Both the position numbers and the translations under genes were made by a program. Positions 1 to 64,000 of a stretch of 64,000 nucleotides of DNA are shown here, piece by piece. The notes under the pieces were generated by a model, which did no database searches, was not told the DNA's origin, and saw only the letters and a program-made list of their open reading frames with translations. How positions within the stretch are numbered: the stretch's first letter is position 1; every line of letters begins with the position of its first letter. This DNA is from Phycisphaerae bacterium RAS1 (GTDB lineage Bacteria > Planctomycetota > Phycisphaerae > UBA1845 > Fen-1342). The DNA lies in contig SMLU01000001.1 in NCBI GenBank assembly GCA_007859745.1, positions 3,286,001-3,350,000 of the forward strand, in the 5' to 3' direction.

Positions 1-1937
1 GCGTCGCGATTACGAACGTCACGTACACCGGCGATCCGCACGCCGCGGGAATTTTCGCCGGCGGAACCGGCATCGTCGGCTTTGACGGCGGCATCATGCT
101 CAGCAGCGGAGACATCGCCTTCGTGCCCGGACCGAACACGCAGGACGACGCCACTGCAAACAACGGGCTGCTCGGCGATCCCGATCTCGACGCACTCATT
201 CCGGGATACCAGACCTACGACGCGACCGTACTGGAATTCGATTTCGAATGCTCCGGCACGCAAGTCGTCCTCTTTCAGTACGTCTTCACCTCCGAAGAGT
301 ACAACGAGTGGGTCAACTCGCCCTTCAACGACGTGTTCGGGTTCTTCCTCAACGGGCAGAACATCGCTTTGGTTCCCGGCAGCGGCGGGCTGGCGACCAG
401 CATCAACAACGTCAACTGCGACAATCCCTACAACCCGCCCAACGGGAGCTTCTGCAACCTGTACATCAATAACGACTGCGACGACGTGCCGCCCGGCACG
501 TATCCCTGCGCCGGGGCGCGCGATACGCAGATGGACGGGCTGCTGGTGGTGCTGACAGCGACGGGCACGCTCCAGCCCGGACTGAACCACATCAAGCTGG
601 CGATCGCCGACGCCGGCGACCCCATTCTCGACTCAAACGTGTTCATTCAGGGGCAGAGCTTCACCTGCGGAACGCCCAGCGGCGCCTGCTGCCACACGAC
701 CGCGCAGACGTGCGAGAACAACGTGGCCGAGGTCAACTGCCAGGCGCCCGGCGACGTGTGGAGCGTCGGCCTGGCGTGCAGCCAGCTCAATCCGCCTTGC
801 ATCCAGACTCAGCCGGGCGCGGGCGAGGACTGCCTGCATACGATTCTCATCCCCGCGCTGCCCTATCTCAACGCGAACACGACCTGCGGCATGGACAACA
901 ACTACGCCGACACCTGCCTGGGCACGTTCGACAACGGCGACGACATCCTCTACGAGCTGAACCTGGCCAGCGCCGTGACCGTCAGCATCACCGTGACCGG
1001 CGCGACGCCCGCCGACGACTGGATCGGCGTCGCGATCGGCAACACCTGCCCGCCGGCCGCGAAGTGCCTGGCTTTCGCGACCACCAGCGACACGGTCGCA
1101 ACGATCAGCGACCTTCCGCTGCCGGCCGGCGTCTATTTCCTGATGATCGACCGCTGGCCGCTGGACCAGGAGTGCATGAACTTCACCCTCAACATCACGA
1201 CCGGCGTCCCCACCGGAGCGTGCTGCCACACGCTCGCGCAGCTCTGCGATGACAATGTGCTGGAAGCGGATTGCCAGTCGGCTGGCGACGTCTGGAGCGG
1301 CGGCGTGGCCTGCAGCCAGCTCGCGCCGCCCTGCACGCCGACCCAGAACGACGGCCGCGACTGCGAGTTCCCGATCATCGTCGGCGCGCTGCCCTACAGC
1401 GACGTGAACTCGACCTGCGGCATGCACGAGGACTACTCCACCACGTGCCTGGGCGCATTCGACGACGGCGACGACATCCTCTATGAACTGCACGTCGCTG
1501 CCCCGCAGACCGTCAACATCACCGTCACGGGCGCAACGCCGGCCGATAACTGGATCGGCGTGTCCCTCGCGGATACATGCCCGGCCGGGGCGACCTGCAT
1601 CGCCCAGGCAACCAGCAGCGTTGGAGCGGCGTTGATGTCAAACGTCGCCCTCAACCCCGGCATTTACTACCTGATGGTCGACTGCCAGCCGGTGGACGTC
1701 GAGTGCGTCGACTTTATGCTGGACATCACGCTCCAGGCCACGTCGCCGGGCGATATGAACTGTGACGGCAGCGTCGATATCCTGGACATCAACCCGTTCG
1801 TCCTGGCGCTCTCCGACCCGGCCGGCTACGCCGCCCAGTACCCTGAATGCGACATCGGCAACGGAGACATGAACGGAGACGGCGACGTGAACGTGCTGGA
1901 TATCAACCCGTTCGTCGACCTCTTAAGCGGCGGGTGA
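1..1937 (+). CDS. Choice-of-anchor L protein with C-terminal dockerin-like tail (5' partial)
   Basis: The frame is open from base 3, so the gene starts before the window; the ATG at 96 is internal. The first ~190 visible residues match the choice-of-anchor L domain (FTSEEYNEWVNSPFNDVFGF, ALVPGSGG). Two copies of a Cys-rich motif follow (GACCHT...CQ..GDVWS.G.ACSQL.PPC), each leading into a beta-rich unit with TCGM and DDILYEL. The last ~60 residues are a dockerin-like pair of Ca-binding loops (GDMNCDGSVDILDINPF and [17 protein letters not shown]), ending in LLSGG. It is probably exported and surface-associated. The export signal lies outside the window and the function is unknown. The same tail occurs on the proteins at 20825, 22647 and 35117, which suggests a shared anchoring or sorting module rather than a cellulosome. 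Confidence 0.85.
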   Translation, partial: VAITNVTYTGDPHAAGIFAGGTGIVGFDGGIMLSSGDIAFVPGPNTQDDATANNGLLGDPDLDALIPGYQTYDATVLEFDFECSGTQVVLFQYVFTSEEYNEWVNSPFNDVFGFFLNGQNIALVPGSGGLATSINNVNCDNPYNPPNGSFCNLYINNDCDDVPPGTYPCAGARDTQMDGLLVVLTATGTLQPGLNHIKLAIADAGDPILDSNVFIQGQSFTCGTPSGACCHTTAQTCENNVAEVNCQAPGDVWSVGLACSQLNPPCIQTQPGAGEDCLHTILIPALPYLNANTTCGMDNNYADTCLGTFDNGDDILYELNLASAVTVSITVTGATPADDWIGVAIGNTCPPAAKCLAFATTSDTVATISDLPLPAGVYFLMIDRWPLDQECMNFTLNITTGVPTGACCHTLAQLCDDNVLEADCQSAGDVWSGGVACSQLAPPCTPTQNDGRDCEFPIIVGALPYSDVNSTCGMHEDYSTTCLGAFDDGDDILYELHVAAPQTVNITVTGATPADNWIGVSLADTCPAGATCIAQATSSVGAALMSNVALNPGIYYLMVDCQPVDVECVDFMLDITLQATSPGDMNCDGSVDILDINPFVLALSDPAGYAAQYPECDIGNGDMNGDGDVNVLDINPFVDLLSGG

Positions 1938-1953
1938 CCGCGGCTGAGTCGTG

Positions 1954-2017
1954 ATCCGAGCCGCGCGTGTAAGCAAGCGGTTCTTATGCCCCCGCTCCCT
2001 CACGGTCGCGGCTCGGA
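1954..2017. repeat. Palindromic repeat family A
   Basis: The arms contain CCGAGCCGCGCG and the complementary CGCGGCTCGG, around a core with CGCTTGCTTACGCGCG-type sequence. It is related to the copies at 33568, 43852 and 63607 and to half copies at 12942 and 29199. This family carries TAA/TTA triplets and is seen only between genes. Confidence 0.8.
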
Positions 2018-2151
2018 ATGAGTTTGGGGACAGCTTCGAGCATCGGGGCGGCGCGTGCCACCCGAGCCTGTCTGGCGCGCAGCCCCGCGCCGACTGACGC
2101 CCTATACTCCTGACAAGTGTCGAGCCGAACCCGACGCCCGTCAGGACGCCG

Positions 2152-3120
2152 ATGAGCAGCCCATCCGCCGCCTCGCCGCATAACCGCCTCGGCCTCAACT
2201 ATCGCCGCGTGCCCCCGCGGCGACTGAGCATTCCGATCGTCGACGCTCATACGCACGTCCGCGAGTGCGCCAGTACCGGCGCCTTCTTCGAAGCGGCCGC
2301 GGCGTACGGCGTGTCGCGGGTCCTCTCCATGTCGCCGGTCGAACACGTCGAGCGCTTGCAGGAGCAATTCGGCGAGCGGATCGGGTTCATCGCCGTGCCG
2401 CGCTGGCGTGACTTCGGCCTGTCCGAGGCGTTTCGCGACAAATGGATGGCTGACCTGGGCGCGTTTCGGGCGGCGGGGGCGCAGCTATGCAAGTTCTGGG
2501 TCGCGCCGCCGATGCGCGAAAAGCACGGACTGACGCTCGATCATCCGTTCCTCGCCCCGGTCATTCGACACGCGCTGGAGCTGGGATATCAGTTCCTGCT
2601 GCACGTCGGCGACCCGAGCGTCTGGTGGCGGCCCGCCGGCAAATACGCGAATACCGCCGTCTTCGGCACAAAGCCGCAACAGTACGAACCGTTGGAGCAC
2701 TTCCTGAACGTGACACGCGACCGGTTGGTGATCCTGGCGCACATGGGCGGGTCGATCGAGGAGCCGGAATTCCTGCAGAGTCTGCTCGACCGCCATCCGC
2801 GGCTGCACCTGGATTGCAGCGCGACCAAGTGGATCGTCCGCGAGACGGCCCGCCAGCCGGCGGCCGCCCGTGCGTTCGTGATTCGAAACGCGGATCGGAT
2901 TCTCTTCGGCAGTGACGTGGTGGTCGATGAGAAGTACGATTTCGACCACTACGCCAGCCGCTACTGGTGTCACCAGATGATGTGGGAATCTTCCTATCGC
3001 GGCGAAAGCCCGATCGAAGACCCTGACGCGGAGCTGCCGCCGCGACTTGCCGGACTTGACTTGCCGGACGACGTGCTGCGGAAGATGTCTGGCGAGAATG
3101 TAGCTCGGCTGGGTTTGTGA
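2152..3120 (+). CDS. Amidohydrolase family (TIM-barrel metal-dependent hydrolase)
   Basis: A 322-residue protein of the amidohydrolase-2 type. The metal-binding HxH is at residues 33-35 (VDAHTHVRE). Later barrel-strand motifs are HVGDPSVWW (~155), LAHMGGS (~195) and LFGSDVV (~250), the last giving the conserved Asp. No signal peptide is visible, so it is probably cytoplasmic. The ATG at 2152 has only a weak upstream purine stretch, but the next in-frame starts would remove the strand carrying HxH. The substrate cannot be deduced. A repeat (family J) separates it from the downstream dehydrogenase, so co-transcription is uncertain. Confidence 0.8.
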   Translation: MSSPSAASPHNRLGLNYRRVPPRRLSIPIVDAHTHVRECASTGAFFEAAAAYGVSRVLSMSPVEHVERLQEQFGERIGFIAVPRWRDFGLSEAFRDKWMADLGAFRAAGAQLCKFWVAPPMREKHGLTLDHPFLAPVIRHALELGYQFLLHVGDPSVWWRPAGKYANTAVFGTKPQQYEPLEHFLNVTRDRLVILAHMGGSIEEPEFLQSLLDRHPRLHLDCSATKWIVRETARQPAAARAFVIRNADRILFGSDVVVDEKYDFDHYASRYWCHQMMWESSYRGESPIEDPDAELPPRLAGLDLPDDVLRKMSGENVARLGL

Positions 3121-3124
3121 GGCG

Positions 3125-3243
3125 TGAGGTAGCGGCCGGCCCCCGTGCCGGCCGTTGAACGCAGGCGACGTCTCTATCTGACCACGGCCGGCACGGGGGC
3201 CGGCCGCTACCTGGCCCACGGCCGGCACGGGGGCCGGCCGCTA
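3125..3243. repeat. Palindromic repeat family J, tandem copies
   Basis: Opposed and tandem copies of GGCCGGCACGGGGGCCGGCC followed by GCTACC. A related arrangement lies at 54347-54475. It forms strong stem-loops between two codirectional genes. Confidence 0.85.
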
Positions 3244-3258
3244 CCAAAGGACGAAGGC

Positions 3259-4269
3259 ATGGCTCGCACCGTCTGTCTGATCCCCGGCGATGGAATCGGC
3301 CCGGAAGTTACGGCCGCGGCGAAACTGGTCATCGAGGCTGCCGGCGCGGCCATCGAGTGGATCGAACTTCCGGCGGGGGCCGGCGCGGCGGAAAAATTCG
3401 GCGACACGATGCCGAAACAGACCATTGAGGCGATCGAGCATCATCGCCTGGCGCTGAAAGGGCCGATCACCACGCCCATCGGCAAGGGCTTCACCAGCGT
3501 CAACGTCGCGCTTCGAAAGCGATTCGAGTTGTATGCGGCCGTCCGGCCGGTGCGGAATTTGCCCGGGGTGAAGACCCGTTACGACGGCGTCGAGCTGGTT
3601 GTCGTGCGCGAGAACACGGAGGGGCTGTACAGCGGATTGGAGCACGAGGTCGTGCCGGGCGTGGTCGAGAGCCTGAAAATCGCGACGCGGAAAGGGTGCG
3701 AGCGGATCGCACGCTACGCCTTCAACTACGCTCACCAGCGCGGCCGCAAGAAGGTGAGCGTCTTCCACAAAGCGAACATCATGAAGAAGTCCGACGGGCT
3801 ATTCCTGGAGTGCGCTCAGAAAGTGCATAAGGAGATCGCCCCGGACATCACGTACGAAGAGATGATCATCGACAACGCCTGCATGCAGCTTGTCCGCGAC
3901 CCGACGCGCTTCGACGTACTTCTGATGGAGAATCTCTACGGCGACCTCATCAGCGACCTGTGCGCCGGGCTGGTGGGCGGGTTGGGCGTCGTGCCGGGCG
4001 CCAACATCGGCGACGACTGCGCGATTTTCGAGGCGGTGCACGGCTCGGCCCCGGACATCGCCGGCAAGGGGCTGGCCAACCCGCTCGGGCTGATTATCAG
4101 CGGCGTGATGATGCTGAATCACATGGGCCTGACCGGCCCGGCGGATAAGATCAAGGCGGCCTACAACGCCGTCCTGGCCCGCGGCAACCCGGACGAGCTG
4201 ACCCGCGACATCGGCGGCAAGGCGAGCACGATGCAGTTTGCCGAGGCGCTGGCACGGGAGATCAAGTAA
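3259..4269 (+). CDS. NAD-dependent isocitrate dehydrogenase, IDH3-like
   Basis: A 336-residue isocitrate/isopropylmalate dehydrogenase. By family it oxidatively decarboxylates isocitrate to 2-oxoglutarate in the TCA cycle. Signatures: PGDGIGPEV at the N-terminus, substrate motif ENTEGLYSGLEHEV (~120), KANIMKKSDGLF (~173), NLYGDLISDLCAGLVGGLGV (~222) and EAVHGSAPDIAGKGLANP (~258). The spacing and KANIMKKSDG wording resemble eukaryotic-type IDH3 rather than LeuB or bacterial NADP-IDH. The frame is open back to 3145, but that stretch is repeat J; the ATG at 3259 follows an AAAGGACGA ribosome-binding site and starts exactly at MARTVCLIPGDG. A homoisocitrate dehydrogenase remains possible. Confidence 0.87.
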   Translation: MARTVCLIPGDGIGPEVTAAAKLVIEAAGAAIEWIELPAGAGAAEKFGDTMPKQTIEAIEHHRLALKGPITTPIGKGFTSVNVALRKRFELYAAVRPVRNLPGVKTRYDGVELVVVRENTEGLYSGLEHEVVPGVVESLKIATRKGCERIARYAFNYAHQRGRKKVSVFHKANIMKKSDGLFLECAQKVHKEIAPDITYEEMIIDNACMQLVRDPTRFDVLLMENLYGDLISDLCAGLVGGLGVVPGANIGDDCAIFEAVHGSAPDIAGKGLANPLGLIISGVMMLNHMGLTGPADKIKAAYNAVLARGNPDELTRDIGGKASTMQFAEALAREIK

Positions 4270-4296
4270 CGGCGCCGTGTGGCGAGGTTTCCGTCT

Positions 4297-4391
4297 GTGG
4301 CACCGGTTTTCAACCGACGTCTGTGTACATGTGGCACCGGTTTCCAACCGGTGTCCGTGCCGCTGGCACCGGTTGGAAACCGGTGCCGCAA
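4297..4391. repeat. Palindromic repeat family K
   Basis: Three units built from GCACCGGTTTTCAACCG or GCACCGGTTTCCAACCGGTG and their complements. Related copies are at 5056-5154 and 50388-50443. Confidence 0.85.
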
Positions 4392-4411
4392 GAAACGCGA
4401 AGGAGTCGTGA

Positions 4412-4792
4412 TTGGGAAAACTGGCACTCGCGTGCAGCATCATTCCCCTGATTGGCTTCTACCTCTGCGCCACCTACTGCTGCGGTCACCCGCTGGCGGC
4501 GATCGGATCGGTGGCGACGGTCGGCGGGACGATCGCCGTGCTGGTGCTGGGGTTCAACGGGCTATCCGGGCGCGGGCGCGTCTTTGGCTGGGCGGCGCTG
4601 GCGATCGGGGCGATTGAGGCCGGGGCGGTGGCGTACTTCACGTATGGGCCGGGGCAGGATGCCTTCGTCGTCTACCACGATCACAAGCATGGGCATGGCG
4701 AAGCCGGCGGCGGGCGCACCGATGACCAGGTCCACGACCACGATCACGACCATGAACAGGAACAACCGGCGAGCAAGCCTGCGGGGGAGTGA
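4412..4792 (+). CDS. Small membrane protein with YCCGHP motif and His/Asp-rich tail
   Basis: A 126-residue protein starting at TTG, with AAGGAG six bases upstream. Two to three hydrophobic segments are visible (roughly 5-22, 28-50, 58-78). A Cys pair between the first two is in the motif ATYCCGHPLAAIGS (residues 22-23). The tail from ~90 is rich in His and Asp (HDHKHGHGE, HDHDHDHEQEQ) and could bind metal. I do not recognise the family. It is the Cys-containing paralogue of the next gene, 12 bases downstream; the two align over the whole membrane part, so they very likely form an operon. Confidence 0.75.
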   Translation: MGKLALACSIIPLIGFYLCATYCCGHPLAAIGSVATVGGTIAVLVLGFNGLSGRGRVFGWAALAIGAIEAGAVAYFTYGPGQDAFVVYHDHKHGHGEAGGGRTDDQVHDHDHDHEQEQPASKPAGE

Positions 4793-4804
4793 GAGGATGA
4801 TCCA

Positions 4805-5047
4805 ATGGGCAAGCGAGCGCTGCTGCTGACGCCGGTACCGCTGATCGGCATGTACGTCTCGATGAACTACTGCTGAGGGCATCCGCTGGCGGCGGTCGGT
4901 TCGATCGCCCAGATCGGCGGAGTCATGGCCGTGCTGGGCATGGCGTTCAGCGGCATTTCCGGGCCGCAGCGGAACTGGTCACTGGCCGCGATGGTGATCG
5001 GGATTCTGGAGACCGGGGCGATTATCTACTTCTCATCGATGACGTAG
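4805..5047 (+). CDS. Putative selenoprotein: membrane protein paralogue with in-frame TGA at a Cys position
   Basis: Reading from ATG 4805 (AGAGG upstream) gives MGKRALLLTPVPLIGMYVSM then NYC, TGA (4874-4876), GHPLAAVGSIAQIGG and a further ~40 residues to TAG at 5045. The upstream paralogue reads TYC C GHPLAAIGSVATVGG, so the TGA replaces exactly the second Cys. The frame after TGA stays open, hydrophobic and homologous to the paralogue. Beginning 17 bases after the TGA, 4893-4898 pairs with 4902-4907 (CGGTCG/CGATCG) around a three-base GTT loop; position, size and the G at the loop start fit the general bacterial SECIS pattern. I infer an 80-residue protein with Sec24. The alternative is a recent nonsense mutation in an otherwise intact gene. 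Confidence 0.6.
4893..4907 (+). promoter_or_regulatory. Candidate bacterial SECIS stem-loop
   Basis: A six-base-pair stem (4893-4898 with 4902-4907, one G-U pair) with loop GTT. The loop begins 23 bases after the TGA at 4874-4876. The matching place in the Cys paralogue has a mismatch that breaks the stem. Support is structural fit only. Confidence 0.45.
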
Positions 5048-5055
5048 CGAAGCCT

Positions 5056-5154
5056 GTGGCACCGGTTTTCAACCGGTGCGTGTGTTTACGGGTCTTCGAC
5101 CCGCGCGTGTCGAAGGCCCGCTGAAACACCACCGGTTGAAAACCGGTGCCACAG
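5056..5154. repeat. Palindromic repeat family K, long inverted pair
   Basis: GTGGCACCGGTTTTCAACC at the left and its complement at the right, ~100 bases apart, with an inner inverted pair (GGGTCTTCGACCC, GTGTCGAAGGCCC). It lies between convergent genes. Confidence 0.85.
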
Positions 5155-5168
5155 GGACAAAGGACATT

Positions 5169-5206
5169 GGGACCGGTCCCTCCAGACAGCCGGAGGGGCC
5201 GGTCCC
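5169..5206. terminator. Bidirectional terminator-like hairpin
   Basis: GGGACCGGTCCC and GGGGCCGGTCCC flank a short loop and are followed on the plus strand by GTTTGTTGT. It sits between the small membrane gene ending at 5047 and the minus-strand gene ending at 5230, so it could terminate both. Confidence 0.5.
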
Positions 5207-5229
5207 GTTTGTTGTCGACTACATCCGGC

Positions 5230-8109
5230 TCAATCGCCGATCAGCAGCCGGAAGTCATCCGTGTCGGACGTCAGCGGCTCGGTCCGCTCATCGATCGTGT
5301 TCAGGAACACGAGCAACGCCAGGCGATCGGCCTCGCTCAGCGTCGCCGTGATCGAGCTGGCACCCAGCAGGTGCGTCTCAAACACATCCGCCAGCGTCGG
5401 CGCCGATCCATTGTGGAAGTACGGCGCGTGATACCCGACGCCGATCAGCGACGGGACGTTGAAGCCGACGCCGCCCAGCGCCACCGCCGCGTTCGCGGCC
5501 GCGTTGGCGCTCTGGTTGCGGATCTCGATCGGACTGGTCGCGTTAAACGTGCCGACGCCGTCCATGAACCTCAGCGAGGCTTCGTTGCCGGCGCCGCGGT
5601 TGATGGTGTAGCCGGTGATCTGTCCGCCGGCGCGATCGATGCCCGCGTCGCGCGGCACGCCGCCCGCGTTCGGGTCCTTGTCGAACGCCGGGTTGTTGGT
5701 GTAGATGATCTGGCTCTTGGTCCACTTCGCGCCGCCGTGACAGGAAGCGCAGTTGGTAATGAACGCGGCCCGGCCGGCGGACTCCAGCGTCGTGTCGGTG
5801 GCGGCCGGCATGATCGGCGAACGAACCGTCTGCACCCAGAGCGTCTCGAGATCGAGCGCATCGCTGGCGCCCTGCGAAATGCCGTGGTTGTAGATGTTCG
5901 GGTTCGGCGGCGTGCCGGCAAATCCCTTGCCGCCCTGCACCACGACCGAGTTTTCATTGAAGTCGGTAACGCTGCTGCGCACCGCGCTCCAGTTGCTGAT
6001 GCGCTGATCGGCCGGATTGTCGCGGGCAAAGAAGCTGTCCAGCGGCACGGTCTGCCGCGGGCCGGTGGCGAAGATCCACGTCACGCCGTCCGAGAGCCCG
6101 TCCGGATGGCACGAGGCGCAGCTCGACCAGCCGTTGTCCGACTGCTTGTTGCGGAACTTGAGCGGCTCGATTTCGCGGATCGGCGTGCCCAGCAGGCCGT
6201 TGTCCGCCACGCCCAGCGCGCTGTGGAAGACCAGCTTGCCGACCAGGACGCTGTGACTGAATGTGCCCGGCGCGGGCGGCTCGCTGTAGGCGATGTCGCG
6301 CGTCAGAACCGTGTTCGCGTCCAGATCCAGCGCCGAAACCGAGAAGTTCGCTTCGTTATTGGCGTACGCCCGCGTGCCGTCGTTGCTGATCGCCACGCCG
6401 GTAGGCAGGTTGCCGGTCAGGAAACGAATCGCCGGCGTGTCGGCGGCGGCGTTGATCGTCAGCACGCCGCTGCCGTCGAGATTTGCGCGCAGCACGTAGT
6501 TGCCGCCGCGGCTGACGATCAGGAACGTCGAGCCGTCCGCGGTCGCGTCGATGGCGACGATGTCGTTTCCGAACAGGCGCGTCAGGACGGTCGTCTCATC
6601 GGCCACGTCCGGCTGCGTTTCAACCTTGATCAGGTTGTTCAGATTGACGGTTTCGGCCGGCACTTCGGCGAGCGTCTCGGCGTTCACCACGTGCACCAGC
6701 GCCTGCACGTTGACGTTGAACTTGATCGGCGGCTCGGGCTGGGCGCCGATGTTCGGCAGATACAGCCGGCCGCCCCGCAGCAGCGCCGACTGGAACTGGT
6801 TCGGGTAGACCGCCTGCGGATTCTTGGCGATCACGTCGGCCGTCGCGTCGGCCGCGGCCGTGTCGGGACAGAACGTGTTGTTGGCGGCGGTGGCGTTGAA
6901 CTGCTGGCAGAAATTCTTGCGGTCCGCGGTAAAGCCGGAGTTGGCCAGCGGCGAGAGCGTGATGTCGGTGACGGTGCCTCGACTGCCGGCGTTGAAAGCC
7001 TGCACGATGCCTTCCTTGCCGTCGTCGAAGGCCTCGCCGTTGCCGCCCTCGATGACCTGCGCGTAGAAGCGCGTCACGAAGACAGTCTCGTCGGTGTCAT
7101 CCGCGTCGCCGTCGTTGGTGATGGCGATGGCGGTCGGGTTTCCGCCCGTGTTTACCGTGTCGATCACGGCCCGGGTGGCGGTGTCGATGACTGAGACGGT
7201 TCCCTGCGTGTGATTGGCGACGAAGAGCAGCGTGCCGTTGGGCGTCACGGCGCAGCCGCGCGGCTCGGCCCCGACGGTGATGGTGTCGACCACGCTGAAC
7301 TTCGTGGCGCCGGCGAGCGAGACGACTGAAACCGTGCCGCTGACGGTGTTGCTGACGTAGGCTTCGCTGCCGCTGGGGCTGAGCGCCAGGAAGCGCGGCT
7401 CAACGCCCACCGGGATTTCGGCCAGTTTCGTCGTCGTGTCCGCGCCCGCTGCGTTGCGCACTTCGATCACGGCCAGCGAGTTTGAATCGCGGTTGACGAC
7501 GACCACGCGCCGGTCGTCGCCGGTGACGGCGATATTCGTCGAGCGCGACTCGCCCGCGAGGCGCTCGCAGGCGTCCCCGGTGCCGTCGCCGTCGCTGTCG
7601 GCCTGGTCGGCGTTCGCATCATTGGGGCAGTTGTCGCAGGCGTCGCCGTCGCCGTCGTTGTCGGCGTCCGCCTGGTTTGCGTTGGCGTCATTCGGGCAAT
7701 TGTCGCAAGCATCGCCCACGCCGTCGTTGTCGCCATCCGCCTGGTCGGCGTTGGCGTCGTTGGGACAGTTGTCGCAGGCGTCGCCGATGCCGTCATCATC
7801 GCTGTCCGTCTGGTTCGTGTTGGCGTCATTCGGGCAATTGTCGCAGACATCGCCCACGCCGTCGTTGTCACTGTCCGCCTGGTCGGCGTTGGCGTCCTTG
7901 GGGCAGTTGTCGCAGGCATCGCCGACGCCGTCGCCGTCGGTGTCCGTCTGATCGGCGTTGGCGACCGCGACGCAGTTGTCCTGCTCATCGGCCACGCCGT
8001 CGCCGTCGGTGTCGTTGACCACCGGCGGGCAGCCGAGAATCGGCATCAGCAGGCCGAAGGCGCCAAGCGCCAAAGTGGAGAAAAGTCCGGGCCGCGAGAG
8101 TTGTCGCAT
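5230..8109 (-). CDS. Lipoprotein with TSP3 repeats, YVTN propeller and di-haem peroxidase-like domain
   Basis: A 959-residue protein. The start at 8109 follows AAGGAG and gives a lipoprotein signal (LLMPILGC, Cys ~27). Next come six or seven tandem thrombospondin type-3 Ca-binding units (DxDxDGxGDxCDNCPxDxN), then a YVTN-type beta-propeller ([39 protein letters not shown]), then a cytochrome c peroxidase/MauG-like C-terminal half with two haem motifs, CASCHPDG and [24 protein letters not shown] near the end is typical of the peroxidase family. By family it is a periplasmic or surface electron-transfer protein; the true electron acceptor is unknown. The frame stays open to 8406, but without a ribosome-binding site or signal. 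Divergent from the sigma gene. Confidence 0.85.
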
Positions 8110-8510
8110 GAGCAAGCTCCTTCCAAAGAGTGAAACCCGGTCAGCCATGTGCCGGGTCGAACGTCGAGGCAACACCGGAGTCAACGAATGCGGCCGGTCT
8201 CGAGCCGGCTTGCGTTCAGTTCCGCGCTTAGCAATGCAGTGCGCGCCGCCGACATCGGCGCGCGGCGTGGCTGCCGCGGCTGCGGGCCGGCATGCCCGCG
8301 AACCGATTCCTGCGAGGCGCCCGCGTTGACACTGCCACGATGCGAGACTGTTCACGGACCGCGATCTGAAAAAAACCCAGAGCGGGAGCGGTCCAGCGCC
8401 GAACACACACCGATGAGAGTATACGCGCCGTGGCGGACCGATCTGTCGCGCCGGGCGCGTGCAGGTAGAATAATTCCGAGAGCGGAATCGCTTCCGGGCC
8501 GCCGGCGCCC
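8110..8510. other. Divergent intergenic region, no gene seen
   Basis: About 400 bases between the divergent peroxidase-like and sigma-factor genes. It must hold both promoters, but I cannot point to convincing boxes. One hairpin (GCGCGCCG...CGGCGCGC, near 8239-8263) is visible. None of the dispersed repeat families was recognised here. Confidence 0.5.
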
Positions 8511-9140
8511 GTGATCGGAGACCCCGTGCCGCGTTCGGGCGATGACCTGGCGACGATGACCAGCACCTTCATCCTGGAAGGACTGCGCGATCCCGACAAT
8601 CGCGCGGTGTGGGGAGAGTACGTCGCCCGTTACCGCCCGCTGCTGGTCAGCTACGCCCGCCGACTCGGCCTGGCCGAGCCCGACGCCGAGGACGTCGCGC
8701 AGCAGACGCTGGTTTCCTTCTCAACGGCCTACCAGGATGGCAAATATGAACGTGAGAAGGGCCGGCTGCGCGCCTGGCTCTTCGCGATCGCACGCAACCA
8801 GGTGGTGAACTGGCGCCGTAATCAGCGCAGCCGCGAACATCAAGTCGGCGAGCCGGACTCGGGCACCGGATATTTCGCCAGTCAGCCCGACGACAAGTCC
8901 ATGGAAGCCATCTGGGATGAGGAGTGGCGAGCGGCGGTGCTGGCGCGCTGCCTGGCCCAGGTGCGCAGCGAGGTCCAGCCGGCGACCTACGAGGCCTTCG
9001 AACTTTTCGCGTATCGAGGCATGGCCGCAGAGGACGTGGCCCGCAAGCTGGGCATGACGGCCAACGCCGTCTTCGGCGCGAAGCGCCGTATCCTGCGGCG
9101 GGTGCGCGAGTTGCTTCCGGACATGGAAGAAATCTGGTAG
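8511..9140 (+). CDS. ECF-type RNA polymerase sigma-70 factor
   Basis: A 209-residue sigma factor. Region 2 covers ~25-100 ([51 protein letters not shown]). Region 4 is ~145-200, with a helix-turn-helix ([20 protein letters not shown]) leading to [15 protein letters not shown] at 8511 gives the longest frame; ATG at 8556 ([10 protein letters not shown]) is a good alternative because family members often begin just before TSxxLLxxL. It is followed 109 bases later by a kinase whose N-terminus looks like an anti-sigma zinc finger, the usual planctomycete pairing, so the kinase probably controls this factor. Its regulon is unknown. Confidence 0.88.
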
Positions 9141-9249
9141 CCGCGCGGCAGATGCTCTGTGCATATGACGTATTACGCGATTGGCGATGCGCGCCGTGCC
9201 GCTACAACGCGACTCCGCGCCTCGGCTCCGTGTGCGAAGGAGCTTGCCG

Positions 9250-11961
9250 ATGCTGGTTTGCCCGGCTGACGATCAGCTCGAGCGATTCTTCGTCGGCGAG
9301 GCGACCGCCGAGGAGTTAGCCCGCATCCAGCGCCATCTCGAATCCTGCCCGCGCTGCCGAAGCTGGATCGACGAAGCTCGTGAAGATGAAGCGGTCTTGG
9401 TGGACCTGCGCCGGGTCGAAACCGGCCCGCCGCAGCAGGGATCGTCTTCCGCCGCCGCCGGCCTCGGCTGCGACGCGATAAAGCCGGACGTGTGCGACAT
9501 CCCCGGCTACACCGTCGAGCGCACGCTGGGCGAAGGCGGGATGGGGGTCGTCTACGAGGCGCTGCAACTTCGCACGCAGCGGCGCGTGGCCCTCAAGCTG
9601 GTGCGCGGCCGAAACGTCGACGCCCGGCACCGGCGGCTGTTCGACCGTGAAGTGCAGGCGCTCGCGCGGCTGCAGCATCCCTGCATCGCATCGCTCTTTG
9701 AAGCCGGCACGACCGCCGTCGGCGAGCCGTATTTCGTCATGGAGCGCATCGCCGGCCGGCCGCTGGCGGCGTTCGCAACCGATCAGGCGGCGCCGCGGAA
9801 GAAGCTGGAGCTGATGCGGCGCGTGTGCGACGCGATTCACTACGCCCACCAGCGCGGCGTCATCCATCGCGACCTGAAACCCTCGAACATTCTGATCGAC
9901 GAGAGCGGCACGCCGAAAGTGCTCGATTTCGGCCTCGCCCGCCTGCACGACGAGGATGGTTCGTCCGCCACGCTGCTGACCGACGCCGGAAAAATTCAGG
10001 GAACGCTGGCCTACATGAGTCCCGAGCAGACACGCGGCCGGCCGGAGCTCATCGACGTACGCAGCGACGTCTATTCGCTCGGCGTGCTGTTCTATGAACT
10101 GATGACCGGGGAACTGCCTTACCCCGTGTCGCGCGAGCGGATCGCCGACTCGATCCGCGTGATCTGCGAGCAAGCGCCGCGCCGCCCGGGCGCGGTTTCC
10201 GCGGCGCTGCGCGGCGATCTTGAGACGATCCTGCTGAAGGCCCTCGAAAAAGAGCCCGATCGGCGCTACAGCAGCGCCGCCGCCCTGGGCGACGACATCG
10301 AGCGCTACCTGGCGCGCCAGCCGATCCTGGCCCGCCGGCCGAGCGCCGCCTATCAGATTCGCAAGCTGGTCGAACGGCACCGGCTGCCTTCGGCTCTGGC
10401 CGCGACGCTGGTCCTCGCCGTCGTCGGCTTCGGCGCCGCCATGGCCTACCTGTACCGAACCGCGGACGCACTTCGCGGCGATGCGGAAAAGCAGCAAGTC
10501 GCCGCCGAAGCCGCCCGCGACGCCGAGTCCGCTTCACGCCGCCGCGCCGAAGACGCCGAGCGTGCCGCCGCCGCCGAAGCCGCGACCGCCAAGGAGGTCG
10601 AGAGCTTCCTGCGAACGCTCCTGGCCTCCAGCAACCCGGAAATCGCCCGCGAACGCGACACCGGACTGCTGATGGACCTGCTGGCGGACGCGGACCGCCG
10701 GATCGAAATCGAGCTTCGCGACCAGCCGAAAGCCGCCGCGCGGCTGCACCTCACGATCGGTGAAACCTACGCCAGCCTCGCAGCGTACGATCAGGCCGAC
10801 AAACATCTCAGCCTCGCATTGACACTTTCTCAGGGAATATTCGGGCGGCGCTCCGCGGAGGTGGCTGAAGTGCTCAATGCCATCGGCGTCCTGCGGCGCC
10901 AGCAGGATCGCGGTCCCGAGGCCGCCACGTTTCATCGCGAGGCGCTGTCCATCCGCCGCGACGTGCTGGGCGAAAAACACAAGCTGGTGGCGGAAAGCCT
11001 GAACAACCTGGCGACGGCGCTGCTGACCCAGAGCCAATTCGCCGAGGCCGAGACACTGCTGCGCCAGGCGCTGGACGCGCGGCTGGAGACCGGCGAGCAG
11101 CTCGACGGTCACTTCGCGACCGGATTGCTCAATCTCGGATTTCTGCTCCTGGCGCTGCAACGCCACGAAGAGGCGGACGCCGTTCTGAACGAGGGCATCC
11201 GGCTGCGGCGCCAGACGGCGGGAGACCATGACGTCATGGTCGCCAACGGGCTGGTGAAGCTGGGCGTGACACGGCTGCACCTGGGGCGCGCCGAGGAGGC
11301 CGAGAAGGCCGTACGCGAGGCGCTGGAAATCCGCCGCCGCGTGCTGCCTGCGACGCATCCGCTGATCGGCGAAACGCTCTCGAACCTGGCGGCGATTCTC
11401 GACGCCCGCGGTAAGACCGAGGAAGCCGAAGCCAGCTCCGAAGAGGCGCTGCCCTATCTGAGAAATCCCGCCGCCGGCGAGCGCCGCAGCCTGCCGCGCG
11501 TTCTCAACCGGCTCGCAACCTACGCCCAGCAGCGCGACGACTGGGACGCGGCCCTGCGGCTGCGCGAAGAAGACCTTGCGGTCCGCCGCGAGCTCTACGG
11601 CGACGATAGCGACGAAGTCGTCGTGGCCCGCAGCAACGCCGCCGCGGCCCTGTTGCGGCTGAACCGCGCGCCCGAGGCGTTCGAACTGCTGCGCGACGTT
11701 TACCCGTCGATCGACCGGCTCCTGTCCCGGACCAATCCCAATCGCGTTGTCGTCCGCGGCAACTACGCCCGCGCGCTGTTCGAGATCGGCCGCAACGACG
11801 AGGCCGAGGCGGCGTTTCTCGACGCGCTCGCGACGGCGGATTCGCTGGCGCGCGGGCCGGAAGCCGACGGGCTGACGGCTCGAGTGCGCGAACTGATCGC
11901 GGACTTCTACACCCGCACCAACCGACCCGAACTCGCCGAACAATTCCGCGACCCGAAGTGA
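9250..11961 (+). CDS. Ser/Thr protein kinase with anti-sigma-like N-terminus and TPR C-terminus
   Basis: A 903-residue protein; ATG 9250 follows AAGGAG. Residues 1-45 form an anti-sigma-like zinc-binding unit (CPADDQLERF...RHLESCPRCRSW). The kinase domain (~85-345) has GEGGMGVVYEA, VALKLV (ATP-binding Lys), HRDLKPSNILI (catalytic loop), DFGLAR and MSPEQTRGR (activation segment). One membrane helix is near 385-410 (LAATLVLAVVGFGAAMAYLY). An Ala-rich coiled-coil stretch follows, then at least eight TPR units of the kinesin light-chain type (NLATALLTQSQFAEAETLLR). All catalytic residues look intact. It probably acts at the cytoplasmic face with the upstream sigma factor; phosphorylation targets are unknown. 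Confidence 0.9.
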   Translation: MLVCPADDQLERFFVGEATAEELARIQRHLESCPRCRSWIDEAREDEAVLVDLRRVETGPPQQGSSSAAAGLGCDAIKPDVCDIPGYTVERTLGEGGMGVVYEALQLRTQRRVALKLVRGRNVDARHRRLFDREVQALARLQHPCIASLFEAGTTAVGEPYFVMERIAGRPLAAFATDQAAPRKKLELMRRVCDAIHYAHQRGVIHRDLKPSNILIDESGTPKVLDFGLARLHDEDGSSATLLTDAGKIQGTLAYMSPEQTRGRPELIDVRSDVYSLGVLFYELMTGELPYPVSRERIADSIRVICEQAPRRPGAVSAALRGDLETILLKALEKEPDRRYSSAAALGDDIERYLARQPILARRPSAAYQIRKLVERHRLPSALAATLVLAVVGFGAAMAYLYRTADALRGDAEKQQVAAEAARDAESASRRRAEDAERAAAAEAATAKEVESFLRTLLASSNPEIARERDTGLLMDLLADADRRIEIELRDQPKAAARLHLTIGETYASLAAYDQADKHLSLALTLSQGIFGRRSAEVAEVLNAIGVLRRQQDRGPEAATFHREALSIRRDVLGEKHKLVAESLNNLATALLTQSQFAEAETLLRQALDARLETGEQLDGHFATGLLNLGFLLLALQRHEEADAVLNEGIRLRRQTAGDHDVMVANGLVKLGVTRLHLGRAEEAEKAVREALEIRRRVLPATHPLIGETLSNLAAILDARGKTEEAEASSEEALPYLRNPAAGERRSLPRVLNRLATYAQQRDDWDAALRLREEDLAVRRELYGDDSDEVVVARSNAAAALLRLNRAPEAFELLRDVYPSIDRLLSRTNPNRVVVRGNYARALFEIGRNDEAEAAFLDALATADSLARGPEADGLTARVRELIADFYTRTNRPELAEQFRDPK

Positions 11962-12017
11962 GGCGCCGCCGGCGCGGTCGCGCGTACAATTCTCCCCGTA
12001 CGCCAACGGAAACGCGC

Positions 12018-12938
12018 ATGACCCGCCGGGATCATCTCATCGTCCAATCTCAGCGCGCCGTGCGCACGTCCTTGCTCGGGCTCTTCATCAACGTCGTGCT
12101 TTCCATCGTCAAGCTGGTCGCCGGCCTGCTGGGCCACTCGTACGCCCTGATCGCCGACGCGATCGAGTCGCTGGCCGACGTCTTCGGCTCCCTGGTCGTC
12201 TGGCGCGGCGTCAGCATCGCGGCCAAGCCGGCCGACGCCGAGCATCCCTACGGCCACGGAAAGGCCGAAGCCCTCGCTGCGCTGGCCGTGGCGATGCTGA
12301 TCTTCGCCGCCGGCGTCGGAATCGCGGTCGAAGCGGTTCGCGAAATCCTGACCCCTCATCATTCCCCGGCGCCGTTTACGCTCTGGGTCCTGATCGCCGT
12401 CGTGCTGGTCAAAGAGACGCTCTTTCGACTCGTCCGCGGCGTGGCGCATGAAACGGACAGCGGCGCCGTCCTGGTCGACGCCTGGCACCATCGCAGCGAC
12501 GCCATCACGTCCGCGGCGGCGGCGGTCGGCATTACGATCGCGCTGGTGGGCGGCCCGGCATACGCGCCGGCGGACGACTGGGCGGCGCTGGTCGCATCCA
12601 CCGTGATTCTCTACAACGCCGTCCAGCTTTCGCGCAATCCCCTGGCGGAGTTGATGGACGCCGAACCGGCCGAGATCATCACTCAGGTGCGCGAGCTGGC
12701 CGCCGGCGTGCCGGGCGTGCTGGGCGTGGAGAAGGTCTTCGCGCGCAAGAGCGGCGTGGGCTATTGGATCGACATGCACGTCGAAGTCGATCCGCAGATG
12801 ACGGTGCGCGATTCCCACCGGATCGCGCACGAGGTCAAGGACCACATTCGCCGCGGCTTGCCGAGCGTCCGCGACGTGCTGGTGCACATCGAACCGTTCG
12901 ATCCGCTGCGGACCGCGCCAACTGAGCCGCGCCCGTGA
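12018..12938 (+). CDS. Cation diffusion facilitator (CDF) metal transporter
   Basis: A 306-residue inner-membrane transporter that by family exchanges a divalent metal (Zn, Fe, Mn, Co or Cd) for protons. Helix II carries ALIADAIESLADVFGS and helix V DAWHHRSDAITS, together giving the metal-site Asp/His residues. GHGKAEALA is the conserved loop, and the cytoplasmic domain (~220-295) contains GVLGVEKVFARKSG and HVEVDP. The start was set at ATG 12018 (MTRRDHLIVQ), because the frame upstream of it is Arg-rich and overlaps the kinase stop. The metal cannot be told from sequence. Confidence 0.9.
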   Translation: MTRRDHLIVQSQRAVRTSLLGLFINVVLSIVKLVAGLLGHSYALIADAIESLADVFGSLVVWRGVSIAAKPADAEHPYGHGKAEALAALAVAMLIFAAGVGIAVEAVREILTPHHSPAPFTLWVLIAVVLVKETLFRLVRGVAHETDSGAVLVDAWHHRSDAITSAAAAVGITIALVGGPAYAPADDWAALVASTVILYNAVQLSRNPLAELMDAEPAEIITQVRELAAGVPGVLGVEKVFARKSGVGYWIDMHVEVDPQMTVRDSHRIAHEVKDHIRRGLPSVRDVLVHIEPFDPLRTAPTEPRP

Positions 12939-12941
12939 GCT

Positions 12942-12970
12942 TTCCGAGCCGCGACGGTGAGGGAGCGGAG
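12942..12970. repeat. Repeat family A, half copy
   Basis: CTTTCCGAGCCGCGACGGTGAGGGAGCGG corresponds to one arm of the family A element. Confidence 0.75.
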
Positions 12971-12978
12971 CAGTTGTA

Positions 12979-13139
12979 GTTGTAGGCTGGGCTGAGTTGT
13001 AGGCTGGGCTGAGTACTCGAAGCCCAGCCCGAAGAAAAGCTGGGCTTCGAGTACTCAGCCCAGCCTACCCTGTCGCTCAGTACCCGAAGCCCAGCCCGAA
13101 GAAAAGCTGGGCTTCGAGTACTCAGCCCAGCCTACCCTG
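12979..13139. repeat. Palindromic repeat family C, tandem copies
   Basis: Two nearly identical units, each an inverted pair of CGAAGCCCAGC and GCTGGGCTTCG around GAAGAAAA, ending CAGCCTACCCTGT. A shorter copy is at 41140-41172. It fills the gap between convergent genes and supplies the stop codon of lpxI (CTA at 13132-13134). Confidence 0.88.
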
Positions 13140-14019
13140 TGGCCCCGCCGACGGCATCCGCGCGCCCGACGACCGCGATTCGCAGCCGCTCCGCCTGCCG
13201 CAGCGTCTCTTCTCGCTGCAGGATGATCGTCTTGCCCGCCTCGACCACCAATCCCGCCGCTCGCGCTTTGTGCAGATTCTCGATCGTCTGCGGCCCGATC
13301 GTCGGCACGTCGAAGCGCATGTCCTGATTCGGTTTGGCGACCTTCACCAGCGTCCAGCCACCCTGCGGACACAGCCGCCCGGCCCGCTCAATCAACTGGT
13401 CCGTCCCCTCGATGGCCTCCACCGCAATGACCTCGCGCTCCTTCACGGCGATCGACTGCCCGATGTCCATCGCTGCGATCTGTTTCAAGAGCGGCCACGC
13501 GAACGCCGCGTCGTCCAGCACGCGCCGCGGGGCGTCCGTCGCCGGCCGCACCCCGCCGGGCGTCAGCAGCCCCTCAGCCGCGAGCGCCTCGGGAATGTAA
13601 CGCGTCGAGTCGATCATGGTGATGCCGCGCCGTTGAAGCTCGTCCGCCACCGCAGAAAGTAGCGTCTCGTTGCGCTTGTCGCGCGTCGCGAAATACCAGA
13701 CGCGAATGCTGGTCCAGTCGGGCAGGTATTGCAACCACTGCAGCCAGCGCGGACCAGCGAACATTGCCGCCTTCCGCACCCGACCGGCCATCACCACTTC
13801 GCGACAGCCGCAGCGCCGCAGAAAGCGGATCCACGCCCCGAGCCGCGCCACGCCAAACCAGCGAAATTCTTCAGCGCTGTCGCGCAGCGACGCCCCGGCC
13901 GAGCCGCGCAGCGCGACGACCGCGACGCCGCGCCCGGCGGCGCGGGCGCTGCGCGCCACCAGAAGCGGTAATTCGCCTTCGCCGGCGATCAAACCCAGTG
14001 GAGCGGAAGCGGGCTGCAC
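13132..14019 (-). CDS. lpxI: UDP-2,3-diacylglucosamine pyrophosphatase LpxI
   Basis: A protein of ~295 residues of the LpxI (DUF1009) family, which hydrolyses UDP-2,3-diacylglucosamine to lipid X and UMP in lipid A synthesis. Motifs: GLIAGEGELP at the N-terminus, VMAGRVRKA, ITMIDSTRYIPEAL, LTPGGV, DIGQSIAVKE, VAVEAIEGTDQ and, near the end, KVAKPNQDMRFDVPTIGPQTIENL. GTG 14019 places the start just before GLIAGEG; the frame continues to a TTG at 14052 without a better ribosome-binding site. The stop codon lies inside repeat C, so the last residues are probably altered by the repeat. Its presence supports a Gram-negative outer membrane. Confidence 0.9.
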   Translation of the reverse strand: MQPASAPLGLIAGEGELPLLVARSARAAGRGVAVVALRGSAGASLRDSAEEFRWFGVARLGAWIRFLRRCGCREVVMAGRVRKAAMFAGPRWLQWLQYLPDWTSIRVWYFATRDKRNETLLSAVADELQRRGITMIDSTRYIPEALAAEGLLTPGGVRPATDAPRRVLDDAAFAWPLLKQIAAMDIGQSIAVKEREVIAVEAIEGTDQLIERAGRLCPQGGWTLVKVAKPNQDMRFDVPTIGPQTIENLHKARAAGLVVEAGKTIILQREETLRQAERLRIAVVGRADAVGGATG

Positions 14020-14119
14020 GATGGCGCGCCGGTGTACCCCGGCCCGCTGCAAGGGTCAAGCTCCAAGCGGCCGCCGGCGCGGCGCACTTGGGGTGCATCC
14101 GGTTTCAGGCGACGATCCG

Positions 14120-14218
14120 TCCGAACCCGCCGCGCCAAGCGGCGGGGTGACGTCCGTGGCCTGCGGGGCGCGGATCGCCGACGATCGTCAACCCGCCGCT
14201 TGGCGCGGCGGGTTCGGA
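14120..14218. repeat. Palindromic repeat family B
   Basis: Left arm TCCGAACCCGCCGCGCCAAG, right arm its complement CTTGGCGCGGCGGGTTCGGA, with a variable ~40-base centre. Other copies: 17751, 29059, 29934, 38676, 61451. Confidence 0.9.
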
Positions 14219-14334
14219 AAAACGCCGCCGATCGCGACCGCCATCGGCATGCGGCGCTTGAAATGCTTCGCCGCAGTCCGTAGCTTGCGTGCGTTGCAAC
14301 TCAGGGTGTTTGTGGGTCGCAGGCGCGGCCACGA

Positions 14335-16440
14335 GTGACGAGCGGACGAACGACAATTCGCGGCGCCGTCCTGAGCGCGCTCTTGCTGACTCCCGTCGTC
14401 AGCCGCACGGAAAATCCGTCCACGCAACCGGCCGATCCGCTCGCCGCCTCGCAGCCCGCGCCGCCCGCCGCCCCCGCCGGCCCGCGCGAGCCGTGGCTGC
14501 GGCTGGACGAGCTGACGCTCGACCTGGGGCTGGACGCCGAGCTGCGCCGCCGCGAAGTTGTCCGCGACTATTCCGGTCTGAACGGCTACCGCGACCGCCA
14601 GGAAAACTCGCTCAAGCGCTTCCAGGAGACGATGGGGATGAAGAGCGAGGGCGTTCTCTTCGGCGAGCGCATCGCGCAGTACTCGCTGAACGCCCGCTAC
14701 CGATTCGTGCAGGAAGAGTACACGGAGCAGCGCTTCGGCCCGGACCTGCACCAGGATCCCGACGGCGACCTGCTCGAATACGACGGCCGCATCACGCTCC
14801 TGCCCGCCGGCAAGCTCACGGCCACCGGCTACGCCTCGAAGCTGCAGGACCGCATCCCGCGGCCGTTCCTGCCCAGCCTCGACCGGCAGCGCGAGCGCTA
14901 CGGGGCCGACCTGGTCTTCAACGACGCCACGCTGCCGATGCGCCTGATCTGGGAGAAGAGCAACGAGCGGCTGGTCAGCCCCGTACGAAACCTGCTCGAC
15001 GAGCAGGCCGCCAGCGATCAGGAAGTACGTTACGAGGCCACCTGGCACATCAGCGACGCGCACGAGCTTCGGCTGAACTACGAATACAACGACCGTCGCG
15101 AGCAATTCTCCGGCACGCATGACCGCTTCGACACGACGCGAAATTACCTGACGCTCAATCACGTGCTGCAATTCGGCGACGACCAGCGCAGCCGGCTCGA
15201 AACGCTGGCGCGCCTGCAGGACGAGACGGGCGACTTCGCCCGCGATCAGTACGAGGTCAGCCCGCAACTTCGCCTGCAGCACACGCCGAATCTCTTCACC
15301 ACTTGGCGCGGCCAGTTCCTGCGCGAGTCGTACGAGGGGATCGACTACACGCTCAACCGGGGCGACGCGAGCGTCACGCACCAGCTTGGCGACGCTCTGA
15401 CCAGCACGCTCGGCGTGTACGGACTGGCCCAGCAGCGCGAGCAGGGCGGCGACGTGGACGAATGGGGCGCCAGCGGCAACGTCGCGTTCTCGAAAGAAAA
15501 CGACCTCGGCCGGTTCACATCAAATTTGAACTACAACCACAGTGATTCGCGGACGGCGCAGTCCTATCAGGACGGCGTCGTCATCGGCGAGGCGGTCACG
15601 CTGCGCGACCCGTTGCCGGCCTACCTCGCCCGCCTGGACGCCAATCTCGGCTCGATCGTCGTGACCGACTCCACCCGCGGCCGGCTCTACCTGAAAGGTC
15701 GCGACTACGCCGTCGGTCGCATCGGACGCTACAGCGCCATCACCCGCGTCCGCACCGGGCAGATCGTCGACGGCCAGACGGTCCTCGTGACCTACACCTA
15801 TCGCACCAACCAGGGATTCAACAACGCGCGCGACCGCGTCGATCTTCGCCTGCAGCAGGATTTCAAGAGCGGCTTCTCTCCCTACTACGCCGGCACAATC
15901 CAGAAGGAGAGCTTCGACCGCCAGCGCTTCCTGCCGTTCGAGTCGCGCGACATCAGCCGCCACCGGCTGGGCGTGACTTATCGCAAGCGGCGCGGCGCGG
16001 CCACGCTCGAATACGACTTCAACGACGATCGCATCGACCCCTACCACGCCGTGCATTTCACCGGCGACCTGACATTTCTCGAAAAGCCGCAACACACGGT
16101 CGCGGGCCGCGCGAATTACTCCTACTACCGCTTCTGGGGCACGGACCGGCAGGAGACGCGCTACGCCTCATTGCTGGACCTCGGCCTGGATTACCGTCTC
16201 CTCCTGGGGCCGAAGCTGGAAGGCAATCTCGCCGCCGCGTACCGCTTTGAGAACGACTCGCTCCGCGGCGACACGAACGGCGTGGACGTGAGCGGCGCGC
16301 TGGAATGGAAGATCGGCTACTTCTCGGCGAGATTCGAGCTTGAATACGATCTGCTCGATCTGCCGGGCTCCAGCGACGGGAATTTCTCGGCGTGGATCAA
16401 GCTGCGGCGGGAGATACCGGTTGTGGCGAGAAGGGAATGA
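14335..16440 (+). CDS. Outer-membrane beta-barrel protein, probable porin of a porin-cytochrome cluster
   Basis: A 701-residue protein starting at GTG 14335, with a signal-like N-terminus (GAVLSALLLTPVVS) and then a Pro/Ala linker. The rest is long runs of alternating beta strands rich in Tyr, Arg and Asp (YEATWHISDAHELRLNYEY, FTSNLNYNHSDSRTAQSY, ARFELEYDLLDLPGS), as in large outer-membrane barrels. The N-terminal ~130 residues may be periplasmic. No family name can be given confidently. Its stop overlaps the start of the NHL lipoprotein (ATGATG), which in turn overlaps a multihaem cytochrome gene; by analogy to porin-cytochrome conduits it could carry electrons across the outer membrane. Confidence 0.72.
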   Translation: MTSGRTTIRGAVLSALLLTPVVSRTENPSTQPADPLAASQPAPPAAPAGPREPWLRLDELTLDLGLDAELRRREVVRDYSGLNGYRDRQENSLKRFQETMGMKSEGVLFGERIAQYSLNARYRFVQEEYTEQRFGPDLHQDPDGDLLEYDGRITLLPAGKLTATGYASKLQDRIPRPFLPSLDRQRERYGADLVFNDATLPMRLIWEKSNERLVSPVRNLLDEQAASDQEVRYEATWHISDAHELRLNYEYNDRREQFSGTHDRFDTTRNYLTLNHVLQFGDDQRSRLETLARLQDETGDFARDQYEVSPQLRLQHTPNLFTTWRGQFLRESYEGIDYTLNRGDASVTHQLGDALTSTLGVYGLAQQREQGGDVDEWGASGNVAFSKENDLGRFTSNLNYNHSDSRTAQSYQDGVVIGEAVTLRDPLPAYLARLDANLGSIVVTDSTRGRLYLKGRDYAVGRIGRYSAITRVRTGQIVDGQTVLVTYTYRTNQGFNNARDRVDLRLQQDFKSGFSPYYAGTIQKESFDRQRFLPFESRDISRHRLGVTYRKRRGAATLEYDFNDDRIDPYHAVHFTGDLTFLEKPQHTVAGRANYSYYRFWGTDRQETRYASLLDLGLDYRLLLGPKLEGNLAAAYRFENDSLRGDTNGVDVSGALEWKIGYFSARFELEYDLLDLPGSSDGNFSAWIKLRREIPVVARRE

Positions 16441-17717
16441 TGGCTCAGATCTCAGAACGCGAAGCGCAAGCAAGCGCGATGGCAGGAAGCGCCGCGGCGT
16501 GGCGCCGGTGTGCGGCACGGTCCGCAGCCGCGCTCGCTTGCGCTTCGCGTTCTGACACGCGGCGCGCCCGCCCGCACACGCGGCGCGCCGGCACTCGAAT
16601 CGCGCCCGTCGGCCTGTCGTGCCTCGCACTTCTCACCGGCTGCCAGGCCCCGCTCGGACCCATCTTCCCGCCGCTCTCGCCGTCGCTCGTCTGGCCGCCG
16701 CCGCCGGATGTGCCGCGAATCGAGTACATCGGCGAATTGAAGGGTGAAGCGTCGCTCGGCCGGCGCGCGAGCGGGCTGGACGCGATCGGCGAGCTTCTGA
16801 CAGGTCCGCCGGCGACGACGCCCTTCGTCTCTCCGACGGCGGTCGCGGTCGAAGGCGAGCGCGTGTTCGTCGTCGACGCCTCGGCTCCCGGCGGACCGGC
16901 GGTTCAACTCCTGGACCTCGCGACGCGCGAATTTCGCTCGCTCCGCGGCGACGGGCGATTTCAGCAGCCGCTCGACGTAACGCTGGCCGGCGCCGAGGTC
17001 ATCGTCGCGGACGCTCGCGCGGCGGCGGTCTTCGTACTCCGACAGGACGGCTCGTTGATTCGCACGATCGGAAAGGGCGAGCTCGGCCGGCCCGCGGGCG
17101 TCGGCTGGCTCGCGGGAGACGCACGGGAATTGTGGGTCGCTGACGCCGCGCGGCACGACTGCGCCATCTTTGACGCGAACGGCACACTCAAACGTCGCGT
17201 GGGTCGGCGCGGATTTGGGGCCGCCGAGTTCAATTTTCCGACCGGCGTCGGCGTTGCTGCGTGGGAGGACAGGTTGAACATCCTTGTGTCTGACGGAATG
17301 AACTTCCGGGTGCAGGTTTTTTCGGGCGGCGCGGGTGGGACGCCCGCACTCCCCGCGCGGACGGCCGAGACGCCCGTCCCACCCATCACCCGTGCGGCAG
17401 AGACGCCCGTACTCCCCACTCTCATGTTCGGTCAAAAAGGCGACGGCGCCGGCGACTTTTCGCGCCCCCGCGATGTCGCCGCCGATTCCGAAGGGCACCT
17501 CTATGTCCTCGACAACCAGTTTGAGAATGTGCAGATCTTCGACCGCGCCGGTCGGTTGCTGATGGCCTTCGGCGAAGAAGGCGGCGGGCCCGGGCAATTC
17601 AATCTGCCCTCGGGCATCACCATCGACCGCCAGGATCGCATCTGGATCGCGGATACGTACAATCACCGCCTGCAGGTGTTTCGCTACCTGCCCGAGCGGA
17701 CGGAGCAGCCGTCATGA
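16437..17717 (+). CDS. NHL-repeat lipoprotein carrying in-frame palindromic repeats
   Basis: ATG 16437 overlaps the barrel gene's stop. A repeat E hairpin (16447-16555) is translated first; the lipoprotein signal comes only after it (GLSCLALLTGC, Cys ~62), an unusually long leader. From ~85 the protein is an NHL beta-propeller (GKGELGRPAGVGW, LWVADAARHDCAIFD, FNFPTGVGV, FSRPRDVAADSEGHLYVLD, FNLPSGITIDRQDRIWIAD). A translated repeat D block (17334-17424: GGTPALPARTAETPVPPIT...) interrupts the junction between VQVFSG and FGQKGDGAGDF, where one blade should run straight into the next. It overlaps the cytochrome gene by ATGA. Likely a periplasmic or outer-membrane partner of the conduit. The true start could lie downstream, but no good codon is seen. 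Confidence 0.82.
   Translation: MMAQISEREAQASAMAGSAAAWRRCAARSAAALACASRSDTRRARPHTRRAGTRIAPVGLSCLALLTGCQAPLGPIFPPLSPSLVWPPPPDVPRIEYIGELKGEASLGRRASGLDAIGELLTGPPATTPFVSPTAVAVEGERVFVVDASAPGGPAVQLLDLATREFRSLRGDGRFQQPLDVTLAGAEVIVADARAAAVFVLRQDGSLIRTIGKGELGRPAGVGWLAGDARELWVADAARHDCAIFDANGTLKRRVGRRGFGAAEFNFPTGVGVAAWEDRLNILVSDGMNFRVQVFSGGAGGTPALPARTAETPVPPITRAAETPVLPTLMFGQKGDGAGDFSRPRDVAADSEGHLYVLDNQFENVQIFDRAGRLLMAFGEEGGGPGQFNLPSGITIDRQDRIWIADTYNHRLQVFRYLPERTEQPS
16447..16555. repeat. Palindromic repeat family E inside coding sequence
   Basis: CTCAGAACGCGAAGCGCAAG at the left and its complement GCTTGCGCTTCGCGTTCTG at the right, ~70 bases apart. It is in frame in the NHL gene between start codon and signal peptide. 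Related copies are at 18013, 22470 and 63966. Confidence 0.85.
17334..17424. repeat. Palindromic repeat family D (variant) inside coding sequence
   Basis: Degenerate units of GTGGGACGCCCGCACTCCCC and GAGACGCCCGTCCCACCC. It is in frame within the NHL propeller and adds about 30 residues. Confidence 0.8.
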
Positions 17718-19714
17718 CTTCGTGTTCACGGTCGTCTTGTGCGCGCTCTGTCCGAACCCGTCGCGCCAAGCGACGGGTCGATTGTCGTAATCGAACGTCT
17801 TCGCGCATCGAGACGTCAACCCGCCGCTTGGCGCGGCCGGTTCGGACAGATTGGCGGTTTCGCGTGGCGCGGCAGGGTGGAACGGGCATCTTGCCCGTTC
17901 CGGGTGCGGCGGGGACGGGCGAGACGCCCGTCCCACCCAAATTGTCCCAACGCTGGGAGGGCCGACGCTACGGAGCGCTGCCGGCCGCGCTTCCGGCGGC
18001 TGCGCTCCTGGCAGCCGCGCTTGCTTGCTCTGCGCGTTCTGACCTCGGCCTCGTCTCCCGTGCCGCGGCCGATGACAGCGTCGTTAACTCCAAGCACGAT
18101 CTCTCCACCTTCGGTCCCGGCCCGATCCGCGCTATCAATGAGTCCGAAGTCTGCATCTTCTGCCACACGCCGCACAACGCCAGCCCGCAGGCGCCGCTCT
18201 GGAACCGCCACAACCCGCGCAGCTTCTATCGCGTCTACGCCAGCAGCACGCTCGACGCGCGCGTCGATCAGCCCGGCCCCGCCAGCAAGATGTGCCTCTC
18301 CTGCCACGACGGCACGATCGCCCTCGGAATGGTCCTCAGCCAGACCGATCCGATCCCGATGACCCACCCCATCCTCTCCAGCGGTCAGTCCAACCTCACG
18401 ACGGACCTGTCGGACGATCACCCGATCGGATTTCGCTACGACCGGCAGCTCGCCAATCGCGATCACGAAATCCGCTCGCCCGATCTGATCGACCGCCGCA
18501 TCCAGCTCGGCCGCCGCGGCGAGGTCGAGTGCATCGCCTGTCATGATCCGCACAACAACGAACTGGGCAATTTCCTGGTCCTGCCGACCCGCGAGGGCGT
18601 GCTCTGCAACTCGTGCCACCAGCTCGACGGCTGGCGCACCAGCTCGCACGCGACCTCGCCCAAGGGCGTACCGCAGACGCTCTCCCTCGCCGGCGAGCCG
18701 CTGGAATTCCGCAGCATGGCCGACAACGCCTGCGCCTCCTGCCACGTGCCCCACGGCGCCCCGGAAAACGAGCGGCTGCTCCGGGCGCGGGCCTCGGACC
18801 TGTGCCTCTCCTGCCACGACGGCCTCACAGCAACCGACATCCTCTCGGTCATGGGCCAGCGCAGCGGGCACCACGTCAGCCGCTGGTTCAACCGCCACGA
18901 CCCCGCCGAAGATCCGCGCACCATGCCGCCGCACGTCGATTGCGCCGATTGCCACAACCCGCACGCCGTCGCCGGCAATCCGGCCGCGAATATTCCGTCG
19001 CTGGCGCGGATTCAGCAGCCTGCGGTTACGCCGGGGATGCAGCACGTCCCCGGCGTCAGCCTCAGCGGCATTCCCATCGAGCGCGCCAACTACTATCACG
19101 AGGTCTGCTTCCGCTGCCACGGCGATCTGCCCGTGCCGCTGCGCGGGCGCATCGCCCGGCAGCGCGATGATTTCGGAAACATCCGCCGGCAGTTTTCTCT
19201 GACCGCCGCCTCCGCCCACCCGATCGCCATCGCGTCGCGGCTCAGCCCGGATGTGCCCAGCCTGCTGCCCGCCGTGCGCAGCGCGCCGCTCATGTCCTGC
19301 CAGGATTGCCACAACAACCCGGACGCGCGGCAGCTCGGCGGCGGCGGCCCGAACGGTCCGCACGGCTCGCGCTTTCGGTTCCTCCTGGCCGACCGCTACG
19401 ACACGGCTGATTTCACGATTGAATCTCCGCAGGCCTTCGCGCTCTGCTACAAATGCCACGACCGCAATTCGATCCTGGGCGACGAGAGCTTTTCGCTGCA
19501 CAGCCAGCACGTCGTTCGCGGCCGCACGCCCTGCAGCGCCTGCCACGCCCCGCACGGCGTCAGCGGCAGCAGCACCGAGCACAGCCACCTGATCAACTTC
19601 GACGTCTCCATCGTCGGCGGCGAGCGGCAGTTCATCGACACCGGCCGCCAGTCGGGGAGCTGCACGCTCACGTGCCACGGCGTCCGGCACGTCAATTTCA
19701 CGTATAGCCGGTAG
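17714..19714 (+). CDS. Multihaem cytochrome c (11 CXXCH plus one CX3CH)
   Basis: A 666-residue protein starting at an ATGA overlap with the NHL gene. Haem motifs in order: CIFCH, CLSCH, CIACH, CNSCH, CASCH, CLSCH, CADCH, CFRCH, CQDCH, CYKCH, CSACH, then a non-canonical CTLTCH near the C-terminus. Several are followed by xPHN or xPHG, as in doubled-CXXCH cytochromes. The first ~110 residues are odd: translations of repeats B (17751-17850) and D (17875-17938) precede a hydrophobic export segment (ALPAALPAAALLAAALACSA) that itself overlaps a repeat E copy. Probably exported and haem-loaded in the periplasm, working with the barrel and NHL proteins in electron transfer. How export tolerates so long a leader is unclear; initiation may occur further in. 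Confidence 0.87.
   Translation: MTSCSRSSCARSVRTRRAKRRVDCRNRTSSRIETSTRRLARPVRTDWRFRVARQGGTGILPVPGAAGTGETPVPPKLSQRWEGRRYGALPAALPAAALLAAALACSARSDLGLVSRAAADDSVVNSKHDLSTFGPGPIRAINESEVCIFCHTPHNASPQAPLWNRHNPRSFYRVYASSTLDARVDQPGPASKMCLSCHDGTIALGMVLSQTDPIPMTHPILSSGQSNLTTDLSDDHPIGFRYDRQLANRDHEIRSPDLIDRRIQLGRRGEVECIACHDPHNNELGNFLVLPTREGVLCNSCHQLDGWRTSSHATSPKGVPQTLSLAGEPLEFRSMADNACASCHVPHGAPENERLLRARASDLCLSCHDGLTATDILSVMGQRSGHHVSRWFNRHDPAEDPRTMPPHVDCADCHNPHAVAGNPAANIPSLARIQQPAVTPGMQHVPGVSLSGIPIERANYYHEVCFRCHGDLPVPLRGRIARQRDDFGNIRRQFSLTAASAHPIAIASRLSPDVPSLLPAVRSAPLMSCQDCHNNPDARQLGGGGPNGPHGSRFRFLLADRYDTADFTIESPQAFALCYKCHDRNSILGDESFSLHSQHVVRGRTPCSACHAPHGVSGSSTEHSHLINFDVSIVGGERQFIDTGRQSGSCTLTCHGVRHVNFTYSR
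17751..17850. repeat. Palindromic repeat family B inside coding sequence
   Basis: TCCGAACCCGTCGCGCCAAG with right arm CTTGGCGCGGCCGGTTCGGA. It lies in frame near the 5' end of the cytochrome gene and is read as SVRTRRAKRRVD...TSTRRLARPVRTD. The left-arm end reads GGGTCGAT instead of the usual GGTTGACG, which removes the usual TGA. Confidence 0.85.
17875..17938. repeat. Palindromic repeat family D inside coding sequence
   Basis: GGGTGGAACGGGCATCTTGC and GACGGGCGAGACGCCCGTCC arms. In frame, encoding GGTGILPVPGAAGTGETPVPP. Confidence 0.85.
18013..18041. repeat. Repeat family E half copy inside signal-peptide region
   Basis: CCGCGCTTGCTTGCTCTGCG followed by CGTTCTGAC, close to the family E right arm. 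It encodes part of the hydrophobic export segment of the cytochrome. Confidence 0.55.
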
Positions 19715-19725
19715 CTGGGTGGTGC

Positions 19726-19798
19726 GGGTGGGACGGGCGTCTCGCCCGTCCCCACGATCTCAGGAACGGGCAAGATGCGCAAGATGCCCGTTCCACCC
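19726..19798. repeat. Palindromic repeat family D
   Basis: GTGGGACGGGCGTCTCGCCC followed by a GGAACGGGCAAGATGC arm ending in CCCGTTCCACCC. Intergenic, just after the cytochrome stop. Confidence 0.85.
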
Positions 19799-19977
19799 GA
19801 AAGCGTTCACCGGCTCAGAGGCCCGCACTCCCCACGACCCGTTGGTGACTGCCTCCCACGCCGTTTTTTCGACTGGACTCGGCGGCGAATCGGTTAAGAT
19901 GAGGCTCGCGGGATCTGACCACGATGCGGGCCGTCGCCGCCGGTCGAACCGACGTTTCGCTCATGCGCGAGGAGGAC

Positions 19978-20715
19978 ATGATGAGACTGTGTAGAGCGTT
20001 GGGATTGTCGCTTTGCGGAATTCTTCTCTTTTCAGGGTGCCGGGCGCAGCAGAGCGCCGCGGCGCCGCGATCGGACGCGGCGGAAGCGCCGGTCCTGGCG
20101 GGGCAAGGGGGCGGCGCCGGCGCCGTCAGCCCGATCGACAACTACCGTGCCGCGCGCATGGCCGAGGCGATGCGCGGGCTGCGCTACGAATCGGGCCTGG
20201 TGCAGATCGATGAGACGGCTGCGGCAGCGATTGTCGACCATCGCAGCGCTGATGAGGCCCAGGCCGAGGCCGGCCGTGGCCGCGGGCTGCTGGACCAGGG
20301 CGAGTTCGTTGACGCCGTCGCGGCGCACACGCGCGCGGTTCTTCTCGCGCCCGACCAGCCGGACCTTTACGACGATCTTGGGGTTGCGCTGACGTTCAAA
20401 GGGCGCATCGCAGAGGCTGCCGCGGCCTACCGGACGGCGCTGGCGCTGGACCCGGAGCGGGTCGACTCGCGCGCCCGGCTGGCCGGCGCCCTCCAGATGC
20501 TCAACGATTTTGACGCCGCGATCGGAGCCTGGGAGCAGGTGCTCGAGGCTCGGCCCGACGACGTCGAGGCGAACACGCGCATCGCGATCCTGCTCTACTA
20601 CCAGGGTGATTTCCCGGCCGCCTGGCAGCACGTGCACGCCGCGGAAAAGGCCGGCGGGAACGTGCCGCCTCAGTTCCGCCCGCTGCTGGCCGAGCGGATG
20701 GCGGAGCCGCAGTAG
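19978..20715 (+). CDS. TPR-repeat lipoprotein
   Basis: A 245-residue protein. ATG 19978 follows GAGGAG and starts a lipoprotein signal (LGLSLCGILLFSGC, Cys ~21). Residues ~85-235 hold about four TPR units (GRGLLDQGEFVDAVAAHTRAV, DLGVALTFKGRIAEAAAAYR, ARLAGALQMLNDFDAAIGAW, RIAILLYYQGDFPAAWQHV). It is membrane-anchored and faces the periplasm. TPRs usually mediate protein contacts. It lies 263 bases after the cytochrome with repeat D between, so it may or may not belong to the conduit cluster. Confidence 0.82.
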   Translation: MMRLCRALGLSLCGILLFSGCRAQQSAAAPRSDAAEAPVLAGQGGGAGAVSPIDNYRAARMAEAMRGLRYESGLVQIDETAAAAIVDHRSADEAQAEAGRGRGLLDQGEFVDAVAAHTRAVLLAPDQPDLYDDLGVALTFKGRIAEAAAAYRTALALDPERVDSRARLAGALQMLNDFDAAIGAWEQVLEARPDDVEANTRIAILLYYQGDFPAAWQHVHAAEKAGGNVPPQFRPLLAERMAEPQ

Positions 20716-20731
20716 TCAGTTTTCCCGGATC

Positions 20732-20785
20732 GGGGAGCATCGGCGCGCCGCCGATGCGCACCGGCGGTACGCCGGCGCCCCCCGC
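20732..20785. repeat. Palindromic repeat family F
   Basis: GGGAGCATCGGCGCGCCGCC with opposed CGGCGGTACGCCGGCGCCCC. Similar to 52268-52322. Confidence 0.75.
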
Positions 20786-20824
20786 GTGCAGACAAAATAA
20801 GCCGACCACATGGAGTCATGATTC

Positions 20825-22336
20825 ATGCGTCATTTCGATTGTCTCACCGATCTCCGTATTGCCGCCGCGACGACCGCGGCCCTGCTGATCCCATCGCTCA
20901 CCCTCGCGGTGCCGCCCGTGATTGGGCCGCAGGTGCGCATCGATGTCGGCGGCGGGACCTTCGCCGCGAACGAGACCAGCGCCGCCGCCAATCCGCTCGA
21001 CGAGCTGGAGGTGGTCGGCACGTGGAACGACTGGCGCCGCAGCACCGCTTCCGAAATCATCAACATGGGCGTCGCCGTCTCGCTCAACGGCGGCACGACC
21101 TGGACCGATTTTCTCGTCCGTCCGCCTCTGGCCAATCAGTCGAACGTTGAAGGCGACCCGATGACCTGCTCCGACCCGCGCACCGGCAACATCTGGGTCG
21201 GCGCGATTTCGTTCGCCGGCAACGGCGGGCTGTACGTGGCGCGCAAGAATATCGGCGCGACGACATTTCAGCCGTCTGTCATGGCCCGGGTCACATCCAG
21301 CGCCGACAAGTGCTGGATGACGGCCGGGCCGATCCCCGGCAATCCGAACAGCACGCGGCTGTACATCGCGTACAACCAGGGCGTGATCCGCTCGGACGAT
21401 CTGGGCGCGACGTGGTCGGCGCCGGTGTCGCTCGGCTCGGGCCTGGGCTTCCTGCCGCGCGTCGGGCCGGCCGGCGAGTTGTATGTCGTGTATTGGAATG
21501 CCGGCTCGGGCATGATTCTGCGGCGCAGTTTCGACGGCGGCCTCACGTTTGGGGCGGCGATCACAATCGCGACGCGCCTGGACGTCTGGGGCACGCAGGA
21601 CGGCACGCGCTTCCCCGGCCGCTACCGCGCCCCGTCGCTGGGGTACCTGGCGGTCGATCCCAACACCGGCACGCTTTACTACGTTTACTTCGACACGACG
21701 AACATCGATGCGAACGGCCGCAACGTGAACCTGTACTTCACGAAATCGACCACGCAGGGCGCGAGCTGGTCGGTCCCGGTTGTGATCAACGGCGACACGG
21801 TTCCGGCCGGCGACCAGTTCTTCAACTGGCTGGAGTGCGACTCGCAGGGCCGCCTGCACCTGGTTTTTAACGACACGCGCGGAATCGTTCAGGTGGATGA
21901 CAACATCAACGGCATGCACAACTGCTATTACTCCTACAGCGACGACGCCGGCGCCACGTGGAACGAGACGCGCCTGACGCCCAACGCCTGGGATAGCAAC
22001 AACGACGGCCTGAACCGCTCCGATCAGTTCATCGGCGACTATCTCAGCCTGGCGGTGGCGGGCGATCGGGCCTATCCGTGCTATCTCTCCTCGCAGAACG
22101 GGAACGCCGACATCTTCGTGCATGCGATCGTGCGTCCGCACCTTCTGGGCGACATGAACTGCGACGGCGTGGTCGACATTCTCGACATCAACCCGTTCAT
22201 CCTGGCGCTCTCCGACCCAGCCGCCTACGCGGCCGCTTGGCCGGATTGCGATATCAGCAACGGCGACGTAAATGGCGACGGGAACGTCGATATTCTCGAC
22301 ATCAATCCGTTCACGGCGCTGATCGCGGGCGGTTGA
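20825..22336 (+). CDS. Secreted BNR/sialidase-like propeller protein with dockerin-like tail
   Basis: A 503-residue protein with an export signal (AAATTAALLIPSLTLAV). The body has BNR/Asp-box repeats of a sialidase-type six-bladed propeller (SLNGGTTWTDF, SDDLGATWSAPV, SFDGGLTFGAAI, STTQGASWSVPV, SDDAGATWNETRL). The C-terminus has two dockerin-like Ca loops (GDMNCDGVVDILDINPF, GDVNGDGNVDILDINPF) and ends AGG. Asp-boxes are also found in non-enzymes, and I see no clear sialidase Arg triad or FRIP motif, so enzymatic activity is not claimed. Probably extracellular or cell-surface. Confidence 0.83.
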   Translation: MRHFDCLTDLRIAAATTAALLIPSLTLAVPPVIGPQVRIDVGGGTFAANETSAAANPLDELEVVGTWNDWRRSTASEIINMGVAVSLNGGTTWTDFLVRPPLANQSNVEGDPMTCSDPRTGNIWVGAISFAGNGGLYVARKNIGATTFQPSVMARVTSSADKCWMTAGPIPGNPNSTRLYIAYNQGVIRSDDLGATWSAPVSLGSGLGFLPRVGPAGELYVVYWNAGSGMILRRSFDGGLTFGAAITIATRLDVWGTQDGTRFPGRYRAPSLGYLAVDPNTGTLYYVYFDTTNIDANGRNVNLYFTKSTTQGASWSVPVVINGDTVPAGDQFFNWLECDSQGRLHLVFNDTRGIVQVDDNINGMHNCYYSYSDDAGATWNETRLTPNAWDSNNDGLNRSDQFIGDYLSLAVAGDRAYPCYLSSQNGNADIFVHAIVRPHLLGDMNCDGVVDILDINPFILALSDPAAYAAAWPDCDISNGDVNGDGNVDILDINPFTALIAGG

Positions 22337-22363
22337 GCCGGAACACAGAGACGTTCGCCATTC

Positions 22364-22445
22364 GGGTGGGACGGGCGTCTCGCCCGTCCCTGTGGTGGGG
22401 TGGCACGAGGTGGCACGGACAAGCGGTACTCCGCTTGTCCGTGTC
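22364..22445. repeat. Repeat D half copy plus adjoining hairpin
   Basis: GTGGGACGGGCGTCTCGCCC at 22365, then a separate palindrome of CGGACAAGCGG and CCGCTTGTCCG near 22417-22441. Confidence 0.75.
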
Positions 22446-22469
22446 AATCTTGTGCTCCAACAGCGCGGG

Positions 22470-22499
22470 CGACGCTGGGGCGCTTCGCGTTCTGACATG
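22470..22499. repeat. Repeat family E half copy
   Basis: GCGCTTCGCGTTCTGAC as in the right arm at 16540-16555. Confidence 0.55.
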
Positions 22500-22646
22500 T
22501 CACGCCGACTCGCGCACGCCGATTTGTACACCTGATCAGCCGTTCACTCGGTCATCGGCTGCGGGGGGCGCCCCGCCCTTGTTATAATGCAGTCAGCCGG
22601 TTCCGCGCTGGCCCGGCTGCCCATGCTCCCAGACGGAGACCATGCA

Positions 22647-25544
22647 ATGAGCGCGCCAGTTGCTCGCAACCTTCTTGTCACGCTTACACTCACGCTGATC
22701 GTGCCCGTGGCGATCGCCGCCGACCTGTTCTTCGAGCTTCCGATCTCCGCATCCGCGGAAGTGGGCGTGAAGCGCGTTCGAATCGTCCAGCTCGATAGCG
22801 CCGCCCTTCCCCGGCAGGGCGGCGATGGGTCCGTCGCGCTCTCGCTGAACCTGTTTGATGACGTGGCCCTGCACGCGCGACCGACGGTCGTCGAGCGCTC
22901 CGACGCCGGGCTGCACATGGTCGGCCGGATCGAAAACCGGCCGCACGGGACGTTCTCGCTCAGCATCGTCGGCGACCAGATCGTTGGAGATATCAACCTC
23001 CCGGCGGAAGACGAGGTCTATCGCCTGCGCCCGATGGCGGAGGGGCCGATTCGGGTCGAGCAGCTCGACCTCTCGGCGATTCTGCCGTGCGGGCAATTGT
23101 CTCTCCCGCCGCCGGGGGTGGCGCCGATCCTTCCGTCCGGCGCCGGTCATGCTTCGGAAAGCGGAGCGCGCGGCGACGAGCCGCCGCTGGTGGACGTGCT
23201 CGTCGTTTACACGCCTTCGGCCCGCAATTACTGGGGCGGGACGGCCACTACGCTGGCGACCATCCGCACCTGGGCGCTGGACACGAACCAGTACTACGTC
23301 AACAGCACGGTCAACGCCCGCATCCGCCTGGTGCACATGCAGGAGGTCGCCTACACCGAATCGGGCAGCAGCTCCAGTGATCTTTCCTTCCTGACGAACT
23401 TCGACGACACGATCGACGAGGTGCACACGCTGCGCGGCGAGCACGGGGCGGACATGGTCGTCATGCTCACCAACGTCGGCGACGTGTGCGGCATTGGCTG
23501 GCTCTACACCGGCGGCGCCGATCGCGCCTTCAGCATCACCAGCGTTCGCTGCCTCAGCCTCACGTTCGCCCACGAACTGGGCCACAACTTCGGCTGCTGC
23601 CACGACCGCGCCAACGCCGGCGGCGGCTGCTTCAACAGCCAGTCCTATGGCTGGCGGTTCAACGGGCAGGGCGGCACACTGTGGCGGACGATCATGGCGT
23701 ACGCGCCCGGGACGCGCATCGGATATTTCTCCAACCCGAATATCAACTATGACGGAATCCCCACCGGTACGAACGGCGAATACAACGCCCGGACGATCGG
23801 GCTGACCGCGCCGACCGTCAGCACGTATCTGAACGCGGCGCCGTTTGACGACTGCAACCAGAACCTCATCGCCGACGACCTCGACATCATCGCCGGGGCC
23901 GGCAGCGACGTGAACGGCAACGGCATCCTCGACGCCTGCGACGACAGCTTCAGCGGCTGGAACCAGCTTTCGACGGCGCCCGGCGACCCGCCCGCCCGCA
24001 ATCAGCATGCGCTCGCGCGCGACACGGCGCGCGACGCCGTCGTGCTCTTCGGCGGCCAGAACGGCGCCAACCTCGGCGACACGTGGGAGTGGACCGCGGC
24101 GGGTGGTTGGCAGCAGCGCGCCGGCGGCGGCCCTTCGCCGCGCCAGGGACACGGACTGGCCTTCGACGATCAGCGCGACCGAACGGTCCTCTTTGGCGGG
24201 TTTGACGGAGCGTTCAGCGGGCAGACGTGGGAATGGGATGGTTCGTCGTGGACGCAGTCGCCCGTCAGCGGTCCGTCGCCGCGGCGCGACTCGCCGCTTG
24301 CGTTTGACGCGGCTCGCGGGCAGATCGTGCTGCTGGGCGGCTTCAACGGCGGCAACCTCGACGACACGTGGACCTACGATGGCGCCGCCTGGACGCTGCG
24401 CAACCCGCCCAACCCGCGCCCCAGCCCGCGCCGCGGCCACGCCCTGGCGTACGACAGCGCCCGCGACGTTGTGCTGCTCTTCGGCGGCACGAACGGCTCG
24501 CAAATCCTGGGAGACCTCTGGCAGTGGAACGGTGCGGAGTGGTCGCAACTGGCCCCCGGCGGCGGCCCGAATTCCCCCGCGGCAGCGTTCGCCGCAATGG
24601 CTTTCGACGACTCGCGCGGCGTCGCGGTGCTCTCGGGCGGCACGACCGCCAGCGGTTCATCATCACAGACCTGGGAATGGAATGGAATGAGCTGGTCGTT
24701 GCGCAGCTCCGGCACGCCCGGCGCGCGGACCGAGGCGGCGATGGCCTACGACGAGTCCCGCGGCGTGACGCTGCTCTTCGGCGGGTTCTCCGGCGGCCCG
24801 GCCGGCGACACGTGGGAACTGCGGCGGCGTGAGCCTGTCATCACGCAGCAGCCGACCAATCAGCGCGTCTGCGAGGGCAGCGGCTTTACGCTCTCGATCG
24901 CCGCGACCAGCGGAATTTCGTATCCGCTTTCTTACCAGTGGTACAAGGACGGCTTCCCGCTGTTGGGTGGAACGGGTCCGGTCTACAGCACGGGCTTTTC
25001 CGGCGTGGGCACGCCCGGCGAATACACGTGCGTTGTGTCCAATCTATACGGCTCCGCGACCAGCGACGCGGTTCACGTCGATCTCGATCACCCGGTTCAG
25101 ATCACGCTCGTCTCGCCCTTTCCCGGACAGACCGTGTGCGCCGGCGACCCGGCCACGTTCTGGGTGACGGCCAGTGGATCGAGCCAGCTTCAATACCAGT
25201 GGCGCAAGGGGAGCACGGACATTGCCGGCGCGAACGGCGGGAGCTACACGATCCCGTCGGTGGCGCTCGCCGACGCCGGCCTGTACCGCGTGCTCGTCAC
25301 CAGTCAATGCGGCCCGCTGCTGAGCCCGAGCGTCTCGCTGGATGTGAGACCCTGCGGCGACGCCAACTGTGACGGCAGCGTGAACGTGCTCGACATCAAC
25401 GCGTTCGTGCTTGCCCTGCAGGACGCCGATGCGTACGCGCAGCAGTATCCCTCCTGTCCGATCGAAAACGCGGACATGAACGGGGATGAGCGCGTGGACG
25501 TGCTGGATATCAACCCGTTCGTGGCCCGGCTCTCGGGGGGCTGA
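22647..25544 (+). CDS. Secreted reprolysin-like metalloprotease with Kelch, Ig-like and dockerin-like domains
   Basis: A 965-residue protein; ATG 22647 has GGAG upstream and begins an export signal (LLVTLTLTLIVPVAIA). Residues ~190-400 form an M12B-like zinc protease: HELGHNFGCCHD supplies the three His ligands and the Glu, and IMAYAP is the Met-turn. A short TSP3-like linker follows (DVNGNGILDACDD), then five or six Kelch repeats (VVLFGGQNGANLGDTWEW, VLLGGFNGGNLDDTWTY, VLLFGGTNGSQILGDLW), two Ig-like domains (YQWYKDG, YQWRKGS) and a dockerin-like tail ending LSGG. By family an extracellular Zn endopeptidase, possibly made as a zymogen because ~150 residues precede the catalytic domain. Substrate unknown. 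Confidence 0.87.
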   Translation: MSAPVARNLLVTLTLTLIVPVAIAADLFFELPISASAEVGVKRVRIVQLDSAALPRQGGDGSVALSLNLFDDVALHARPTVVERSDAGLHMVGRIENRPHGTFSLSIVGDQIVGDINLPAEDEVYRLRPMAEGPIRVEQLDLSAILPCGQLSLPPPGVAPILPSGAGHASESGARGDEPPLVDVLVVYTPSARNYWGGTATTLATIRTWALDTNQYYVNSTVNARIRLVHMQEVAYTESGSSSSDLSFLTNFDDTIDEVHTLRGEHGADMVVMLTNVGDVCGIGWLYTGGADRAFSITSVRCLSLTFAHELGHNFGCCHDRANAGGGCFNSQSYGWRFNGQGGTLWRTIMAYAPGTRIGYFSNPNINYDGIPTGTNGEYNARTIGLTAPTVSTYLNAAPFDDCNQNLIADDLDIIAGAGSDVNGNGILDACDDSFSGWNQLSTAPGDPPARNQHALARDTARDAVVLFGGQNGANLGDTWEWTAAGGWQQRAGGGPSPRQGHGLAFDDQRDRTVLFGGFDGAFSGQTWEWDGSSWTQSPVSGPSPRRDSPLAFDAARGQIVLLGGFNGGNLDDTWTYDGAAWTLRNPPNPRPSPRRGHALAYDSARDVVLLFGGTNGSQILGDLWQWNGAEWSQLAPGGGPNSPAAAFAAMAFDDSRGVAVLSGGTTASGSSSQTWEWNGMSWSLRSSGTPGARTEAAMAYDESRGVTLLFGGFSGGPAGDTWELRRREPVITQQPTNQRVCEGSGFTLSIAATSGISYPLSYQWYKDGFPLLGGTGPVYSTGFSGVGTPGEYTCVVSNLYGSATSDAVHVDLDHPVQITLVSPFPGQTVCAGDPATFWVTASGSSQLQYQWRKGSTDIAGANGGSYTIPSVALADAGLYRVLVTSQCGPLLSPSVSLDVRPCGDANCDGSVNVLDINAFVLALQDADAYAQQYPSCPIENADMNGDERVDVLDINPFVARLSGG

Positions 25545-25549
25545 ATGCC

Positions 25550-25620
25550 TGGGGGACCGGCCTCTGGCCGGTCTCATTCACGCCGAAGCGGCAAAGACCG
25601 GCCAGAGGCCGGTCCCCCAC
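25550..25620. repeat. Palindromic repeat family G
   Basis: GGGGACCGGCCTCTGGCCGG at the left and its complement at the right. Copies at 58240 (inside the RND gene) and 61391. Confidence 0.85.
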
Positions 25621-25711
25621 CGCCGTGGCAGACCACGCCCGCAACGCTTACCCTTCAGCCTGTCGCCGGCGGCGCCGGGCCGTGGCGGCTGAATGCACCC
25701 TTCCTGTCGGA

Positions 25712-28700
25712 ATGATGGTCGCCATGTCGCTATTCTGTTTCCGTTCGATCGTCGTGTTGCTGCTGCTGTCGGCGCCCGTTCTGGCGGAAGAGCCGCCTGC
25801 GTCGGCGCCGGCCAGCGAGCCGGCCGACAAGGGCGGCCTGAGCGCCGAGACGCTGGCCGGGCTGAAGTTCCGCTGCATCGGTCCGGCGTTCACGTCGGGG
25901 CGCGTGGCTGATTTCGCGGTTCATCCGCAGAACCGCTCGACGTATTACGTCGCCGTCGCGTCGGGCGGCGTCTGGAAAACGACCAACGCCGGCGTGACCT
26001 ACGCGCCGATCTTCGACGCACAAGGATCGTATTCGATCGGCTGCCTGGCGCTGGACCCGAAGAATCCGAACGTCATCTGGGTCGGCACGGGCGAGAACAA
26101 CAGCCAGCGCAGCGTCGCCTTCGGCGACGGCGTCTATCGCTCGCGCGACGGAGGCAAGAACTGGGAGAACCTCGGGCTGCGCGAGTCCGAGCACATCGGC
26201 ATGATCTCAATCGACCCGCGCGACTCCGATGTCGTCTACGTCGCCGCCCAGGGGCCGCTGTGGCGCTCCGGACCGGAGCGCGGGCTCTACAAGACGACCG
26301 ACGGCGGAAAGTCGTGGCGGAAGATTCTCGATATCAGCGCGGACACGGGCGTCAATGAGATTCACATCCACCCTGCCGACCCCGACACGCTCTTCGCAAC
26401 CGCCTACCAGCGCCGCCGGCACGTCTGGACGCTGATCGACGGCGGCCCCGAGTCGGCGCTGTACAAAAGCGGCGATGGGGGCGAGACCTGGCGCAAGATC
26501 ACCGCTGGCCTGCCGAACGTCGACCTCGGCCGCATCGGCCTGGACATCGCCCCAGGCAACCCGGACATCGTTTACGCCATCGTCGAGGCCGCCGAGGGCA
26601 AGAGCGGCACGTACCGCTCGAGCGACCGCGGCGAAACGTGGGACAAACGCAGCGACTACGTCTCCTCCAGCCCGCAGTACTACAACGAATTCGTCTGCGA
26701 CCCCGCCGACGCCGACCACGTCTATTCACTCGACACGTGGCTGATGGAAACGCTCGACGGCGGCAAGACCTTTCGCCGCGTGCGAAACACCAATCGCCAC
26801 GTCGATGACCACGCCCTGTGGATCGACCCGAAAGACCCGGCCTACATGCTGATCGGCTGCGACGGCGGCATCTACGAGAGCTTCGACCGCGGCGAGAACT
26901 GGCGTCACATGCACCACCTGCCCGTCACCCAGTTCTACCGCGTCACCGTCGACAACTCGGCCCCGTTCTACTACGTCTACGGCGGCACGCAGGACAACAA
27001 CACCGTCGGCGGGCCCTCGCGCACCACCGACCGCATCGGCATCGCCAACGAGCACTGGTTTGTCACCTGCGGCGGCGACGGCTTTGAAACGCAGGTCGAT
27101 CCCGAAGACCCGAACATCGTCTACAGCCAGTCGCAGAACGGCGGGCTGGTGCGCTTTGATCGGCGGAGCGGTGAAGGAGTGGACATCCGTCCGCGCGAGA
27201 AGCCGGGCGATGCCGGTCTGCGCTGGAACTGGGACAGCCCGCTGATCATCAGCCCGCACAACCGCAAGCGGCTGTATTTCGCCTCGAACATCCTCTATCG
27301 CTCCGAAGACCAGGGCGGCGGCTGGACCGCCGTCAGTCCCGACCTGACGCGGCAGCTCGACCGCAACCAGCTTCTGGTGATGGGCAGGATTCAGAACGTC
27401 GACGCGGTCGCGAAGAGCAATTCCACCTCGTTCTACGGCAACTGCGTCTCACTGTGCGAATCGCCGGTGGTCGAGGGGCTGATCTACGTCGGCACGGACG
27501 ACGGACTGGTGCAGGTCACGGAGGACGGCGGCACGAACTGGCGGAAGATCGACACGTTCCCCGGCGTGCCGCTGATGACGTACGTAAGCTGCCTGCGAGC
27601 TTCGCGGCACGCGCCCGACACGGTGTACGCTTCATTCGACAACCACAAGAACGGCGATTTCAAGCCCTACCTGCTCAAGAGCGCCGACCGCGGCAAGACC
27701 TGGACCTCGGTCGCCGGCAATCTTCCGCCGCGCGACACGGTCTACTCCATCGCCGAGGATCACGTCAGCGAGTCGCTGCTGTTTGTCGGCACGGAGTTCG
27801 GCGTTTACTGCACGGTGGACGGCGGCGAGAAGTGGCACAAGCTCAAGGGCGGCCTGCCGACGATCGCCGTACGCGATATTGACATTCAAGCCCGCGAAAA
27901 CGACCTGGCGCTGGCCACGTTCGGCCGCGGCTTCTACATCCTCGACGACTACAGCCCGCTGCGGCAACTTTCGCCCGAGAAGCTGAAGGAAGACGCGGCG
28001 CTGATGCCGGTCAAGGACGCGCTCGCGTACATCGAGGCCAACCGCCTCGGTTCGCCCAACGGCAAGGGTTGGATGGGCGCCAGCTACTACGCCGCTGCAA
28101 ATCCCCCGTTTGGGGCGACGATCACGTACTACCTGAAGGAAAAGCTCCAGTCGCGCAAGGAGAAGCGAAAGGAAGAGGAAAAGAAAGCCGCCAAGGAAGG
28201 TCGCACGCCGCCCTATCCGACCCTTGACGAGCTGCGGGCCGAGGACCAGGAGCGCGAGCCGCAGATTGTGCTCACCGTGCGCGATGTGAAGGGCGCGGTC
28301 GTTCGGCGGCTGACGGCGCCGCGGGAGAAGGGCGTGCAGCGCATGACGTGGAACCTGCGCTACCCGGCGCCGAATCCGACCAGCCTCGCGCCGCCGCCCG
28401 AGCTGGACCCGTGGGACCGCGGGCCGGATGGCCCTCCGGCGATACCCGGTGAATACAGCGTCACGCTCAGCAAGGAAGTGGACGGGGTCGTCACCGACCT
28501 CGCCCCGCCGCAGAAGTTCAAGGTCGTCCCGCTGGAGCTGGCCACGTTCGCCGCCAAGGACAAGGAAGCCCGCCTGGCGTTCAACGCCAAGGTCTCGCGC
28601 CTGCAGCGGGCCGCGATGGGCGCTTCGCGCACCGCCGACGAAGCCCAGACGCGCATCGCCAGCCTGCGCAAAGGGCTGCTCGACACGCCCGGCGCGGACC

Positions 28701-29035
28701 CGGCCATCCTGAAAGATCTTGAATCGCTCCAGCAGCGGATGAACGGGCTTCTCCTGGCGCTCCGCGGCGACTCCACCCGCGCCAGGCGCAACGAGCCGCA
28801 GCCGCCGTCGATCTCCGACCGCATCGGCTCGGTCGCAGGCGACCAATGGTACGTCAGTTCGCCGCCGACGCAGACGCAGGTCGACGATTACAAGTTCGCG
28901 GCGGAGGCGTTCGAGAAGTGCCTGGGTGAGTTGCGGGCGCTGGTCGAAACCGACCTGAAGAAGATCGAAGAGCGCATGGAACAGGCCGGCGCGCCGTGGA
29001 CGCCGGGGCGGCTGCCGACGTGGAAGAAGGAGTAG
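25712..29035 (+). CDS. Secreted BNR/Vps10-like beta-propeller protein
   Basis: A protein of ~1107 residues with a signal peptide (FRSIVVLLLLSAPVLA, cut before EEPP). Two large propellers carry many Asp-box/BNR motifs (TNAGVTYAP, SRDGGKNWENLGL, TTDGGKSWRKI, SGDGGETWRKI, SSDRGETWDKR, TEDGGTNWRKI, SADRGKTWTSV, TVDGGEKWHKL), typical of the Vps10/sortilin-like 'glycosyl hydrolase' annotation. The C-terminal ~330 residues hold a Lys/Glu-rich helix (KEKRKEEEKKAAKEGR), a beta-sandwich (GEYSVTLSKEVDG) and a helical end. ATG 25712, 25715 and 25724 are all possible starts; none has a strong ribosome-binding site. No catalytic function is supported. Likely exported. Confidence 0.82.
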   Translation: MMVAMSLFCFRSIVVLLLLSAPVLAEEPPASAPASEPADKGGLSAETLAGLKFRCIGPAFTSGRVADFAVHPQNRSTYYVAVASGGVWKTTNAGVTYAPIFDAQGSYSIGCLALDPKNPNVIWVGTGENNSQRSVAFGDGVYRSRDGGKNWENLGLRESEHIGMISIDPRDSDVVYVAAQGPLWRSGPERGLYKTTDGGKSWRKILDISADTGVNEIHIHPADPDTLFATAYQRRRHVWTLIDGGPESALYKSGDGGETWRKITAGLPNVDLGRIGLDIAPGNPDIVYAIVEAAEGKSGTYRSSDRGETWDKRSDYVSSSPQYYNEFVCDPADADHVYSLDTWLMETLDGGKTFRRVRNTNRHVDDHALWIDPKDPAYMLIGCDGGIYESFDRGENWRHMHHLPVTQFYRVTVDNSAPFYYVYGGTQDNNTVGGPSRTTDRIGIANEHWFVTCGGDGFETQVDPEDPNIVYSQSQNGGLVRFDRRSGEGVDIRPREKPGDAGLRWNWDSPLIISPHNRKRLYFASNILYRSEDQGGGWTAVSPDLTRQLDRNQLLVMGRIQNVDAVAKSNSTSFYGNCVSLCESPVVEGLIYVGTDDGLVQVTEDGGTNWRKIDTFPGVPLMTYVSCLRASRHAPDTVYASFDNHKNGDFKPYLLKSADRGKTWTSVAGNLPPRDTVYSIAEDHVSESLLFVGTEFGVYCTVDGGEKWHKLKGGLPTIAVRDIDIQARENDLALATFGRGFYILDDYSPLRQLSPEKLKEDAALMPVKDALAYIEANRLGSPNGKGWMGASYYAAANPPFGATITYYLKEKLQSRKEKRKEEEKKAAKEGRTPPYPTLDELRAEDQEREPQIVLTVRDVKGAVVRRLTAPREKGVQRMTWNLRYPAPNPTSLAPPPELDPWDRGPDGPPAIPGEYSVTLSKEVDGVVTDLAPPQKFKVVPLELATFAAKDKEARLAFNAKVSRLQRAAMGASRTADEAQTRIASLRKGLLDTPGADPAILKDLESLQQRMNGLLLALRGDSTRARRNEPQPPSISDRIGSVAGDQWYVSSPPTQTQVDDYKFAAEAFEKCLGELRALVETDLKKIEERMEQAGAPWTPGRLPTWKKE

Positions 29036-29058
29036 TAGATTGCGATCGGCGGCGTCTT

Positions 29059-29156
29059 TCGGAACCCGCCGCGCCAAGCGGCGGGTTGACGTCGTTGGCG
29101 ATCGGCGCCCCACGGGCCGCCGACGTCACCCCGCCGCTTGGCGCGGCGGGTTCGGA
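29059..29156. repeat. Palindromic repeat family B
   Basis: Full inverted pair with GGAACCCGCCGCGCCAAGCG and CTTGGCGCGGCGGGTTCGGA arms, in the gap between convergent genes. Confidence 0.9.
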
Positions 29157-29198
29157 CAGACGGCAGGTTTATGCCGACCCCTCCGTTCCCTTACCCGC

Positions 29199-29227
29199 TC
29201 CCTCACGGTCGCGGCTCGGAAAGAGCT
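29199..29227. repeat. Repeat family A, half copy
   Basis: CGCTCCCTCACGGTCGCGGC followed by TCGGAAAG, one arm of family A. Confidence 0.75.
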
Positions 29228-29242
29228 TTGCGATAGCCTCTC

Positions 29243-29791
29243 TTACCCCGCGTACACATCCGCCGTAAACAGCAGTACCTGCGTCGCCGGATCGCGCCAG
29301 GCGTCCGGCGCGAGCCCAGCTTTCTCGCCGGCGCAGCGCGAGAGGAAGCTCTCTTTGCTCATGTGATGTTCAGTCGCGACTTGCGGCAGGAAGAGGCCGC
29401 GCCGCTCGCCGCTCTGCACGAGGATCCCGTGCCGTCCGAGCTCCAGCTCGTCGATTGTCGTCATCGGCCAGGGCGGCGAGAGGATGGATACGTCCAGCTC
29501 GATGTCTTGAAGCTCGCCGACGCCTACCGGCGGGAACCGCGGGTCGTCGCGCGCGACGCGGATCGCCGCCGTTCGCACGGCCTCCGCGAGCGGCCGCGCC
29601 GCATCCAGCGTGCCCATGCAGCCGCGAAGCCGGCCGAACTTGTGCAACGTGACGAAGACGCCGCCGTAGGCGCCGCATTCGACGTCGGGCGGCGCGACGC
29701 GCGTCGCATCTCCGCCGCGCACGTCGGCCTCAATCACGTCCCGCGCGAATCCGGCCCAGTCGGGTCGGTCGGCGGGATCTGCATTGGACAT
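29243..29791 (-). CDS. AMMECR1-domain protein (AmmeMemoRadiSam system protein A-like)
   Basis: A 182-residue protein of the AMMECR1 family. Motifs: GVFVTLHKFGRLRGCMGTL (~45-63, the LRGCMG signature), AAIRVARDDPRFPPV, ELDVSILSPPWPM and GRHGILVQSGERRGLFLPQVA. It ends with ATQVLLFTADVYAG. ATG 29791 was chosen because the family begins just before this fold and the longer frame runs back into repeat sequence. The other AmmeMemoRadiSam components (Memo-like, radical SAM) are not in this window. Biochemical role unknown. Confidence 0.87.
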   Translation of the reverse strand: MSNADPADRPDWAGFARDVIEADVRGGDATRVAPPDVECGAYGGVFVTLHKFGRLRGCMGTLDAARPLAEAVRTAAIRVARDDPRFPPVGVGELQDIELDVSILSPPWPMTTIDELELGRHGILVQSGERRGLFLPQVATEHHMSKESFLSRCAGEKAGLAPDAWRDPATQVLLFTADVYAG

Positions 29792-29933
29792 GACGCTTCT
29801 CACTTTTCGCGCCGACGGACATAATACGCCGTTGCGGCCGGAACGTCGCCGTCGTGGCGCATCGGCTAGGTGGCGCATCGCCGTGCTCGGCGGGTGTGAC
29901 CGTAGGTTTTGGCAGGCTCGGCGGGCATCTCTG

Positions 29934-30032
29934 TCCGAACCCGCCGCGCGAAGCGGCGGGTTGACGATCGTGGGCGAGCGTCGCCGCATAGGCCGGGGAC
30001 GTCAACCCGCCGCTTGGCGCGGCGGGTTCGGA
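29934..30032. repeat. Palindromic repeat family B
   Basis: TCCGAACCCGCCGCGCGAAG and CTTGGCGCGGCGGGTTCGGA arms between divergent genes. One base differs from the consensus in the left arm. Confidence 0.9.
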
Positions 30033-30078
30033 AAAACGGACCTCGCGATTGAACGGACCTCGCGATTGAAAGGACCGG

Positions 30079-30735
30079 ATGGACTGGCTCAAGCAGCTCT
30101 TCGACCTGTTTCTGCACCTGGACGACACGCTCGGCCGCGTCATCGCCGAGTACCAGGGTTGGACGTACGTTCTGCTGGCGCTGGTCATTTTCGCCGAGAC
30201 GGGGCTGGTCTTCACCCCCTTTCTACCGGGCGACTCGCTGCATTTCACGGTCGGCGCTTTCGCCGGAATGGAGAAGCTGGACATCCGCGTGACGTTTCCG
30301 CTTCTGCTGGGCGCCGCAATCCTGGGGAATACGTCGAACTACTGGATCGGCAAGTTCCTCGGCCCGCGCATCCTGCGAAGCGCCAGCTCGCGCTTCTTCA
30401 ACCGCCGCCATCTCGAGCGGACGCACGCGTTCTATGAAAAGCACGGCGGGATGACGATTATCCTGGCGCAGTTCGTGCCGATCGTGCGGACGTTCGCGCC
30501 GTTCGTGGCCGGCATCGGGGCGATGACCTACCGGCGCTTCATCGCGTTCAACATCGTCGGGGCGCTCTTGTGGGTGTCGATCTGCATGTTCGCCGGTTAT
30601 TTCTTCGGAAGCATCCCGGTGGTCAAGAACAATTTCGAGCTGGTCGTGCTCGGGATCATCGCCGTTTCGTTGCTGCCGGCGGTGATCGAGTTTCTGCGGC
30701 ACCGCGCCGCGCGGCCGCGCGGCGAGGCGGCGTAA
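30079..30735 (+). CDS. DedA family (VTT-domain) membrane protein
   Basis: A 218-residue inner-membrane protein of the DedA/VTT family, members of which act as lipid (undecaprenyl phosphate or phospholipid) scramblases or flippases. Motifs: FAETGLVFTPFLPGDSLHF (~40-57, with the acidic residue and PGD), NTSNYWIGKFLG, FNRRHLERTHAFYEKHGG, and the conserved QFVPIVRTFAPFVAGIGAM with the essential Arg. About five membrane segments. It is followed 26 bases later by a GIN-domain lipoprotein, so an operon is likely. The specific lipid is unknown. Confidence 0.9.
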   Translation: MDWLKQLFDLFLHLDDTLGRVIAEYQGWTYVLLALVIFAETGLVFTPFLPGDSLHFTVGAFAGMEKLDIRVTFPLLLGAAILGNTSNYWIGKFLGPRILRSASSRFFNRRHLERTHAFYEKHGGMTIILAQFVPIVRTFAPFVAGIGAMTYRRFIAFNIVGALLWVSICMFAGYFFGSIPVVKNNFELVVLGIIAVSLLPAVIEFLRHRAARPRGEAA

Positions 30736-30761
30736 GCCAACGGCGAAGCGCGGAGGATGCA

Positions 30762-31421
30762 ATGAGAACGCGAGTATCACGTGTGCTCACGACGGGCGTG
30801 CTGGTCGCCTCGATCTGCGGATGCGCAAACATCGGCGGCGGCGTGCCCGGCAGCGGTGTTTCCAGGACCGAGACGCGCGCGGTCGGCGCGTTCGAACAGG
30901 TTGAGGTTTCCGCAAGCGCACGACTGATCGTCACGATCGGGCCGGCCGGCCCGCTGCAGATCACCGGCGACGACAATCTTCTGCCGCTCGTGACGACGAC
31001 GGTCGAGAACGGCCGGCTGACCATCAAGCCCAGCGAACCGATCCGCCCGGACGTTCCGCTGATCATCAAGGTCTCGACGCCGGCGCTGCGAAACGCGGCC
31101 GGCCACGGCGCGACGACGCTTGATCTCACGGGCCTGACCGGCGAGGCGTTCGAGGTCGAATGCTCCGGCGCGTCCAGCGTGAAAGCCGCGGGCCAGGTGA
31201 AGAGCCTCGCAATCCGGCTCTCGGGCGCCAGCTCGGCGGTACTCGATGCGCTGCAGGCGGCGGAGGTCGCCGTCGCCATCAGCGGGGCCGGCACGGCGAC
31301 CGTGCACGCGACCGAAAAACTCTCGGTCGACCTCAGCGGCGCGTCGACGGTGGTCTACTCCGGCGATCCCAAGGTCGAGAAGAAGCTCTCCGGCGTCTGC
31401 ACGGTCGTGAAGAAGAAATGA
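30762..31421 (+). CDS. GIN-domain (DUF2807) lipoprotein
   Basis: A 219-residue protein; ATG 30762 follows GGAGGA. The signal ends in SICGC (Cys ~21), a plausible lipobox. The mature part is an all-beta repeated fold of the 'head GIN domain' type (VSASARLIVTIG, LQITGDDNLLPLVTTTVENG, IKVSTPALRNAAGHGATTLD, VECSGASSVKAAG, IRLSGASSAVLDAL, VDLSGASTVVYSG). The recurring SGAS is typical. Probably anchored facing the periplasm. Function unknown; similar proteins are common in Bacteroidetes and other Gram-negatives. Confidence 0.85.
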   Translation: MRTRVSRVLTTGVLVASICGCANIGGGVPGSGVSRTETRAVGAFEQVEVSASARLIVTIGPAGPLQITGDDNLLPLVTTTVENGRLTIKPSEPIRPDVPLIIKVSTPALRNAAGHGATTLDLTGLTGEAFEVECSGASSVKAAGQVKSLAIRLSGASSAVLDALQAAEVAVAISGAGTATVHATEKLSVDLSGASTVVYSGDPKVEKKLSGVCTVVKKK

Positions 31422-31497
31422 ACCACGGAGTCACGGAGACACGGAGAAACGGAGGTGTGCATTGAATTCTCCGTGTCTCCGTGACTCCGTGGTTCGA
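31418..31497. repeat. Palindromic repeat family M carrying SD and start codon of the next gene
   Basis: AACCACGGAGTCACGGAGAC arm at ~31420 and its complement GTCTCCGTGACTCCGTGGTT at ~31475. GGAGG (31451-31455) and TTG (31462) lie at the centre, with GTG 31489 in the right arm. Confidence 0.85.
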
Positions 31498-32439
31498 ATT
31501 CTGCCTTTTGCCATCTCGGCGGCAGCGCTCGGTTTTTTGCCCGCCTGCCCGCCGCCGGAATCCCCCCGCGACGATCCGTTCCTGGTCGGCCTCAGCCAGC
31601 GCGACGTAATTCATGACGGCGTCGTGCGGCAACTGCGGCTGTTCGTGCCCGGGCAGACGCTCGACGCCCCGCCGGCGTCCGTGCCGCTGCTGTTGATCCT
31701 GCACGGCGGCGGCGGCGACGCGGCGCTCATGGCGCGAATCACGCAGTTCGACGCGCTCGCGCAGCGCGAGGGGTTCATCGCCGCGTATCCGCAGGGCATC
31801 AACGGAAACTGGAACGACGGCCGGCCGGAGTTGGATAACGGCGTGGATGACGTCGGCTTCATCGCGGCCGTGATCGACGAGTTGGCGGCCGAATATCCGG
31901 TGGATCAGTTGCGCGTGTACGCGACCGGCCTCTCCAACGGCGGGCAGATGTGTTTTCGGCTGGCGTTTGACCTGGGCGAGCGCATTGCGGCGGTCGCGCC
32001 GGTGGCGGCGCTGCTGAGCGCGGCGCTGGCGGAGCGCGAGCCGCCGCCGTCGATGCCCATGCTGATCATCTTCGGCCGCGATGATCCGATCACGCCGTTT
32101 GAAGGCGGAACGGTCGGCGGCGACGCCCTGAGCCGAGGCGACGTGATCTCCGCCGACGCGACGCGGACTTTCTGGATCGCGGCCAACGGGGCCGTGGCGG
32201 CGCCGACGGTTGAGGACCTTCCCGACCGCGATCCGCTGGACGGCACGCGCGCGACGCGGGCGGTGCACACGACCGGCGGAGGGGCCGCATCGGCCGAGTT
32301 CCAGTTCATCACGGTCGACGGCGGCGGGCATACGTGGCCGGGCGGAGCACAGTATCTTCCGGTGCTCGCAATCGGGCGGACGAGCCGCGATTTCAGCGCC
32401 AGCGAGGAAATCTGGCGGTTCGTCTCGAGCGTGCGCTAA
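31462..32439 (+). CDS. Polyhydroxybutyrate depolymerase/feruloyl esterase-like lipoprotein
   Basis: A 325-residue alpha/beta hydrolase of the LpqC/PHB depolymerase type. LLLILHGGGG marks the oxyanion region, ATGLSNGGQM the GxSxG nucleophile elbow (~155), IIFGRDDPITP the acid loop, and DGGGHTWPGG the catalytic His near the end. The lipoprotein signal is ILPFAISAAALGFLPAC. TTG 31462 has GGAGG six bases upstream; GTG 31489 would give MVRILPFAIS. Both starts lie inside repeat M, so the repeat supplies the initiation region. Family members cleave ester bonds of short polyesters or feruloylated sugars; the substrate here is unknown. Confidence 0.85.
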   Translation: MNSPCLRDSVVRILPFAISAAALGFLPACPPPESPRDDPFLVGLSQRDVIHDGVVRQLRLFVPGQTLDAPPASVPLLLILHGGGGDAALMARITQFDALAQREGFIAAYPQGINGNWNDGRPELDNGVDDVGFIAAVIDELAAEYPVDQLRVYATGLSNGGQMCFRLAFDLGERIAAVAPVAALLSAALAEREPPPSMPMLIIFGRDDPITPFEGGTVGGDALSRGDVISADATRTFWIAANGAVAAPTVEDLPDRDPLDGTRATRAVHTTGGGAASAEFQFITVDGGGHTWPGGAQYLPVLAIGRTSRDFSASEEIWRFVSSVR

Positions 32440-32466
32440 TGTAACGATTCACAAATGGTGCATCAT

Positions 32467-32522
32467 GGGTGGGACGGGCGTCTCGCCCGTCCCGCGCGAC
32501 GGGCGAGACGCCCGTCCCACCC
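32467..32522. repeat. Palindromic repeat family D, perfect inverted copy
   Basis: GGGTGGGACGGGCGTCTCGC and its exact complement around CGCG. It is the cleanest D element in the window. Confidence 0.9.
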
Positions 32523-32554
32523 AATCAGGATGCAAACAGCGCGACAAACGGGCA

Positions 32555-33544
32555 ATGAAAAATCGAATCTCCGGCTTCAAGGTTTGGCCTTCAATCACGG
32601 TCGCACGCGCATCGGCGATCCTGGTACTTGCCGCAGCGGCGATCGCGACGACTGCTACCGGCTGCGCGGCGCGGGACGAGCGGCCACCGCAATCCGATTC
32701 CAACCCGCCGGCGGCCTCTCCCGACCGGCCGGCGGGCGCGGGCGCGCCGTCGCCGGCCGTGGACGGCATTCACGCCTCAAACGCCGAGCCGCTGACGATC
32801 GGCCAGTCGTTCACGCTCGACTCACACATTCTGGGCGAGGTCCGCCGGATCAACGTCTACCGTCCGACCATCTACGGCGAGCCGCCCGCCGGACCGCTGC
32901 CGGTGCTCTACATGCTCGACGGCGGACTCCACGAGGATTTTCTGCACATCGCCGGGCTGGTGCAGGTGCTGGTGAGCAATGGCGGCATGCGGCCGGCGCT
33001 GCTCGTGGGCGTCGAAAACACGCAGCGCCGCCGCAACCTGACCGGCCCGACATCCAACCCGGACAACCTGAAGATCGCCCCGGTGGTCGGAGGCTCGGCA
33101 GCCTTCCGCCGCTTCGTGCGCGACGAGCTGATCCCCGCCGTCCGCGCCCGCTACGACGTGAGCGACCGGCGCGCCCTCATCGGCGAATCGCTGGCCGGGC
33201 TGTTCGTGCTGGAGACGTTCTTTCTGGATCGCGACCTGTTCGACACGTACATCGCGATCGACCCGAGCCTGTGGTGGGCCGACGGCGAGCTGGTCCGCCT
33301 GGCCGAATCGCGCCTGACCCAACCGCAGACGTCGCCGACCGCCGACTCACGCCGGCCGAACGTATTCCTTGCGTTCAGCAACGAGCCGTCGCTGACCGCG
33401 GCGGCCGAGCGGCTGGCCGGAGAATTCCGCTTGCACGGCGGCGAGGTCGCGTTTCACTTCGTGACGCTGGCGGGCGAGACGCACGCGACGGTGTATCACC
33501 CGGCGGCGCTCATTGCGCTGCGAACGGTACTTGCGCCGCCCTGA
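32555..33544 (+). CDS. Alpha/beta-hydrolase esterase (putative esterase/IroE-Fes-like fold), lipoprotein
   Basis: A 329-residue protein; ATG 32555 is the first start after repeat D. The lipoprotein signal is ILVLAAAAIATTATGC (Cys ~35), followed by a Pro/Ser-rich linker. The esterase domain has VLYMLDGGLHEDF (~125), LLVGVENTQRRRNLTGP, DELIPAVRARYDVS, GESLAGLF (nucleophile Ser), IDPSLWW and a C-terminal GETHATVYHPA with the likely catalytic His. This layout is that of the 'putative esterase' family including siderophore esterases. It lies downstream of another esterase; no siderophore genes are nearby, so the substrate is open. Confidence 0.83.
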   Translation: MKNRISGFKVWPSITVARASAILVLAAAAIATTATGCAARDERPPQSDSNPPAASPDRPAGAGAPSPAVDGIHASNAEPLTIGQSFTLDSHILGEVRRINVYRPTIYGEPPAGPLPVLYMLDGGLHEDFLHIAGLVQVLVSNGGMRPALLVGVENTQRRRNLTGPTSNPDNLKIAPVVGGSAAFRRFVRDELIPAVRARYDVSDRRALIGESLAGLFVLETFFLDRDLFDTYIAIDPSLWWADGELVRLAESRLTQPQTSPTADSRRPNVFLAFSNEPSLTAAAERLAGEFRLHGGEVAFHFVTLAGETHATVYHPAALIALRTVLAPP

Positions 33545-33567
33545 GGCGCTCGGCTCGCGGGACAGAG

Positions 33568-33641
33568 CTCTTTCCGAGGCGCGACCGTGAGGAAGCGGAG
33601 GCCAAAAAAACCGCTTGCTTACGCGCGCGGCTCCGATCGAA
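33568..33641. repeat. Palindromic repeat family A
   Basis: CTTTCCGAGGCGCGACCGTG and CTTGCTTACGCGCGCGGCTC arms. Confidence 0.85.
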
Positions 33642-33728
33642 TCGGGCGAATCGGCTGATACCGGGTAGCTTCCGAAATCACGGGCTACAATCGAGCGCCC
33701 GCCGGGCCGAACACAGGAGATCAACACG

Positions 33729-34790
33729 ATGTTCAACACGAAGGCCTACTCTGCCGCCGCCGCGACGTCGCGGCTGGCTTCCGCCGTGATCCCGCGCCGT
33801 GATCCGACGCCGCGCGACGTGCAGATCGAGATTCTCTACTGCGGCATCTGCCATTCCGACCTGCACGCGGTGCGCAACGAATGGGCCGGGACGATGCCCA
33901 CCACCTACCCGATTGTTCCGGGGCACGAGATCGTCGGGCGCGTCGCCAAGGTCGGCTCCGCGGTCACGAAGTTCAAGCCGGGCGACCTGGCGGCCGTCGG
34001 CTGCCTGGTCGATTCGGACGGCGACTGCCCACCGTGCCGGTTGGGCCTGGAGCAGCTTTGCCCGAACATGACGCTCACGTTCAACTCGCCCGACAAGCAC
34101 GGAACGGCGCCGGTTACGTACGGCGGGTACTCGGCGGGGATCGTGGTGGATGAGCGGTTTGTCCTGCGCGTGCCGGCGAACCTGAATCTCGCCGGGGCGG
34201 CCCCGCTTCTGTGCGCCGGAATCACGACCTATTCGCCGATGCGCCGCTGGGGCGTGGGCGGCGGCAAAAAAGCGGGCGTCGTGGGGCTGGGCGGGCTGGG
34301 GCACATGGGCGTGAAGTTCGCGCGGGCGTTCGGGGCGCACGTGGCGGTGTTCACCACGTCGCCGAAGAAGATGGAGGATGCGCTGCGGCTGGGGGCGCAT
34401 GAGGTGATCGTCTCGCGCGACGCGAACGAAATGGCCCGGCACGCGGGCAGCTTCGACTTCATTCTCGACACGGTCTCCGCGCCGCACGACATCAACGCAT
34501 ATATCAACCTCCTGCGAGCGGATGGGACGCTCACGCTGGTCGGGGCGCCGGCGGAGCCGTTCGCCGTGTCGGCGTTTGCGCTGCTGTTCGGCCGGCGCAA
34601 CCTCTGCGGCTCGCTCATCGGCGGCCTGGCGGAAACGCAGGAGATGCTGGATTTCTGCGGCAGCCGGAACATCACCGCGGATGTCGAGGTGATCGCGATT
34701 CAGAAGGTGAACGAGGCGTATGAACGGCTGGCGCGGTCGGACGTGAAGTATCGGTTCTGCATTGATATGGCGTCGCTGAAGGCGGAGTGA
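33729..34790 (+). CDS. Zinc-type NAD(P)-dependent alcohol dehydrogenase (YahK/CAD-like)
   Basis: A 353-residue medium-chain dehydrogenase; ATG 33729 has AGGAGA upstream. YCGICHSDLH (~40) carries the catalytic Zn Cys, GHEIVGRVAKVG the Zn His-Glu, and CPPCRLGLEQLC plus nearby Cys the structural Zn site. The nucleotide fold has VVGLGGLGHMGVKFA (~178-192). The wording is closest to the cinnamyl alcohol dehydrogenase/YahK branch, which reduces aldehydes with NADPH. Cytoplasmic. It stands alone between repeats A and H, so probably monocistronic. Confidence 0.92.
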   Translation: MFNTKAYSAAAATSRLASAVIPRRDPTPRDVQIEILYCGICHSDLHAVRNEWAGTMPTTYPIVPGHEIVGRVAKVGSAVTKFKPGDLAAVGCLVDSDGDCPPCRLGLEQLCPNMTLTFNSPDKHGTAPVTYGGYSAGIVVDERFVLRVPANLNLAGAAPLLCAGITTYSPMRRWGVGGGKKAGVVGLGGLGHMGVKFARAFGAHVAVFTTSPKKMEDALRLGAHEVIVSRDANEMARHAGSFDFILDTVSAPHDINAYINLLRADGTLTLVGAPAEPFAVSAFALLFGRRNLCGSLIGGLAETQEMLDFCGSRNITADVEVIAIQKVNEAYERLARSDVKYRFCIDMASLKAE

Positions 34791-34808
34791 ACCGGGGCGA
34801 GAAAGTGA

Positions 34809-34977
34809 GTGCCACTGGCGGCTCGGGTGCCACTGGCGGCTTGCCCGCCAGTGTGATCCACGGTTGAGCTTCAATACTCCAACGGCGTGATCTTTGGTTC
34901 ACGATCGGTTCGGTCGTGCATGTTCGCACGGGCGGGCGAGCCGCCAGTGGCACCCAAGCCGCCACTGGCACTCAAGC
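34809..34977. repeat. Palindromic repeat family H, long inverted arrangement
   Basis: Tandem GTGCCACTGGCGGCTTGCCC units at the left and complementary GCCGCCAGTGGCACCCAAGC units at the right. It fills most of the ~330-base gap between the dehydrogenase and the next gene. Confidence 0.85.
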
Positions 34978-35116
34978 CTGACCAATCGGGGGAAATCACC
35001 GCTCGAAAAAATCTCCGTGAGTAAACCGCCCCTCGCCCGCTTAAGACGCCATTGGAGACCGATGCCCGGTCCCGCCCTCGGCTGCACCGACGGGCGTTAA
35101 CCTCAGGAGATAAGCG

Positions 35117-37444
<2,328 letters not shown>

Positions 37445-37452
37445 CGCGGGAT

Positions 37453-37481
37453 CGAGGGTGCGAGAAGGGATTCTCGCACCC
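37453..37481. terminator. Hairpin after dockerin protein gene
   Basis: GGGTGCGAGAA and TTCTCGCACCC flank GGGA just after the stop at 37444. There is no T tract, so termination is only likely. Confidence 0.45.
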
Positions 37482-37503
37482 TGGCGAGAGCCTGTGAACA
37501 TTT

Positions 37504-37567
37504 GGGTGGGACGGGCGTCTCGCCCGTCCCCACGGTGTCGGGAACGGGCAAGATGCCCGTTCCACCC
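37504..37567. repeat. Palindromic repeat family D
   Basis: GGGTGGGACGGGCGTCTCGC and GGAACGGGCAAGATGCCCGT arms; near-identical to the copy at 19726. Confidence 0.9.
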
Positions 37568-37712
37568 GAAAGAATTCACAGGCTCTCTGGCCCGCCGCCG
37601 CGGGTCATCACATGCCATCCCGAACGGCGAGTCCTTCCAGGTCCCCGGCCGACAGAATTCACCTTGCCTGACATTCCGAGCCTGACTAGCATTTGGCCGG
37701 AGTGATCGAGGA

Positions 37713-37946
37713 ATGCTGATGCGGCTCAATCGACGGTTGCGTCGAGTGCTGACGATTCTGGTGCTGGGCGCGGGCCTGTCCGCGACCCCGGCGCGCGGAG
37801 AGGAAGCCGAAGACAAGGGCCCCTACTATGACGTGGGCGTCATGGAGGCCCGCAGGCCGTGGGTGCAGTGGGTCATCGCGGCGGCCATGGTCGCTTTGTG
37901 CCTCGGGGCCGCGCTGAAGAACCCCCACCGCTCGCACCTCGACTGA
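37713..37946 (+). CDS. Small membrane protein, hypothetical
   Basis: A 77-residue protein. The N-terminus is basic then hydrophobic (RRVLTILVLGAGLSATPARG) and looks like a signal peptide; a second hydrophobic segment (WVIAAAMVALCLGAALK) lies near the C-terminus. No family recognised. ATG 37713 is followed two codons later by another ATG. It is the first of three small envelope-protein genes in one direction before a kinase. Confidence 0.6.
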   Translation: MLMRLNRRLRRVLTILVLGAGLSATPARGEEAEDKGPYYDVGVMEARRPWVQWVIAAAMVALCLGAALKNPHRSHLD

Positions 37947-38002
37947 GGCCGTCCGCGACCGTCGGCGCGACCATGCTCCCCGGTCGCGTTTCAGGGTGAG
38001 TC

Positions 38003-38293
38003 ATGAAAAAGTCGTTCTGGCTCTCGCTGCTCGTGTGCGTCAACCTCCTTCTCCTGACGGCAATCATCCTGACGAGCTACTCGCTTCCCACCGCCCTCGC
38101 CCAGCAGCCCGCCGGCCTCGCCGACAATTTCATGATCGCCACCGGTGAGATTCAGAACGAGTACGACGCGCTCTACGTGCTGGACCTGAAGGAGCGCACG
38201 CTTCACACGTTCTACTACGACAAAGGCCGCCGCCGGCTCTATTACTCCGATTTTCGCGACCTCGAGCGCGATTTCCGGAACAACCGCGACTGA
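38003..38293 (+). CDS. Small exported protein, hypothetical (paralogue of the next gene)
   Basis: A 96-residue protein starting MKKSFWLSLLVCVNLLLLTAIIL, a clear export or anchor segment. The mature part is short and beta-rich (ADNFMIATGEIQNEYDALYVLDLKERTLHTFYYDK). The following gene has the same order: hydrophobic N-terminus, then AGDYVMITQQLTQSQEGVVIIDAASRRLILYAFDF. The two look like distant paralogues. The pattern 'VLDLKERTLHTF' resembles a single propeller strand pair. Function unknown. Confidence 0.68.
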   Translation: MKKSFWLSLLVCVNLLLLTAIILTSYSLPTALAQQPAGLADNFMIATGEIQNEYDALYVLDLKERTLHTFYYDKGRRRLYYSDFRDLERDFRNNRD

Positions 38294-38315
38294 CCAGGAA
38301 CAACGCGAGGCCGAC

Positions 38316-38639
38316 ATGAATGACGCACCCCGCTCTCCGGCCATCGACACCCGGACCTTCGCCATCGGCGTCCTGAGCCTCACCGCCGTCGTGCTCTTCG
38401 TCGGGTTGATGCTCATCAGCGCCGCGCCGCAGCCGGCCCTGGCCATCGGTACCAGCGACCGCGCCGGCGACTATGTCATGATCACGCAGCAGCTCACCCA
38501 GTCGCAGGAAGGCGTCGTCATCATCGACGCCGCCTCCCGCCGCCTGATCCTCTATGCCTTCGATTTCAACGCCAAGGCCCTGCGCGTCCTCGACGGTTTC
38601 GAGCTCAACCAGCTCCGCCTGCCGCAGCGCGGCGGCTGA
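38316..38639 (+). CDS. Small membrane-anchored protein, hypothetical
   Basis: A 107-residue protein, 22 bases after its paralogue, so probably co-transcribed. A hydrophobic segment at ~18-40 (GVLSLTAVVLFVGLMLISAA) is followed by a short beta-rich domain aligning with the upstream protein. No known family. A kinase gene lies downstream beyond a repeat B array. Confidence 0.66.
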   Translation: MNDAPRSPAIDTRTFAIGVLSLTAVVLFVGLMLISAAPQPALAIGTSDRAGDYVMITQQLTQSQEGVVIIDAASRRLILYAFDFNAKALRVLDGFELNQLRLPQRGG

Positions 38640-38675
38640 AGCGCGATTCCGCAGCCGCCGCCGGACCGGCCGTTT

Positions 38676-38879
38676 TTCCGAACCCGCCGCGCCGCCCGTC
38701 CTTCCGAACCCGCCGCGCCAAGCGTCCTTCCGAACCCGCCGCGCCAAGCGTCCTTCCGAACCCGCCGCGCCAAGCGTCCTTCCGAACCCGCCGCGCCAAG
38801 CGGCGGGGTGACGATCGGAAGCGAGCGGCGCCACACCAGCCAGGAACGTCAACCCGCCGCTTGGCGCGGCGGGTTCGGA
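38676..38879. repeat. Repeat family B with five tandem copies of its left arm
   Basis: Left-arm units begin at 38676, 38702, 38728, 38754 and 38780, an exact 26-base period. The last continues into a normal B element whose right arm ends at 38879. Looks like local slippage or unequal amplification of one arm. Confidence 0.9.
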
Positions 38880-39008
38880 CAGACCGGCCCGCCGAGCCGG
38901 CCAAGGTCTCCGGTCACTCCCAGGGGGCGCTTTCGTGCGGCGTGGCGCAGCCGCCCGCCTTGTTTTGCCTTGCCCTGACATTCGCGCCGCGGATATCCTT
39001 TCCGCCGC

Positions 39009-41054
39009 GTGACCAGCTCCGAATTCCACCGCCGACAGCAGCTTTTGGTGACCGCCCGCACGCAGGGGCGCATGTCCGAGCCGCAATACCGAGAGGAAAT
39101 GGTGCGCCTGCTGCTCGAAGCGGCCCGCGCCAAGGGCAGCACCGACCTGTTCGCGTTCAGCGAGCCCGCCGCCGGCAGCTCGCAGGACGCCTCGACCCTG
39201 GTCAGCGGCTCGGCCCGCCCGCGGCGCGAGTCCGACCTGTCCGTAGACGCCATGCTGGCCGAGTACAAGCTGGTCGAGCACATCGGCTCGGGCGCGTTCG
39301 GCCACGTCTGGCGGGCCTACAGCGCCACCGAGGAGCGCGACGTCGCTATCAAGGTGCTGCCGGCGGAGCTCAGCCGCGACGACCAGGAGATGCAGCGCGT
39401 CAAGCAGTGCTTCAAGAACGTCCACCACCTGCAGCACCAGCATATCTGCCCGGTCTACCGGCTCGGCTTCGACGAGCGCTACGGCTACTACCTCGTCATG
39501 CGCTACGTCGCCGGCGCGCCGCTCAGCCATTGGCGCGACAGCCTGGCCGACGCCCAGCCGCCGCTGACGCAGGCCATCGACTACGTCGGAATGGCCGGCG
39601 CCGCGCTCGACTACGCCCACCTGCACCGCGTCGTGCATCGCGACATCAAGCCCGGAAACCTGCTGCGCTCCCCCGCCGGCGACGATCTGCAGGTCGTCGA
39701 TTTCGGCCTCTCCGAGCAGATTCACTCCAGCATGTCGCGCGTCAGCGGCGCCAGCCTGCCCATGGTCGGCACGCCCGCCTACATGTCGCCCGAGTCCTGC
39801 CGCGGCTCGCCGCAGGACGGCCGCAGCGACCAGTACTCGCTCGCCTGTGTCGCCTATTACCTGCTCTCCGGCCGCCCGCCCTTCGACAGCACGCCCTGGA
39901 TCGTCGTCATGTGCCACCTGGAGCGCATGCCGGTTCCCGTCCGCGGCGTGTCCGAGCCGGTGAACAAAGTGTTGCTGCGCGCCCTCTCCAAGGAGCCAGG
40001 TGCGCGCTTCCCGAAGTGCGCCGATTTCGTCCACGCCCTGCGCGAAGCGAGCAAGCCGGTGCGCATCGCCTCGGCCAACGCCTCGATCGCCTCGCAGCGC
40101 TCGATCGTCATGCAGGCCGAGCAGTGGAACGACAGTTGGCTCTGCCCCAGCTACAAAACCCCCGCCCAGCCCGTGATCGGAATCGCCTTCGCCCGCAACA
40201 ACGAGCGGCTCTACGTCCTGCGCAGCGACGGCGCGATCGACATGTGGTCGCCCGGCGCCAGCAGCCTGACGCGCCTCACCACTTTCATGATGCCCCCGGC
40301 CCACAGCATCGCCGTCACTCCGCAGGGCGGATTCCTCATCGCCGGAAACGACGAGCGCATCGTCGTCTACGATCCCGCCGAAGTCCGCCGCATCATGACC
40401 TACGAACCCAAGAACGACTCCATCGCGGCCATCTGCCCCGTGCCGCGCACCCCGGCCGAAATCGGCTGCCTGACGCGCCGCGGACAACTGGTCTTCGTCG
40501 ACGTGGCGACCGGCGGCGTGCGGCGGACGCTTCGCGTCCGCTCCGGCGACACGGTCGGCCTGTGCGTCGCGAACAAGAACCCGATCCTGGTCGAGTACAC
40601 CCGCAACACGCTCAGCTACCGCAGCCTCAAAACCAGCTTCACTGCGCCCGCCTGGCCCAAGCTGCCGCGCGACCTGACCGACCGCATCGACGAGACCTTC
40701 TTCACGTCCGGCGATTCATACTTCCTGGTGCGCCGGACCGACGGCCGCGTGCTCTGCGCCAATCCAACCAGCGGCAAGCTGCTGTGGATCTCCCCCGCCG
40801 AACCGCTCATCCGCCATGTGGTCGTCGATATCGGCGAGCTGCTGCTCCTGGCGGCGATGGACGGCCCCGACCTGCGCATCATCGACATGGCCACCGGCCG
40901 CCCGCTGCCCAGCGTCGGCTTGCCCTGCCCGGCGACGCGCGTGGCGATCTCCGCCCAGGGCCGCGTGGCCGTGGCCCTGCTCGACAACCGCGTGCTCATC
41001 GCCGAAAGGCTGCCAATCGTCCGCACGGAGGGTCCATCGCAGCGCGGGACGTGA
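39009..41054 (+). CDS. Ser/Thr protein kinase with C-terminal propeller-like domain
   Basis: A 681-residue protein from GTG 39009. The N-terminal ~80 residues are helical and unassigned. Kinase domain ~85-350: IGSGAFGHVWRAYS (P-loop), VAIKVLP (Lys), HRDIKPGNLL (catalytic loop), DFGLSEQ, GTPAYMSPESC. Key residues are intact. The C-terminal ~300 residues are WD40/propeller-like (VIGIAFARNNERLYVLRSDGAIDMW, SIAVTPQGGFLIAGNDERIVVYD, RGQLVFVDVATGGVRRTLRV, GRVLCANPTSGKLLWIS), probably a binding module. No membrane helix is evident. The target is unknown. Confidence 0.88.
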   Translation: MTSSEFHRRQQLLVTARTQGRMSEPQYREEMVRLLLEAARAKGSTDLFAFSEPAAGSSQDASTLVSGSARPRRESDLSVDAMLAEYKLVEHIGSGAFGHVWRAYSATEERDVAIKVLPAELSRDDQEMQRVKQCFKNVHHLQHQHICPVYRLGFDERYGYYLVMRYVAGAPLSHWRDSLADAQPPLTQAIDYVGMAGAALDYAHLHRVVHRDIKPGNLLRSPAGDDLQVVDFGLSEQIHSSMSRVSGASLPMVGTPAYMSPESCRGSPQDGRSDQYSLACVAYYLLSGRPPFDSTPWIVVMCHLERMPVPVRGVSEPVNKVLLRALSKEPGARFPKCADFVHALREASKPVRIASANASIASQRSIVMQAEQWNDSWLCPSYKTPAQPVIGIAFARNNERLYVLRSDGAIDMWSPGASSLTRLTTFMMPPAHSIAVTPQGGFLIAGNDERIVVYDPAEVRRIMTYEPKNDSIAAICPVPRTPAEIGCLTRRGQLVFVDVATGGVRRTLRVRSGDTVGLCVANKNPILVEYTRNTLSYRSLKTSFTAPAWPKLPRDLTDRIDETFFTSGDSYFLVRRTDGRVLCANPTSGKLLWISPAEPLIRHVVVDIGELLLLAAMDGPDLRIIDMATGRPLPSVGLPCPATRVAISAQGRVAVALLDNRVLIAERLPIVRTEGPSQRGT

Positions 41055-41266
41055 TGTAGCGTCGGCCCTCTGTGGCCGACGGTGTTCTCGGGGGCATGGT
41101 GACGCGTCGGCAAGCTCACGCGGGTACGCGAGAGATTGGGTAGGCTGGGCTGAGTACTCGAAGCCCAGCACGCTAGGGTGGGCCGTGCCCACCAGACATA
41201 GCACGTGGCGCAGGTCATCGACCCGACGCCAACATTGGGCGGGTCGCGCCCACTTCGCCGGAAAGC
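41055..41266. repeat. Convergent gap filled with several repeat families
   Basis: GTAGCGTCGGCCCTCTGTGG and CCGACGG (as inside thiC at 45853), then a family C fragment (TAGGCTGGGCTGAGTACTCG at ~41142) and a GGTGGGCCGTGCCCACC hairpin. No gene seen. Confidence 0.75.
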
Positions 41267-42334
41267 CTACAACACGAAGTCGAGAATGCGCTGTTTCAAC
41301 TGCTTGAAGACTTCCTCCGATTCGAATTCTGCCACGCTGGTAAACATGACAAAGACGAATTGGTCGTCCACGAGGTTCACGTAGATCGAGTTGGTGATCC
41401 CGTTGCCGCCGACCGAGCCGATCACCTGCTCGCCTGAGCTGCGCTTGCGGATTGCCTGTTTGCGGTAGCTCTTCGTACCCTCCGCAGACAAGACTCGGCC
41501 GCCCAGAACGGCGTCAAAGTAGCTGTGCAGGTCGCGAACCGTCGCGATCATTCCGCCGTTGCATCGCAGATTCCACGATGGACCGTCTGCCATCCAGGGA
41601 TGATCCAGCGGCGTGCCCCACCGCTTGCCATCCTTGTATCCGACCGCCAGCTCCTCGTTCTTCCACCCGGGGATCAGGTATCCGATTCGCGGCGTTCCGG
41701 CGGGGACGAACAATTGCGAGTGCACGTACTTTTCGTAGGGCATCTGCCCGAGCTTCTCTATCACGGCCCCGAGCAGGCTGTAGCCCGCGTTGGAGTAGGA
41801 CTCCTTCTCCCCGGGCTTGGCGATGAGCGGCGTCGTCATCAGTTTTTCGATGACCCATTCCTTGGTCGCGGGTTCATAGTCGTCGCCGAAAATGTCGGGG
41901 AACCCGGCCTTGTGATCCAACACCTGTTGCAGCGTGATTTCCGCCTTGTCGGGCGGCACGTTGTCGAAGAATCTCGGCAGGACGTCGTCGAGGCGGAGCT
42001 TGCCCTCCGACTCGAGCTTGATGATCGCGGCCTTGGTGATCGGCTTGACGATGGAGCCGATGCAACTGCCCGTCTCAACCGTCATCTTCCGCCCGCTCTC
42101 GCGGTCGGCCAGCCCGTAGGCCTTGTGCAAAAGGTCCTTGCCCTTGTACGTGATCAGCACGATCCCGTTGAGTCCCTGTTTTTCCAAATCCTTGATGTAT
42201 CCGTCGATCTCCGCCGCAAGTTGCTCCGCGGACGCCGCCTTCGGCGTCGCCCATTTCGGCGGGTCGATCGCCCGCGCGACGATCGCGAGCCCGGCCAGAC
42301 ACAACGCGGACGCAACCACACTTCGACTCTTCAT
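41267..42334 (-). CDS. Serine hydrolase, class C beta-lactamase/penicillin-binding family
   Basis: A 355-residue exported protein; ATG 42334 follows AAGGAAGG and starts a signal peptide (VVASALCLAGLAIVARA). The family motifs are visible: SIVK (SxxK nucleophile, ~100), YSNAGYSLL (YxN, ~190) and, less clearly, GSVGGNG in place of KTG/HxG. Also HKAGFPDIFG and AGTPRIGYLIPGWKN, as in LpqH/EstB-type serine hydrolases. Such proteins act as esterases, peptidases or peptidoglycan-modifying enzymes more often than as resistance enzymes. Downstream of the GntR gene on the same strand, so possibly controlled by it. Confidence 0.86.
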   Translation of the reverse strand: MKSRSVVASALCLAGLAIVARAIDPPKWATPKAASAEQLAAEIDGYIKDLEKQGLNGIVLITYKGKDLLHKAYGLADRESGRKMTVETGSCIGSIVKPITKAAIIKLESEGKLRLDDVLPRFFDNVPPDKAEITLQQVLDHKAGFPDIFGDDYEPATKEWVIEKLMTTPLIAKPGEKESYSNAGYSLLGAVIEKLGQMPYEKYVHSQLFVPAGTPRIGYLIPGWKNEELAVGYKDGKRWGTPLDHPWMADGPSWNLRCNGGMIATVRDLHSYFDAVLGGRVLSAEGTKSYRKQAIRKRSSGEQVIGSVGGNGITNSIYVNLVDDQFVFVMFTSVAEFESEEVFKQLKQRILDFVL

Positions 42335-42410
42335 GATGACCTTCCTTGCTCGCCGTATGAACTGCTCTCGCATCGACGACGACACGGCGTCGGCGCTTAG
42401 AACTCCGATC

Positions 42411-42468
42411 AGAACCCCGCACGGAAGTGCGGGGCCGCTCGTCCGCCACGTCCGTGGCGGGTTCTGTT
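42411..42468. repeat. Palindrome between GntR gene and hydrolase gene
   Basis: AGAACCCCGCAC...GTGCGGGG and CCGCCACG...CGTGGCGG hairpins, nested in outer arms AGAACC and GGGTTCT. Confidence 0.7.
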
Positions 42469-42476
42469 AGGCGCTC

Positions 42477-43442
42477 TTAGACAACGCGAGAACCCATCCG
42501 GTCTCTTGCACTCCAACCGCATTCGGAACCGAGCGCGCTCAGCGCCGTGGGCTCAATGACGTAGCGAAGCTGCACCGCCGCCGGGTGCGAACGCAGCGAC
42601 TCATCCAGCTTCGACCACAGCCGCGGCGCGAACAGAACCGCGTCCGGGAGCTTCTTACCCTCCAGCAGCTCGCCCGGTCGCCGGGTTACCCGCGCGCCGA
42701 TCGAGACATCCTTGGAGTGGAAAAGTGACATCAGGTCCGCGACCGCGTCGCGCGCTCGGTCGGCGTTCGTCTCCGCCAGTACCAGTCGCGCCGGTTTTGA
42801 TCGACCGGATCGTCGCGCGAGAGCCTCGGTCAGCGTTGGATCGAGCGCCACCGCCACAAAGCGCATGTCCGCGCGACGCCGCGGCCAGCGCCGGCGGACG
42901 TCGTTGAAATGAAAATACGTCGAGAGGATCGGTCCCGCTGGAGGCTCACCAGCGGCATCCAGGCAATGCGCCGACACCTCGACGTTCCAGCGCCGCTCGA
43001 TCTGACGCGCATAATCCTCCGCCTGCATCAGAGAACACTCGACGAACGACCCTCGCGAGCTCGCGACGGACTCATTCCCCATGCGTTCGCGGGCGAGCAG
43101 TTCCGCCAGACCGCGCGCATCGACGCCGAACCGCGTCCGCGCGGCTTGCACGATGTCGGCAAGAAAAGCGGCCAGGCCCGATACGCTCAATCGTCGCGCC
43201 GGGGCGGTCTTTGCGACGGAGGCGCCTTGCGGACGGCGGATGACCGCCAGGCCGGCGGCCGCAAGGTCTGCGTATGCCCGACGGACGGTGTGGAGATTGA
43301 CTCCCCATCGTGTCGCGGCGTCGCGCAGAGGCGGAAGCGCGTCGCCGGGGCGCAGTTGCCCCGTGGCGATGCGATAGCGCAACGTCTCCACGATCTGGTG
43401 ATAAAGCGGAACGGGGCTGTCGCGATCCAGGCGCCGCGCCAT
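42477..43442 (-). CDS. GntR-family transcriptional regulator
   Basis: A 321-residue regulator. A GntR winged helix at ~10-78 (PLYHQIVETLRYRIATGQLRPGDALPPLRDAA, GVNLHTVRRAYADLAAAGL). The C-terminal ~230 residues do not match the usual FadR, UTRA or aminotransferase domains I know; they may be a ligand-binding domain of substrate-binding-protein-like type. ATG 43442 starts MARRLDRDSPVPLYHQ, the usual family beginning. An AT-rich dyad lies 5 bases upstream of the start and probably is its own operator. Likely a repressor of itself and perhaps of the serine hydrolase downstream. Confidence 0.87.
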   Translation of the reverse strand: MARRLDRDSPVPLYHQIVETLRYRIATGQLRPGDALPPLRDAATRWGVNLHTVRRAYADLAAAGLAVIRRPQGASVAKTAPARRLSVSGLAAFLADIVQAARTRFGVDARGLAELLARERMGNESVASSRGSFVECSLMQAEDYARQIERRWNVEVSAHCLDAAGEPPAGPILSTYFHFNDVRRRWPRRRADMRFVAVALDPTLTEALARRSGRSKPARLVLAETNADRARDAVADLMSLFHSKDVSIGARVTRRPGELLEGKKLPDAVLFAPRLWSKLDESLRSHPAAVQLRYVIEPTALSALGSECGWSARDRMGSRVV

Positions 43443-43446
43443 GATC

Positions 43447-43472
43447 TTATGTTATAGATAACTAGAACATAA
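43447..43472. promoter_or_regulatory. Candidate GntR operator/promoter dyad
   Basis: Outer arms TTATGTT (43447-43453) and AACATAA (43466-43472), with inner palindrome GTTATAGATAAC (43451-43462). It is strikingly AT-rich against its surroundings and adjoins the start codon of the GntR gene. GT...AC symmetry fits GntR operators in general. Confidence 0.6.
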
Positions 43473-43607
43473 TGCAACGCCGGCGCCGCTCCGAAGTGCT
43501 CCTCGCCGAAACGCCGCCGATCCTCCCGCACGCAGGCGCCGTCGCAGCGCGTGAATCCATCCTGCTCGGGTGCGTGACACTCTCGGCGGCGCGCGTCTTC
43601 AGCCCTG

Positions 43608-43795
43608 GAAGGGCGACAGAATAAAGCCCACGGCGTGAGCCGTGGGAAAATCGGCAACGCGCGAATCAGCCCCGGACGGGGCGAAAGAAGTCTGCATACG
43701 TCACCCCGAGGACGTTTCTTTCGCCCCATCCGGGGCTTGTGTTCTCCACGCTCGTGTTCCCACGGCTCGCGCCGTGGGCTTTATTCTTTCGCCGC
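43608..43795. repeat. ~190-base nested palindrome (family N)
   Basis: Outer arms AATAAAGCCCACGGC and GCCGTGGGCTTTATT, each with an inner hairpin (CCCACGGC...GCCGTGGG), and middle arms GCCCCGGACGGGGCGAAAG and CTTTCGCCCCATCCGGGGC. Nothing coding seen in this gap (43443-44279). Confidence 0.8.
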
Positions 43796-43833
43796 TACGC
43801 GGCTAAGCCCGGCCGCGGGCGAGTGGCATAGGT

Positions 43834-43950
43834 GGCATGAAGCTATCCCAAAACTCTTTCCGAGCCGCGACCGTGAGGGAGCGGAAGCGGAAGAACGCTT
43901 GCTTACGCGCGCGGCTCGGATCGAAAACAGGGTTCTGGGATAGCTTCATG
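43834..43950. repeat. Repeat A nested inside another palindrome
   Basis: GCATGAAGCTATCCCA (left) and TGGGATAGCTTCATGC (right) enclose a complete family A element at about 43852-43922. Confidence 0.85.
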
Positions 43951-44011
43951 CTCTCGTCGTACCCGGCATGAGCATGTCCGCTCGCACGGGTCCGGCGCGG
44001 TTACGTCTCGG

Positions 44012-44042
44012 CATGCTTACGCGAGTACGCGAAAGCATGCCA
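44012..44042. repeat. Short hairpin
   Basis: GGCATGCTTACGCG and CGCGAAAGCATGCC around AGTA. Confidence 0.6.
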
Positions 44043-44200
44043 CCGGCCGATGCCGCCCGATCTTGCCAACCTACGATTCCTAGCTAGAATTCACCCGGGC
44101 CGCGTCCACGCGCGACCGACACGGGGGCCAAGATGCGCAACGACGAACGAAACCACGGGTGTTCGTCTCATAATAACCCGCTCAAGCCGCCCGTCCGCCG

Positions 44201-44237
44201 AAGGTGCGCAACTAGGCCTCGCGCACTTGCGCACCTT
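44201..44237. terminator. Hairpin downstream of thiC
   Basis: Perfect arms AAGGTGCGCAA (44201-44211) and TTGCGCACCTT (44227-44237), 43 bases past the thiC stop on the minus strand. There is no U tract, so it may be a terminator or simply another palindrome. Confidence 0.4.
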
Positions 44238-44279
44238 GACGCCTTGAACCGGCCACGCGCCATCGCCGCCGCGACTCAA

Positions 44280-46145
44280 TTACTCCGCCCCCTTCAGAAC
44301 CTCCCGCTGCACCCGCCGGGCCTGCTCCGCGTCCGCCACGTTGTCGCTGTGGCACGCAAGTTTCGCGGGCGAGACGCCCGCGCCCCCCAATGCCGGCGAG
44401 ACGCCCGCACTCCCCGGCGCCGGCGGGACGCCGACGCTCCCCTTCGCCCGGGTTGCCAGCAGGGCCTGCTGCTCCTGCGTCAGCCCCGGAGACTTGGCCG
44501 CGACCTTGAGCGGAACATAGCCCTCCGCCTTCCCGCTGGCCCACTCCTGAATCTCCTTGCTGATTCGCATCGAGCACCAGTCATGCCCGCACATGGCGCA
44601 GAAGTCGGTATCGACCTCCAAATCCTCGTCATGCAGCGCCCGCGCCGTCTCGCCGTCGAAGGCCAGCTCAAAATGCTTCGGCCAGTTCAGCGCCGCGCGC
44701 GCCTTGCTCAGGTCGTCGTCCCATTGCCGCGCGGCGCGGATGCCGCGGGCAATGTCGCCGGCGTGGGCGGCGATCTTGTAGGCGATGCAGCCGGCTTTCA
44801 CATCGTCGGCCTTCGGCAGTCCGACGTGCTCCTTGGGCGTCACGTAGCAGAGCATCGCCGCACCGGCCCGCGCCGCCTCGGTCGCGCCGATCGCGGACGT
44901 GATGTGGTCGTAGCCGGGGAAAACGTCGGTGACGAGCGGGCCAAGCACGTAGAACGGCGCATCGTCGCACACCGTCCGCTGATGCTCCATGTTCCACGCG
45001 ATCTCGTTCAGCGGCACGTGCCCCGGCCCCTCGACCATCACCTGCACGCCGGCCTCGCGCGCCCGCTGCACCAGCTCCGCCAATACGTGCAGCTCCGCGA
45101 GCTGGGCCGGATCGCTGGCGTCCGCGAGGCAGCCGGGCCGCACGCCGTCGCCGAGCGAATAGGTGACGTCGTACTTCCGCATGACGGCGGAGATTTCGTC
45201 AAACAGGTCGTACATCGGGTTCTGCTTGTTGTGGTGAATCATCCACTTGGCCAGCAGCGACCCGCCGCGGCTGACGAGGCCGGTGATTCGGCCGCGAATG
45301 AGCGCCAGGTGCTCCTTCAGAATGCCGGCGTGGATCGTGAAGTAATCGACGCCCTGCTGCGCCTGATGCTCGACTTCGCGCAGAATGTCATCATAGGTGA
45401 GTTCTTCAATCCGCTTGCCGCCGGTTCGCTGTTCCCTGTTCCCTGTTCCCTGTTCCCTCGGCGCAATCATGCTGTAGATCGGCACAGTCCCGACCGGCAC
45501 GACGCTGTTGTCAATGATCGCTTGGCGACATTCGTCGAGCCGGCCGCCAGTGGAAAGGTCCATCACCGTGTCGGCGCCGTAGAGAATCGCATGTCGGAGC
45601 TTGTCGAGCTCTTCGCGCGTGTCGCTGCTGACCGGGCTGGCGCCCTGGTTGGCGTTGATCTTGGTGGTGATGCTGCGGCCGATGCCGGTCGGGTCAAGCC
45701 GCTTGGCGGCCCGCTCGCCGCGGCAATGCGCCGGATCATCAATCCACGCGCGGCGTTGGGCGACGGTCTGATTGACCCAGTAGGCGGACGCGGACGTAGC
45801 CGTCGGATGACCGACCGCGGGCCCGTAGCGTCCGACCTCCGAGTCGGACGAACCGTAGCGTCGGCCCTCTGTGGCCGACGGAGGTTCAGAGTAGCGAGTA
45901 GCGAGTAGCGAGTTGGAATGCGCAGCGCTGCCGCCGTTCTTCTTCAACTCGCTACTCGCTACTCTTAACTTTGAACTCGGCTCGGCCCCCGCCGAGCCGG
46001 CCAGATGCCTCACATTCGCCGGTATGACAATCGCGCCGCGTGCGACGCCGTCGCGGATGCACTCGGGCGTCACGTTCTCACGAACCGCGACGCGGGCCAT
46101 TTCAGCGGTGATGACGCCCTTGCGGGCGGATTCGAGCTGGGTCAT
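44280..46145 (-). CDS. thiC: Phosphomethylpyrimidine synthase ThiC, with in-frame repeat insertions
   Basis: A 621-residue radical-SAM enzyme making the thiamine pyrimidine (HMP-P) from AIR. The core is clear: [80 protein letters not shown], and the C-terminal cluster motif CAMCGHDWC. Three stretches do not belong to the family. Residues ~57-108 and ~228-242 are translated repeats ([14 protein letters not shown]..., [13 protein letters not shown]), and ~569-594 is [16 protein letters not shown].... Each falls at a likely surface loop or linker, with the flanking family sequence intact. ATG 46145 overlaps the hepT stop (ATGA). No TPP riboswitch is evident directly upstream, because toxin-antitoxin genes occupy that place. 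Confidence 0.92.
44364..44441. repeat. Family D/F-like repeat inside thiC
   Basis: Units GGCGAGACGCCCGC...CCCC repeated three times, in frame between residues ~569 and 594 of ThiC. Confidence 0.8.
45420..45464. repeat. TTCCCTG tandem repeat (family I) inside thiC
   Basis: Tandem seven-base units of GTTCCCT, four copies plus flanks, encoding [11 protein letters not shown] short relative lies between genes at 51660-51684. Confidence 0.85.
45822..45977. repeat. Composite repeat block inside thiC
   Basis: Three adjoining units: GTAGCGTCCGACCTCCGAGT, then GTAGCGTCGGCCCTCTGTGG (as at 41058), then a hairpin of GAGTAGCGAGTAGCGAGTAG and CTCGCTACTCGCTACTC arms. All in frame; ThiC residues ~57-108. 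Confidence 0.85.
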
Positions 46146-46495
46146 GGAGTATCTCCTGGCGCTTCCGCGCGCAGAACCTCGGCGATCTGCGAACGGAGCG
46201 CTGGTATGTCTGTTGTCGCGGCGGCCCACACGACGGGCCATTTCACGCTGAAATAGGCGTGAATCGCGATGTTTCGGAAGGCCACGATTTCGGGCCAGGG
46301 GATCTCGGGATGCCGATTTCGCAACTCTGCGGAAATTCGGCCGGCCGCTTCTCCGATCACCATCAACTTCTGAAGCACGGCGCTGCGTAGCAGGTCGTTG
46401 CCGACGAACTCGTGCTCCTTGATGTTCGCCAGGAACGCCGCGGCAGAGTCGCTCGCCTCAATGATGTCCGACAAGTAGAGATCGTCACGCCGCAA
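46142..46495 (-). CDS. hepT: HepT-like ribonuclease/toxin (HEPN, DUF86)
   Basis: A 117-residue HEPN protein of the HepT family. The catalytic Rx4HxY motif is present as [11 protein letters not shown] (~85-95), together with [19 protein letters not shown], typical of DUF86. Its start overlaps the end of mntA by 11 bases, and its stop overlaps the thiC start as ATGA. In characterised type VII systems MntA AMPylates the Tyr of HepT to silence its RNase activity. All key residues are present, so the pair is probably functional. Confidence 0.88.
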
Positions 46496-46787
46496 AGATC
46501 ACCTCCGCCTCGGCGAGGACGTGGTCGCGGATGCGTGCTTTCAGGCCGTCCTTGGGCACTAGATCCACCTTTCGGCCAAAGAGCGCCTCCAATTCGTGCG
46601 CCAGCCGAGCAAGCGCGATGAACCCGATCTGCGCCGAAGGCTCAAATTCAACCAGCAGGTCGATATCGCTGTCGGGTCGCGCGTCGCCGCGGGCGGCGGA
46701 ACCGAATACGGCCAGTTCGCGAACGTGATGCCGGCGGCAAAGAGCCGCCAGCTCGCTGGCGAGGGCGTCAATTGGGATCATGGTCAT
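46485..46787 (-). CDS. mntA: MntA-type minimal nucleotidyltransferase antitoxin
   Basis: A 100-residue protein. The MNT motif GSAARGDARPDSDIDLLVEF gives the GSxxxG and DxD metal site; the third Asp is in RKVDLV. ATG 46787 is coupled by ATGA to the stop of the preceding mini-gene; MIPID at 46781 is an alternative. By family it transfers AMP to HepT and neutralises it. Confidence 0.88.
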   Translation of the reverse strand: MTMIPIDALASELAALCRRHHVRELAVFGSAARGDARPDSDIDLLVEFEPSAQIGFIALARLAHELEALFGRKVDLVPKDGLKARIRDHVLAEAEVIFAA

Positions 46788-46918
46788 TCTGCTCGCATCG
46801 GCGACGCTCCGCGCGGTGTGCAAGCACAAACAACCCCGCGCGTCGCAATCTCACGGATCGCGACACGGATCACATCTGAAGTAATGAAACCATCGCGGGC
46901 GGATTCAAGCGGGGTCAT
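46784..46918 (-). pseudogene. Duplicated 5' fragment of thiC upstream of mntA
   Basis: The 44-codon frame begins MTPLESARDGFITSDVIRVA then IREIATRG. ThiC itself begins [20 protein letters not shown] then VREN. At the DNA level 22 of the first 24 bases agree, and similarity continues for about 84 bases before the two diverge. The fragment starts with ATGA overlapping the stop of the PD-(D/E)XK gene and ends with ATGA overlapping mntA. It is therefore a remnant or duplicate of the thiC start, with the mntA-hepT pair lying between it and the real gene. Whether the peptide is still made is unknown. Confidence 0.78.
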
Positions 46919-47580
46919 CGGTGTACCTCGCGTGCATTAAGGGTCATTGCACTCGTAACGTCCAGCATCAGGTATCGAAAAAGTGCGAATCTACCGGCGT
47001 TGTGCGCCGAATAGTCCCACCATTGAGCGCGGTAAGCCCCCTCCAAATGCAGCGCAGCGTCGCGGCCTCGTGTCGTCCCCGGCGATGCCGCTGCGCCCCA
47101 GGCCAGTCGACCGCTAATAGGCCGCCCGTCATGCAATCGGAACGCAGCATCCACTGTCTCATTTCTCGCCGCAGACCAGTATGCGCTGTCGTTCGTCAGG
47201 AGAATTGCATAGCAGCGAGCCCGGGCGTACGTGTGGCAGACGCGCTCGAGGCGTGTAACGTCTTTCAGAAAGTCATAGCGGCCCAAGTCCTGCGCGCTTT
47301 GGTTCTTCAGCAGAAACCGCTGGCCAGCAACAGCAAGATCCGCTGCGCCGGTTTTGTATTTCAATTCTACTGCAATCGGGGCGTCACCCATCCAAACCCA
47401 GACGTCGCAGTACTCTGTGCCGTTCTCGCCTCGTAGCGGCATCTCCAAGCGAACGCGAGCATCACGGAATTCCTCGTGAAGTCCCCAAGCGAGCGCGTGC
47501 TGAACATCCGCTTCGGAATGGAAGACCGGGCGCGTGTTGCAGAGATTGCGCAAGATCGTCACCATCACGTCGGCGGTCAC
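46915..47580 (-). CDS. PD-(D/E)XK nuclease-like protein
   Basis: A 221-residue protein starting at GTG 47580 (GTGA overlap with an 18-residue mini-frame). Residues ~55-75 read EYCDVWVWMGDAPIAVELKY: Asp59 and Glu72-x-Lys74 are spaced like the D...ExK core of PD-(D/E)XK nucleases. N-terminal helices (SEADVQHALAWGLHEEFRD) are also typical of that fold. No cysteine clusters or DNA-binding domain are obvious. It is inside a run of HEPN/MNT genes, which suggests a defence or conflict role. The assignment rests on motif spacing only. Confidence 0.6.
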   Translation of the reverse strand: MTADVMVTILRNLCNTRPVFHSEADVQHALAWGLHEEFRDARVRLEMPLRGENGTEYCDVWVWMGDAPIAVELKYKTGAADLAVAGQRFLLKNQSAQDLGRYDFLKDVTRLERVCHTYARARCYAILLTNDSAYWSAARNETVDAAFRLHDGRPISGRLAWGAAASPGTTRGRDAALHLEGAYRAQWWDYSAHNAGRFALFRYLMLDVTSAMTLNAREVHR

Positions 47581-47633
47581 AGTCTCAGTCCTTCCAACAT
47601 CGTGCTGCGACTCTCAATCGCGTGGCAGGTCAT
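47577..47633 (-). other. 18-residue mini-frame joining HEPN gene and PD-(D/E)XK gene
   Basis: ATG 47633 overlaps the HEPN stop (ATGA) and its TGA overlaps the next GTG (GTGA). It reads MTCHAIESRSTMLEGLRL. It could be a worn third trace of the thiC start (MT..xESxR), or chance. Possible translational relay. Confidence 0.35.
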
Positions 47634-48080
47634 CGTTTCTTCGTTCGCCGTTGCATACTCTTCGCTACTTTTCGCTTACGTGTGCGCCCGACCGAATCGG
47701 GTTCCAGCTTCAAGCGAGCTCGCACCAATTCGCGCACTTTGTTGCAGGTTGCGACGGCTCCCTTGGCCATCGCTCGGTCTGCGAAGACGCCAGGATAGCG
47801 CACTTCGACGGCGTGCGTCGTCAAGTCCTGAAGCTCCGGGCGCAAGTGTGCCCAATCCGGCTCCAGCGCGACCAGTTGGTCGAGGAGCTTTACGAGGTTG
47901 TGCGTCTTGTCGAAGTAGACCGCTGCGTCGTGAAGACACGCCTTCAGGTATTTCTCTGCGCACTGCTGGGCGTGAAAACACACGCTGTCCAGATTCGGAG
48001 CCGCGCGCGCGGAGTTCACGGCGCGCGACGGTCCAGTCACCCTCGGCCTTCTGAACCCACTCAGCGGTCAGCGGATTCAT
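47630..48080 (-). pseudogene. HEPN-domain protein gene, frameshifted
   Basis: It begins MNPLTAEWVQKAEGDWTVARRELRAR from ATG 48080. The homologous remainder (APNLDSVCFHAQQCAEKYLKA...HNLVKLLDQL...YPGVFADRAMAKGAVATCNKVRELV) is in another frame. The two halves together align end to end with the intact HEPN protein at 48698-49162 (MKPLTREWIAKAEEDFAVARREMRTR...ICFHAQQCAEKYLKA). The break falls in a run of five CG units (~48002-48011); one more CG would restore the frame. So it is a 2-base slip: a pseudogene, a phase-variable gene, or a sequencing error. Its start overlaps the upstream nucleotidyltransferase by 20 bases. Confidence 0.8.
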
Positions 48081-48381
48081 GCAACACCCTGCCCTTCGTA
48101 ACAATGTCTCGCAAGAACCAATCGTTCAGCGCAATTCGCCGGCGCAATTCGATCGGCGAGCGCACCACGAGATCAACGGCGAACGGCGGACTGACTGTTC
48201 TCAACACCTTCGCTGCGGTGCGCGCGGGATGCCCGGAGTAGTCCATCACCACCATCAAATCCACGTCGGAATCTCCCGTCGGCTCGCCGTACGCGTACGA
48301 GCCGAACAGGATGATCCGCCGCGGCTTGAACGCCGCCGCAATCCGGCGGGCGAAGGCGCGGATGTCTCGCATGGGGACCAT
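48061..48381 (-). CDS. MNT-type nucleotidyltransferase (partner of the frameshifted HEPN gene)
   Basis: A 106-residue minimal nucleotidyltransferase: LFGSYAYGEPTGDSDVDLMVV has GSxxxG and DxD; FAVDLVVRS gives the third Asp. ATG 48381, and a second ATG at MRDIRAF, are possible. Its 20-base overlap with the HEPN start matches the overlap in the other module (49143-49162), showing the two modules share ancestry. Predicted antitoxin or regulator of the HEPN partner, by analogy with MntA/HepT. Confidence 0.85.
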   Translation of the reverse strand: MVPMRDIRAFARRIAAAFKPRRIILFGSYAYGEPTGDSDVDLMVVMDYSGHPARTAAKVLRTVSPPFAVDLVVRSPIELRRRIALNDWFLRDIVTKGRVLHESADR

Positions 48382-48412
48382 TACCCGAGGCTCCGGCTCG
48401 TCATCGTTTCAG

Positions 48413-48619
48413 TCATTCTCCAAACCGCTCCCATCTCGCAATTTCCGCCGGCGTCATCTCCACGCGAAGCCCGAACGCCGCAAGCTTCTCCTTCACCTCG
48501 GCCAGCGACGTCCGCCCGAACGACCGCAGTGTCAGCAGCCGCTGCTCCGGCCACTGCACCAGTTCGCGAATCGTCCGCACCGCGGCGGCTTCGAGGCAGT
48601 TGTTCGCCCGGACGGACAA
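48413..48619 (-). CDS. Free-standing RNA polymerase alpha-subunit C-terminal-domain-like protein
   Basis: The frame reads DLSVRANNCLEAAAVRTIRE then LVQWPEQRLLTLRSFGRTSL then AEVKEKLAAFGLRVEMTP. This is the alpha-CTD signature (LSVRxxNCLxxAxIxTIxxLV...LLxxxNFGxKSLxEIKxxLxxxGL). No RpoA N-terminal domain is present. The only conventional start in frame is TTG 48619; the frame is open back to 48697, right after the HEPN stop, and that stretch encodes ...IDNIFDDPLERLDLS, which also looks like alpha-CTD, so a non-standard start or readthrough is possible. Alpha-CTD binds DNA UP elements and activators; here it may be a regulator or polymerase decoy within the island. Confidence 0.75.
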   Translation of the reverse strand: MSVRANNCLEAAAVRTIRELVQWPEQRLLTLRSFGRTSLAEVKEKLAAFGLRVEMTPAEIARWERFGE

Positions 48620-48697
48620 ATCGAGGCGCTCCAGCGGATCATCGAAGATGTTATCGATACCGGACTCCGTGGCGCACAGGTAGCGCTGACAGCGCGG

Positions 48698-49162
48698 TCA
48701 TTTGCCGCGTTTTCGCTTGCGCGTCGTGGACCGCCGGAGCCTGCGCCGAGGGGGCGCCCGCTTTCGACGCTTCGGGGCGATCGGAACTCCGAGTTTCATT
48801 CGCATTGCCTCGCGGATCAGCGTCGCCGCCCTGAGCGCTCCACGGGCATCTGCGCGGGATGCGGTCGCGCCCGGGTAACGATACTTGACGCCGAAGCTTG
48901 TCAGTCCGTCAGCGGCCGGCGCGAGCAGGCCAAGTCCGGCGTCTGATTTGGCAAGCTCGGCAAGCAGCTTCGCCAAGTCGTGCGTTCGCTCAATCGGCGT
49001 TCCGCTCTCGCACAGCCGCGCTTTCAAGTACTTCTCCGCGCACTGCTGCGCGTGAAAACAGATCGCTCCAAATGCGGGATGCGTGCGTGTGCGCATCTCG
49101 CGCCGCGCTACGGCGAAGTCCTCCTCGGCCTTCGCGATCCACTCACGCGTGAGCGGCTTCAT
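48698..49162 (-). CDS. HEPN-domain protein
   Basis: A 154-residue HEPN protein. ATG 49162 (MKPLTREWIAKAEEDF) overlaps the upstream fusion gene by 20 bases. ICFHAQQCAEKYLKA (~34-48) and RTHDLAKLLAEL (~58-69) are the conserved helices of this HEPN group, which pairs with MNT nucleotidyltransferases. The C-terminus is very basic (RRKRAPPRRRLRRSTTRKRK), suggesting nucleic-acid contact. A toxin, or a partner of the MNT domain upstream, by gene context. Confidence 0.83.
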   Translation of the reverse strand: MKPLTREWIAKAEEDFAVARREMRTRTHPAFGAICFHAQQCAEKYLKARLCESGTPIERTHDLAKLLAELAKSDAGLGLLAPAADGLTSFGVKYRYPGATASRADARGALRAATLIREAMRMKLGVPIAPKRRKRAPPRRRLRRSTTRKRKRGK

Positions 49163-50345
49163 AGAGCACGAATCCGCGTTCAAGGATTTCGCGCATGAAG
49201 GGGTCTCCAAGCTCCACGCGGCGCTTGATTTGCCCTTCGGAGCGCGTCAACAGGTCCATTGCAAAGTCACATCGAATCCGCCCACGGATTTCGAGAGCGC
49301 GATCGTCTTGCGGCTGACTCCCTGCGAAAACGACGAGCAGGTCGACATCGGAATCTCCGCGGGGCTGCCCGTAAGCGTGGGAGCCGAACAGTATGACTCG
49401 CGTGGGTTCGAACTCGCGCGCAACGTCGCGAGCAAAGCGATCGATCGCCGCTGCCCTGTCCGGAGTACGATCACAGTTGATCGACCCTTGATCCAGGCAT
49501 TTGCCGGTGTGTCCGCACTCGATCTCACCGGTGCGATCGCGCAGCCTGAAGCGATAGCGCTCGTCGAAATCGCCTCGGAATAGCCCGTCCGGAATCGGAT
49601 GTCGTGCAAACGGATTCTCAAACACGCGTACGCGCTTCACCAGCGCGAGTTCGCTTGGAATCCGCTCGCGCAGCTCCTCAAGCACGCGCCAACTTTCGAG
49701 CAACTCCTCATGCGTGGGCCATTTCCGCGTGTCGCGGCGCGGCACGCGCTCGCGGTACGCGCGTTCAAACTCCGGATTGCGCTTGCGGTACGTAGACAGG
49801 ACGGCGATCGCACTGACGGTGGTGTTCTGGGCTGCGCCGGACTTCGGGTCGATCATTTTGCCGTTCCGGGTGAATGCGCGCGTCGGTCCTGGCCACGCGC
49901 CGTCGCGGCTCGCGCCGATCGGAAGCGACCACGCGAAATCGCCCAACATCGCGGCAAATAAGAACTCCGGCTCATCACGAAATGTCCAGTCGTTCTCGTT
50001 GCGCAATACCAGCACACAGCAATCACTACGGTAGGGCTTGAACTGCTTCCGCGATTCGTGAATCTCCTTGCGCACGCTTTTGTAGCCGCCATCGAAACAA
50101 AAAACCCCGCGCGGAAGCGGAAACGGCCTGAACAGGGTCTTTACCTCGCACCTCACGTTGTTGGTTTCGTATTCAAACACGAAATCGGGGTTCTTCTTGC
50201 CGGGTCGCTTGCTCGGTTCGTACGCCGCGCAGATGCCATGATCTTGCAGGTATCTGGCGAACCACTTTTCCGAGGCTTGGCTGGCGGCCTCGATCGCGGC
50301 AGGATCGGCGGGAACGCGCTGCCGAGGACTGCGAGTGGCGGGCAC
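49143..50345 (-). CDS. PD-(D/E)XK-like domain fused to MNT nucleotidyltransferase
   Basis: A 400-residue protein. GTG 50345 has AAGGAG six bases upstream; the longer frame runs into repeat K. N-terminal part: helical start, then KKNPDFVFEYETNNVRCEVK, in which Asp54 and Glu67-x-Lys69 match the PD-(D/E)XK pattern. Residues ~100-290 are a mixed region without a known match. C-terminal ~110 residues: ILFGSHAYGQPRGDSDVDLL (~318-337) with GSxxxG and DxD, and FAMDLLTRS with the third Asp, i.e. a complete MNT domain. No in-frame ATG/GTG/TTG lies just before the MNT part, so it is a real fusion in this sequence. Its 3' end overlaps the HEPN gene. I know of no named system with this fusion. Confidence 0.72.
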   Translation of the reverse strand: MPATRSPRQRVPADPAAIEAASQASEKWFARYLQDHGICAAYEPSKRPGKKNPDFVFEYETNNVRCEVKTLFRPFPLPRGVFCFDGGYKSVRKEIHESRKQFKPYRSDCCVLVLRNENDWTFRDEPEFLFAAMLGDFAWSLPIGASRDGAWPGPTRAFTRNGKMIDPKSGAAQNTTVSAIAVLSTYRKRNPEFERAYRERVPRRDTRKWPTHEELLESWRVLEELRERIPSELALVKRVRVFENPFARHPIPDGLFRGDFDERYRFRLRDRTGEIECGHTGKCLDQGSINCDRTPDRAAAIDRFARDVAREFEPTRVILFGSHAYGQPRGDSDVDLLVVFAGSQPQDDRALEIRGRIRCDFAMDLLTRSEGQIKRRVELGDPFMREILERGFVLYEAAHA

Positions 50346-50387
50346 GAACTGCTCCTTCCCTACGCAGGCGGCTGACACGGCCAGGAT

Positions 50388-50443
50388 GACGGGTTGAAAA
50401 CCCGTCGAAACAGACACCGGTTGGAAACCGGTGCCACACAGGC
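50388..50443. repeat. Palindromic repeat family K
   Basis: GGTTGAAAACCCGTCGAAAC and CACCGGTTGGAAACCGGTG, just upstream of the island's first gene. The rest of the 50346-50608 gap shows no gene; GATTGTATCACCTTTCGCG near 50538 is a locally AT-richer stretch. Confidence 0.8.
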
Positions 50444-50608
50444 CCTGTCGGCTCGTCGCTGATCAGGTTCAAAGGGTCTGCCGGCGTCCGCCGCCGGCAT
50501 CTCAGGCCCGCCGCAGCGGACCGCCCCTAGGCGTTCAGATTGTATCACCTTTCGCGTTGAATCCTATCGGCAGCCGGCATCGCAGTGGCGGCAACCGAAC
50601 CCGGCGCG

Positions 50609-51553
50609 TCACACCTGCTCATACGCAACCGTCCGCTTCACCCGCCTTCCGACCTCGCTCGCATACCGCCGGCCGAGCGTATCACGATGCTCGCGGACCC
50701 ACTCGGTCAGCCTGATCGAGCCCGTCGCCGGGGCGTCCGAGCCCAGCAAACCGCGCATCAGCCCGAGGATTTCCTCCCAGGTAATCACGACGTCGCCGAC
50801 CAGCGGATTCACCAGCTTGCTGACCGCCCAGCCGAGGCGCGGCGGAACGGATACCACCGCCCGGCGTACGCCGATGATCTCCGCAATCGTCCGCACCAGC
50901 TCCCGATACCTAAACGTCTCCGGCCCGACCGCATCGACCGTCATGTCGTCGGTTCGCCGGGCGCAAGCGATCATCAGCTCCGCCATGTCATCCACGTGCA
51001 GCGGCCGCAGACGATAAGAGCCATCGCCGAACACGCCGAACAGCGGCAGATGCCGCAAGACCCAGGCGATGTTGTTGACGAGGATGTCGCCACGGCCGAA
51101 GAGCACGCCGGGGCGGATGATTGCGTGCGACAGGCCCGTTTCGCGAAGGGCGTCTTCGAGTTCGTGCTTGCCGCGGTAGTAGGCGAGATCGTCCGCCTCG
51201 CCGGCGTGCAGGATGCTGACGTGCACGACGCGGCGGACGTCGGCCCGCCACGCCGCAGCGAACAAGGCGCGCGTGTTCCGCACGGCTTCTGCGAACGTGA
51301 AGAGGCGGTGATTGAAGCGTACCCAGTAGGTGTTGTAGAGCACGTCCGCGCCTTCGACCGCACGCGCCAACGCGGGCGGATCATCAAACGCGAGCGGACG
51401 AATTTCGAGTCGCGAACCAAAGGGATTGGGCCGGCCCGGCGAGTTGGTGAGTGTGCGCACGCTTGCGCCGGCGGCGAGCAGGCGCTCCGTCACCGATCGG
51501 CCCGTGTAGCCGAGGGCGCCGGTGACGACGTGAAGCGGGCAGTCAGCGGACAT
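50609..51553 (-). CDS. NAD(P)-binding SDR-type protein (NmrA/NDUFA9-like)
   Basis: A 314-residue atypical short-chain dehydrogenase. HVVTGALGYTGRSVTERLL (~7-25) is the Rossmann glycine motif; VEGADVLYNTYWVRF, VVHVSIL and YYRGKHELEDALRETG follow, with the Tyr-xxx-Lys form YRGKHE. SHAIIRPGVLFGRGD and LRPLHVDDMAELMI are typical of the NmrA/complex-I 39-kDa-like group. ATG 51553 starts just before the fold; the frame upstream has no ribosome-binding site. Members bind NAD(P)H as reductases, epimerases or redox sensors. The substrate is unknown. Confidence 0.85.
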   Translation of the reverse strand: MSADCPLHVVTGALGYTGRSVTERLLAAGASVRTLTNSPGRPNPFGSRLEIRPLAFDDPPALARAVEGADVLYNTYWVRFNHRLFTFAEAVRNTRALFAAAWRADVRRVVHVSILHAGEADDLAYYRGKHELEDALRETGLSHAIIRPGVLFGRGDILVNNIAWVLRHLPLFGVFGDGSYRLRPLHVDDMAELMIACARRTDDMTVDAVGPETFRYRELVRTIAEIIGVRRAVVSVPPRLGWAVSKLVNPLVGDVVITWEEILGLMRGLLGSDAPATGSIRLTEWVREHRDTLGRRYASEVGRRVKRTVAYEQV

Positions 51554-51659
51554 GGCGGCATGTTCGATCCTCGCCGTCGAGCCCACAACGCCTGGCGGCA
51601 CGGTTTCAATTGTTTCAAAGTGAAGCTGAGAGCCGCGCCGCAGCGGGCTGCCGTCGGCC

Positions 51660-51684
51660 TTTCCGTTCCCTGTTCCCTGTCCGC
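51660..51684. repeat. Short TTCCCTG repeat (family I)
   Basis: TTTCCGTTCCCTGTTCCCTG, the same unit as in thiC at 45420-45464. Confidence 0.65.
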
Positions 51685-51771
51685 GGATGCCTGCTCTCGT
51701 CTATAGTGATTTCCATCTGAGCGCCTTCTCGCCATCGACCGGTGGCGGGGCCGCCGCACCGAGGAACGCAC

Positions 51772-52242
51772 GTGACGCACGAACATTGGATGGGCCTCGC
51801 CATTCAGCAGGCCCGCGCCGGCGTCGCCTCCGGCCAGTCGCCGTTTGGCGCCGTGATCGTCCGCGGCGACGCCTTGATCGCCGGCGGACACAACCAGGTG
51901 TGGCAGCGCTGCGATCCGACCGCCCACGCCGAGGTCGTCTGCATTCAGAATGCCGCCGCCGCCCTGCGGACGATCGACCTGGCCGCCTGCCGCATGTACA
52001 CGACGTGCGAGCCGTGCCCGATGTGCGCCGCGGCGATTCATTGGTCAAAGCTGGAAGAGGTCTACTTCGGTGCGACCATTTCCGACGCACAACAGGCCGG
52101 CTTCAGCGAACTGATCTTTGCCGCTTCGGAACTGTATCGTCACGGCGGCAGTCCGGTGCGGATCGCGTCGGGCGTGCTGGCAGAGCCGTGCAAGGCTCTC
52201 TTCGCCGAGTGGCTGGCCCGTGCGGACCGCCGCGCGTACTAG
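51772..52242 (+). CDS. Nucleoside/nucleobase deaminase (cytidine deaminase-like, GuaD/TadA group)
   Basis: A 156-residue zinc deaminase. HAEVVCIQNA (~55) provides the His ligand and catalytic Glu; TCEPCPMCAAAIHW (~78-91) provides the PCxxC Cys ligands. SPFGAVIVRGD and YFGATISDAQQAGF are in order. The GTG at 51772 fits the usual family start; an ATG-led frame 30 bases upstream adds only MAGPPHRGTH. The longer C-terminal tail and absence of tRNA-binding residues favour guanine deaminase or a related base deaminase over TadA, but this is uncertain. Confidence 0.87.
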   Translation: MTHEHWMGLAIQQARAGVASGQSPFGAVIVRGDALIAGGHNQVWQRCDPTAHAEVVCIQNAAAALRTIDLAACRMYTTCEPCPMCAAAIHWSKLEEVYFGATISDAQQAGFSELIFAASELYRHGGSPVRIASGVLAEPCKALFAEWLARADRRAY

Positions 52243-52267
52243 TGGTGCAGCACGCGCTCGCTTTCGC

Positions 52268-52322
52268 GTGGGGAGCATCGGCGTCCCGCCGGTGCGCACC
52301 GGCGAGACGCCGATGCTCCCCG
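52268..52322. repeat. Palindromic repeat family F
   Basis: GGGGAGCATCGGCGTCCCGC and CGGCGAGACGCCGATGCTCC arms. Confidence 0.85.
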
Positions 52323-52354
52323 AAAACGAGATCGTGACGTACAAGCGAGCCGAT

Positions 52355-54349
52355 ATGCCGCGCCCATCCAAACAGCCCGACAGACGCCGCGAGTCCACAG
52401 CACGCGGCGCTACGGTAACGGCGCGCAGCACTGCCGCCGCAGCGCGGGACCGCGGCTGGGTTTTCGCGCTGGCCGTGTTCATCCTGACCGCGGCGGCATT
52501 CGGGCCGGCGCTGAACGCCGATTTTGTCGACTGGGACGACACCGACAATTTTCTTCGGAATCCCAACTACCGCGGCCTGGGCGACGCCCAGCTCCAGTGG
52601 ATGTGGACCACGTTTCACATGGGCCACTACCAGCCGCTGACCTGGATGACCCTGGGAGCCGACTACCTGATGTGGGGGATGAACGCCCGCGGCTATCACG
52701 CCACCAGCCTGCTGATTCACGCGGCGACGGCCGCGGTTGTGTTTCTGTTGGCGCGGCGGCTGATCGCGCTGGGCGCCGGGCTCGGGGTCGCGGCGTCTGC
52801 AACCGCCGTTTCGCCCGCGCCGCTGAACATCGCGGCGGCGTGCGCAGCGTTGCTCTTTTCGGTGCATCCGCTGCGAGCCGAGGCGGTGGCGTGGGTGACC
52901 GAGCGCCGCGACGTGCTGAGCGGCTTCTTCTTCGTGCTGACCCTGCTGTTTTATGTAAGAGCGCAGGAGTCGCCGCCGGGCGGGTACTGGCGCTGGATCG
53001 CCGCCGCCGGGCTGGCGTTTCTGCTGTGCTGCTTCAGCAAGGTGATCGCGATCGCGCTGCCGCTGCTGTTCCTGATTCTCGACGCGTATCCGCTGCGACG
53101 ATTCACGCTGGCGCGCGGCAATGGCGCCGATCCGCGGCGCACGCTCCGCTGGCTTCTCTTCGAGAAGCTCCCGTTCGTCGCCGTCGCGGCCTTCTTCGCC
53201 TGGGTCGCCTCGTCGGGACAGAGGGGCATGGCGGCGATCATTCCATGGGAGATGCACCCGCTAGAAGGCCGCCTCGGCGTGATGGCCTTCGGCTTCGTCT
53301 ACTACCTGTCGAAGACGCTGGTCCCGGTCGCGCTCTCTCCGATACCGGAGCTGCACCTGCCGGTCCAACTTGCGGACGCGAAATTCGTCGCTGCGATCGT
53401 GATCAGCGGCGCGATTCTGGTTGGGGTCGCTATTCTCGCGGCGCTGCGCCGCGGGCACGCCATCCTGGCGGCGCTGGCGGCTTACCTGGTGCTCTATCTG
53501 CCTTCCAGCGGAATCGCTCAGAATGGCTGGCAACTCGCGCACGACCGCTACAGCTACCTCGCGACGCTCAGCTTCGCCCTGCTGATCGGCGGCGCGATCT
53601 TCGCTTCGCTTCGCGCCGAGCGCGGCACAAGCATCGTCGTCGCCGCGTGGGCTGCGATTATCGCGCTGCTCGCCGGGCTGACCTGGCGGCAGACGGGCGT
53701 ATGGCACGACACGGCGTCGCTCTGGACGCACGCGGTTCGCGTTTCGCCCGACAGCTCGAACGCACAAAATGGCTATGGCTACGTCTTGATGACGGCCGGC
53801 AGGTTGGACGAGGCGATTCCGCACTTCCGCGAGGCGGTTCGCATCCGTCCGGGGAACCGCGAGGCGCACCTGAATTGGTGGGACGCGCTGAATCGAAAGG
53901 GCGTCGACAACCAGACGCTGCTCGAAGCCTATCGGCAATCCGTCTCCGAGTTCCCTAAGCTCGTGGATGGCCATGTGAACCTGGGCAACGCGCTGATGCG
54001 CTCCGCGGACGCGCCGGCGGCCAAGGCCGCGTATGACCACGCGCTCGCGCTGATTCGAGACGGTGTGCCGCTCTCGCCGGACAAGATCGCGGCGGCCCGG
54101 GCGCGGGCGCTGGGCGGCCTGGGTTGGGTGGCGTACTCGGCGCAGGACGACGCCACGGCCATCGAGCGTTGCCGCGAGGCGCTCTCGGTGGACGGGTCGC
54201 TGGAGTTTGCGCGGATCAACCTGGCGCGAGCGCTGGCCCGCAGCGAGCGGCGCGACGAAGCGGTTCGTGAGCTTCAGGTTCTGCTCAGAATCAACCCCAA
54301 CCACGCGGATGCCAAGCGGCTGCTGGAGCAGTTCGGAAATCAGCCGTAG
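52355..54349 (+). CDS. Multi-spanning GT-C-like membrane protein with TPR C-terminus (TMTC-like)
   Basis: A 664-residue protein; ATG 52355 lies after repeat F. A basic N-terminus is followed by about ten membrane segments (FALAVFILTAAAFGPALNA, AAGLAFLLCCFSKVIAIALPLLFLILDAY, IVVAAWAAIIALLAG). Between helix 1 and 2 lies DFVDWDDTDNFLRNPNYRG, with the acidic pair expected in GT-C glycosyltransferases; HPLRAEAVAWVTERRDVLSGFF is the other hallmark. The last ~180 residues are TPRs (GYGYVLMTAGRLDEAIPHFREA, ARALARSERRDEAVRELQVLL). Eukaryotic TMTC proteins O-mannosylate proteins; a protein glycosyltransferase role here is inferred only. Confidence 0.83.
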   Translation: MPRPSKQPDRRRESTARGATVTARSTAAAARDRGWVFALAVFILTAAAFGPALNADFVDWDDTDNFLRNPNYRGLGDAQLQWMWTTFHMGHYQPLTWMTLGADYLMWGMNARGYHATSLLIHAATAAVVFLLARRLIALGAGLGVAASATAVSPAPLNIAAACAALLFSVHPLRAEAVAWVTERRDVLSGFFFVLTLLFYVRAQESPPGGYWRWIAAAGLAFLLCCFSKVIAIALPLLFLILDAYPLRRFTLARGNGADPRRTLRWLLFEKLPFVAVAAFFAWVASSGQRGMAAIIPWEMHPLEGRLGVMAFGFVYYLSKTLVPVALSPIPELHLPVQLADAKFVAAIVISGAILVGVAILAALRRGHAILAALAAYLVLYLPSSGIAQNGWQLAHDRYSYLATLSFALLIGGAIFASLRAERGTSIVVAAWAAIIALLAGLTWRQTGVWHDTASLWTHAVRVSPDSSNAQNGYGYVLMTAGRLDEAIPHFREAVRIRPGNREAHLNWWDALNRKGVDNQTLLEAYRQSVSEFPKLVDGHVNLGNALMRSADAPAAKAAYDHALALIRDGVPLSPDKIAAARARALGGLGWVAYSAQDDATAIERCREALSVDGSLEFARINLARALARSERRDEAVRELQVLLRINPNHADAKRLLEQFGNQP

Positions 54350-54475
54350 CGGCCGGCCCCCGTGCCGGCCGAGGCCGTAACGGGCGGCCCCCGTGGCGGC
54401 CGTCGTGCGATTTCAATCGACCGGCTGGAAGCCGATACCACAACCCACGGCCGGCACGGGGGCCGGCCGCTACCC
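54347..54475. repeat. Palindromic repeat family J
   Basis: TAGCGGCCGGCCCCCGTGCC at the left and CGGCACGGGGGCCGGCCGCT at the right, with a degenerate copy between; spans the gap between convergent genes. Confidence 0.88.
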
Positions 54476-54479
54476 CACT

Positions 54480-54917
54480 TCAGCGCCAGTCGCCCATCAT
54501 GTACTCATACAGGTAGCGGATGGTTTCCTGCTGCTCCGCCTCGGCGTCCTCGATCAGGTCGCCGATCGAGACCATGCCCACCAACCGATCGTCCTTGACG
54601 ACCGGCAGGTGGCGGATGCGGCGGCTGCGCATGACGCTGCGACACTCGGCGCGCGACGTGTCGGGCGCGCAGCAAGCCACCGGGGCGGACATCACGTCTC
54701 GCACCAGAAGCGCCGACGGATCGCCCTGCTTGGCGACCACGCGGTTCAGGACGTCGCGCTCGGTGAAGATGCCCACTACCTTGTCGCCGCGCGTGACAAC
54801 CAGCGCCCCGATGTGGCGCTCGTTCATCACGCGGGCGGCGGCCAGGACCGTCGCGCCTTCTTCGATGCTGACGACGTCCCCGCCTTTGCGCTCAAGGACG
54901 CTCTGAACACTGTGCAT
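54480..54917 (-). CDS. CBS-domain protein
   Basis: A 145-residue protein made of two CBS domains: ~8-62 (GATVLAAARVMNERHIGALVVTRGDKVVGIFTERDVL) and ~75-132 (MSAPVACCAPDTSRAECRSVMRSRRIRHLPVVKDDRLVGMVSIGDLI). ATG 54917 has GGAGG eight bases upstream. CBS pairs bind adenosine nucleotides and serve as energy or ligand sensors; no attached effector domain is present. It lies downstream of the RND gene on the same strand, past the IS. Confidence 0.9.
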   Translation of the reverse strand: MHSVQSVLERKGGDVVSIEEGATVLAAARVMNERHIGALVVTRGDKVVGIFTERDVLNRVVAKQGDPSALLVRDVMSAPVACCAPDTSRAECRSVMRSRRIRHLPVVKDDRLVGMVSIGDLIEDAEAEQQETIRYLYEYMMGDWR

Positions 54918-55026
54918 GCGCACAACCTCCGGCCAGAGAGGGCCTTCCGGCGGTCCTTCCCCGAACACACGTGACCCTTAGTTTGACCGGACCGCGGCCG
55001 GGGAGTCAAGCGAAATTACCGCAGGC

Positions 55027-55035
55027 GCGCGGCGC
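55027..55035. repeat. Target-site duplication of the IS (left)
   Basis: GCGCGGCGC, repeated exactly at 56450-56458. Confidence 0.8.
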
Positions 55036-56449
55036 GGGTCGGCATCAACTTAGTGGGTAGTTTTCAGGCGACCCTGGCTAACGGTCGCGTGTTCCAGACG
55101 CGCTCCCAGTCGCTGTTGAGGTGGGCGACGCGGAGCGAGAGGACGTTTTGGGATCCGGCCTTGGACCAGCGCATTCCGCAGCGTTTCATTCGCAGGGCGA
55201 CCACGTGCTTGCAGGCCGCTTCGACCCGGCCCGAGCCGATGTCCAGGCCCATCTCTCGGAAGCGGTCATAGGCCAATCGATCGTCCTGGTTCTCGATGTA
55301 GGTGATCAGGGCTTGTAACGCCGCCCGCTTGTTCTTGGCGCGCGTGCCGCAGCGCTCGGCCTTCAACTGGTCGAGAATCGCGCGCACCTGCCCGTCCCAC
55401 AGCAGCGTTTCGATCGATTTCACCCAGCTCGCCGTTTCCGGCGTTTGCTCGCCCCCCAGGGCCCGCCCGCAGGTCCACACGTGCTCCATCGCGTGATACC
55501 AGTCCACGATGCAGACCGCCTCTTTCAACAACCCGCCGATGTGCTCCCAGATCCACCGCGCCCCGTCGCCCAGCAGCACCACGCGCCGGGCCCGCTCCAG
55601 GCCGCAGCGACAGGCCAATTCCCAGACGAACGACACGAACGCCGCCGCGCCTTCAAACCGCACCCCGTAGCGCACTTCGCGATCCACGCCGGCGGGCTGG
55701 CCGGGCTGATCCCAATAGCACGCCACGCACTTGGCTTCGTGCCAGCCGTCCGCCTGGTGCACCTGCACGCCGTCCACGGTCACATAGAACGTCTCCGGCG
55801 ACGCCTCCGCCGGCGGCGCTTTCCACTCCGCCATGGCCGCGGCCCGTTGCTGCTCCTGCTGCGCCGCCACCCCGCCCACCCGCTCCGTCAGCCGCTCAAT
55901 CGTCGCTTCGCTCAGCCGCTGACCGGTCAGCGCGTACAACGTGGACGCGGCGCTGGCAAACGTGTTCTCAATCCCCAAGAGCGCCGCCGCCTTCGCCAGA
56001 CCGACGCTCTCGGCCCCCGCCCCCAACCCCACCCGCTCGTCGTACGGCAACGCCGACCGGCCGCAAGACCGGCAGCGGTAGTACGCACGCCGAATCCCGA
56101 TCTGACCCATCTGCGTCGCAATCAGCTTGGGCCGCTGATCCACAAACCGCTGCGCCCCGCCGCACCCGCACACCCGGCTGGTTCCCTCATACCCCAGCTT
56201 CTGCCGCCCCAAATGAAGCTCGACCGCTCTTGCCCCGATCCGCCGAACCGCCTCCAGAACCGCCGTTTCCACCTGCGTCAAATCATCCGACAGCAAAACC
56301 CCATCCTCCCCGCAAAACGCCAACACCTGCTCGGCAACGCTGGTAAGATCCACGTTTGGCCCTCCTTGGCCAATGGCTCGCTCAAACCCCACGCCATTGA
56401 AACCGAGGCCAGGGCCTTTGTCTTTTACCCACTAAGTTGATGCCGACCC
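55036..56449. mobile_element. Complete insertion sequence, ISKra4-like, 1414 bp
   Basis: Perfect 24-base terminal inverted repeats (55036-55059 and 56426-56449, beginning GGGTCGGCATCAACTTAG), one transposase gene on the minus strand, and a 9-base direct repeat GCGCGGCGC on each side. It interrupts the 3' end of the RND efflux gene. Confidence 0.9.
55064..56392 (-). CDS. ISKra4-family transposase
   Basis: A 442-residue transposase. N-terminal helical part, then a zinc-ribbon-like segment (RVCGCGG... YYRCRSCGRSALPYDERVG, ~75-120). The DDE-type core is suggested by FYVTVDGVQV (first Asp), VVLLGDGARWIWEH plus IVDWYHAMEHVW (second Asp region), and a C-terminal GLDIGSGRVEAACKHVV with the Glu. This wording is characteristic of ISKra4 transposases. 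The frame is intact and the element has clean ends, so it may be active. Confidence 0.9.
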   Translation of the reverse strand: MGFERAIGQGGPNVDLTSVAEQVLAFCGEDGVLLSDDLTQVETAVLEAVRRIGARAVELHLGRQKLGYEGTSRVCGCGGAQRFVDQRPKLIATQMGQIGIRRAYYRCRSCGRSALPYDERVGLGAGAESVGLAKAAALLGIENTFASAASTLYALTGQRLSEATIERLTERVGGVAAQQEQQRAAAMAEWKAPPAEASPETFYVTVDGVQVHQADGWHEAKCVACYWDQPGQPAGVDREVRYGVRFEGAAAFVSFVWELACRCGLERARRVVLLGDGARWIWEHIGGLLKEAVCIVDWYHAMEHVWTCGRALGGEQTPETASWVKSIETLLWDGQVRAILDQLKAERCGTRAKNKRAALQALITYIENQDDRLAYDRFREMGLDIGSGRVEAACKHVVALRMKRCGMRWSKAGSQNVLSLRVAHLNSDWERVWNTRPLARVA

Positions 56450-59400
56450 GCGCGGCGCGTCCGTTCGTAGAGCAGCCAGTAGCTGACCGGAATGACGAAC
56501 AGCGTAAAGACCGTCGACGCCAGAAGTCCGAAGATCAATGCCCACGCCAACCCGGAGAAGATCGGGTCGATCGTGATCGGCAGGGCCGAGAGCATGGCCG
56601 TGGCCGACGTGAGCAGAATCGGCCGCAGGCGAACGACGCGACTTTCCATGATTGCATCAAAAAGGCTTCGGCCGCGGGCCTGCGAGAGGTGGATGAAATC
56701 AACCAGGATGATCGCGTCGCGCGTCACGATGCCGGCCAAGGCGATCATGCCGATCATGCCCGTTGCAGTGAAAAACACCGGGTCGGCGTATCCGCCGACG
56801 TTTCCGCCGCTGAGAAGGCTCAACAGCCAGAAGCCCGGCATGATGCCCAGGACCGTCAGCGGGATGGCGAGCATGACGACCAGCGGCAGGGCGAACGAGC
56901 CGGTCTGCGCGACCAGCAGGATGTAGATGCCGCCGAGAGCGGCGGCGAAGGCGAGACCGAGGTCTCGGAAGACGTCGAGCGTGATTTGCCATTCGCCTTC
57001 GCCGGCGAATTCGACCTCGAATTGGTCGAAGACGTGCCAGCGAACGTGCCCGCCGCTAGAAAGATAAGTTCGAGAAGAAAGTGGGCGCGGCGACCCGAGC
57101 CCCACCGCACCGGCCCCGACTGGGGTCAGTCGCTGTTTCGGGAGCATGTCGCCGCTCCCGCAATCAGCCTGAATATCCAGCACCGCCTCCGCCGGCGGCC
57201 TGCCCGCCACCTCTGCGAAGACGTACGCGACGCGCCGCAAGTCCTTGTGGTAGATCGTCTGATCGACGCGGCTTTCTCGCCACGCGCCGATTTCCGCCAG
57301 CGGCACAAGTTGGCCGTTTTCGCCTTTCACCACCAGCCGGCCGAGGTCATCGCGGCTGCTGCGCGCGTCGCGCGGCAGGTGCAGGACGATCCGCAGCGGG
57401 TTGCGGTCGTGCTCGTCGTGCAGCTCGCCCGCCTCGCCGCCGGCCAGCGCGATCTGGAGCGTCCGCGATACGTCCTCGGCGCTGACGCCGCTCAGAGCCG
57501 CCTTTTCGCGATCGACCTCAAATATCAGGTTGCTCGCGTCGGCGACCCGCACGTCATCCACATCGACCACGCCCGGTTCGCGCCGCATGCGCTCGCGGAC
57601 GGTCGTCGCCGCCGCCAGCAAGTCGTCGTATCTGTGGTCGTCGCGCCCGTACACCTCTGCGACCAGCGTCGCGATCACCGGCGGGCCGGGCGGTGTTTCG
57701 ACGACGCTGAGCCTCGCGCCGTGCTCCGCGGCCAGCTTGGTCCAGCCGTCGCGTTCACGCAGACCGATGGCGTGGCTCTGCAATCGCCGGTTCTTCTTGC
57801 CCACCAGGTCGATGCGAATGTCGGCGACGGTCGGGCCGGAGCGCAGGTAGTAGTGCCGTACCAGGCCATTGAAGTCCATGGGCGAGGCCGTCCCGACGTA
57901 GCTGGTGAAGTCGGTCACTTCGGAGATGCCGGCGAGGTGCCGCTCGAACGCCCGTACGGCGGCGTCGGCCCGCTCGAGCGTCACGCCTTCGTCGAATTCC
58001 AGCACAAGCTGAAGTTCATTCTTGTTATCGAAGGGCAGCATCTTAAGCGGCACGGCCCGCACCGCGGCCAGACCAGCGGCCGCGAGTGTGAGCACCAGCA
58101 TGACGCCCATGAAGAACCACGCGCTGCGCCGCGCGCGGAGCAGAGGGGCCATGAGCGGATGGAAGAAGCGGTACAGGGGCGTGGACTTGAGGGCCTCGGG
58201 ATCGATGTCGTGTTCATCCGTCGCTTCAGCGCGAGGCAGACTGGGGGACCGGTCTCCGATCGGTCTCTCCTCGGTGCTCGACGGCTCGGAGACCGGCCGG
58301 AGGCCGGTCCCCCAGTTGCCGTAGCGCCGCTTGAGCACGTGGTACGACAGCCACGGCGTGATCGTGAACGCAACGACCATCGACATGAGCATCGCGACCG
58401 GCACGTTCAGCGCCATCGGCCGCATGTAGGGCCCCATCATCCCGGTAATGAAGAACATCGGCAGGAAGGAGACGATGACGGCGAGCGTCGCGGTGATCAG
58501 CGGCGGGCGGATTTCGGAAACGGCTTCGAGCACGATCTGCAGCGTGGCTTTCTTTCGCTGGCGGAAGTGCCGCACGATGTTTTCCACATCCACAATCGGA
58601 TCATCGACCAGCAGGCCGAGCGACAGGATGAGCGCAAACAGCGTGACGCGGTTGATCGTGTAGCCCAGGAGCAGGTTGACGGCGAGCGTCAACCCGAAGA
58701 CCACCGGCACCGCCACGCAGACGATCAGCGCCTCGCGCCAGCCGAGCGTCAGCGTCAGCAGCGCCATCACGATCAGAATCGCGACACCCAGCGCCTCGAT
58801 CAGCTCATTGACCTTCTCGTCGGCGGTCAGGCCGGCGTTGCGCGTGACGACCAGCTCCATGTCGTCCGGAATCACGTCGCGCTTCAGTGCTTCGGCGGCG
58901 CGGAGCACGTCGCGCGCCACCCACACCGCGTTCGAGCCTTTCTGCTTGGCGATGGCGATCGTGACCGCCGGTTGCGAAACGTGGTCGGGAGGTTGGGGGG
59001 TGGGACGGGCGTCTCGCCCGTCCGGCTCGAACCGGGTGGGATGCGCGTCTCGCCCGTCCGATCGCGTCTGGGGACGGGCGAGACGCCCGTCCCACCCATT
59101 TGGGAGACGCCCGTCCCACCCATTTGAGAGACGCCCGTCCCCGCCGTTCGTGCGCTGCGCCGCGCCGACCAGCGCTCCGGCCATGCCGGCGTGCGATTCG
59201 AAGCCGCGGCCCGGTCCCCAGCCGTGCCGGACGTACGAGGTCGCTTCCGCCGGTCCGTCCACGACGCTCGCGACGTCCTTCAGAAACACCGGTCGGCCGT
59301 CGGCGACGGCGACGACCAGGTCGCGCAGCTCGCCCGCGTCGCGCAGCGGCGGCCCGGTCTGGACCTGCACGGCCTGGTCCATCCGCGAAAAATCGCCGCT

Positions 59401-60081
59401 GGTCAACGTCACGCCGGACGCCATGATCGCCCGGCGGATTCCGAGCGGCGCGACCGAATACGCCTGCATGCGGTCGGGATCGAGGTAGACATGCGCCGTC
59501 CGCGGCCGCCCGCCCACGAGCAGCGCCCGCGACGTGTTCCGCACGCTGGCCAGCCGCTCGACCACTTCTTCAGCGGTGCGTCGCAGCGTGAATTCGTCCG
59601 CCGTGGCGCTGGTCAGCGCCAGCGTGACGATCGGCACGTCGTCGATTTCGACCGGCTTGACCACCCAGCCCTCGACGCCGGACGGAACGATGTCGATGTG
59701 CTCGTCGATGCGCTTGTAGAGCTTGACCAGGCTGCGCTCGCGGTCCTGGCCGACGTAAAAGCGCACCGTGATGACGGCCGAATCGGCGTGCGCCATGGAG
59801 TAGACGTGCTCGACGCCGTCGATCTGATAGAGCAGTTTTTCGAGCGGCGTGACGACCAGCCGCTCGACCTGCCCGGCCGAGTAACCGGGGGCGCGAACGT
59901 GAATGTCGGCCAGCGGGACGACGATCTGCGGGTCTTCCTCGCGCGGCGTAAGGCTGAGGGCGGCGACGCCCAGCGCGGCGGCGAGGGCCATCAGGATCAG
60001 CGACAGGTTTGACCGCACGAAAACGCCGACGATGCGATCGACGAAGTTGTGCCTGCCGATTTGCTCGCCTGTATCGCTCAT
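56425..60081 (-). CDS. RND efflux transporter permease, 3' end replaced by IS, with in-frame repeats
   Basis: A 1218-residue inner-membrane RND pump of the AcrB/HAE type, proton-driven, working with the adaptor upstream (ATGA overlap at 60078-60081). Twelve membrane segments in the usual two halves; LGLLVDDPIVDVENI carries the proton-relay Asp residues of helix 4. Family text is interrupted by translated repeats: 58998-59144 (GDGRLSNGWDGRLPNGWDGR..., ~50 residues, in a periplasmic loop after ATSYVRHGWGPGR) and 58240-58312 (GNWGTGLRPVSEPSSTEERP, in the cytoplasmic loop between halves). The last residues GRHQLSG and the stop TAA come from the IS; the original end, ...TRRAPAVISLDSP and ten more residues, lies beyond it (stop at 54978). 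Substrate unknown. Confidence 0.9.
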   Translation of the reverse strand: MSDTGEQIGRHNFVDRIVGVFVRSNLSLILMALAAALGVAALSLTPREEDPQIVVPLADIHVRAPGYSAGQVERLVVTPLEKLLYQIDGVEHVYSMAHADSAVITVRFYVGQDRERSLVKLYKRIDEHIDIVPSGVEGWVVKPVEIDDVPIVTLALTSATADEFTLRRTAEEVVERLASVRNTSRALLVGGRPRTAHVYLDPDRMQAYSVAPLGIRRAIMASGVTLTSGDFSRMDQAVQVQTGPPLRDAGELRDLVVAVADGRPVFLKDVASVVDGPAEATSYVRHGWGPGRGFESHAGMAGALVGAAQRTNGGDGRLSNGWDGRLPNGWDGRLARPQTRSDGRDAHPTRFEPDGRDARPTPQPPDHVSQPAVTIAIAKQKGSNAVWVARDVLRAAEALKRDVIPDDMELVVTRNAGLTADEKVNELIEALGVAILIVMALLTLTLGWREALIVCVAVPVVFGLTLAVNLLLGYTINRVTLFALILSLGLLVDDPIVDVENIVRHFRQRKKATLQIVLEAVSEIRPPLITATLAVIVSFLPMFFITGMMGPYMRPMALNVPVAMLMSMVVAFTITPWLSYHVLKRRYGNWGTGLRPVSEPSSTEERPIGDRSPSLPRAEATDEHDIDPEALKSTPLYRFFHPLMAPLLRARRSAWFFMGVMLVLTLAAAGLAAVRAVPLKMLPFDNKNELQLVLEFDEGVTLERADAAVRAFERHLAGISEVTDFTSYVGTASPMDFNGLVRHYYLRSGPTVADIRIDLVGKKNRRLQSHAIGLRERDGWTKLAAEHGARLSVVETPPGPPVIATLVAEVYGRDDHRYDDLLAAATTVRERMRREPGVVDVDDVRVADASNLIFEVDREKAALSGVSAEDVSRTLQIALAGGEAGELHDEHDRNPLRIVLHLPRDARSSRDDLGRLVVKGENGQLVPLAEIGAWRESRVDQTIYHKDLRRVAYVFAEVAGRPPAEAVLDIQADCGSGDMLPKQRLTPVGAGAVGLGSPRPLSSRTYLSSGGHVRWHVFDQFEVEFAGEGEWQITLDVFRDLGLAFAAALGGIYILLVAQTGSFALPLVVMLAIPLTVLGIMPGFWLLSLLSGGNVGGYADPVFFTATGMIGMIALAGIVTRDAIILVDFIHLSQARGRSLFDAIMESRVVRLRPILLTSATAMLSALPITIDPIFSGLAWALIFGLLASTVFTLFVIPVSYWLLYERTRRAGRHQLSG
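58240..58312. repeat. Palindromic repeat family G inside RND gene
   Basis: GGGGGACCGGTCTCCGATCG and GACCGGCCGGAGGCCGGTCC arms; in frame in the central cytoplasmic loop. Confidence 0.8.
58998..59144. repeat. Cluster of repeat D units inside RND gene
   Basis: About five D arms in both orientations (GTGGGACGGGCGTCTCGCCC; GACGGGCGAGACGCCCGTCC). In frame, read as DGRLARP and DGRDARPT motifs. Confidence 0.88.
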
Positions 60082-61253
60082 GCCCGCCGATCCGATGGTA
60101 CCGGCTCGCGAACTGTCGCATTCGGCGTCGCTGGAACAGGCAACGCCACGCGCTGCCCGGCCTTCAGGCCCGAGAGCACTTCGACCTCGTCGCCGTTAAG
60201 GTCGCGACCAAGCTGCACCACCTGCCGCCGCAGTTCATCTCCGCCGCCGACTGCCCCGGTTTTCGCATCGCCCGCAACCACGACATCGACGACATCCAGT
60301 TGTCCGATCCGCCGCACCGCGGCCTTCGGCAACACGATGATCTCGCGCTCATCCAGCGGAATCAGCAACCGGCCGAACATGCCCGGGTGAATCCCGGGCG
60401 GACACGGCCCGATCACCTTCACCAGAAATGAGCGGCTGGCGGACTGCGACTCGGGCACGATCTCGCTGATTGTCCCCGCGCACGTCAGCGAAATCGCCCC
60501 AATGTGGACGCCGATCGTCTGCCCGACCTTCAGCCGCTCCGTCAGCGACTCGCGCACCGCGGCGACGAGCTGCATCCGCGTCGGATCGTACAGAGTGAGC
60601 AGCGTCCGCCCCGGCTGGGCCGTGTCGCCGATCTCGACCGACTTGTCGATCACAACCCCGTCGATCGGGCTGGCAATGACCGAATAGGCCAGGTTGGTCT
60701 CCGCCTCGCTGGCGTTGGCGGCGGCGCGGGCGACTTCGGCGGTGGCCGAGTCGAGCGCGGTCTGCGCCCGCTCGAACTCAATGGCCGCCGCCTGGTTCTT
60801 CTCGAACAGGTCCTTGACCCGGCGGAACTCAACCTCGGCCTGGCGTCGGGCGGCCTGCGCGGCTTCGTGCGCGGCGACGGCCTGCTGCACGCGCGCCTTC
60901 AGGTCGCGGTCGTCGAGCCGCACGAGCACGTCGCCCGCGGCGACCCTCTGACCCGCCTGCACCTGAACGTCCGTCACGCGGGCCAGGATTTTCGCGGCCA
61001 CGGCCGTCTCGCGCACGGCGCGAATCGTGCCGACGGCCGATTCAATGGCCGGCAGCTTCACAAGTCGTGCAACGACGATTGCCTGATCGCTCGCCGGGCG
61101 GCGCGGCGGCGGCGGGCCGTGGGAATCGCCGATCTTGCGATGAAACGCACCGGCGAGGGCGAGAAGCGCGATGATCAGCACCGCCCCGGCAACAAGTATC
61201 GTGACAGACTGGACAATAATGGAGCCGGCCGAACCGCGCCGTGCTTGCGACAT
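60078..61253 (-). CDS. RND efflux periplasmic adaptor (HlyD/AcrA-like)
   Basis: A 391-residue membrane-fusion protein. One N-terminal membrane anchor (IIVQSVTILVAGAVLIIALLALAG). The barrel-sandwich/lipoyl halves are around AKILARVTDVQVQAGQRVAAGDVLVRLDD and YSVIASPIDGVVIDKSVEIGDTAQPG; an Ala/Glu-rich coiled coil separates them (~125-185). The beta-barrel and membrane-proximal domains follow. It is the first gene of the two-gene pump operon. Links the inner-membrane pump to an outer-membrane channel; no TolC-like gene is in the window. Confidence 0.9.
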   Translation of the reverse strand: MSQARRGSAGSIIVQSVTILVAGAVLIIALLALAGAFHRKIGDSHGPPPPRRPASDQAIVVARLVKLPAIESAVGTIRAVRETAVAAKILARVTDVQVQAGQRVAAGDVLVRLDDRDLKARVQQAVAAHEAAQAARRQAEVEFRRVKDLFEKNQAAAIEFERAQTALDSATAEVARAAANASEAETNLAYSVIASPIDGVVIDKSVEIGDTAQPGRTLLTLYDPTRMQLVAAVRESLTERLKVGQTIGVHIGAISLTCAGTISEIVPESQSASRSFLVKVIGPCPPGIHPGMFGRLLIPLDEREIIVLPKAAVRRIGQLDVVDVVVAGDAKTGAVGGGDELRRQVVQLGRDLNGDEVEVLSGLKAGQRVALPVPATPNATVREPVPSDRRA

Positions 61254-61718
61254 CTCTCATCCTTCTACCCCGGCCCGGCGACAAGCGCTGCGCAGATAGT
61301 AGGGCGCGGCGCGAGCAGCGCCCACCCTCGCACACCTCGGGGAACTCCGATGAAGTGGATCGGATGGGGAATCGATTGGCGGACCGGTTGGGGGACCGAT
61401 TGGGGGACCGGCCTCTGGCCGGTCTCGTTCTCGCCGCTTGGCGGCGTCTTTCCGAACCCGCCGCGCCAAGCGGCGGGGTGACGTCCGAGCGCGCGCGCAG
61501 CGGCGCGTCGTAGACTGACGCCAAGCGCCCCGCGCACCTCAACCCGCCGTTTGGCGCGGCGGGTTCGGACAGACCGCAACCTGGAAGCGCTGTACCCGGG
61601 AATCTCGATTGCGGCATCAACGTAAAGCCGAGGCCGGTATACTTATATAGCGGTGGCAGCGGCTCCGCGCTGCGCCGGCAATTCGTGCAAGTTCCCCGGG
61701 GGCAGAGGAGATCAGACC
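61254..61718. other. Divergent gap with repeats G and B
   Basis: A ~465-base divergent region. It holds a family G copy (61391-61433), a family B copy (61451-61569), and AT-richer sequence (TATACTTATATAG, 61637-61649) that could be promoter for the lipoprotein gene. No gene seen. Confidence 0.55.
61451..61569. repeat. Palindromic repeat family B, long centre
   Basis: TCCGAACCCGCCGCGCCAAG and TTTGGCGCGGCGGGTTCGGA arms with a centre ~20 bases longer than usual. Confidence 0.9.
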
Positions 61719-63596
61719 ATGTTCGTGCATTCACCCCGCGCACCCGGCCGGCTCAATGCAGAATCGATCGGCGGCGCCGCGACGCTCGCGTTCGCGCTGC
61801 TCCTGGTGCTCCTGCTGCTGCTGATCGGCGGCTGCCCCGGCGACAACACGAACGCCAATGACAACAACGCCAACACCAACGACAACAACTCAAACCTGAA
61901 CGACAACACCGACGACACGCCCGAGCCGGTCAGTCAGACCATCTCGGCCGCGGCGGGCGGAAAGGTGTCGACCGCCAGCGGCTACTCGCTCGACATTCCG
62001 GCGGGCGCGCTGGCCGCCGATCAGGAAATCACGCTGGCGCCCCTGGGCGCGCGTGAGCTGGCCGAGCTCGACGAGTCGTTTCTCGCGGGCGTCACGCTCG
62101 AGCCCGACGGACTTGAGTTTTCCACGCCCGCGGAGCTGCGCGTGCCCCTGCCCGAACCATGGCCGGAGGGCTCCGAGCCGATCGAGCTCGTCTTCAAGGG
62201 CAGCGATCCCACCGCCGCATCCGAAACCGGCCTGACCGTGGAGCTCTCCGCAGACCGGCGGACGGCGATCTTTCGCGTGACGCACTTCAGCGGGCGCATC
62301 TGCGCCAACCAGTGCCATGCCGGCGTGCGCGAGTACCTGGCGGCCCAGTACAACGCGAAAGGTTGCCCGCGCTCCGAGTGGTCCAAGCGCGTGGTCGGCA
62401 AGTACCCCGGACTGGTGCTCAGGGAGACGTGCGAATCGATCACCACCGACGACCTGAATTCCATGCTCGACTCCTTCTTCGATGAAGTCGGCGCGTACGC
62501 GCCCGGCCAGGACGTGCCCGAAGACGTGATGGCCAAGCTCGTGGAATATGGCGAGGCCGGGAGGAACGTCGTCATCATCTTCGCCACCAGCGCCATGGCC
62601 CGCGGCGGAGACCGGATGTTCCCCGGCGGCGTGGCGCACTCCTGCCTGATCGAGAAAAAGGACGGCATCTGGCAGATGCGGCACGTGTTTATCTTCAACA
62701 ACGACAAGTTCCTGGCGCACATCGGCGGCACCAATCTCTTTCATCATCCGCTCTCCGATCTCAACAACTTCCGCCGCCAGAAAAGCGGCGTCGGCGTGGA
62801 GCTGGCCTTCTGCGGAACGCCCGGCTGCTTCGGCTCCGACGACCCGGAGGATTTGCTGAAGCCTTACGACCCGCTGGAAAAGCGCGTCGTGCCCTGGGGC
62901 GGCTGCCGGATTTTTGTGGAGCGGCTGCAAAACAGCCCCTGCAACCGGCTGGGCGGCTGCTGGGAGTTCGACGTCACCAGCGAAGGCGAGACGAGCACGC
63001 TGCTGGTGAAGTTCAACGATGACGGGCATCTCGACAGCCTGTGGACCAAGACCGAGGCCGCCAGCGAGGACGGCTCGATTCCGGCCGGCGCCTGGATCGA
63101 GGTTTTTCGCTTCGCCCGCAGCAACATCAGCGAGATGATGGCGCGGAATGTCGAAGAGGCCGTGTTCCTGTCTGTTCCGGACCAGGCCCAGTTCACGATG
63201 ACGGCTTCGCTCGAGCTGGCCGATGAGGACGAGGAGGGCCGCGACGTCTCCACGAGCTTCAGCTTCACGATCAACGACGCCCTGCTTTCGCAGAATCAGC
63301 CGGCCGAGACATTCAGCGGTCAGTATGTGCAGGTGGTCGAGACCGTCAGCTATGATGACGAAGGCAATCGCATGGTCGACACGCAGAACGTGACGGCGGC
63401 GATCGTCGCGCGGCGCGTGGATTGCCCGTCGCCGGAAGCCGGCACCGGCATCGCCCAGCAGGACTGGTTCGCCGCGATCAGCGTCGACCTGTGCGGCGAT
63501 GGCGCGGAACTGTCCGCGCCGCTCATCGCCGCCGGCATGCTGATGATGCGCTTCGCGTCGCGTTGGCGGATGCCCCGGCGTCGCCGGGCGGCGTAG
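61719..63596 (+). CDS. Cys-rich lipoprotein with ZU5-like domain and Asn/Asp spacer
   Basis: A 625-residue protein; ATG 61719 follows AGAGGAG. Lipoprotein signal LLVLLLLLIGGC (Cys ~38) is followed by a low-complexity spacer of N, D and T (DNTNANDNNANTNDNN). Residues ~70-180 resemble a ZU5-like beta domain (GGKVSTASGYSLDIPAGALAADQEITLAPLG, LEFSTPAELRVPLPEP). The rest has scattered Cys (CANQCHAGV, CGTPGC, CNRLGGCW), no haem motif, and ends with a short hydrophobic stretch and a basic tail (MMRFASRWRMPRRRRAA), suggestive of a C-terminal sorting signal. Probably on the cell surface. Function unknown. Confidence 0.75.
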   Translation: MFVHSPRAPGRLNAESIGGAATLAFALLLVLLLLLIGGCPGDNTNANDNNANTNDNNSNLNDNTDDTPEPVSQTISAAAGGKVSTASGYSLDIPAGALAADQEITLAPLGARELAELDESFLAGVTLEPDGLEFSTPAELRVPLPEPWPEGSEPIELVFKGSDPTAASETGLTVELSADRRTAIFRVTHFSGRICANQCHAGVREYLAAQYNAKGCPRSEWSKRVVGKYPGLVLRETCESITTDDLNSMLDSFFDEVGAYAPGQDVPEDVMAKLVEYGEAGRNVVIIFATSAMARGGDRMFPGGVAHSCLIEKKDGIWQMRHVFIFNNDKFLAHIGGTNLFHHPLSDLNNFRRQKSGVGVELAFCGTPGCFGSDDPEDLLKPYDPLEKRVVPWGGCRIFVERLQNSPCNRLGGCWEFDVTSEGETSTLLVKFNDDGHLDSLWTKTEAASEDGSIPAGAWIEVFRFARSNISEMMARNVEEAVFLSVPDQAQFTMTASLELADEDEEGRDVSTSFSFTINDALLSQNQPAETFSGQYVQVVETVSYDDEGNRMVDTQNVTAAIVARRVDCPSPEAGTGIAQQDWFAAISVDLCGDGAELSAPLIAAGMLMMRFASRWRMPRRRRAA

Positions 63597-63606
63597 AAGC
63601 TATGCA

Positions 63607-63679
63607 GAGCCTTTCCGAGCCGCGACCGTGAGGGAGCGGAGGTCTGCAAACCGCTTGCTTACGCGCGCGGCTCGGACCA
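63607..63679. repeat. Palindromic repeat family A
   Basis: CTTTCCGAGCCGCGACCGTG and GCTTGCTTACGCGCGCGGCT arms; nearly identical to the copy at 43852. Confidence 0.9.
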
Positions 63680-63713
63680 AAGCGGCGGTTACGGGATCCG
63701 TGCGGAGGACCGA

Positions 63714-63899
63714 ATGGCATTGCGAGCGGAACCGATTCTGGCGAAGCTGAACGAGCTGCGGCACGACGCCGAAGGCGACAAGGCCGACATGGAGTACGTG
63801 GCGCTGTACCACGCGTTCTGCTTCATCTCGTACAAGATGGCCGAATTCCAGGCGTATCTGAACGAGGCGACTGCAAACAGCAGCGCAACGGACGAGTAG
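63714..63899 (+). CDS. Small hypothetical protein
   Basis: A 61-residue, mostly helical protein (EPILAKLNELRHDAEGDKADMEYVALYHAFCFISYKMAEFQAYLNEA). ATG 63714 has CGGAGGA upstream with suitable spacing. No family recognised; it could be a small regulatory or scaffold protein. Codon use looks normal for the window. Confidence 0.6.
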   Translation: MALRAEPILAKLNELRHDAEGDKADMEYVALYHAFCFISYKMAEFQAYLNEATANSSATDE

Positions 63900-63965
63900 C
63901 GCCTCTGACCACGCAAGAAGCGGCGCTGCGCACCACGCAAGAGGCTACGCCGGGCGAGGCGCACT

Positions 63966-64000
63966 CAGACTCAGAACGCGAAGCGCAAGCGAGCGCGGTC
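63966..64000. repeat. Repeat family E, cut by window end
   Basis: CTCAGAACGCGAAGCGCAAG then CGAGCGCGG, the same left arm as at 16447. Confidence 0.8.

Follow-up and report, generated by a model that had tools for sequence, protein, structure and literature searches.

A small membrane protein family of Planctomycetota whose in-frame UGA is very probably read as selenocysteine

Introduction

Does the in-frame TGA of a short gene in Phycisphaerae bacterium RAS1 end translation, or is it read as selenocysteine (Sec)? The question arises at positions 4805-5047 (forward strand) of a 64,000-nucleotide stretch of contig SMLU01000001.1, referred to here as the window, where a frame carries one internal TGA (4874-4876, codon 24) and closes with TAG. 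The original prediction, made from the letters of the window, proposed a selenoprotein lying beside its own Cys paralogue, with a SECIS hairpin downstream of the TGA. Here, we analyzed this gene, its hairpin, its relatives and the Sec machinery of the host, and weighed the functions that its product may have.

Results

The read-through translation of 4805-5047 comprises 80 amino acids with Sec at codon 24 (MGKRALLLTPVPLIGMYVSMNYCUGHPLAAVGSIAQIGGVMAVLGMAFSGISGPQRNWSLAAMVIGILETGAIIYFSSMT) and scored 87 bits against the family HMM. The TGA had been placed on the second Cys of the YCCGHP motif of the adjacent paralogue, and this was the case: the gene reads YCUGHP where the open reading frame at 4412-4792 reads YCCGHP. 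The predicted coding similarity past the TGA and up to the TAG was also found, with the read-through product 51-52% identical to that open reading frame. Downstream of the UGA, pN was lower than pS in the closest pairs of family members, indicating that coding constraint persists.

The Cys paralogue (4412-4792, forward strand) encodes 126 amino acids with an Asp/His-rich C-terminal tail and terminates with TGA; the Sec gene starts 12 nucleotides past its stop. It thus places a Cys at the UGA position within a tandem duplicate. In the family tree the paralogue was sister to the window Sec copy (support 100/98), and hence arose by local duplication, with Cys taking the place of Sec. At the position of the SECIS-loop Gly it carries GGA, compared with GGT in the Sec copy. 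Tandem duplication would thus have been followed by Sec to Cys replacement and decay of the SECIS.

A palindromic repeat of about 19 nucleotides, CACCGGTTTTCAACCGGTG, was observed at window positions 4301-4385, 5060-5148 and 50415-50433, clustered in the intergenic DNA flanking the Cys/Sec pair; 0.03 matches would be expected in the window by chance. The copies at 5060-5148 form an inverted pair just downstream of the Sec gene and may be a terminator or a REP-like element; they are not needed for Sec decoding. Perhaps the repeat is REP-like and linked to the local duplication. Adjoining the gene pair on the reverse strand (5230-8406) is a gene for a 1058-amino acid protein with thrombospondin type 3 repeats, a lactonase-type beta-propeller and cytochrome c-like domains, which was not a conserved neighbour.

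A search of 200 related genomes identified the protein in 25, and every match except the window paralogue contained one TGA at the matching site. The profile built from these matches (A1) detected the family in 50 of 397 genomes of the class, nearly all from one order, with TGA in all clear members but one. At the level of the order, 48 of 114 genomes carried a family gene, including one extra genome from the search of 200 relatives. A broader profile (A3) applied across the phylum added 11 genomes from outside the class, each of which had the TGA and a hairpin that could be recognised. A DNA-pattern scan for the motif plus SECIS in the genomes of 84,980 species gave 45 matches, comprising 42 true members and three chance matches; the pattern demands TGA and is therefore uninformative on Cys forms, whereas the HMM searches are not biased to TGA. 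Titled members from the scan were nearly all Planctomycetota, many of them labelled Phycisphaerae and one labelled Limisphaerales. Weak HMM matches in five genomes (G124, G178, G364, G386 and G353) were judged unrelated or unsafe and set aside.

Overall, about 70 distinct family genes were found, and the UGA was invariant in the collected set (66/66). Whether homologues carry Cys or TGA at this codon had been posed as a check on the original prediction; relatives carried TGA, not TGC, and the HMM searches of the order, class and phylum genomes found no Cys form other than the window paralogue at 4412-4792. TGA at one codon in about 70 genes, together with a covarying hairpin, is far beyond chance and bears out the reading of the TGA as a Sec codon over that of a nonsense mutation. 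One genome (L085) carried two tandem Sec copies, at 5998-6249 and 6374-6622, one with the altered motif C-U-V-P-P. The member on the contig labelled Limisphaerales (Verrucomicrobiota; L140) grouped among planctomycete members, through either mis-binning or transfer.

The putative bacterial SECIS spans 4891-4909 on the forward strand, with arms at 4891-4897 and 4903-4909 and the loop GGTTC (4898-4902) starting 21 nucleotides after the UGA. It forms 7 pairs around the pentaloop, or 8 pairs around a GTT loop if the G-C closes; the six-pair stem with a GTT loop 17 nucleotides past the TGA that had been predicted is the same element read from 4893. The isolated 21-nucleotide hairpin (-12.5 kcal/mol) gave the expected fold in the window and in nearly all members. 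Single-sequence folds longer than the hairpin gave competing, ambiguous structures, and the single-sequence MFE z-scores were weak (-1.79 for 49 nucleotides and -0.82 for 43 nucleotides) and were not taken as proof; the SECIS claim therefore rests on covariation and position. No SECIS model in Rfam matched the window element; the family-specific hairpin had to be demonstrated by alignment.

Covariance of the stem, another check proposed at the outset, was computed over 50 members found by HMM, and the stem was kept with compensatory changes. A five-pair helix (columns 20-24 with 30-34) was paired in 98.0% of cells compared with 87.9% in shuffled alignments, and its covariation score was 0.406 compared with 0.201 +/- 0.018 in shuffles (0 of 500 shuffles reached 0.406). 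Slid controls of the helix paired in only 26-58%. Column pair 20/34 was CG in 23 members and UA in 23, a split that partly tracks long versus short clades and so represents fewer independent events than the cell counts, while pair 22/32 was CG, AU, GC, GU or UG. In one member (L091) the stem was largely rewritten (GGCC-AGTTC-GGCC).

The codon of Gly32 (GGT, 4898-4900, forward strand) supplies the GGU on the 5' side of the loop. Among HMM-found members the loop Gly codon was GGT in 44 of 48, compared with 18% GGT in the long open reading frames of those loci; the remaining Gly positions of the family genes used mixed codons (14% GGT overall). Three members with Ser in place of the loop Gly retained the GT (AGT). 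The preceding Leu codon (Leu+7) was CTC in 57/57 genes, compared with 25% at other Leu codons, although this set includes 16 pattern-found genes in which the pattern itself fixed TCGGT. The bSECIS model specifies a hairpin 16-37 nucleotides after the UGA, a stem of 4-16 base pairs and G in the first two positions of the loop (PMC13188914); the window element, at 21 nucleotides with loop GGTTC and 7-8 base pairs, satisfies these constraints.

The host assembly (5.5 Mb, 99% complete) contained all four of selA, selB, selC and selD, for which a search had been proposed. We detected SelA (533 bits), SelB (322 bits across the whole frame; C1:3368039-3369931), a tRNA-Sec (67.8 bits; anticodon UCA) and SelD (380 bits; L174, G000:C2:159537-160460). 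SelD has an in-frame UGA at its known Sec site (ASCAG-U-AGKL); as it is itself a UGA-Sec gene, Sec is in use in the host genome, and SelD serves as an internal positive control. Across the order, a SelB match above the cut-off or a strong tRNA-Sec was present in 48 of 48 gene-positive genomes compared with 52 of 66 negatives, the other 14 having neither (Fisher P = 2.5e-4, without correction for phylogeny). Six gene-positive order genomes lacked a detected tRNA-Sec and two lacked a full SelB match; several of these are incomplete assemblies. A family of genomes (f4) in which most members lack Sec machinery had no copy of the gene.

The original description of the product as a small membrane protein was borne out by a confident AlphaFold2 model and by the positive-inside distribution of charges. 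With the family alignment as input, AlphaFold2 predicted three helices (residues 2-21, kinked at 8-9; 27-50; 56-79) at a mean pLDDT of 91, with C23-U24-G25-H26-P27 forming the turn between helices 1 and 2. Family members range from 50 to 90 amino acids, and the relatives of about 55 amino acids were modelled as a two-helix hairpin with lower confidence (pLDDT 73). Across the family, Lys and Arg made up 2.8% of residues in the CU turn, compared with 13.6% in the N-terminal part and 24.5% in the segment that follows helix 2, and the turn is accordingly predicted to lie outside the cytoplasm. Two members had longer products: in L129 (3696-4619, on a contig labelled Pirellulaceae) the CU membrane domain is extended in frame by about 290 residues beyond the Sec and gave a CarboxypepD_reg match below threshold, and in L167 (about 7132-7632) an in-frame zinc-ribbon-like stretch (CPECGRP...CQHCGC) precedes the CU domain, suggesting a fusion.

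Among the 66 members, Sec was present in 66, the next Gly in 64, a helix-1 Gly in 63, Cys in 60, Pro in 60 and His or Asp in 57, and the conserved residues past the Sec were G, H/D, P, L, G and G. As Sec was found in 66/66 and Cys in 60/66, Sec is the indispensable residue and Cys is optional. The predicted Cys-Sec pair was thus slightly overstated: Sec is invariant and Cys usual, but six of the 66 members lack the Cys. In these diverged members (L117, L120, L118, L125, L116 and L109) the residue just ahead of the Sec is not Cys (FGUG, FTUGP, VADVUC, CASUGG), and the Sec itself is retained.

Discussion

Taken together, these data make it very probable that the product of 4805-5047 is a true selenoprotein placed in the membrane, the window member of a new small inner-membrane family of Planctomycetota. 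That degree of confidence covers selenoprotein identity and membrane placement only; redox chemistry lies outside it. SelB and Sec-tRNA-Sec would bind the hairpin with the GGU loop and decode the UGA at codon 24 as Sec, and the ribosome would run on to the TAG. Two other readings of the codon are far less probable. One takes the UGA as a genuine stop, producing a 23-amino acid single-helix peptide followed by a decayed or separate frame, through nonsense mutation or regulatory read-through. The ordinary code does end the frame after 23 amino acids; however, the TGA is common to about 70 genes, the residues past it are conserved and constrained (pN < pS), the SECIS covaries and the Sec machinery is complete, which makes this reading highly improbable. 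A pseudogene, a nonsense mutation and a 23-amino acid peptide were each rejected on the conserved TGA and the conserved downstream protein. Equally improbable is a suppressor or reassigned tRNA that inserts a different amino acid at the UGA. Which amino acid is inserted does not follow from an in-frame UGA alone, yet the genome has a tRNA-Sec whose anticodon is UCA, the family keeps the SECIS, Cys occupies the UGA site in the paralogue, and UGA truly terminates both that paralogue and 30 of the 66 family genes; these terminal TGA codons rule out a genome-wide reassignment.

On the sequence evidence, this is a new protein family within the known class of bacterial selenoproteins. In Pfam and NCBIfam (June 2026) the window protein had no match at E values up to 1, and other members gave scattered weak matches. 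No entry fitted in the table of a 2026 inventory that covers 119 families of prokaryotic selenoproteins, the accessible part of the planctomycete selenoprotein study PMC4807772 makes no mention of the family, and no description was found in the main texts of the open-licence literature. The family was likely missed because annotation ends at 23 amino acids and finders based on Cys homologues have no query; the authors of deep-Sep noted that their method may miss selenoproteins that lack Cys homologues (PMC12013277). The family thus adds a selenoprotein that standard gene callers would cut to about 23 amino acids and exposes a blind spot of discovery based on Cys homologues.

No homologue of known function was found. 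Foldseek gave a best E of 1.8, and VIA a best Z of 7.9, to unrelated helical bundles among PDB folds; a PDB sequence search likewise returned nothing convincing and a plasmid search gave no match. No conserved gene neighbours were identified in as much as 6 kb of DNA on each flank, and no cluster occurred in more than 4 loci. The most likely function, which we infer with roughly even confidence, is an extracytoplasmic thiol/selenol oxidoreductase with a vicinal Cys-Sec pair. A redox centre best explains an invariable Sec that lies at the membrane surface, usually with Cys as its neighbour and with His or Asp two positions further along; the six members without Cys count against an obligatory Cys-Sec couple. 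The product would have three membrane helices (two in the relatives of about 55 amino acids), and the turn between helices 1 and 2 would display C-U-G-H-P on the extracytoplasmic face, as the predicted topology suggests. The selenolate may attack a peroxide, a disulfide or a quinone-linked oxidant, the adjacent Cys would then resolve the product by forming a selenenylsulfide, and the selenol could be tuned by the His or Asp that follows two positions later.

Two other functions would leave the protein a selenoprotein and change the role of its Sec. Tentatively, Sec and Cys may act as a soft-metal ligand, with the helix hairpin binding or passing Hg(II), Cu(I), Ag(I) or similar ions at the outer face, as in MerT. 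The protein is small with three helices, a profile alignment with planctomycete MerT puts CCxxPL exactly on C-U-G-H-P-L, the long Asp/His-rich tail of the Cys paralogue is suggestive only, and mercuric transport proteins include a known Sec-containing form of MerT (C/SxxU) (PMC13188914). However, homology to MerT (PF02411) was rejected on a non-significant profile match (hhalign probability 1.1%, E 0.051), the family lacks the second Cys pair of MerT, PF02411 had no match in the host genome, and neither mer genes nor other conserved neighbours surround the family loci (as much as 6 kb per flank). We regard as unlikely, though worth naming, a Sec that acts in a complex, in a small membrane subunit or a sensor, for example of periplasmic oxidant or selenium status. 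The very small size, the packed Gly/Pro-rich helices and the rare fusions (about 290 residues beyond the Sec in L129, the N-terminal zinc-ribbon-like stretch in L167) are consistent with such a role; conserved neighbour genes that would supply a partner are absent.

A broader proposal, whose chances we judge to be evenly balanced, is that 50-90-amino acid membrane selenoproteins, with Sec practically obligatory, occur across the phylum, perform an extracytoplasmic selenol reaction new among protein families and have been overlooked by annotation. A family in which Sec is so rarely exchanged for Cys points to a reaction for which sulfur is poorly suited, and the protein is of a size that allows direct study. 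The tandem pair in the window offers a natural experiment on Sec loss, in which TGA changed to TGC and the GGT of the SECIS loop to GGA, and the protein acquired a His-rich tail.

Compared with known systems, the family resembles MerT in its small size, its three membrane helices and, where the first helix ends, a vicinal C-C/U pair with xxPL after it. It differs in the position of Sec (C-U, compared with C/SxxU in Sec-containing MerT), and in having neither a second Cys pair nor a mer operon. Animal thioredoxin reductase carries a C-terminal GCUG motif, a vicinal Cys-Sec-Gly that forms a selenenylsulfide, on the tail of a large soluble flavoenzyme. The C-U-G of the family resembles this Cys-Sec-Gly, as a likeness for which homology is not claimed. 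Host SelD is likewise a UGA-Sec gene of the same genome, but an unrelated soluble enzyme. Unlike known bacterial selenoproteins, the family falls outside the 119 listed, has almost no Cys homologues and consists of membrane proteins of 50-90 amino acids; what it shares with those decoded through a bSECIS is the in-frame UGA, a loop that starts 21 nucleotides downstream and opens G-G-U, a stem of 7-8 pairs, and the presence of SelA, SelB, SelC and SelD.

Follow-up and report, generated by a model that had tools for sequence, protein, structure and literature searches.

An alpha-CTD reading frame without ATG or GTG among HEPN/MNT modules in the TPP riboswitch-thiC interval of a planctomycete

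HEPN/MNT (HepT/MntA, type VII) toxin-antitoxin modules (PMC7641770) are the described systems to which the neighbours of the reading frame considered here belong, and the C-terminal domain of the RNA polymerase alpha subunit (alpha-CTD) is no conserved part of them. As a precedent, an MNT-HEPN module is inserted in a biosynthetic operon of Thermus, and such modules were once proposed to include a third component that binds DNA (PMC2701414). The alpha-CTD itself is attacked or bound by phages (Rac; PMC7552054). A literature search returned no paper joining HEPN with an alpha-CTD and, among the hits listed and as judged by title and abstract, none on the TPP riboswitch or thiC together with toxin-antitoxin systems or HEPN that describes the site reported below.

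Several kinds of protein can be set beside the domain itself. The RpoA CTDs of the same family (PF03118) share with the frame the fold, the near-invariant core, and the DNA-contact residues at 54-67% identity (BLAST), whereas the frame has no N-terminal dimerisation body, an altered 287-type surface, a C-terminal helix of its own, a long branch, and a different locus. A TPR protein with tandem alpha-CTDs (523 codons here) likewise carries the domain outside RpoA, but places two copies C-terminally behind its TPR part and is 42% identical to the frame; this protein (1189-2757, minus strand, of L002) is present in most of the order's genomes searched and, by match counts, is spread widely in the phylum. 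PRK07758/NF005841 resembles the frame in size (about 95 amino acids) and in its one alpha-CTD-like domain, yet at 21 bits, where the cut-off is 115, the frame is a non-member. Seven families in other classes of the phylum encode small alpha-CTD proteins that stand alone and start with ATG, and their conserved representatives (L292-L300; M.RIPL...LEMSTAEIGLSVRTTNCLEERG...ISNFGEKTLEEVY) are, like the frame, small proteins with a single alpha-CTD encoded apart from rpoA; no function for them was found in the searches made. With 34-40% identity to this family, neither its LEMSTAEI...ISNFGEKTLEEVY pattern nor its ATG start, and a closer relation to RpoA, the frame falls outside it. The free alpha-CTD as a kind, which the initial annotation called unusual beside toxin modules, is thus already known from other planctomycetes; in this class it is unusual, nearly all sampled genomes having exactly three CTD matches.

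The window, a stretch of 64,000 nucleotides from Phycisphaerae bacterium RAS1 (contig SMLU01000001.1, positions 3,286,001 to 3,350,000), carries on its minus strand, in order, a TPP riboswitch, a nuclease-like/MNT fusion, HEPN1, the CTD frame, MNT2, HEPN2, an unnamed ORF, MNT3, HepT, and thiC (Table 1). No other TPP riboswitch was found in the genome. The nuclease-like/MNT fusion, which may be a new type of antitoxin/effector fusion, has a 40% identical relative in L227 (genome G003), and the HEPN2 frameshift lies near a CG-repeat, with two bases fewer or one more than in HEPN1. What had been described at the outset as an island does contain the HEPN/MNT neighbours, but the setting proved to be a cargo array between riboswitch and thiC. 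The stops of all five cargo units overlap ATGAC, the last two of these being the thiC remnant and the true thiC start; recognisable thiC sequence is present at just these two of the five ATGAC ends.

Table 1. Features of the TPP riboswitch-thiC interval, in positions of the window.
Feature	Position	Strand	Basis or remark
TPP riboswitch, operon head	50425-50538	-	31.7 bits, below the Rfam curated cut-off of 54.3; full model and canonical core matched
MNT (PF01909) fused behind an N-terminal PD...EVK nuclease-like part	49143-50417	-	nuclease motif by eye
HEPN1 (PF05168), basic tail	48698-49162	-	TGA is the natural end; ATGA overlaps in another frame
alpha-CTD open frame, 94 codons	48413-48697	-	complete domain; coding G+C signature
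GGAG (48668-48665), 6-base spacer, ATC (48658-48656)	48656-48668	-	putative lost or non-canonical start
alpha-CTD proper (PF03118)	48479-48652	-	Pfam, AlphaFold, Foldseek
MNT2, antitoxin-type nucleotidyltransferase	48061-48381	-	profile match
HEPN2	47630-48082	-	frame departs from that of HEPN1 after about codon 27
ORF with D...VELK nuclease-like motif	46915-47580	-	motif by eye, no Pfam match; stop overlaps thiC 5' remnant
Duplicated thiC 5' end (MTPLESARDGFITSDVIRVAIREIAT)	46841-46918	-	lies between modules
MNT3 (MntA-like)	46485-46829	-	profile match
HepT-like RNase toxin (PF01934)	46142-46495	-	TGA overlaps thiC ATG
thiC, last gene of riboswitch operon	44280-46145	-	

The bounds first given for the frame, its opening after the HEPN stop, and its want of ATG or GTG were all borne out, as was its character as an alpha-CTD without the RpoA body, adjoining HEPN/MNT genes, 94 codons between stops; the strand is now set as minus, a plus-strand translation having been rejected as it yields no CTD. 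The first codon follows directly upon the HEPN1 TGA (48698-48700) and lies in the frame of HEPN1, and the closing TGA (48413-48415) sits within ATGAC. G+C by codon position (0.67/0.47/0.81) gives a coding signature, the third-position component of which tracks the frame from the HEPN1 stop onward. In a neutral-decay simulation, the probability of meeting no stop across 56 codons was 0.39.

The Pfam model RNA_pol_A_CTD (PF03118; curated cut-off 23.8 bits) matches the frame with 66 bits (E 2.4e-18) over positions 9-66 of 67 (58/67), whereas the RpoA model TIGR02027 reaches 65 bits against a cut-off of 228 and the N-terminal assembly domain is absent, so the product is not an RpoA. The AlphaFold model (mean pLDDT 82.8) has residues 1-13 disordered, helices at residues 22-25, 29-37, 43-48, 51-55, and 62-74, and an additional C-terminal helix at 83-92; it shows the alpha-CTD fold with two helix-hairpin-helix units, superposed by Foldseek on the E. 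coli alpha-CTD structures 3n4m and 3n97 at an rmsd of 0.6-0.9 Å across 66-68 residues. Taken together, the Pfam and Foldseek matches lie far beyond chance. In the alignment, the frame retains the equivalents of R265, N268, C269, G296, S299, and E302, the DNA-contact residues of the E. coli domain; position 298 in the same numbering is T, which the genome's own RpoA has as well. Nine residues are not seen in any sampled RpoA, and three of the nine fall at 285, 287, and 288, the activator-contact patch of E. coli alpha. This pattern of substitutions suggests that DNA contact was kept and protein (activator) contact altered in the product.

CTDs were located in the intact rpoA of the genome, in the TPR protein (two copies), and in this frame, and nowhere else. 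Near identity with the chromosomal rpoA, which the initial annotation would have taken as the mark of a dead fragment, was not observed: the proteins are 54% identical (BLAST), and the DNA can be aligned over 61 bases only, at 77% identity. A recent duplicate or dead copy of the intact rpoA was rejected on these grounds. Among 82 distinct order-level RpoA CTDs, the six closest all belong to the same family (61-64% identity over 64 compared columns). In a tree of RpoA CTDs, from which L212 was omitted as being no clear RpoA, the end branch of the frame measures 1.81; the median is 0.15 and the second-longest branch 0.61, so that the frame's branch is about 3 times the next longest and 12 times the median. 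Its position in the tree is unsure given the few columns. Near-invariant RpoA columns are kept in 19 of 20 cases, and differences from the nearest RpoA affect 1 of these 20 as compared with 22 of the 44 variable columns (Fisher p 5e-4). Because the differences avoid near-invariant columns, most of the divergence arose while the fold mattered, be it in a free gene or within an unsampled RpoA from which the constraint may have come. These comparisons trace the frame to an RpoA within the same family-level lineage.

An alternative is that the frame is just the 3' part of an rpoA-like gene from an unsampled relative, which arrived by recombination and was never functional here. RpoA CTDs are the nearest relatives of the frame, a start codon is lacking, and partial genes do pile up at the site (the broken HEPN2 and the thiC fragments). 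The fragment would, however, have to break at the domain edge, and a random cut of a 370-codon gene is unlikely to do so because the open frame starts within 15 codons of the domain; on the 3' side, the frame continues into a 13-residue tail unique to it and not into an rpoA-rplQ junction, and the longest branch among the sampled RpoA CTDs is only about a third of its own. A fragment of this kind is regarded as possible, though on the doubtful side.

No canonical start with a ribosome-binding site was found in the frame. Homology to RpoA starts around residue 11-14, with the ATC of Table 1 at its edge, and the residue aligned to this codon is methionine in ten sampled RpoAs, the genome's own included. 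From the HEPN1 scar to the ATC there are 43 bases, the corresponding distances in other units being 35, 53, and 89. The most economical, if unproven, reading is that the ATC behind GGAG represents a lost or non-canonical start. AUC is used as a start only very rarely, and at 66% G+C the GGAG may stand near the ATC by chance. The sole listed start is TTG 48619, the use of which would remove the conserved N-terminal arm, while ATG 48701, in the ATGA overlap at the HEPN1 stop, is out of the alpha-CTD frame and ends after 16 codons. The frame is probably silent or barely translated.

Two further ways of dispensing with a start of its own were weighed. A HEPN-CTD fusion, made by UGA-C readthrough or broken by a single nonsense change, would account for the common frame of HEPN1 and CTD and for the coding signature that sets in directly after the HEPN1 stop, in a TGA C context that is leaky; it is nonetheless highly improbable, the shared frame being expected by chance in 1 of 3 cases and HEPN relatives with the same basic tail (L040/L116, L117, and L118) stopping at the same place, so that the stop is ancestral. 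No more credit is given to an assembly error, in which an indel in 48650-48700 would hide a CTD gene started at ATG 48701 and ATGA-coupled to HEPN1. The ATGA overlap falls precisely at the HEPN1 stop and HEPN2 likewise has an indel, but third-position G+C follows the CTD frame up to that stop, the spot contains no homopolymer, and both rpoC and rpoA are intact. A generally poor assembly was rejected, as rpoC is intact across 1484 codons.

Protein searches returned no orthologue of the frame in 100 relatives or in 392 genomes of the phylum, nor did searches with its C-terminal half and tail alone; hence no orthologue was found that could show selection at this locus. Short CTD frames in three relatives' loci (L145, L146, and L147) were rejected as free genes, being rpoA or the tandem protein at contig ends or assembly gaps. 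Conservation beside HEPN/MNT genes, proposed early on as a check, was not seen: a CTD accompanies HEPN in none of 109 other HEPN loci (L115, which has one, is the window itself) and occurs in none of 40 thiC-upstream stretches of relatives, some of them short, so that the frame does not appear as a conserved component of HEPN/MNT modules. Phage and plasmid collections gave nothing beyond the usual RpoA and distant CTDs, at less than 60% identity, and viral contigs no close relative; the parallel with phage mimics of polymerase parts, drawn in the initial annotation for a decoy or modulator, thus has no support from sequence, as neither phages nor viral contigs yielded a comparable free CTD.

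These searches bear on the view that the alpha-CTD is expressed freely, through coupling to HEPN1 or from TTG 48619, as a decoy for promoters or phage factors or as a DNA-binding partner of HEPN/MNT. The intact frame, its coding signature, the kept DNA face, and the compact operon agree with it, as do the phage attack on the alpha-CTD and the third component proposed for MNT-HEPN. Against it stand the missing canonical start, the loss of the conserved arm from TTG 48619, the out-of-frame ATG 48701, and the lack of conservation beside HEPN/MNT, and it is held to be unlikely. Its more elaborate form, in which the domain, made from a non-canonical start, is the third component or decoy of the HEPN/MNT array and is tied to thiamine by the TPP riboswitch, is more unlikely still. 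On the structural model, the decoy idea is possible if unsupported, and such a role is doubtful because it needs expression and the start is missing.

The preferred explanation, to which a probability of roughly 0.55 is assigned, is that of a once-functional alpha-CTD gene from a family-level RpoA that was captured as cargo, now has AUC in place of its start, and is probably silent. An alpha-CTD gene from an RpoA of the same family would have been taken up as one cargo unit at the TPP riboswitch-thiC hotspot; ending in ATGAC as the other cargo units do, the frame is consistent with capture as a unit of its own. The original product would have been a small DNA-binding domain standing by itself, about 81 residues long (IDNIFDDPLERLDLSVRANNC...RFGE) and begun at the domain edge. 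With AUC as the start, the gene would be either silent or weakly translated by reinitiation after HEPN1. Present decay of the array fits, since HEPN2, another reading frame there, is frameshifted, and production of the alpha-CTD passenger may have ended. Any product still made would be expected to bind AT-rich or UP-element-like DNA via the kept 265-type face, with the polymerase tether absent and the activator-contact face altered, and to be no more than a mild competitor at a local scale or an accessory that binds DNA. Under the preferred explanation, the DNA-binding tail of the polymerase can travel as separate, fast-evolving cargo beside toxin modules.

Of greater interest than the alpha-CTD domain is the hotspot itself. 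HEPN/MNT-type cargo lies just upstream of thiC in eight relatives: HEPN/MNT or HepT/MNT genes occupy the interval in G019, G022, G003, G498, and G061, all five of which show the riboswitch, and adjoin thiC in G011, G064, and G026, where the riboswitch was not detected; in G008 and G023, riboswitch and thiC are present and HEPN is absent. Between modules, the window, G003, G061, and G019 carry copies of the thiC 5' end. HEPN/MNT and HepT/MNT modules have landed in the interval repeatedly, the duplicated thiC 5' ends being the scars, and a recurrent toxin-antitoxin site in these planctomycetes is a newly found setting. In the simplest account, incoming [module-thiC] DNA would have recombined repeatedly at thiC. 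As the cargo would be transcribed under the riboswitch, vitamin-B1 status could gate the toxin modules.

Across the riboswitch-thiC intervals (44280-50538, minus strand, in the window; L220, L223, L227, L228, and L238), modules are often ATGA-coupled to thiC. By eye, a Doc/Fic-like toxin ORF precedes thiC in L238 (4785-5401, together with a putative antitoxin-like ORF) and in L220 (2862-3254), both read with thiC on the right. In G064, two CRISPR-DR16 repeat-like matches below the gathering score (L224, 91-135 and 300-336) lie a few kb upstream of thiC. In the window, a 442-aa ORF near the array (55064-56392, minus strand) is by its look a putative transposase, and Acido-Lenti-1 RNA is matched twice with scores exceeding the gathering score, at 43601-43646 (minus strand) and, about 110 bases away, at 43759-43804 (plus strand).
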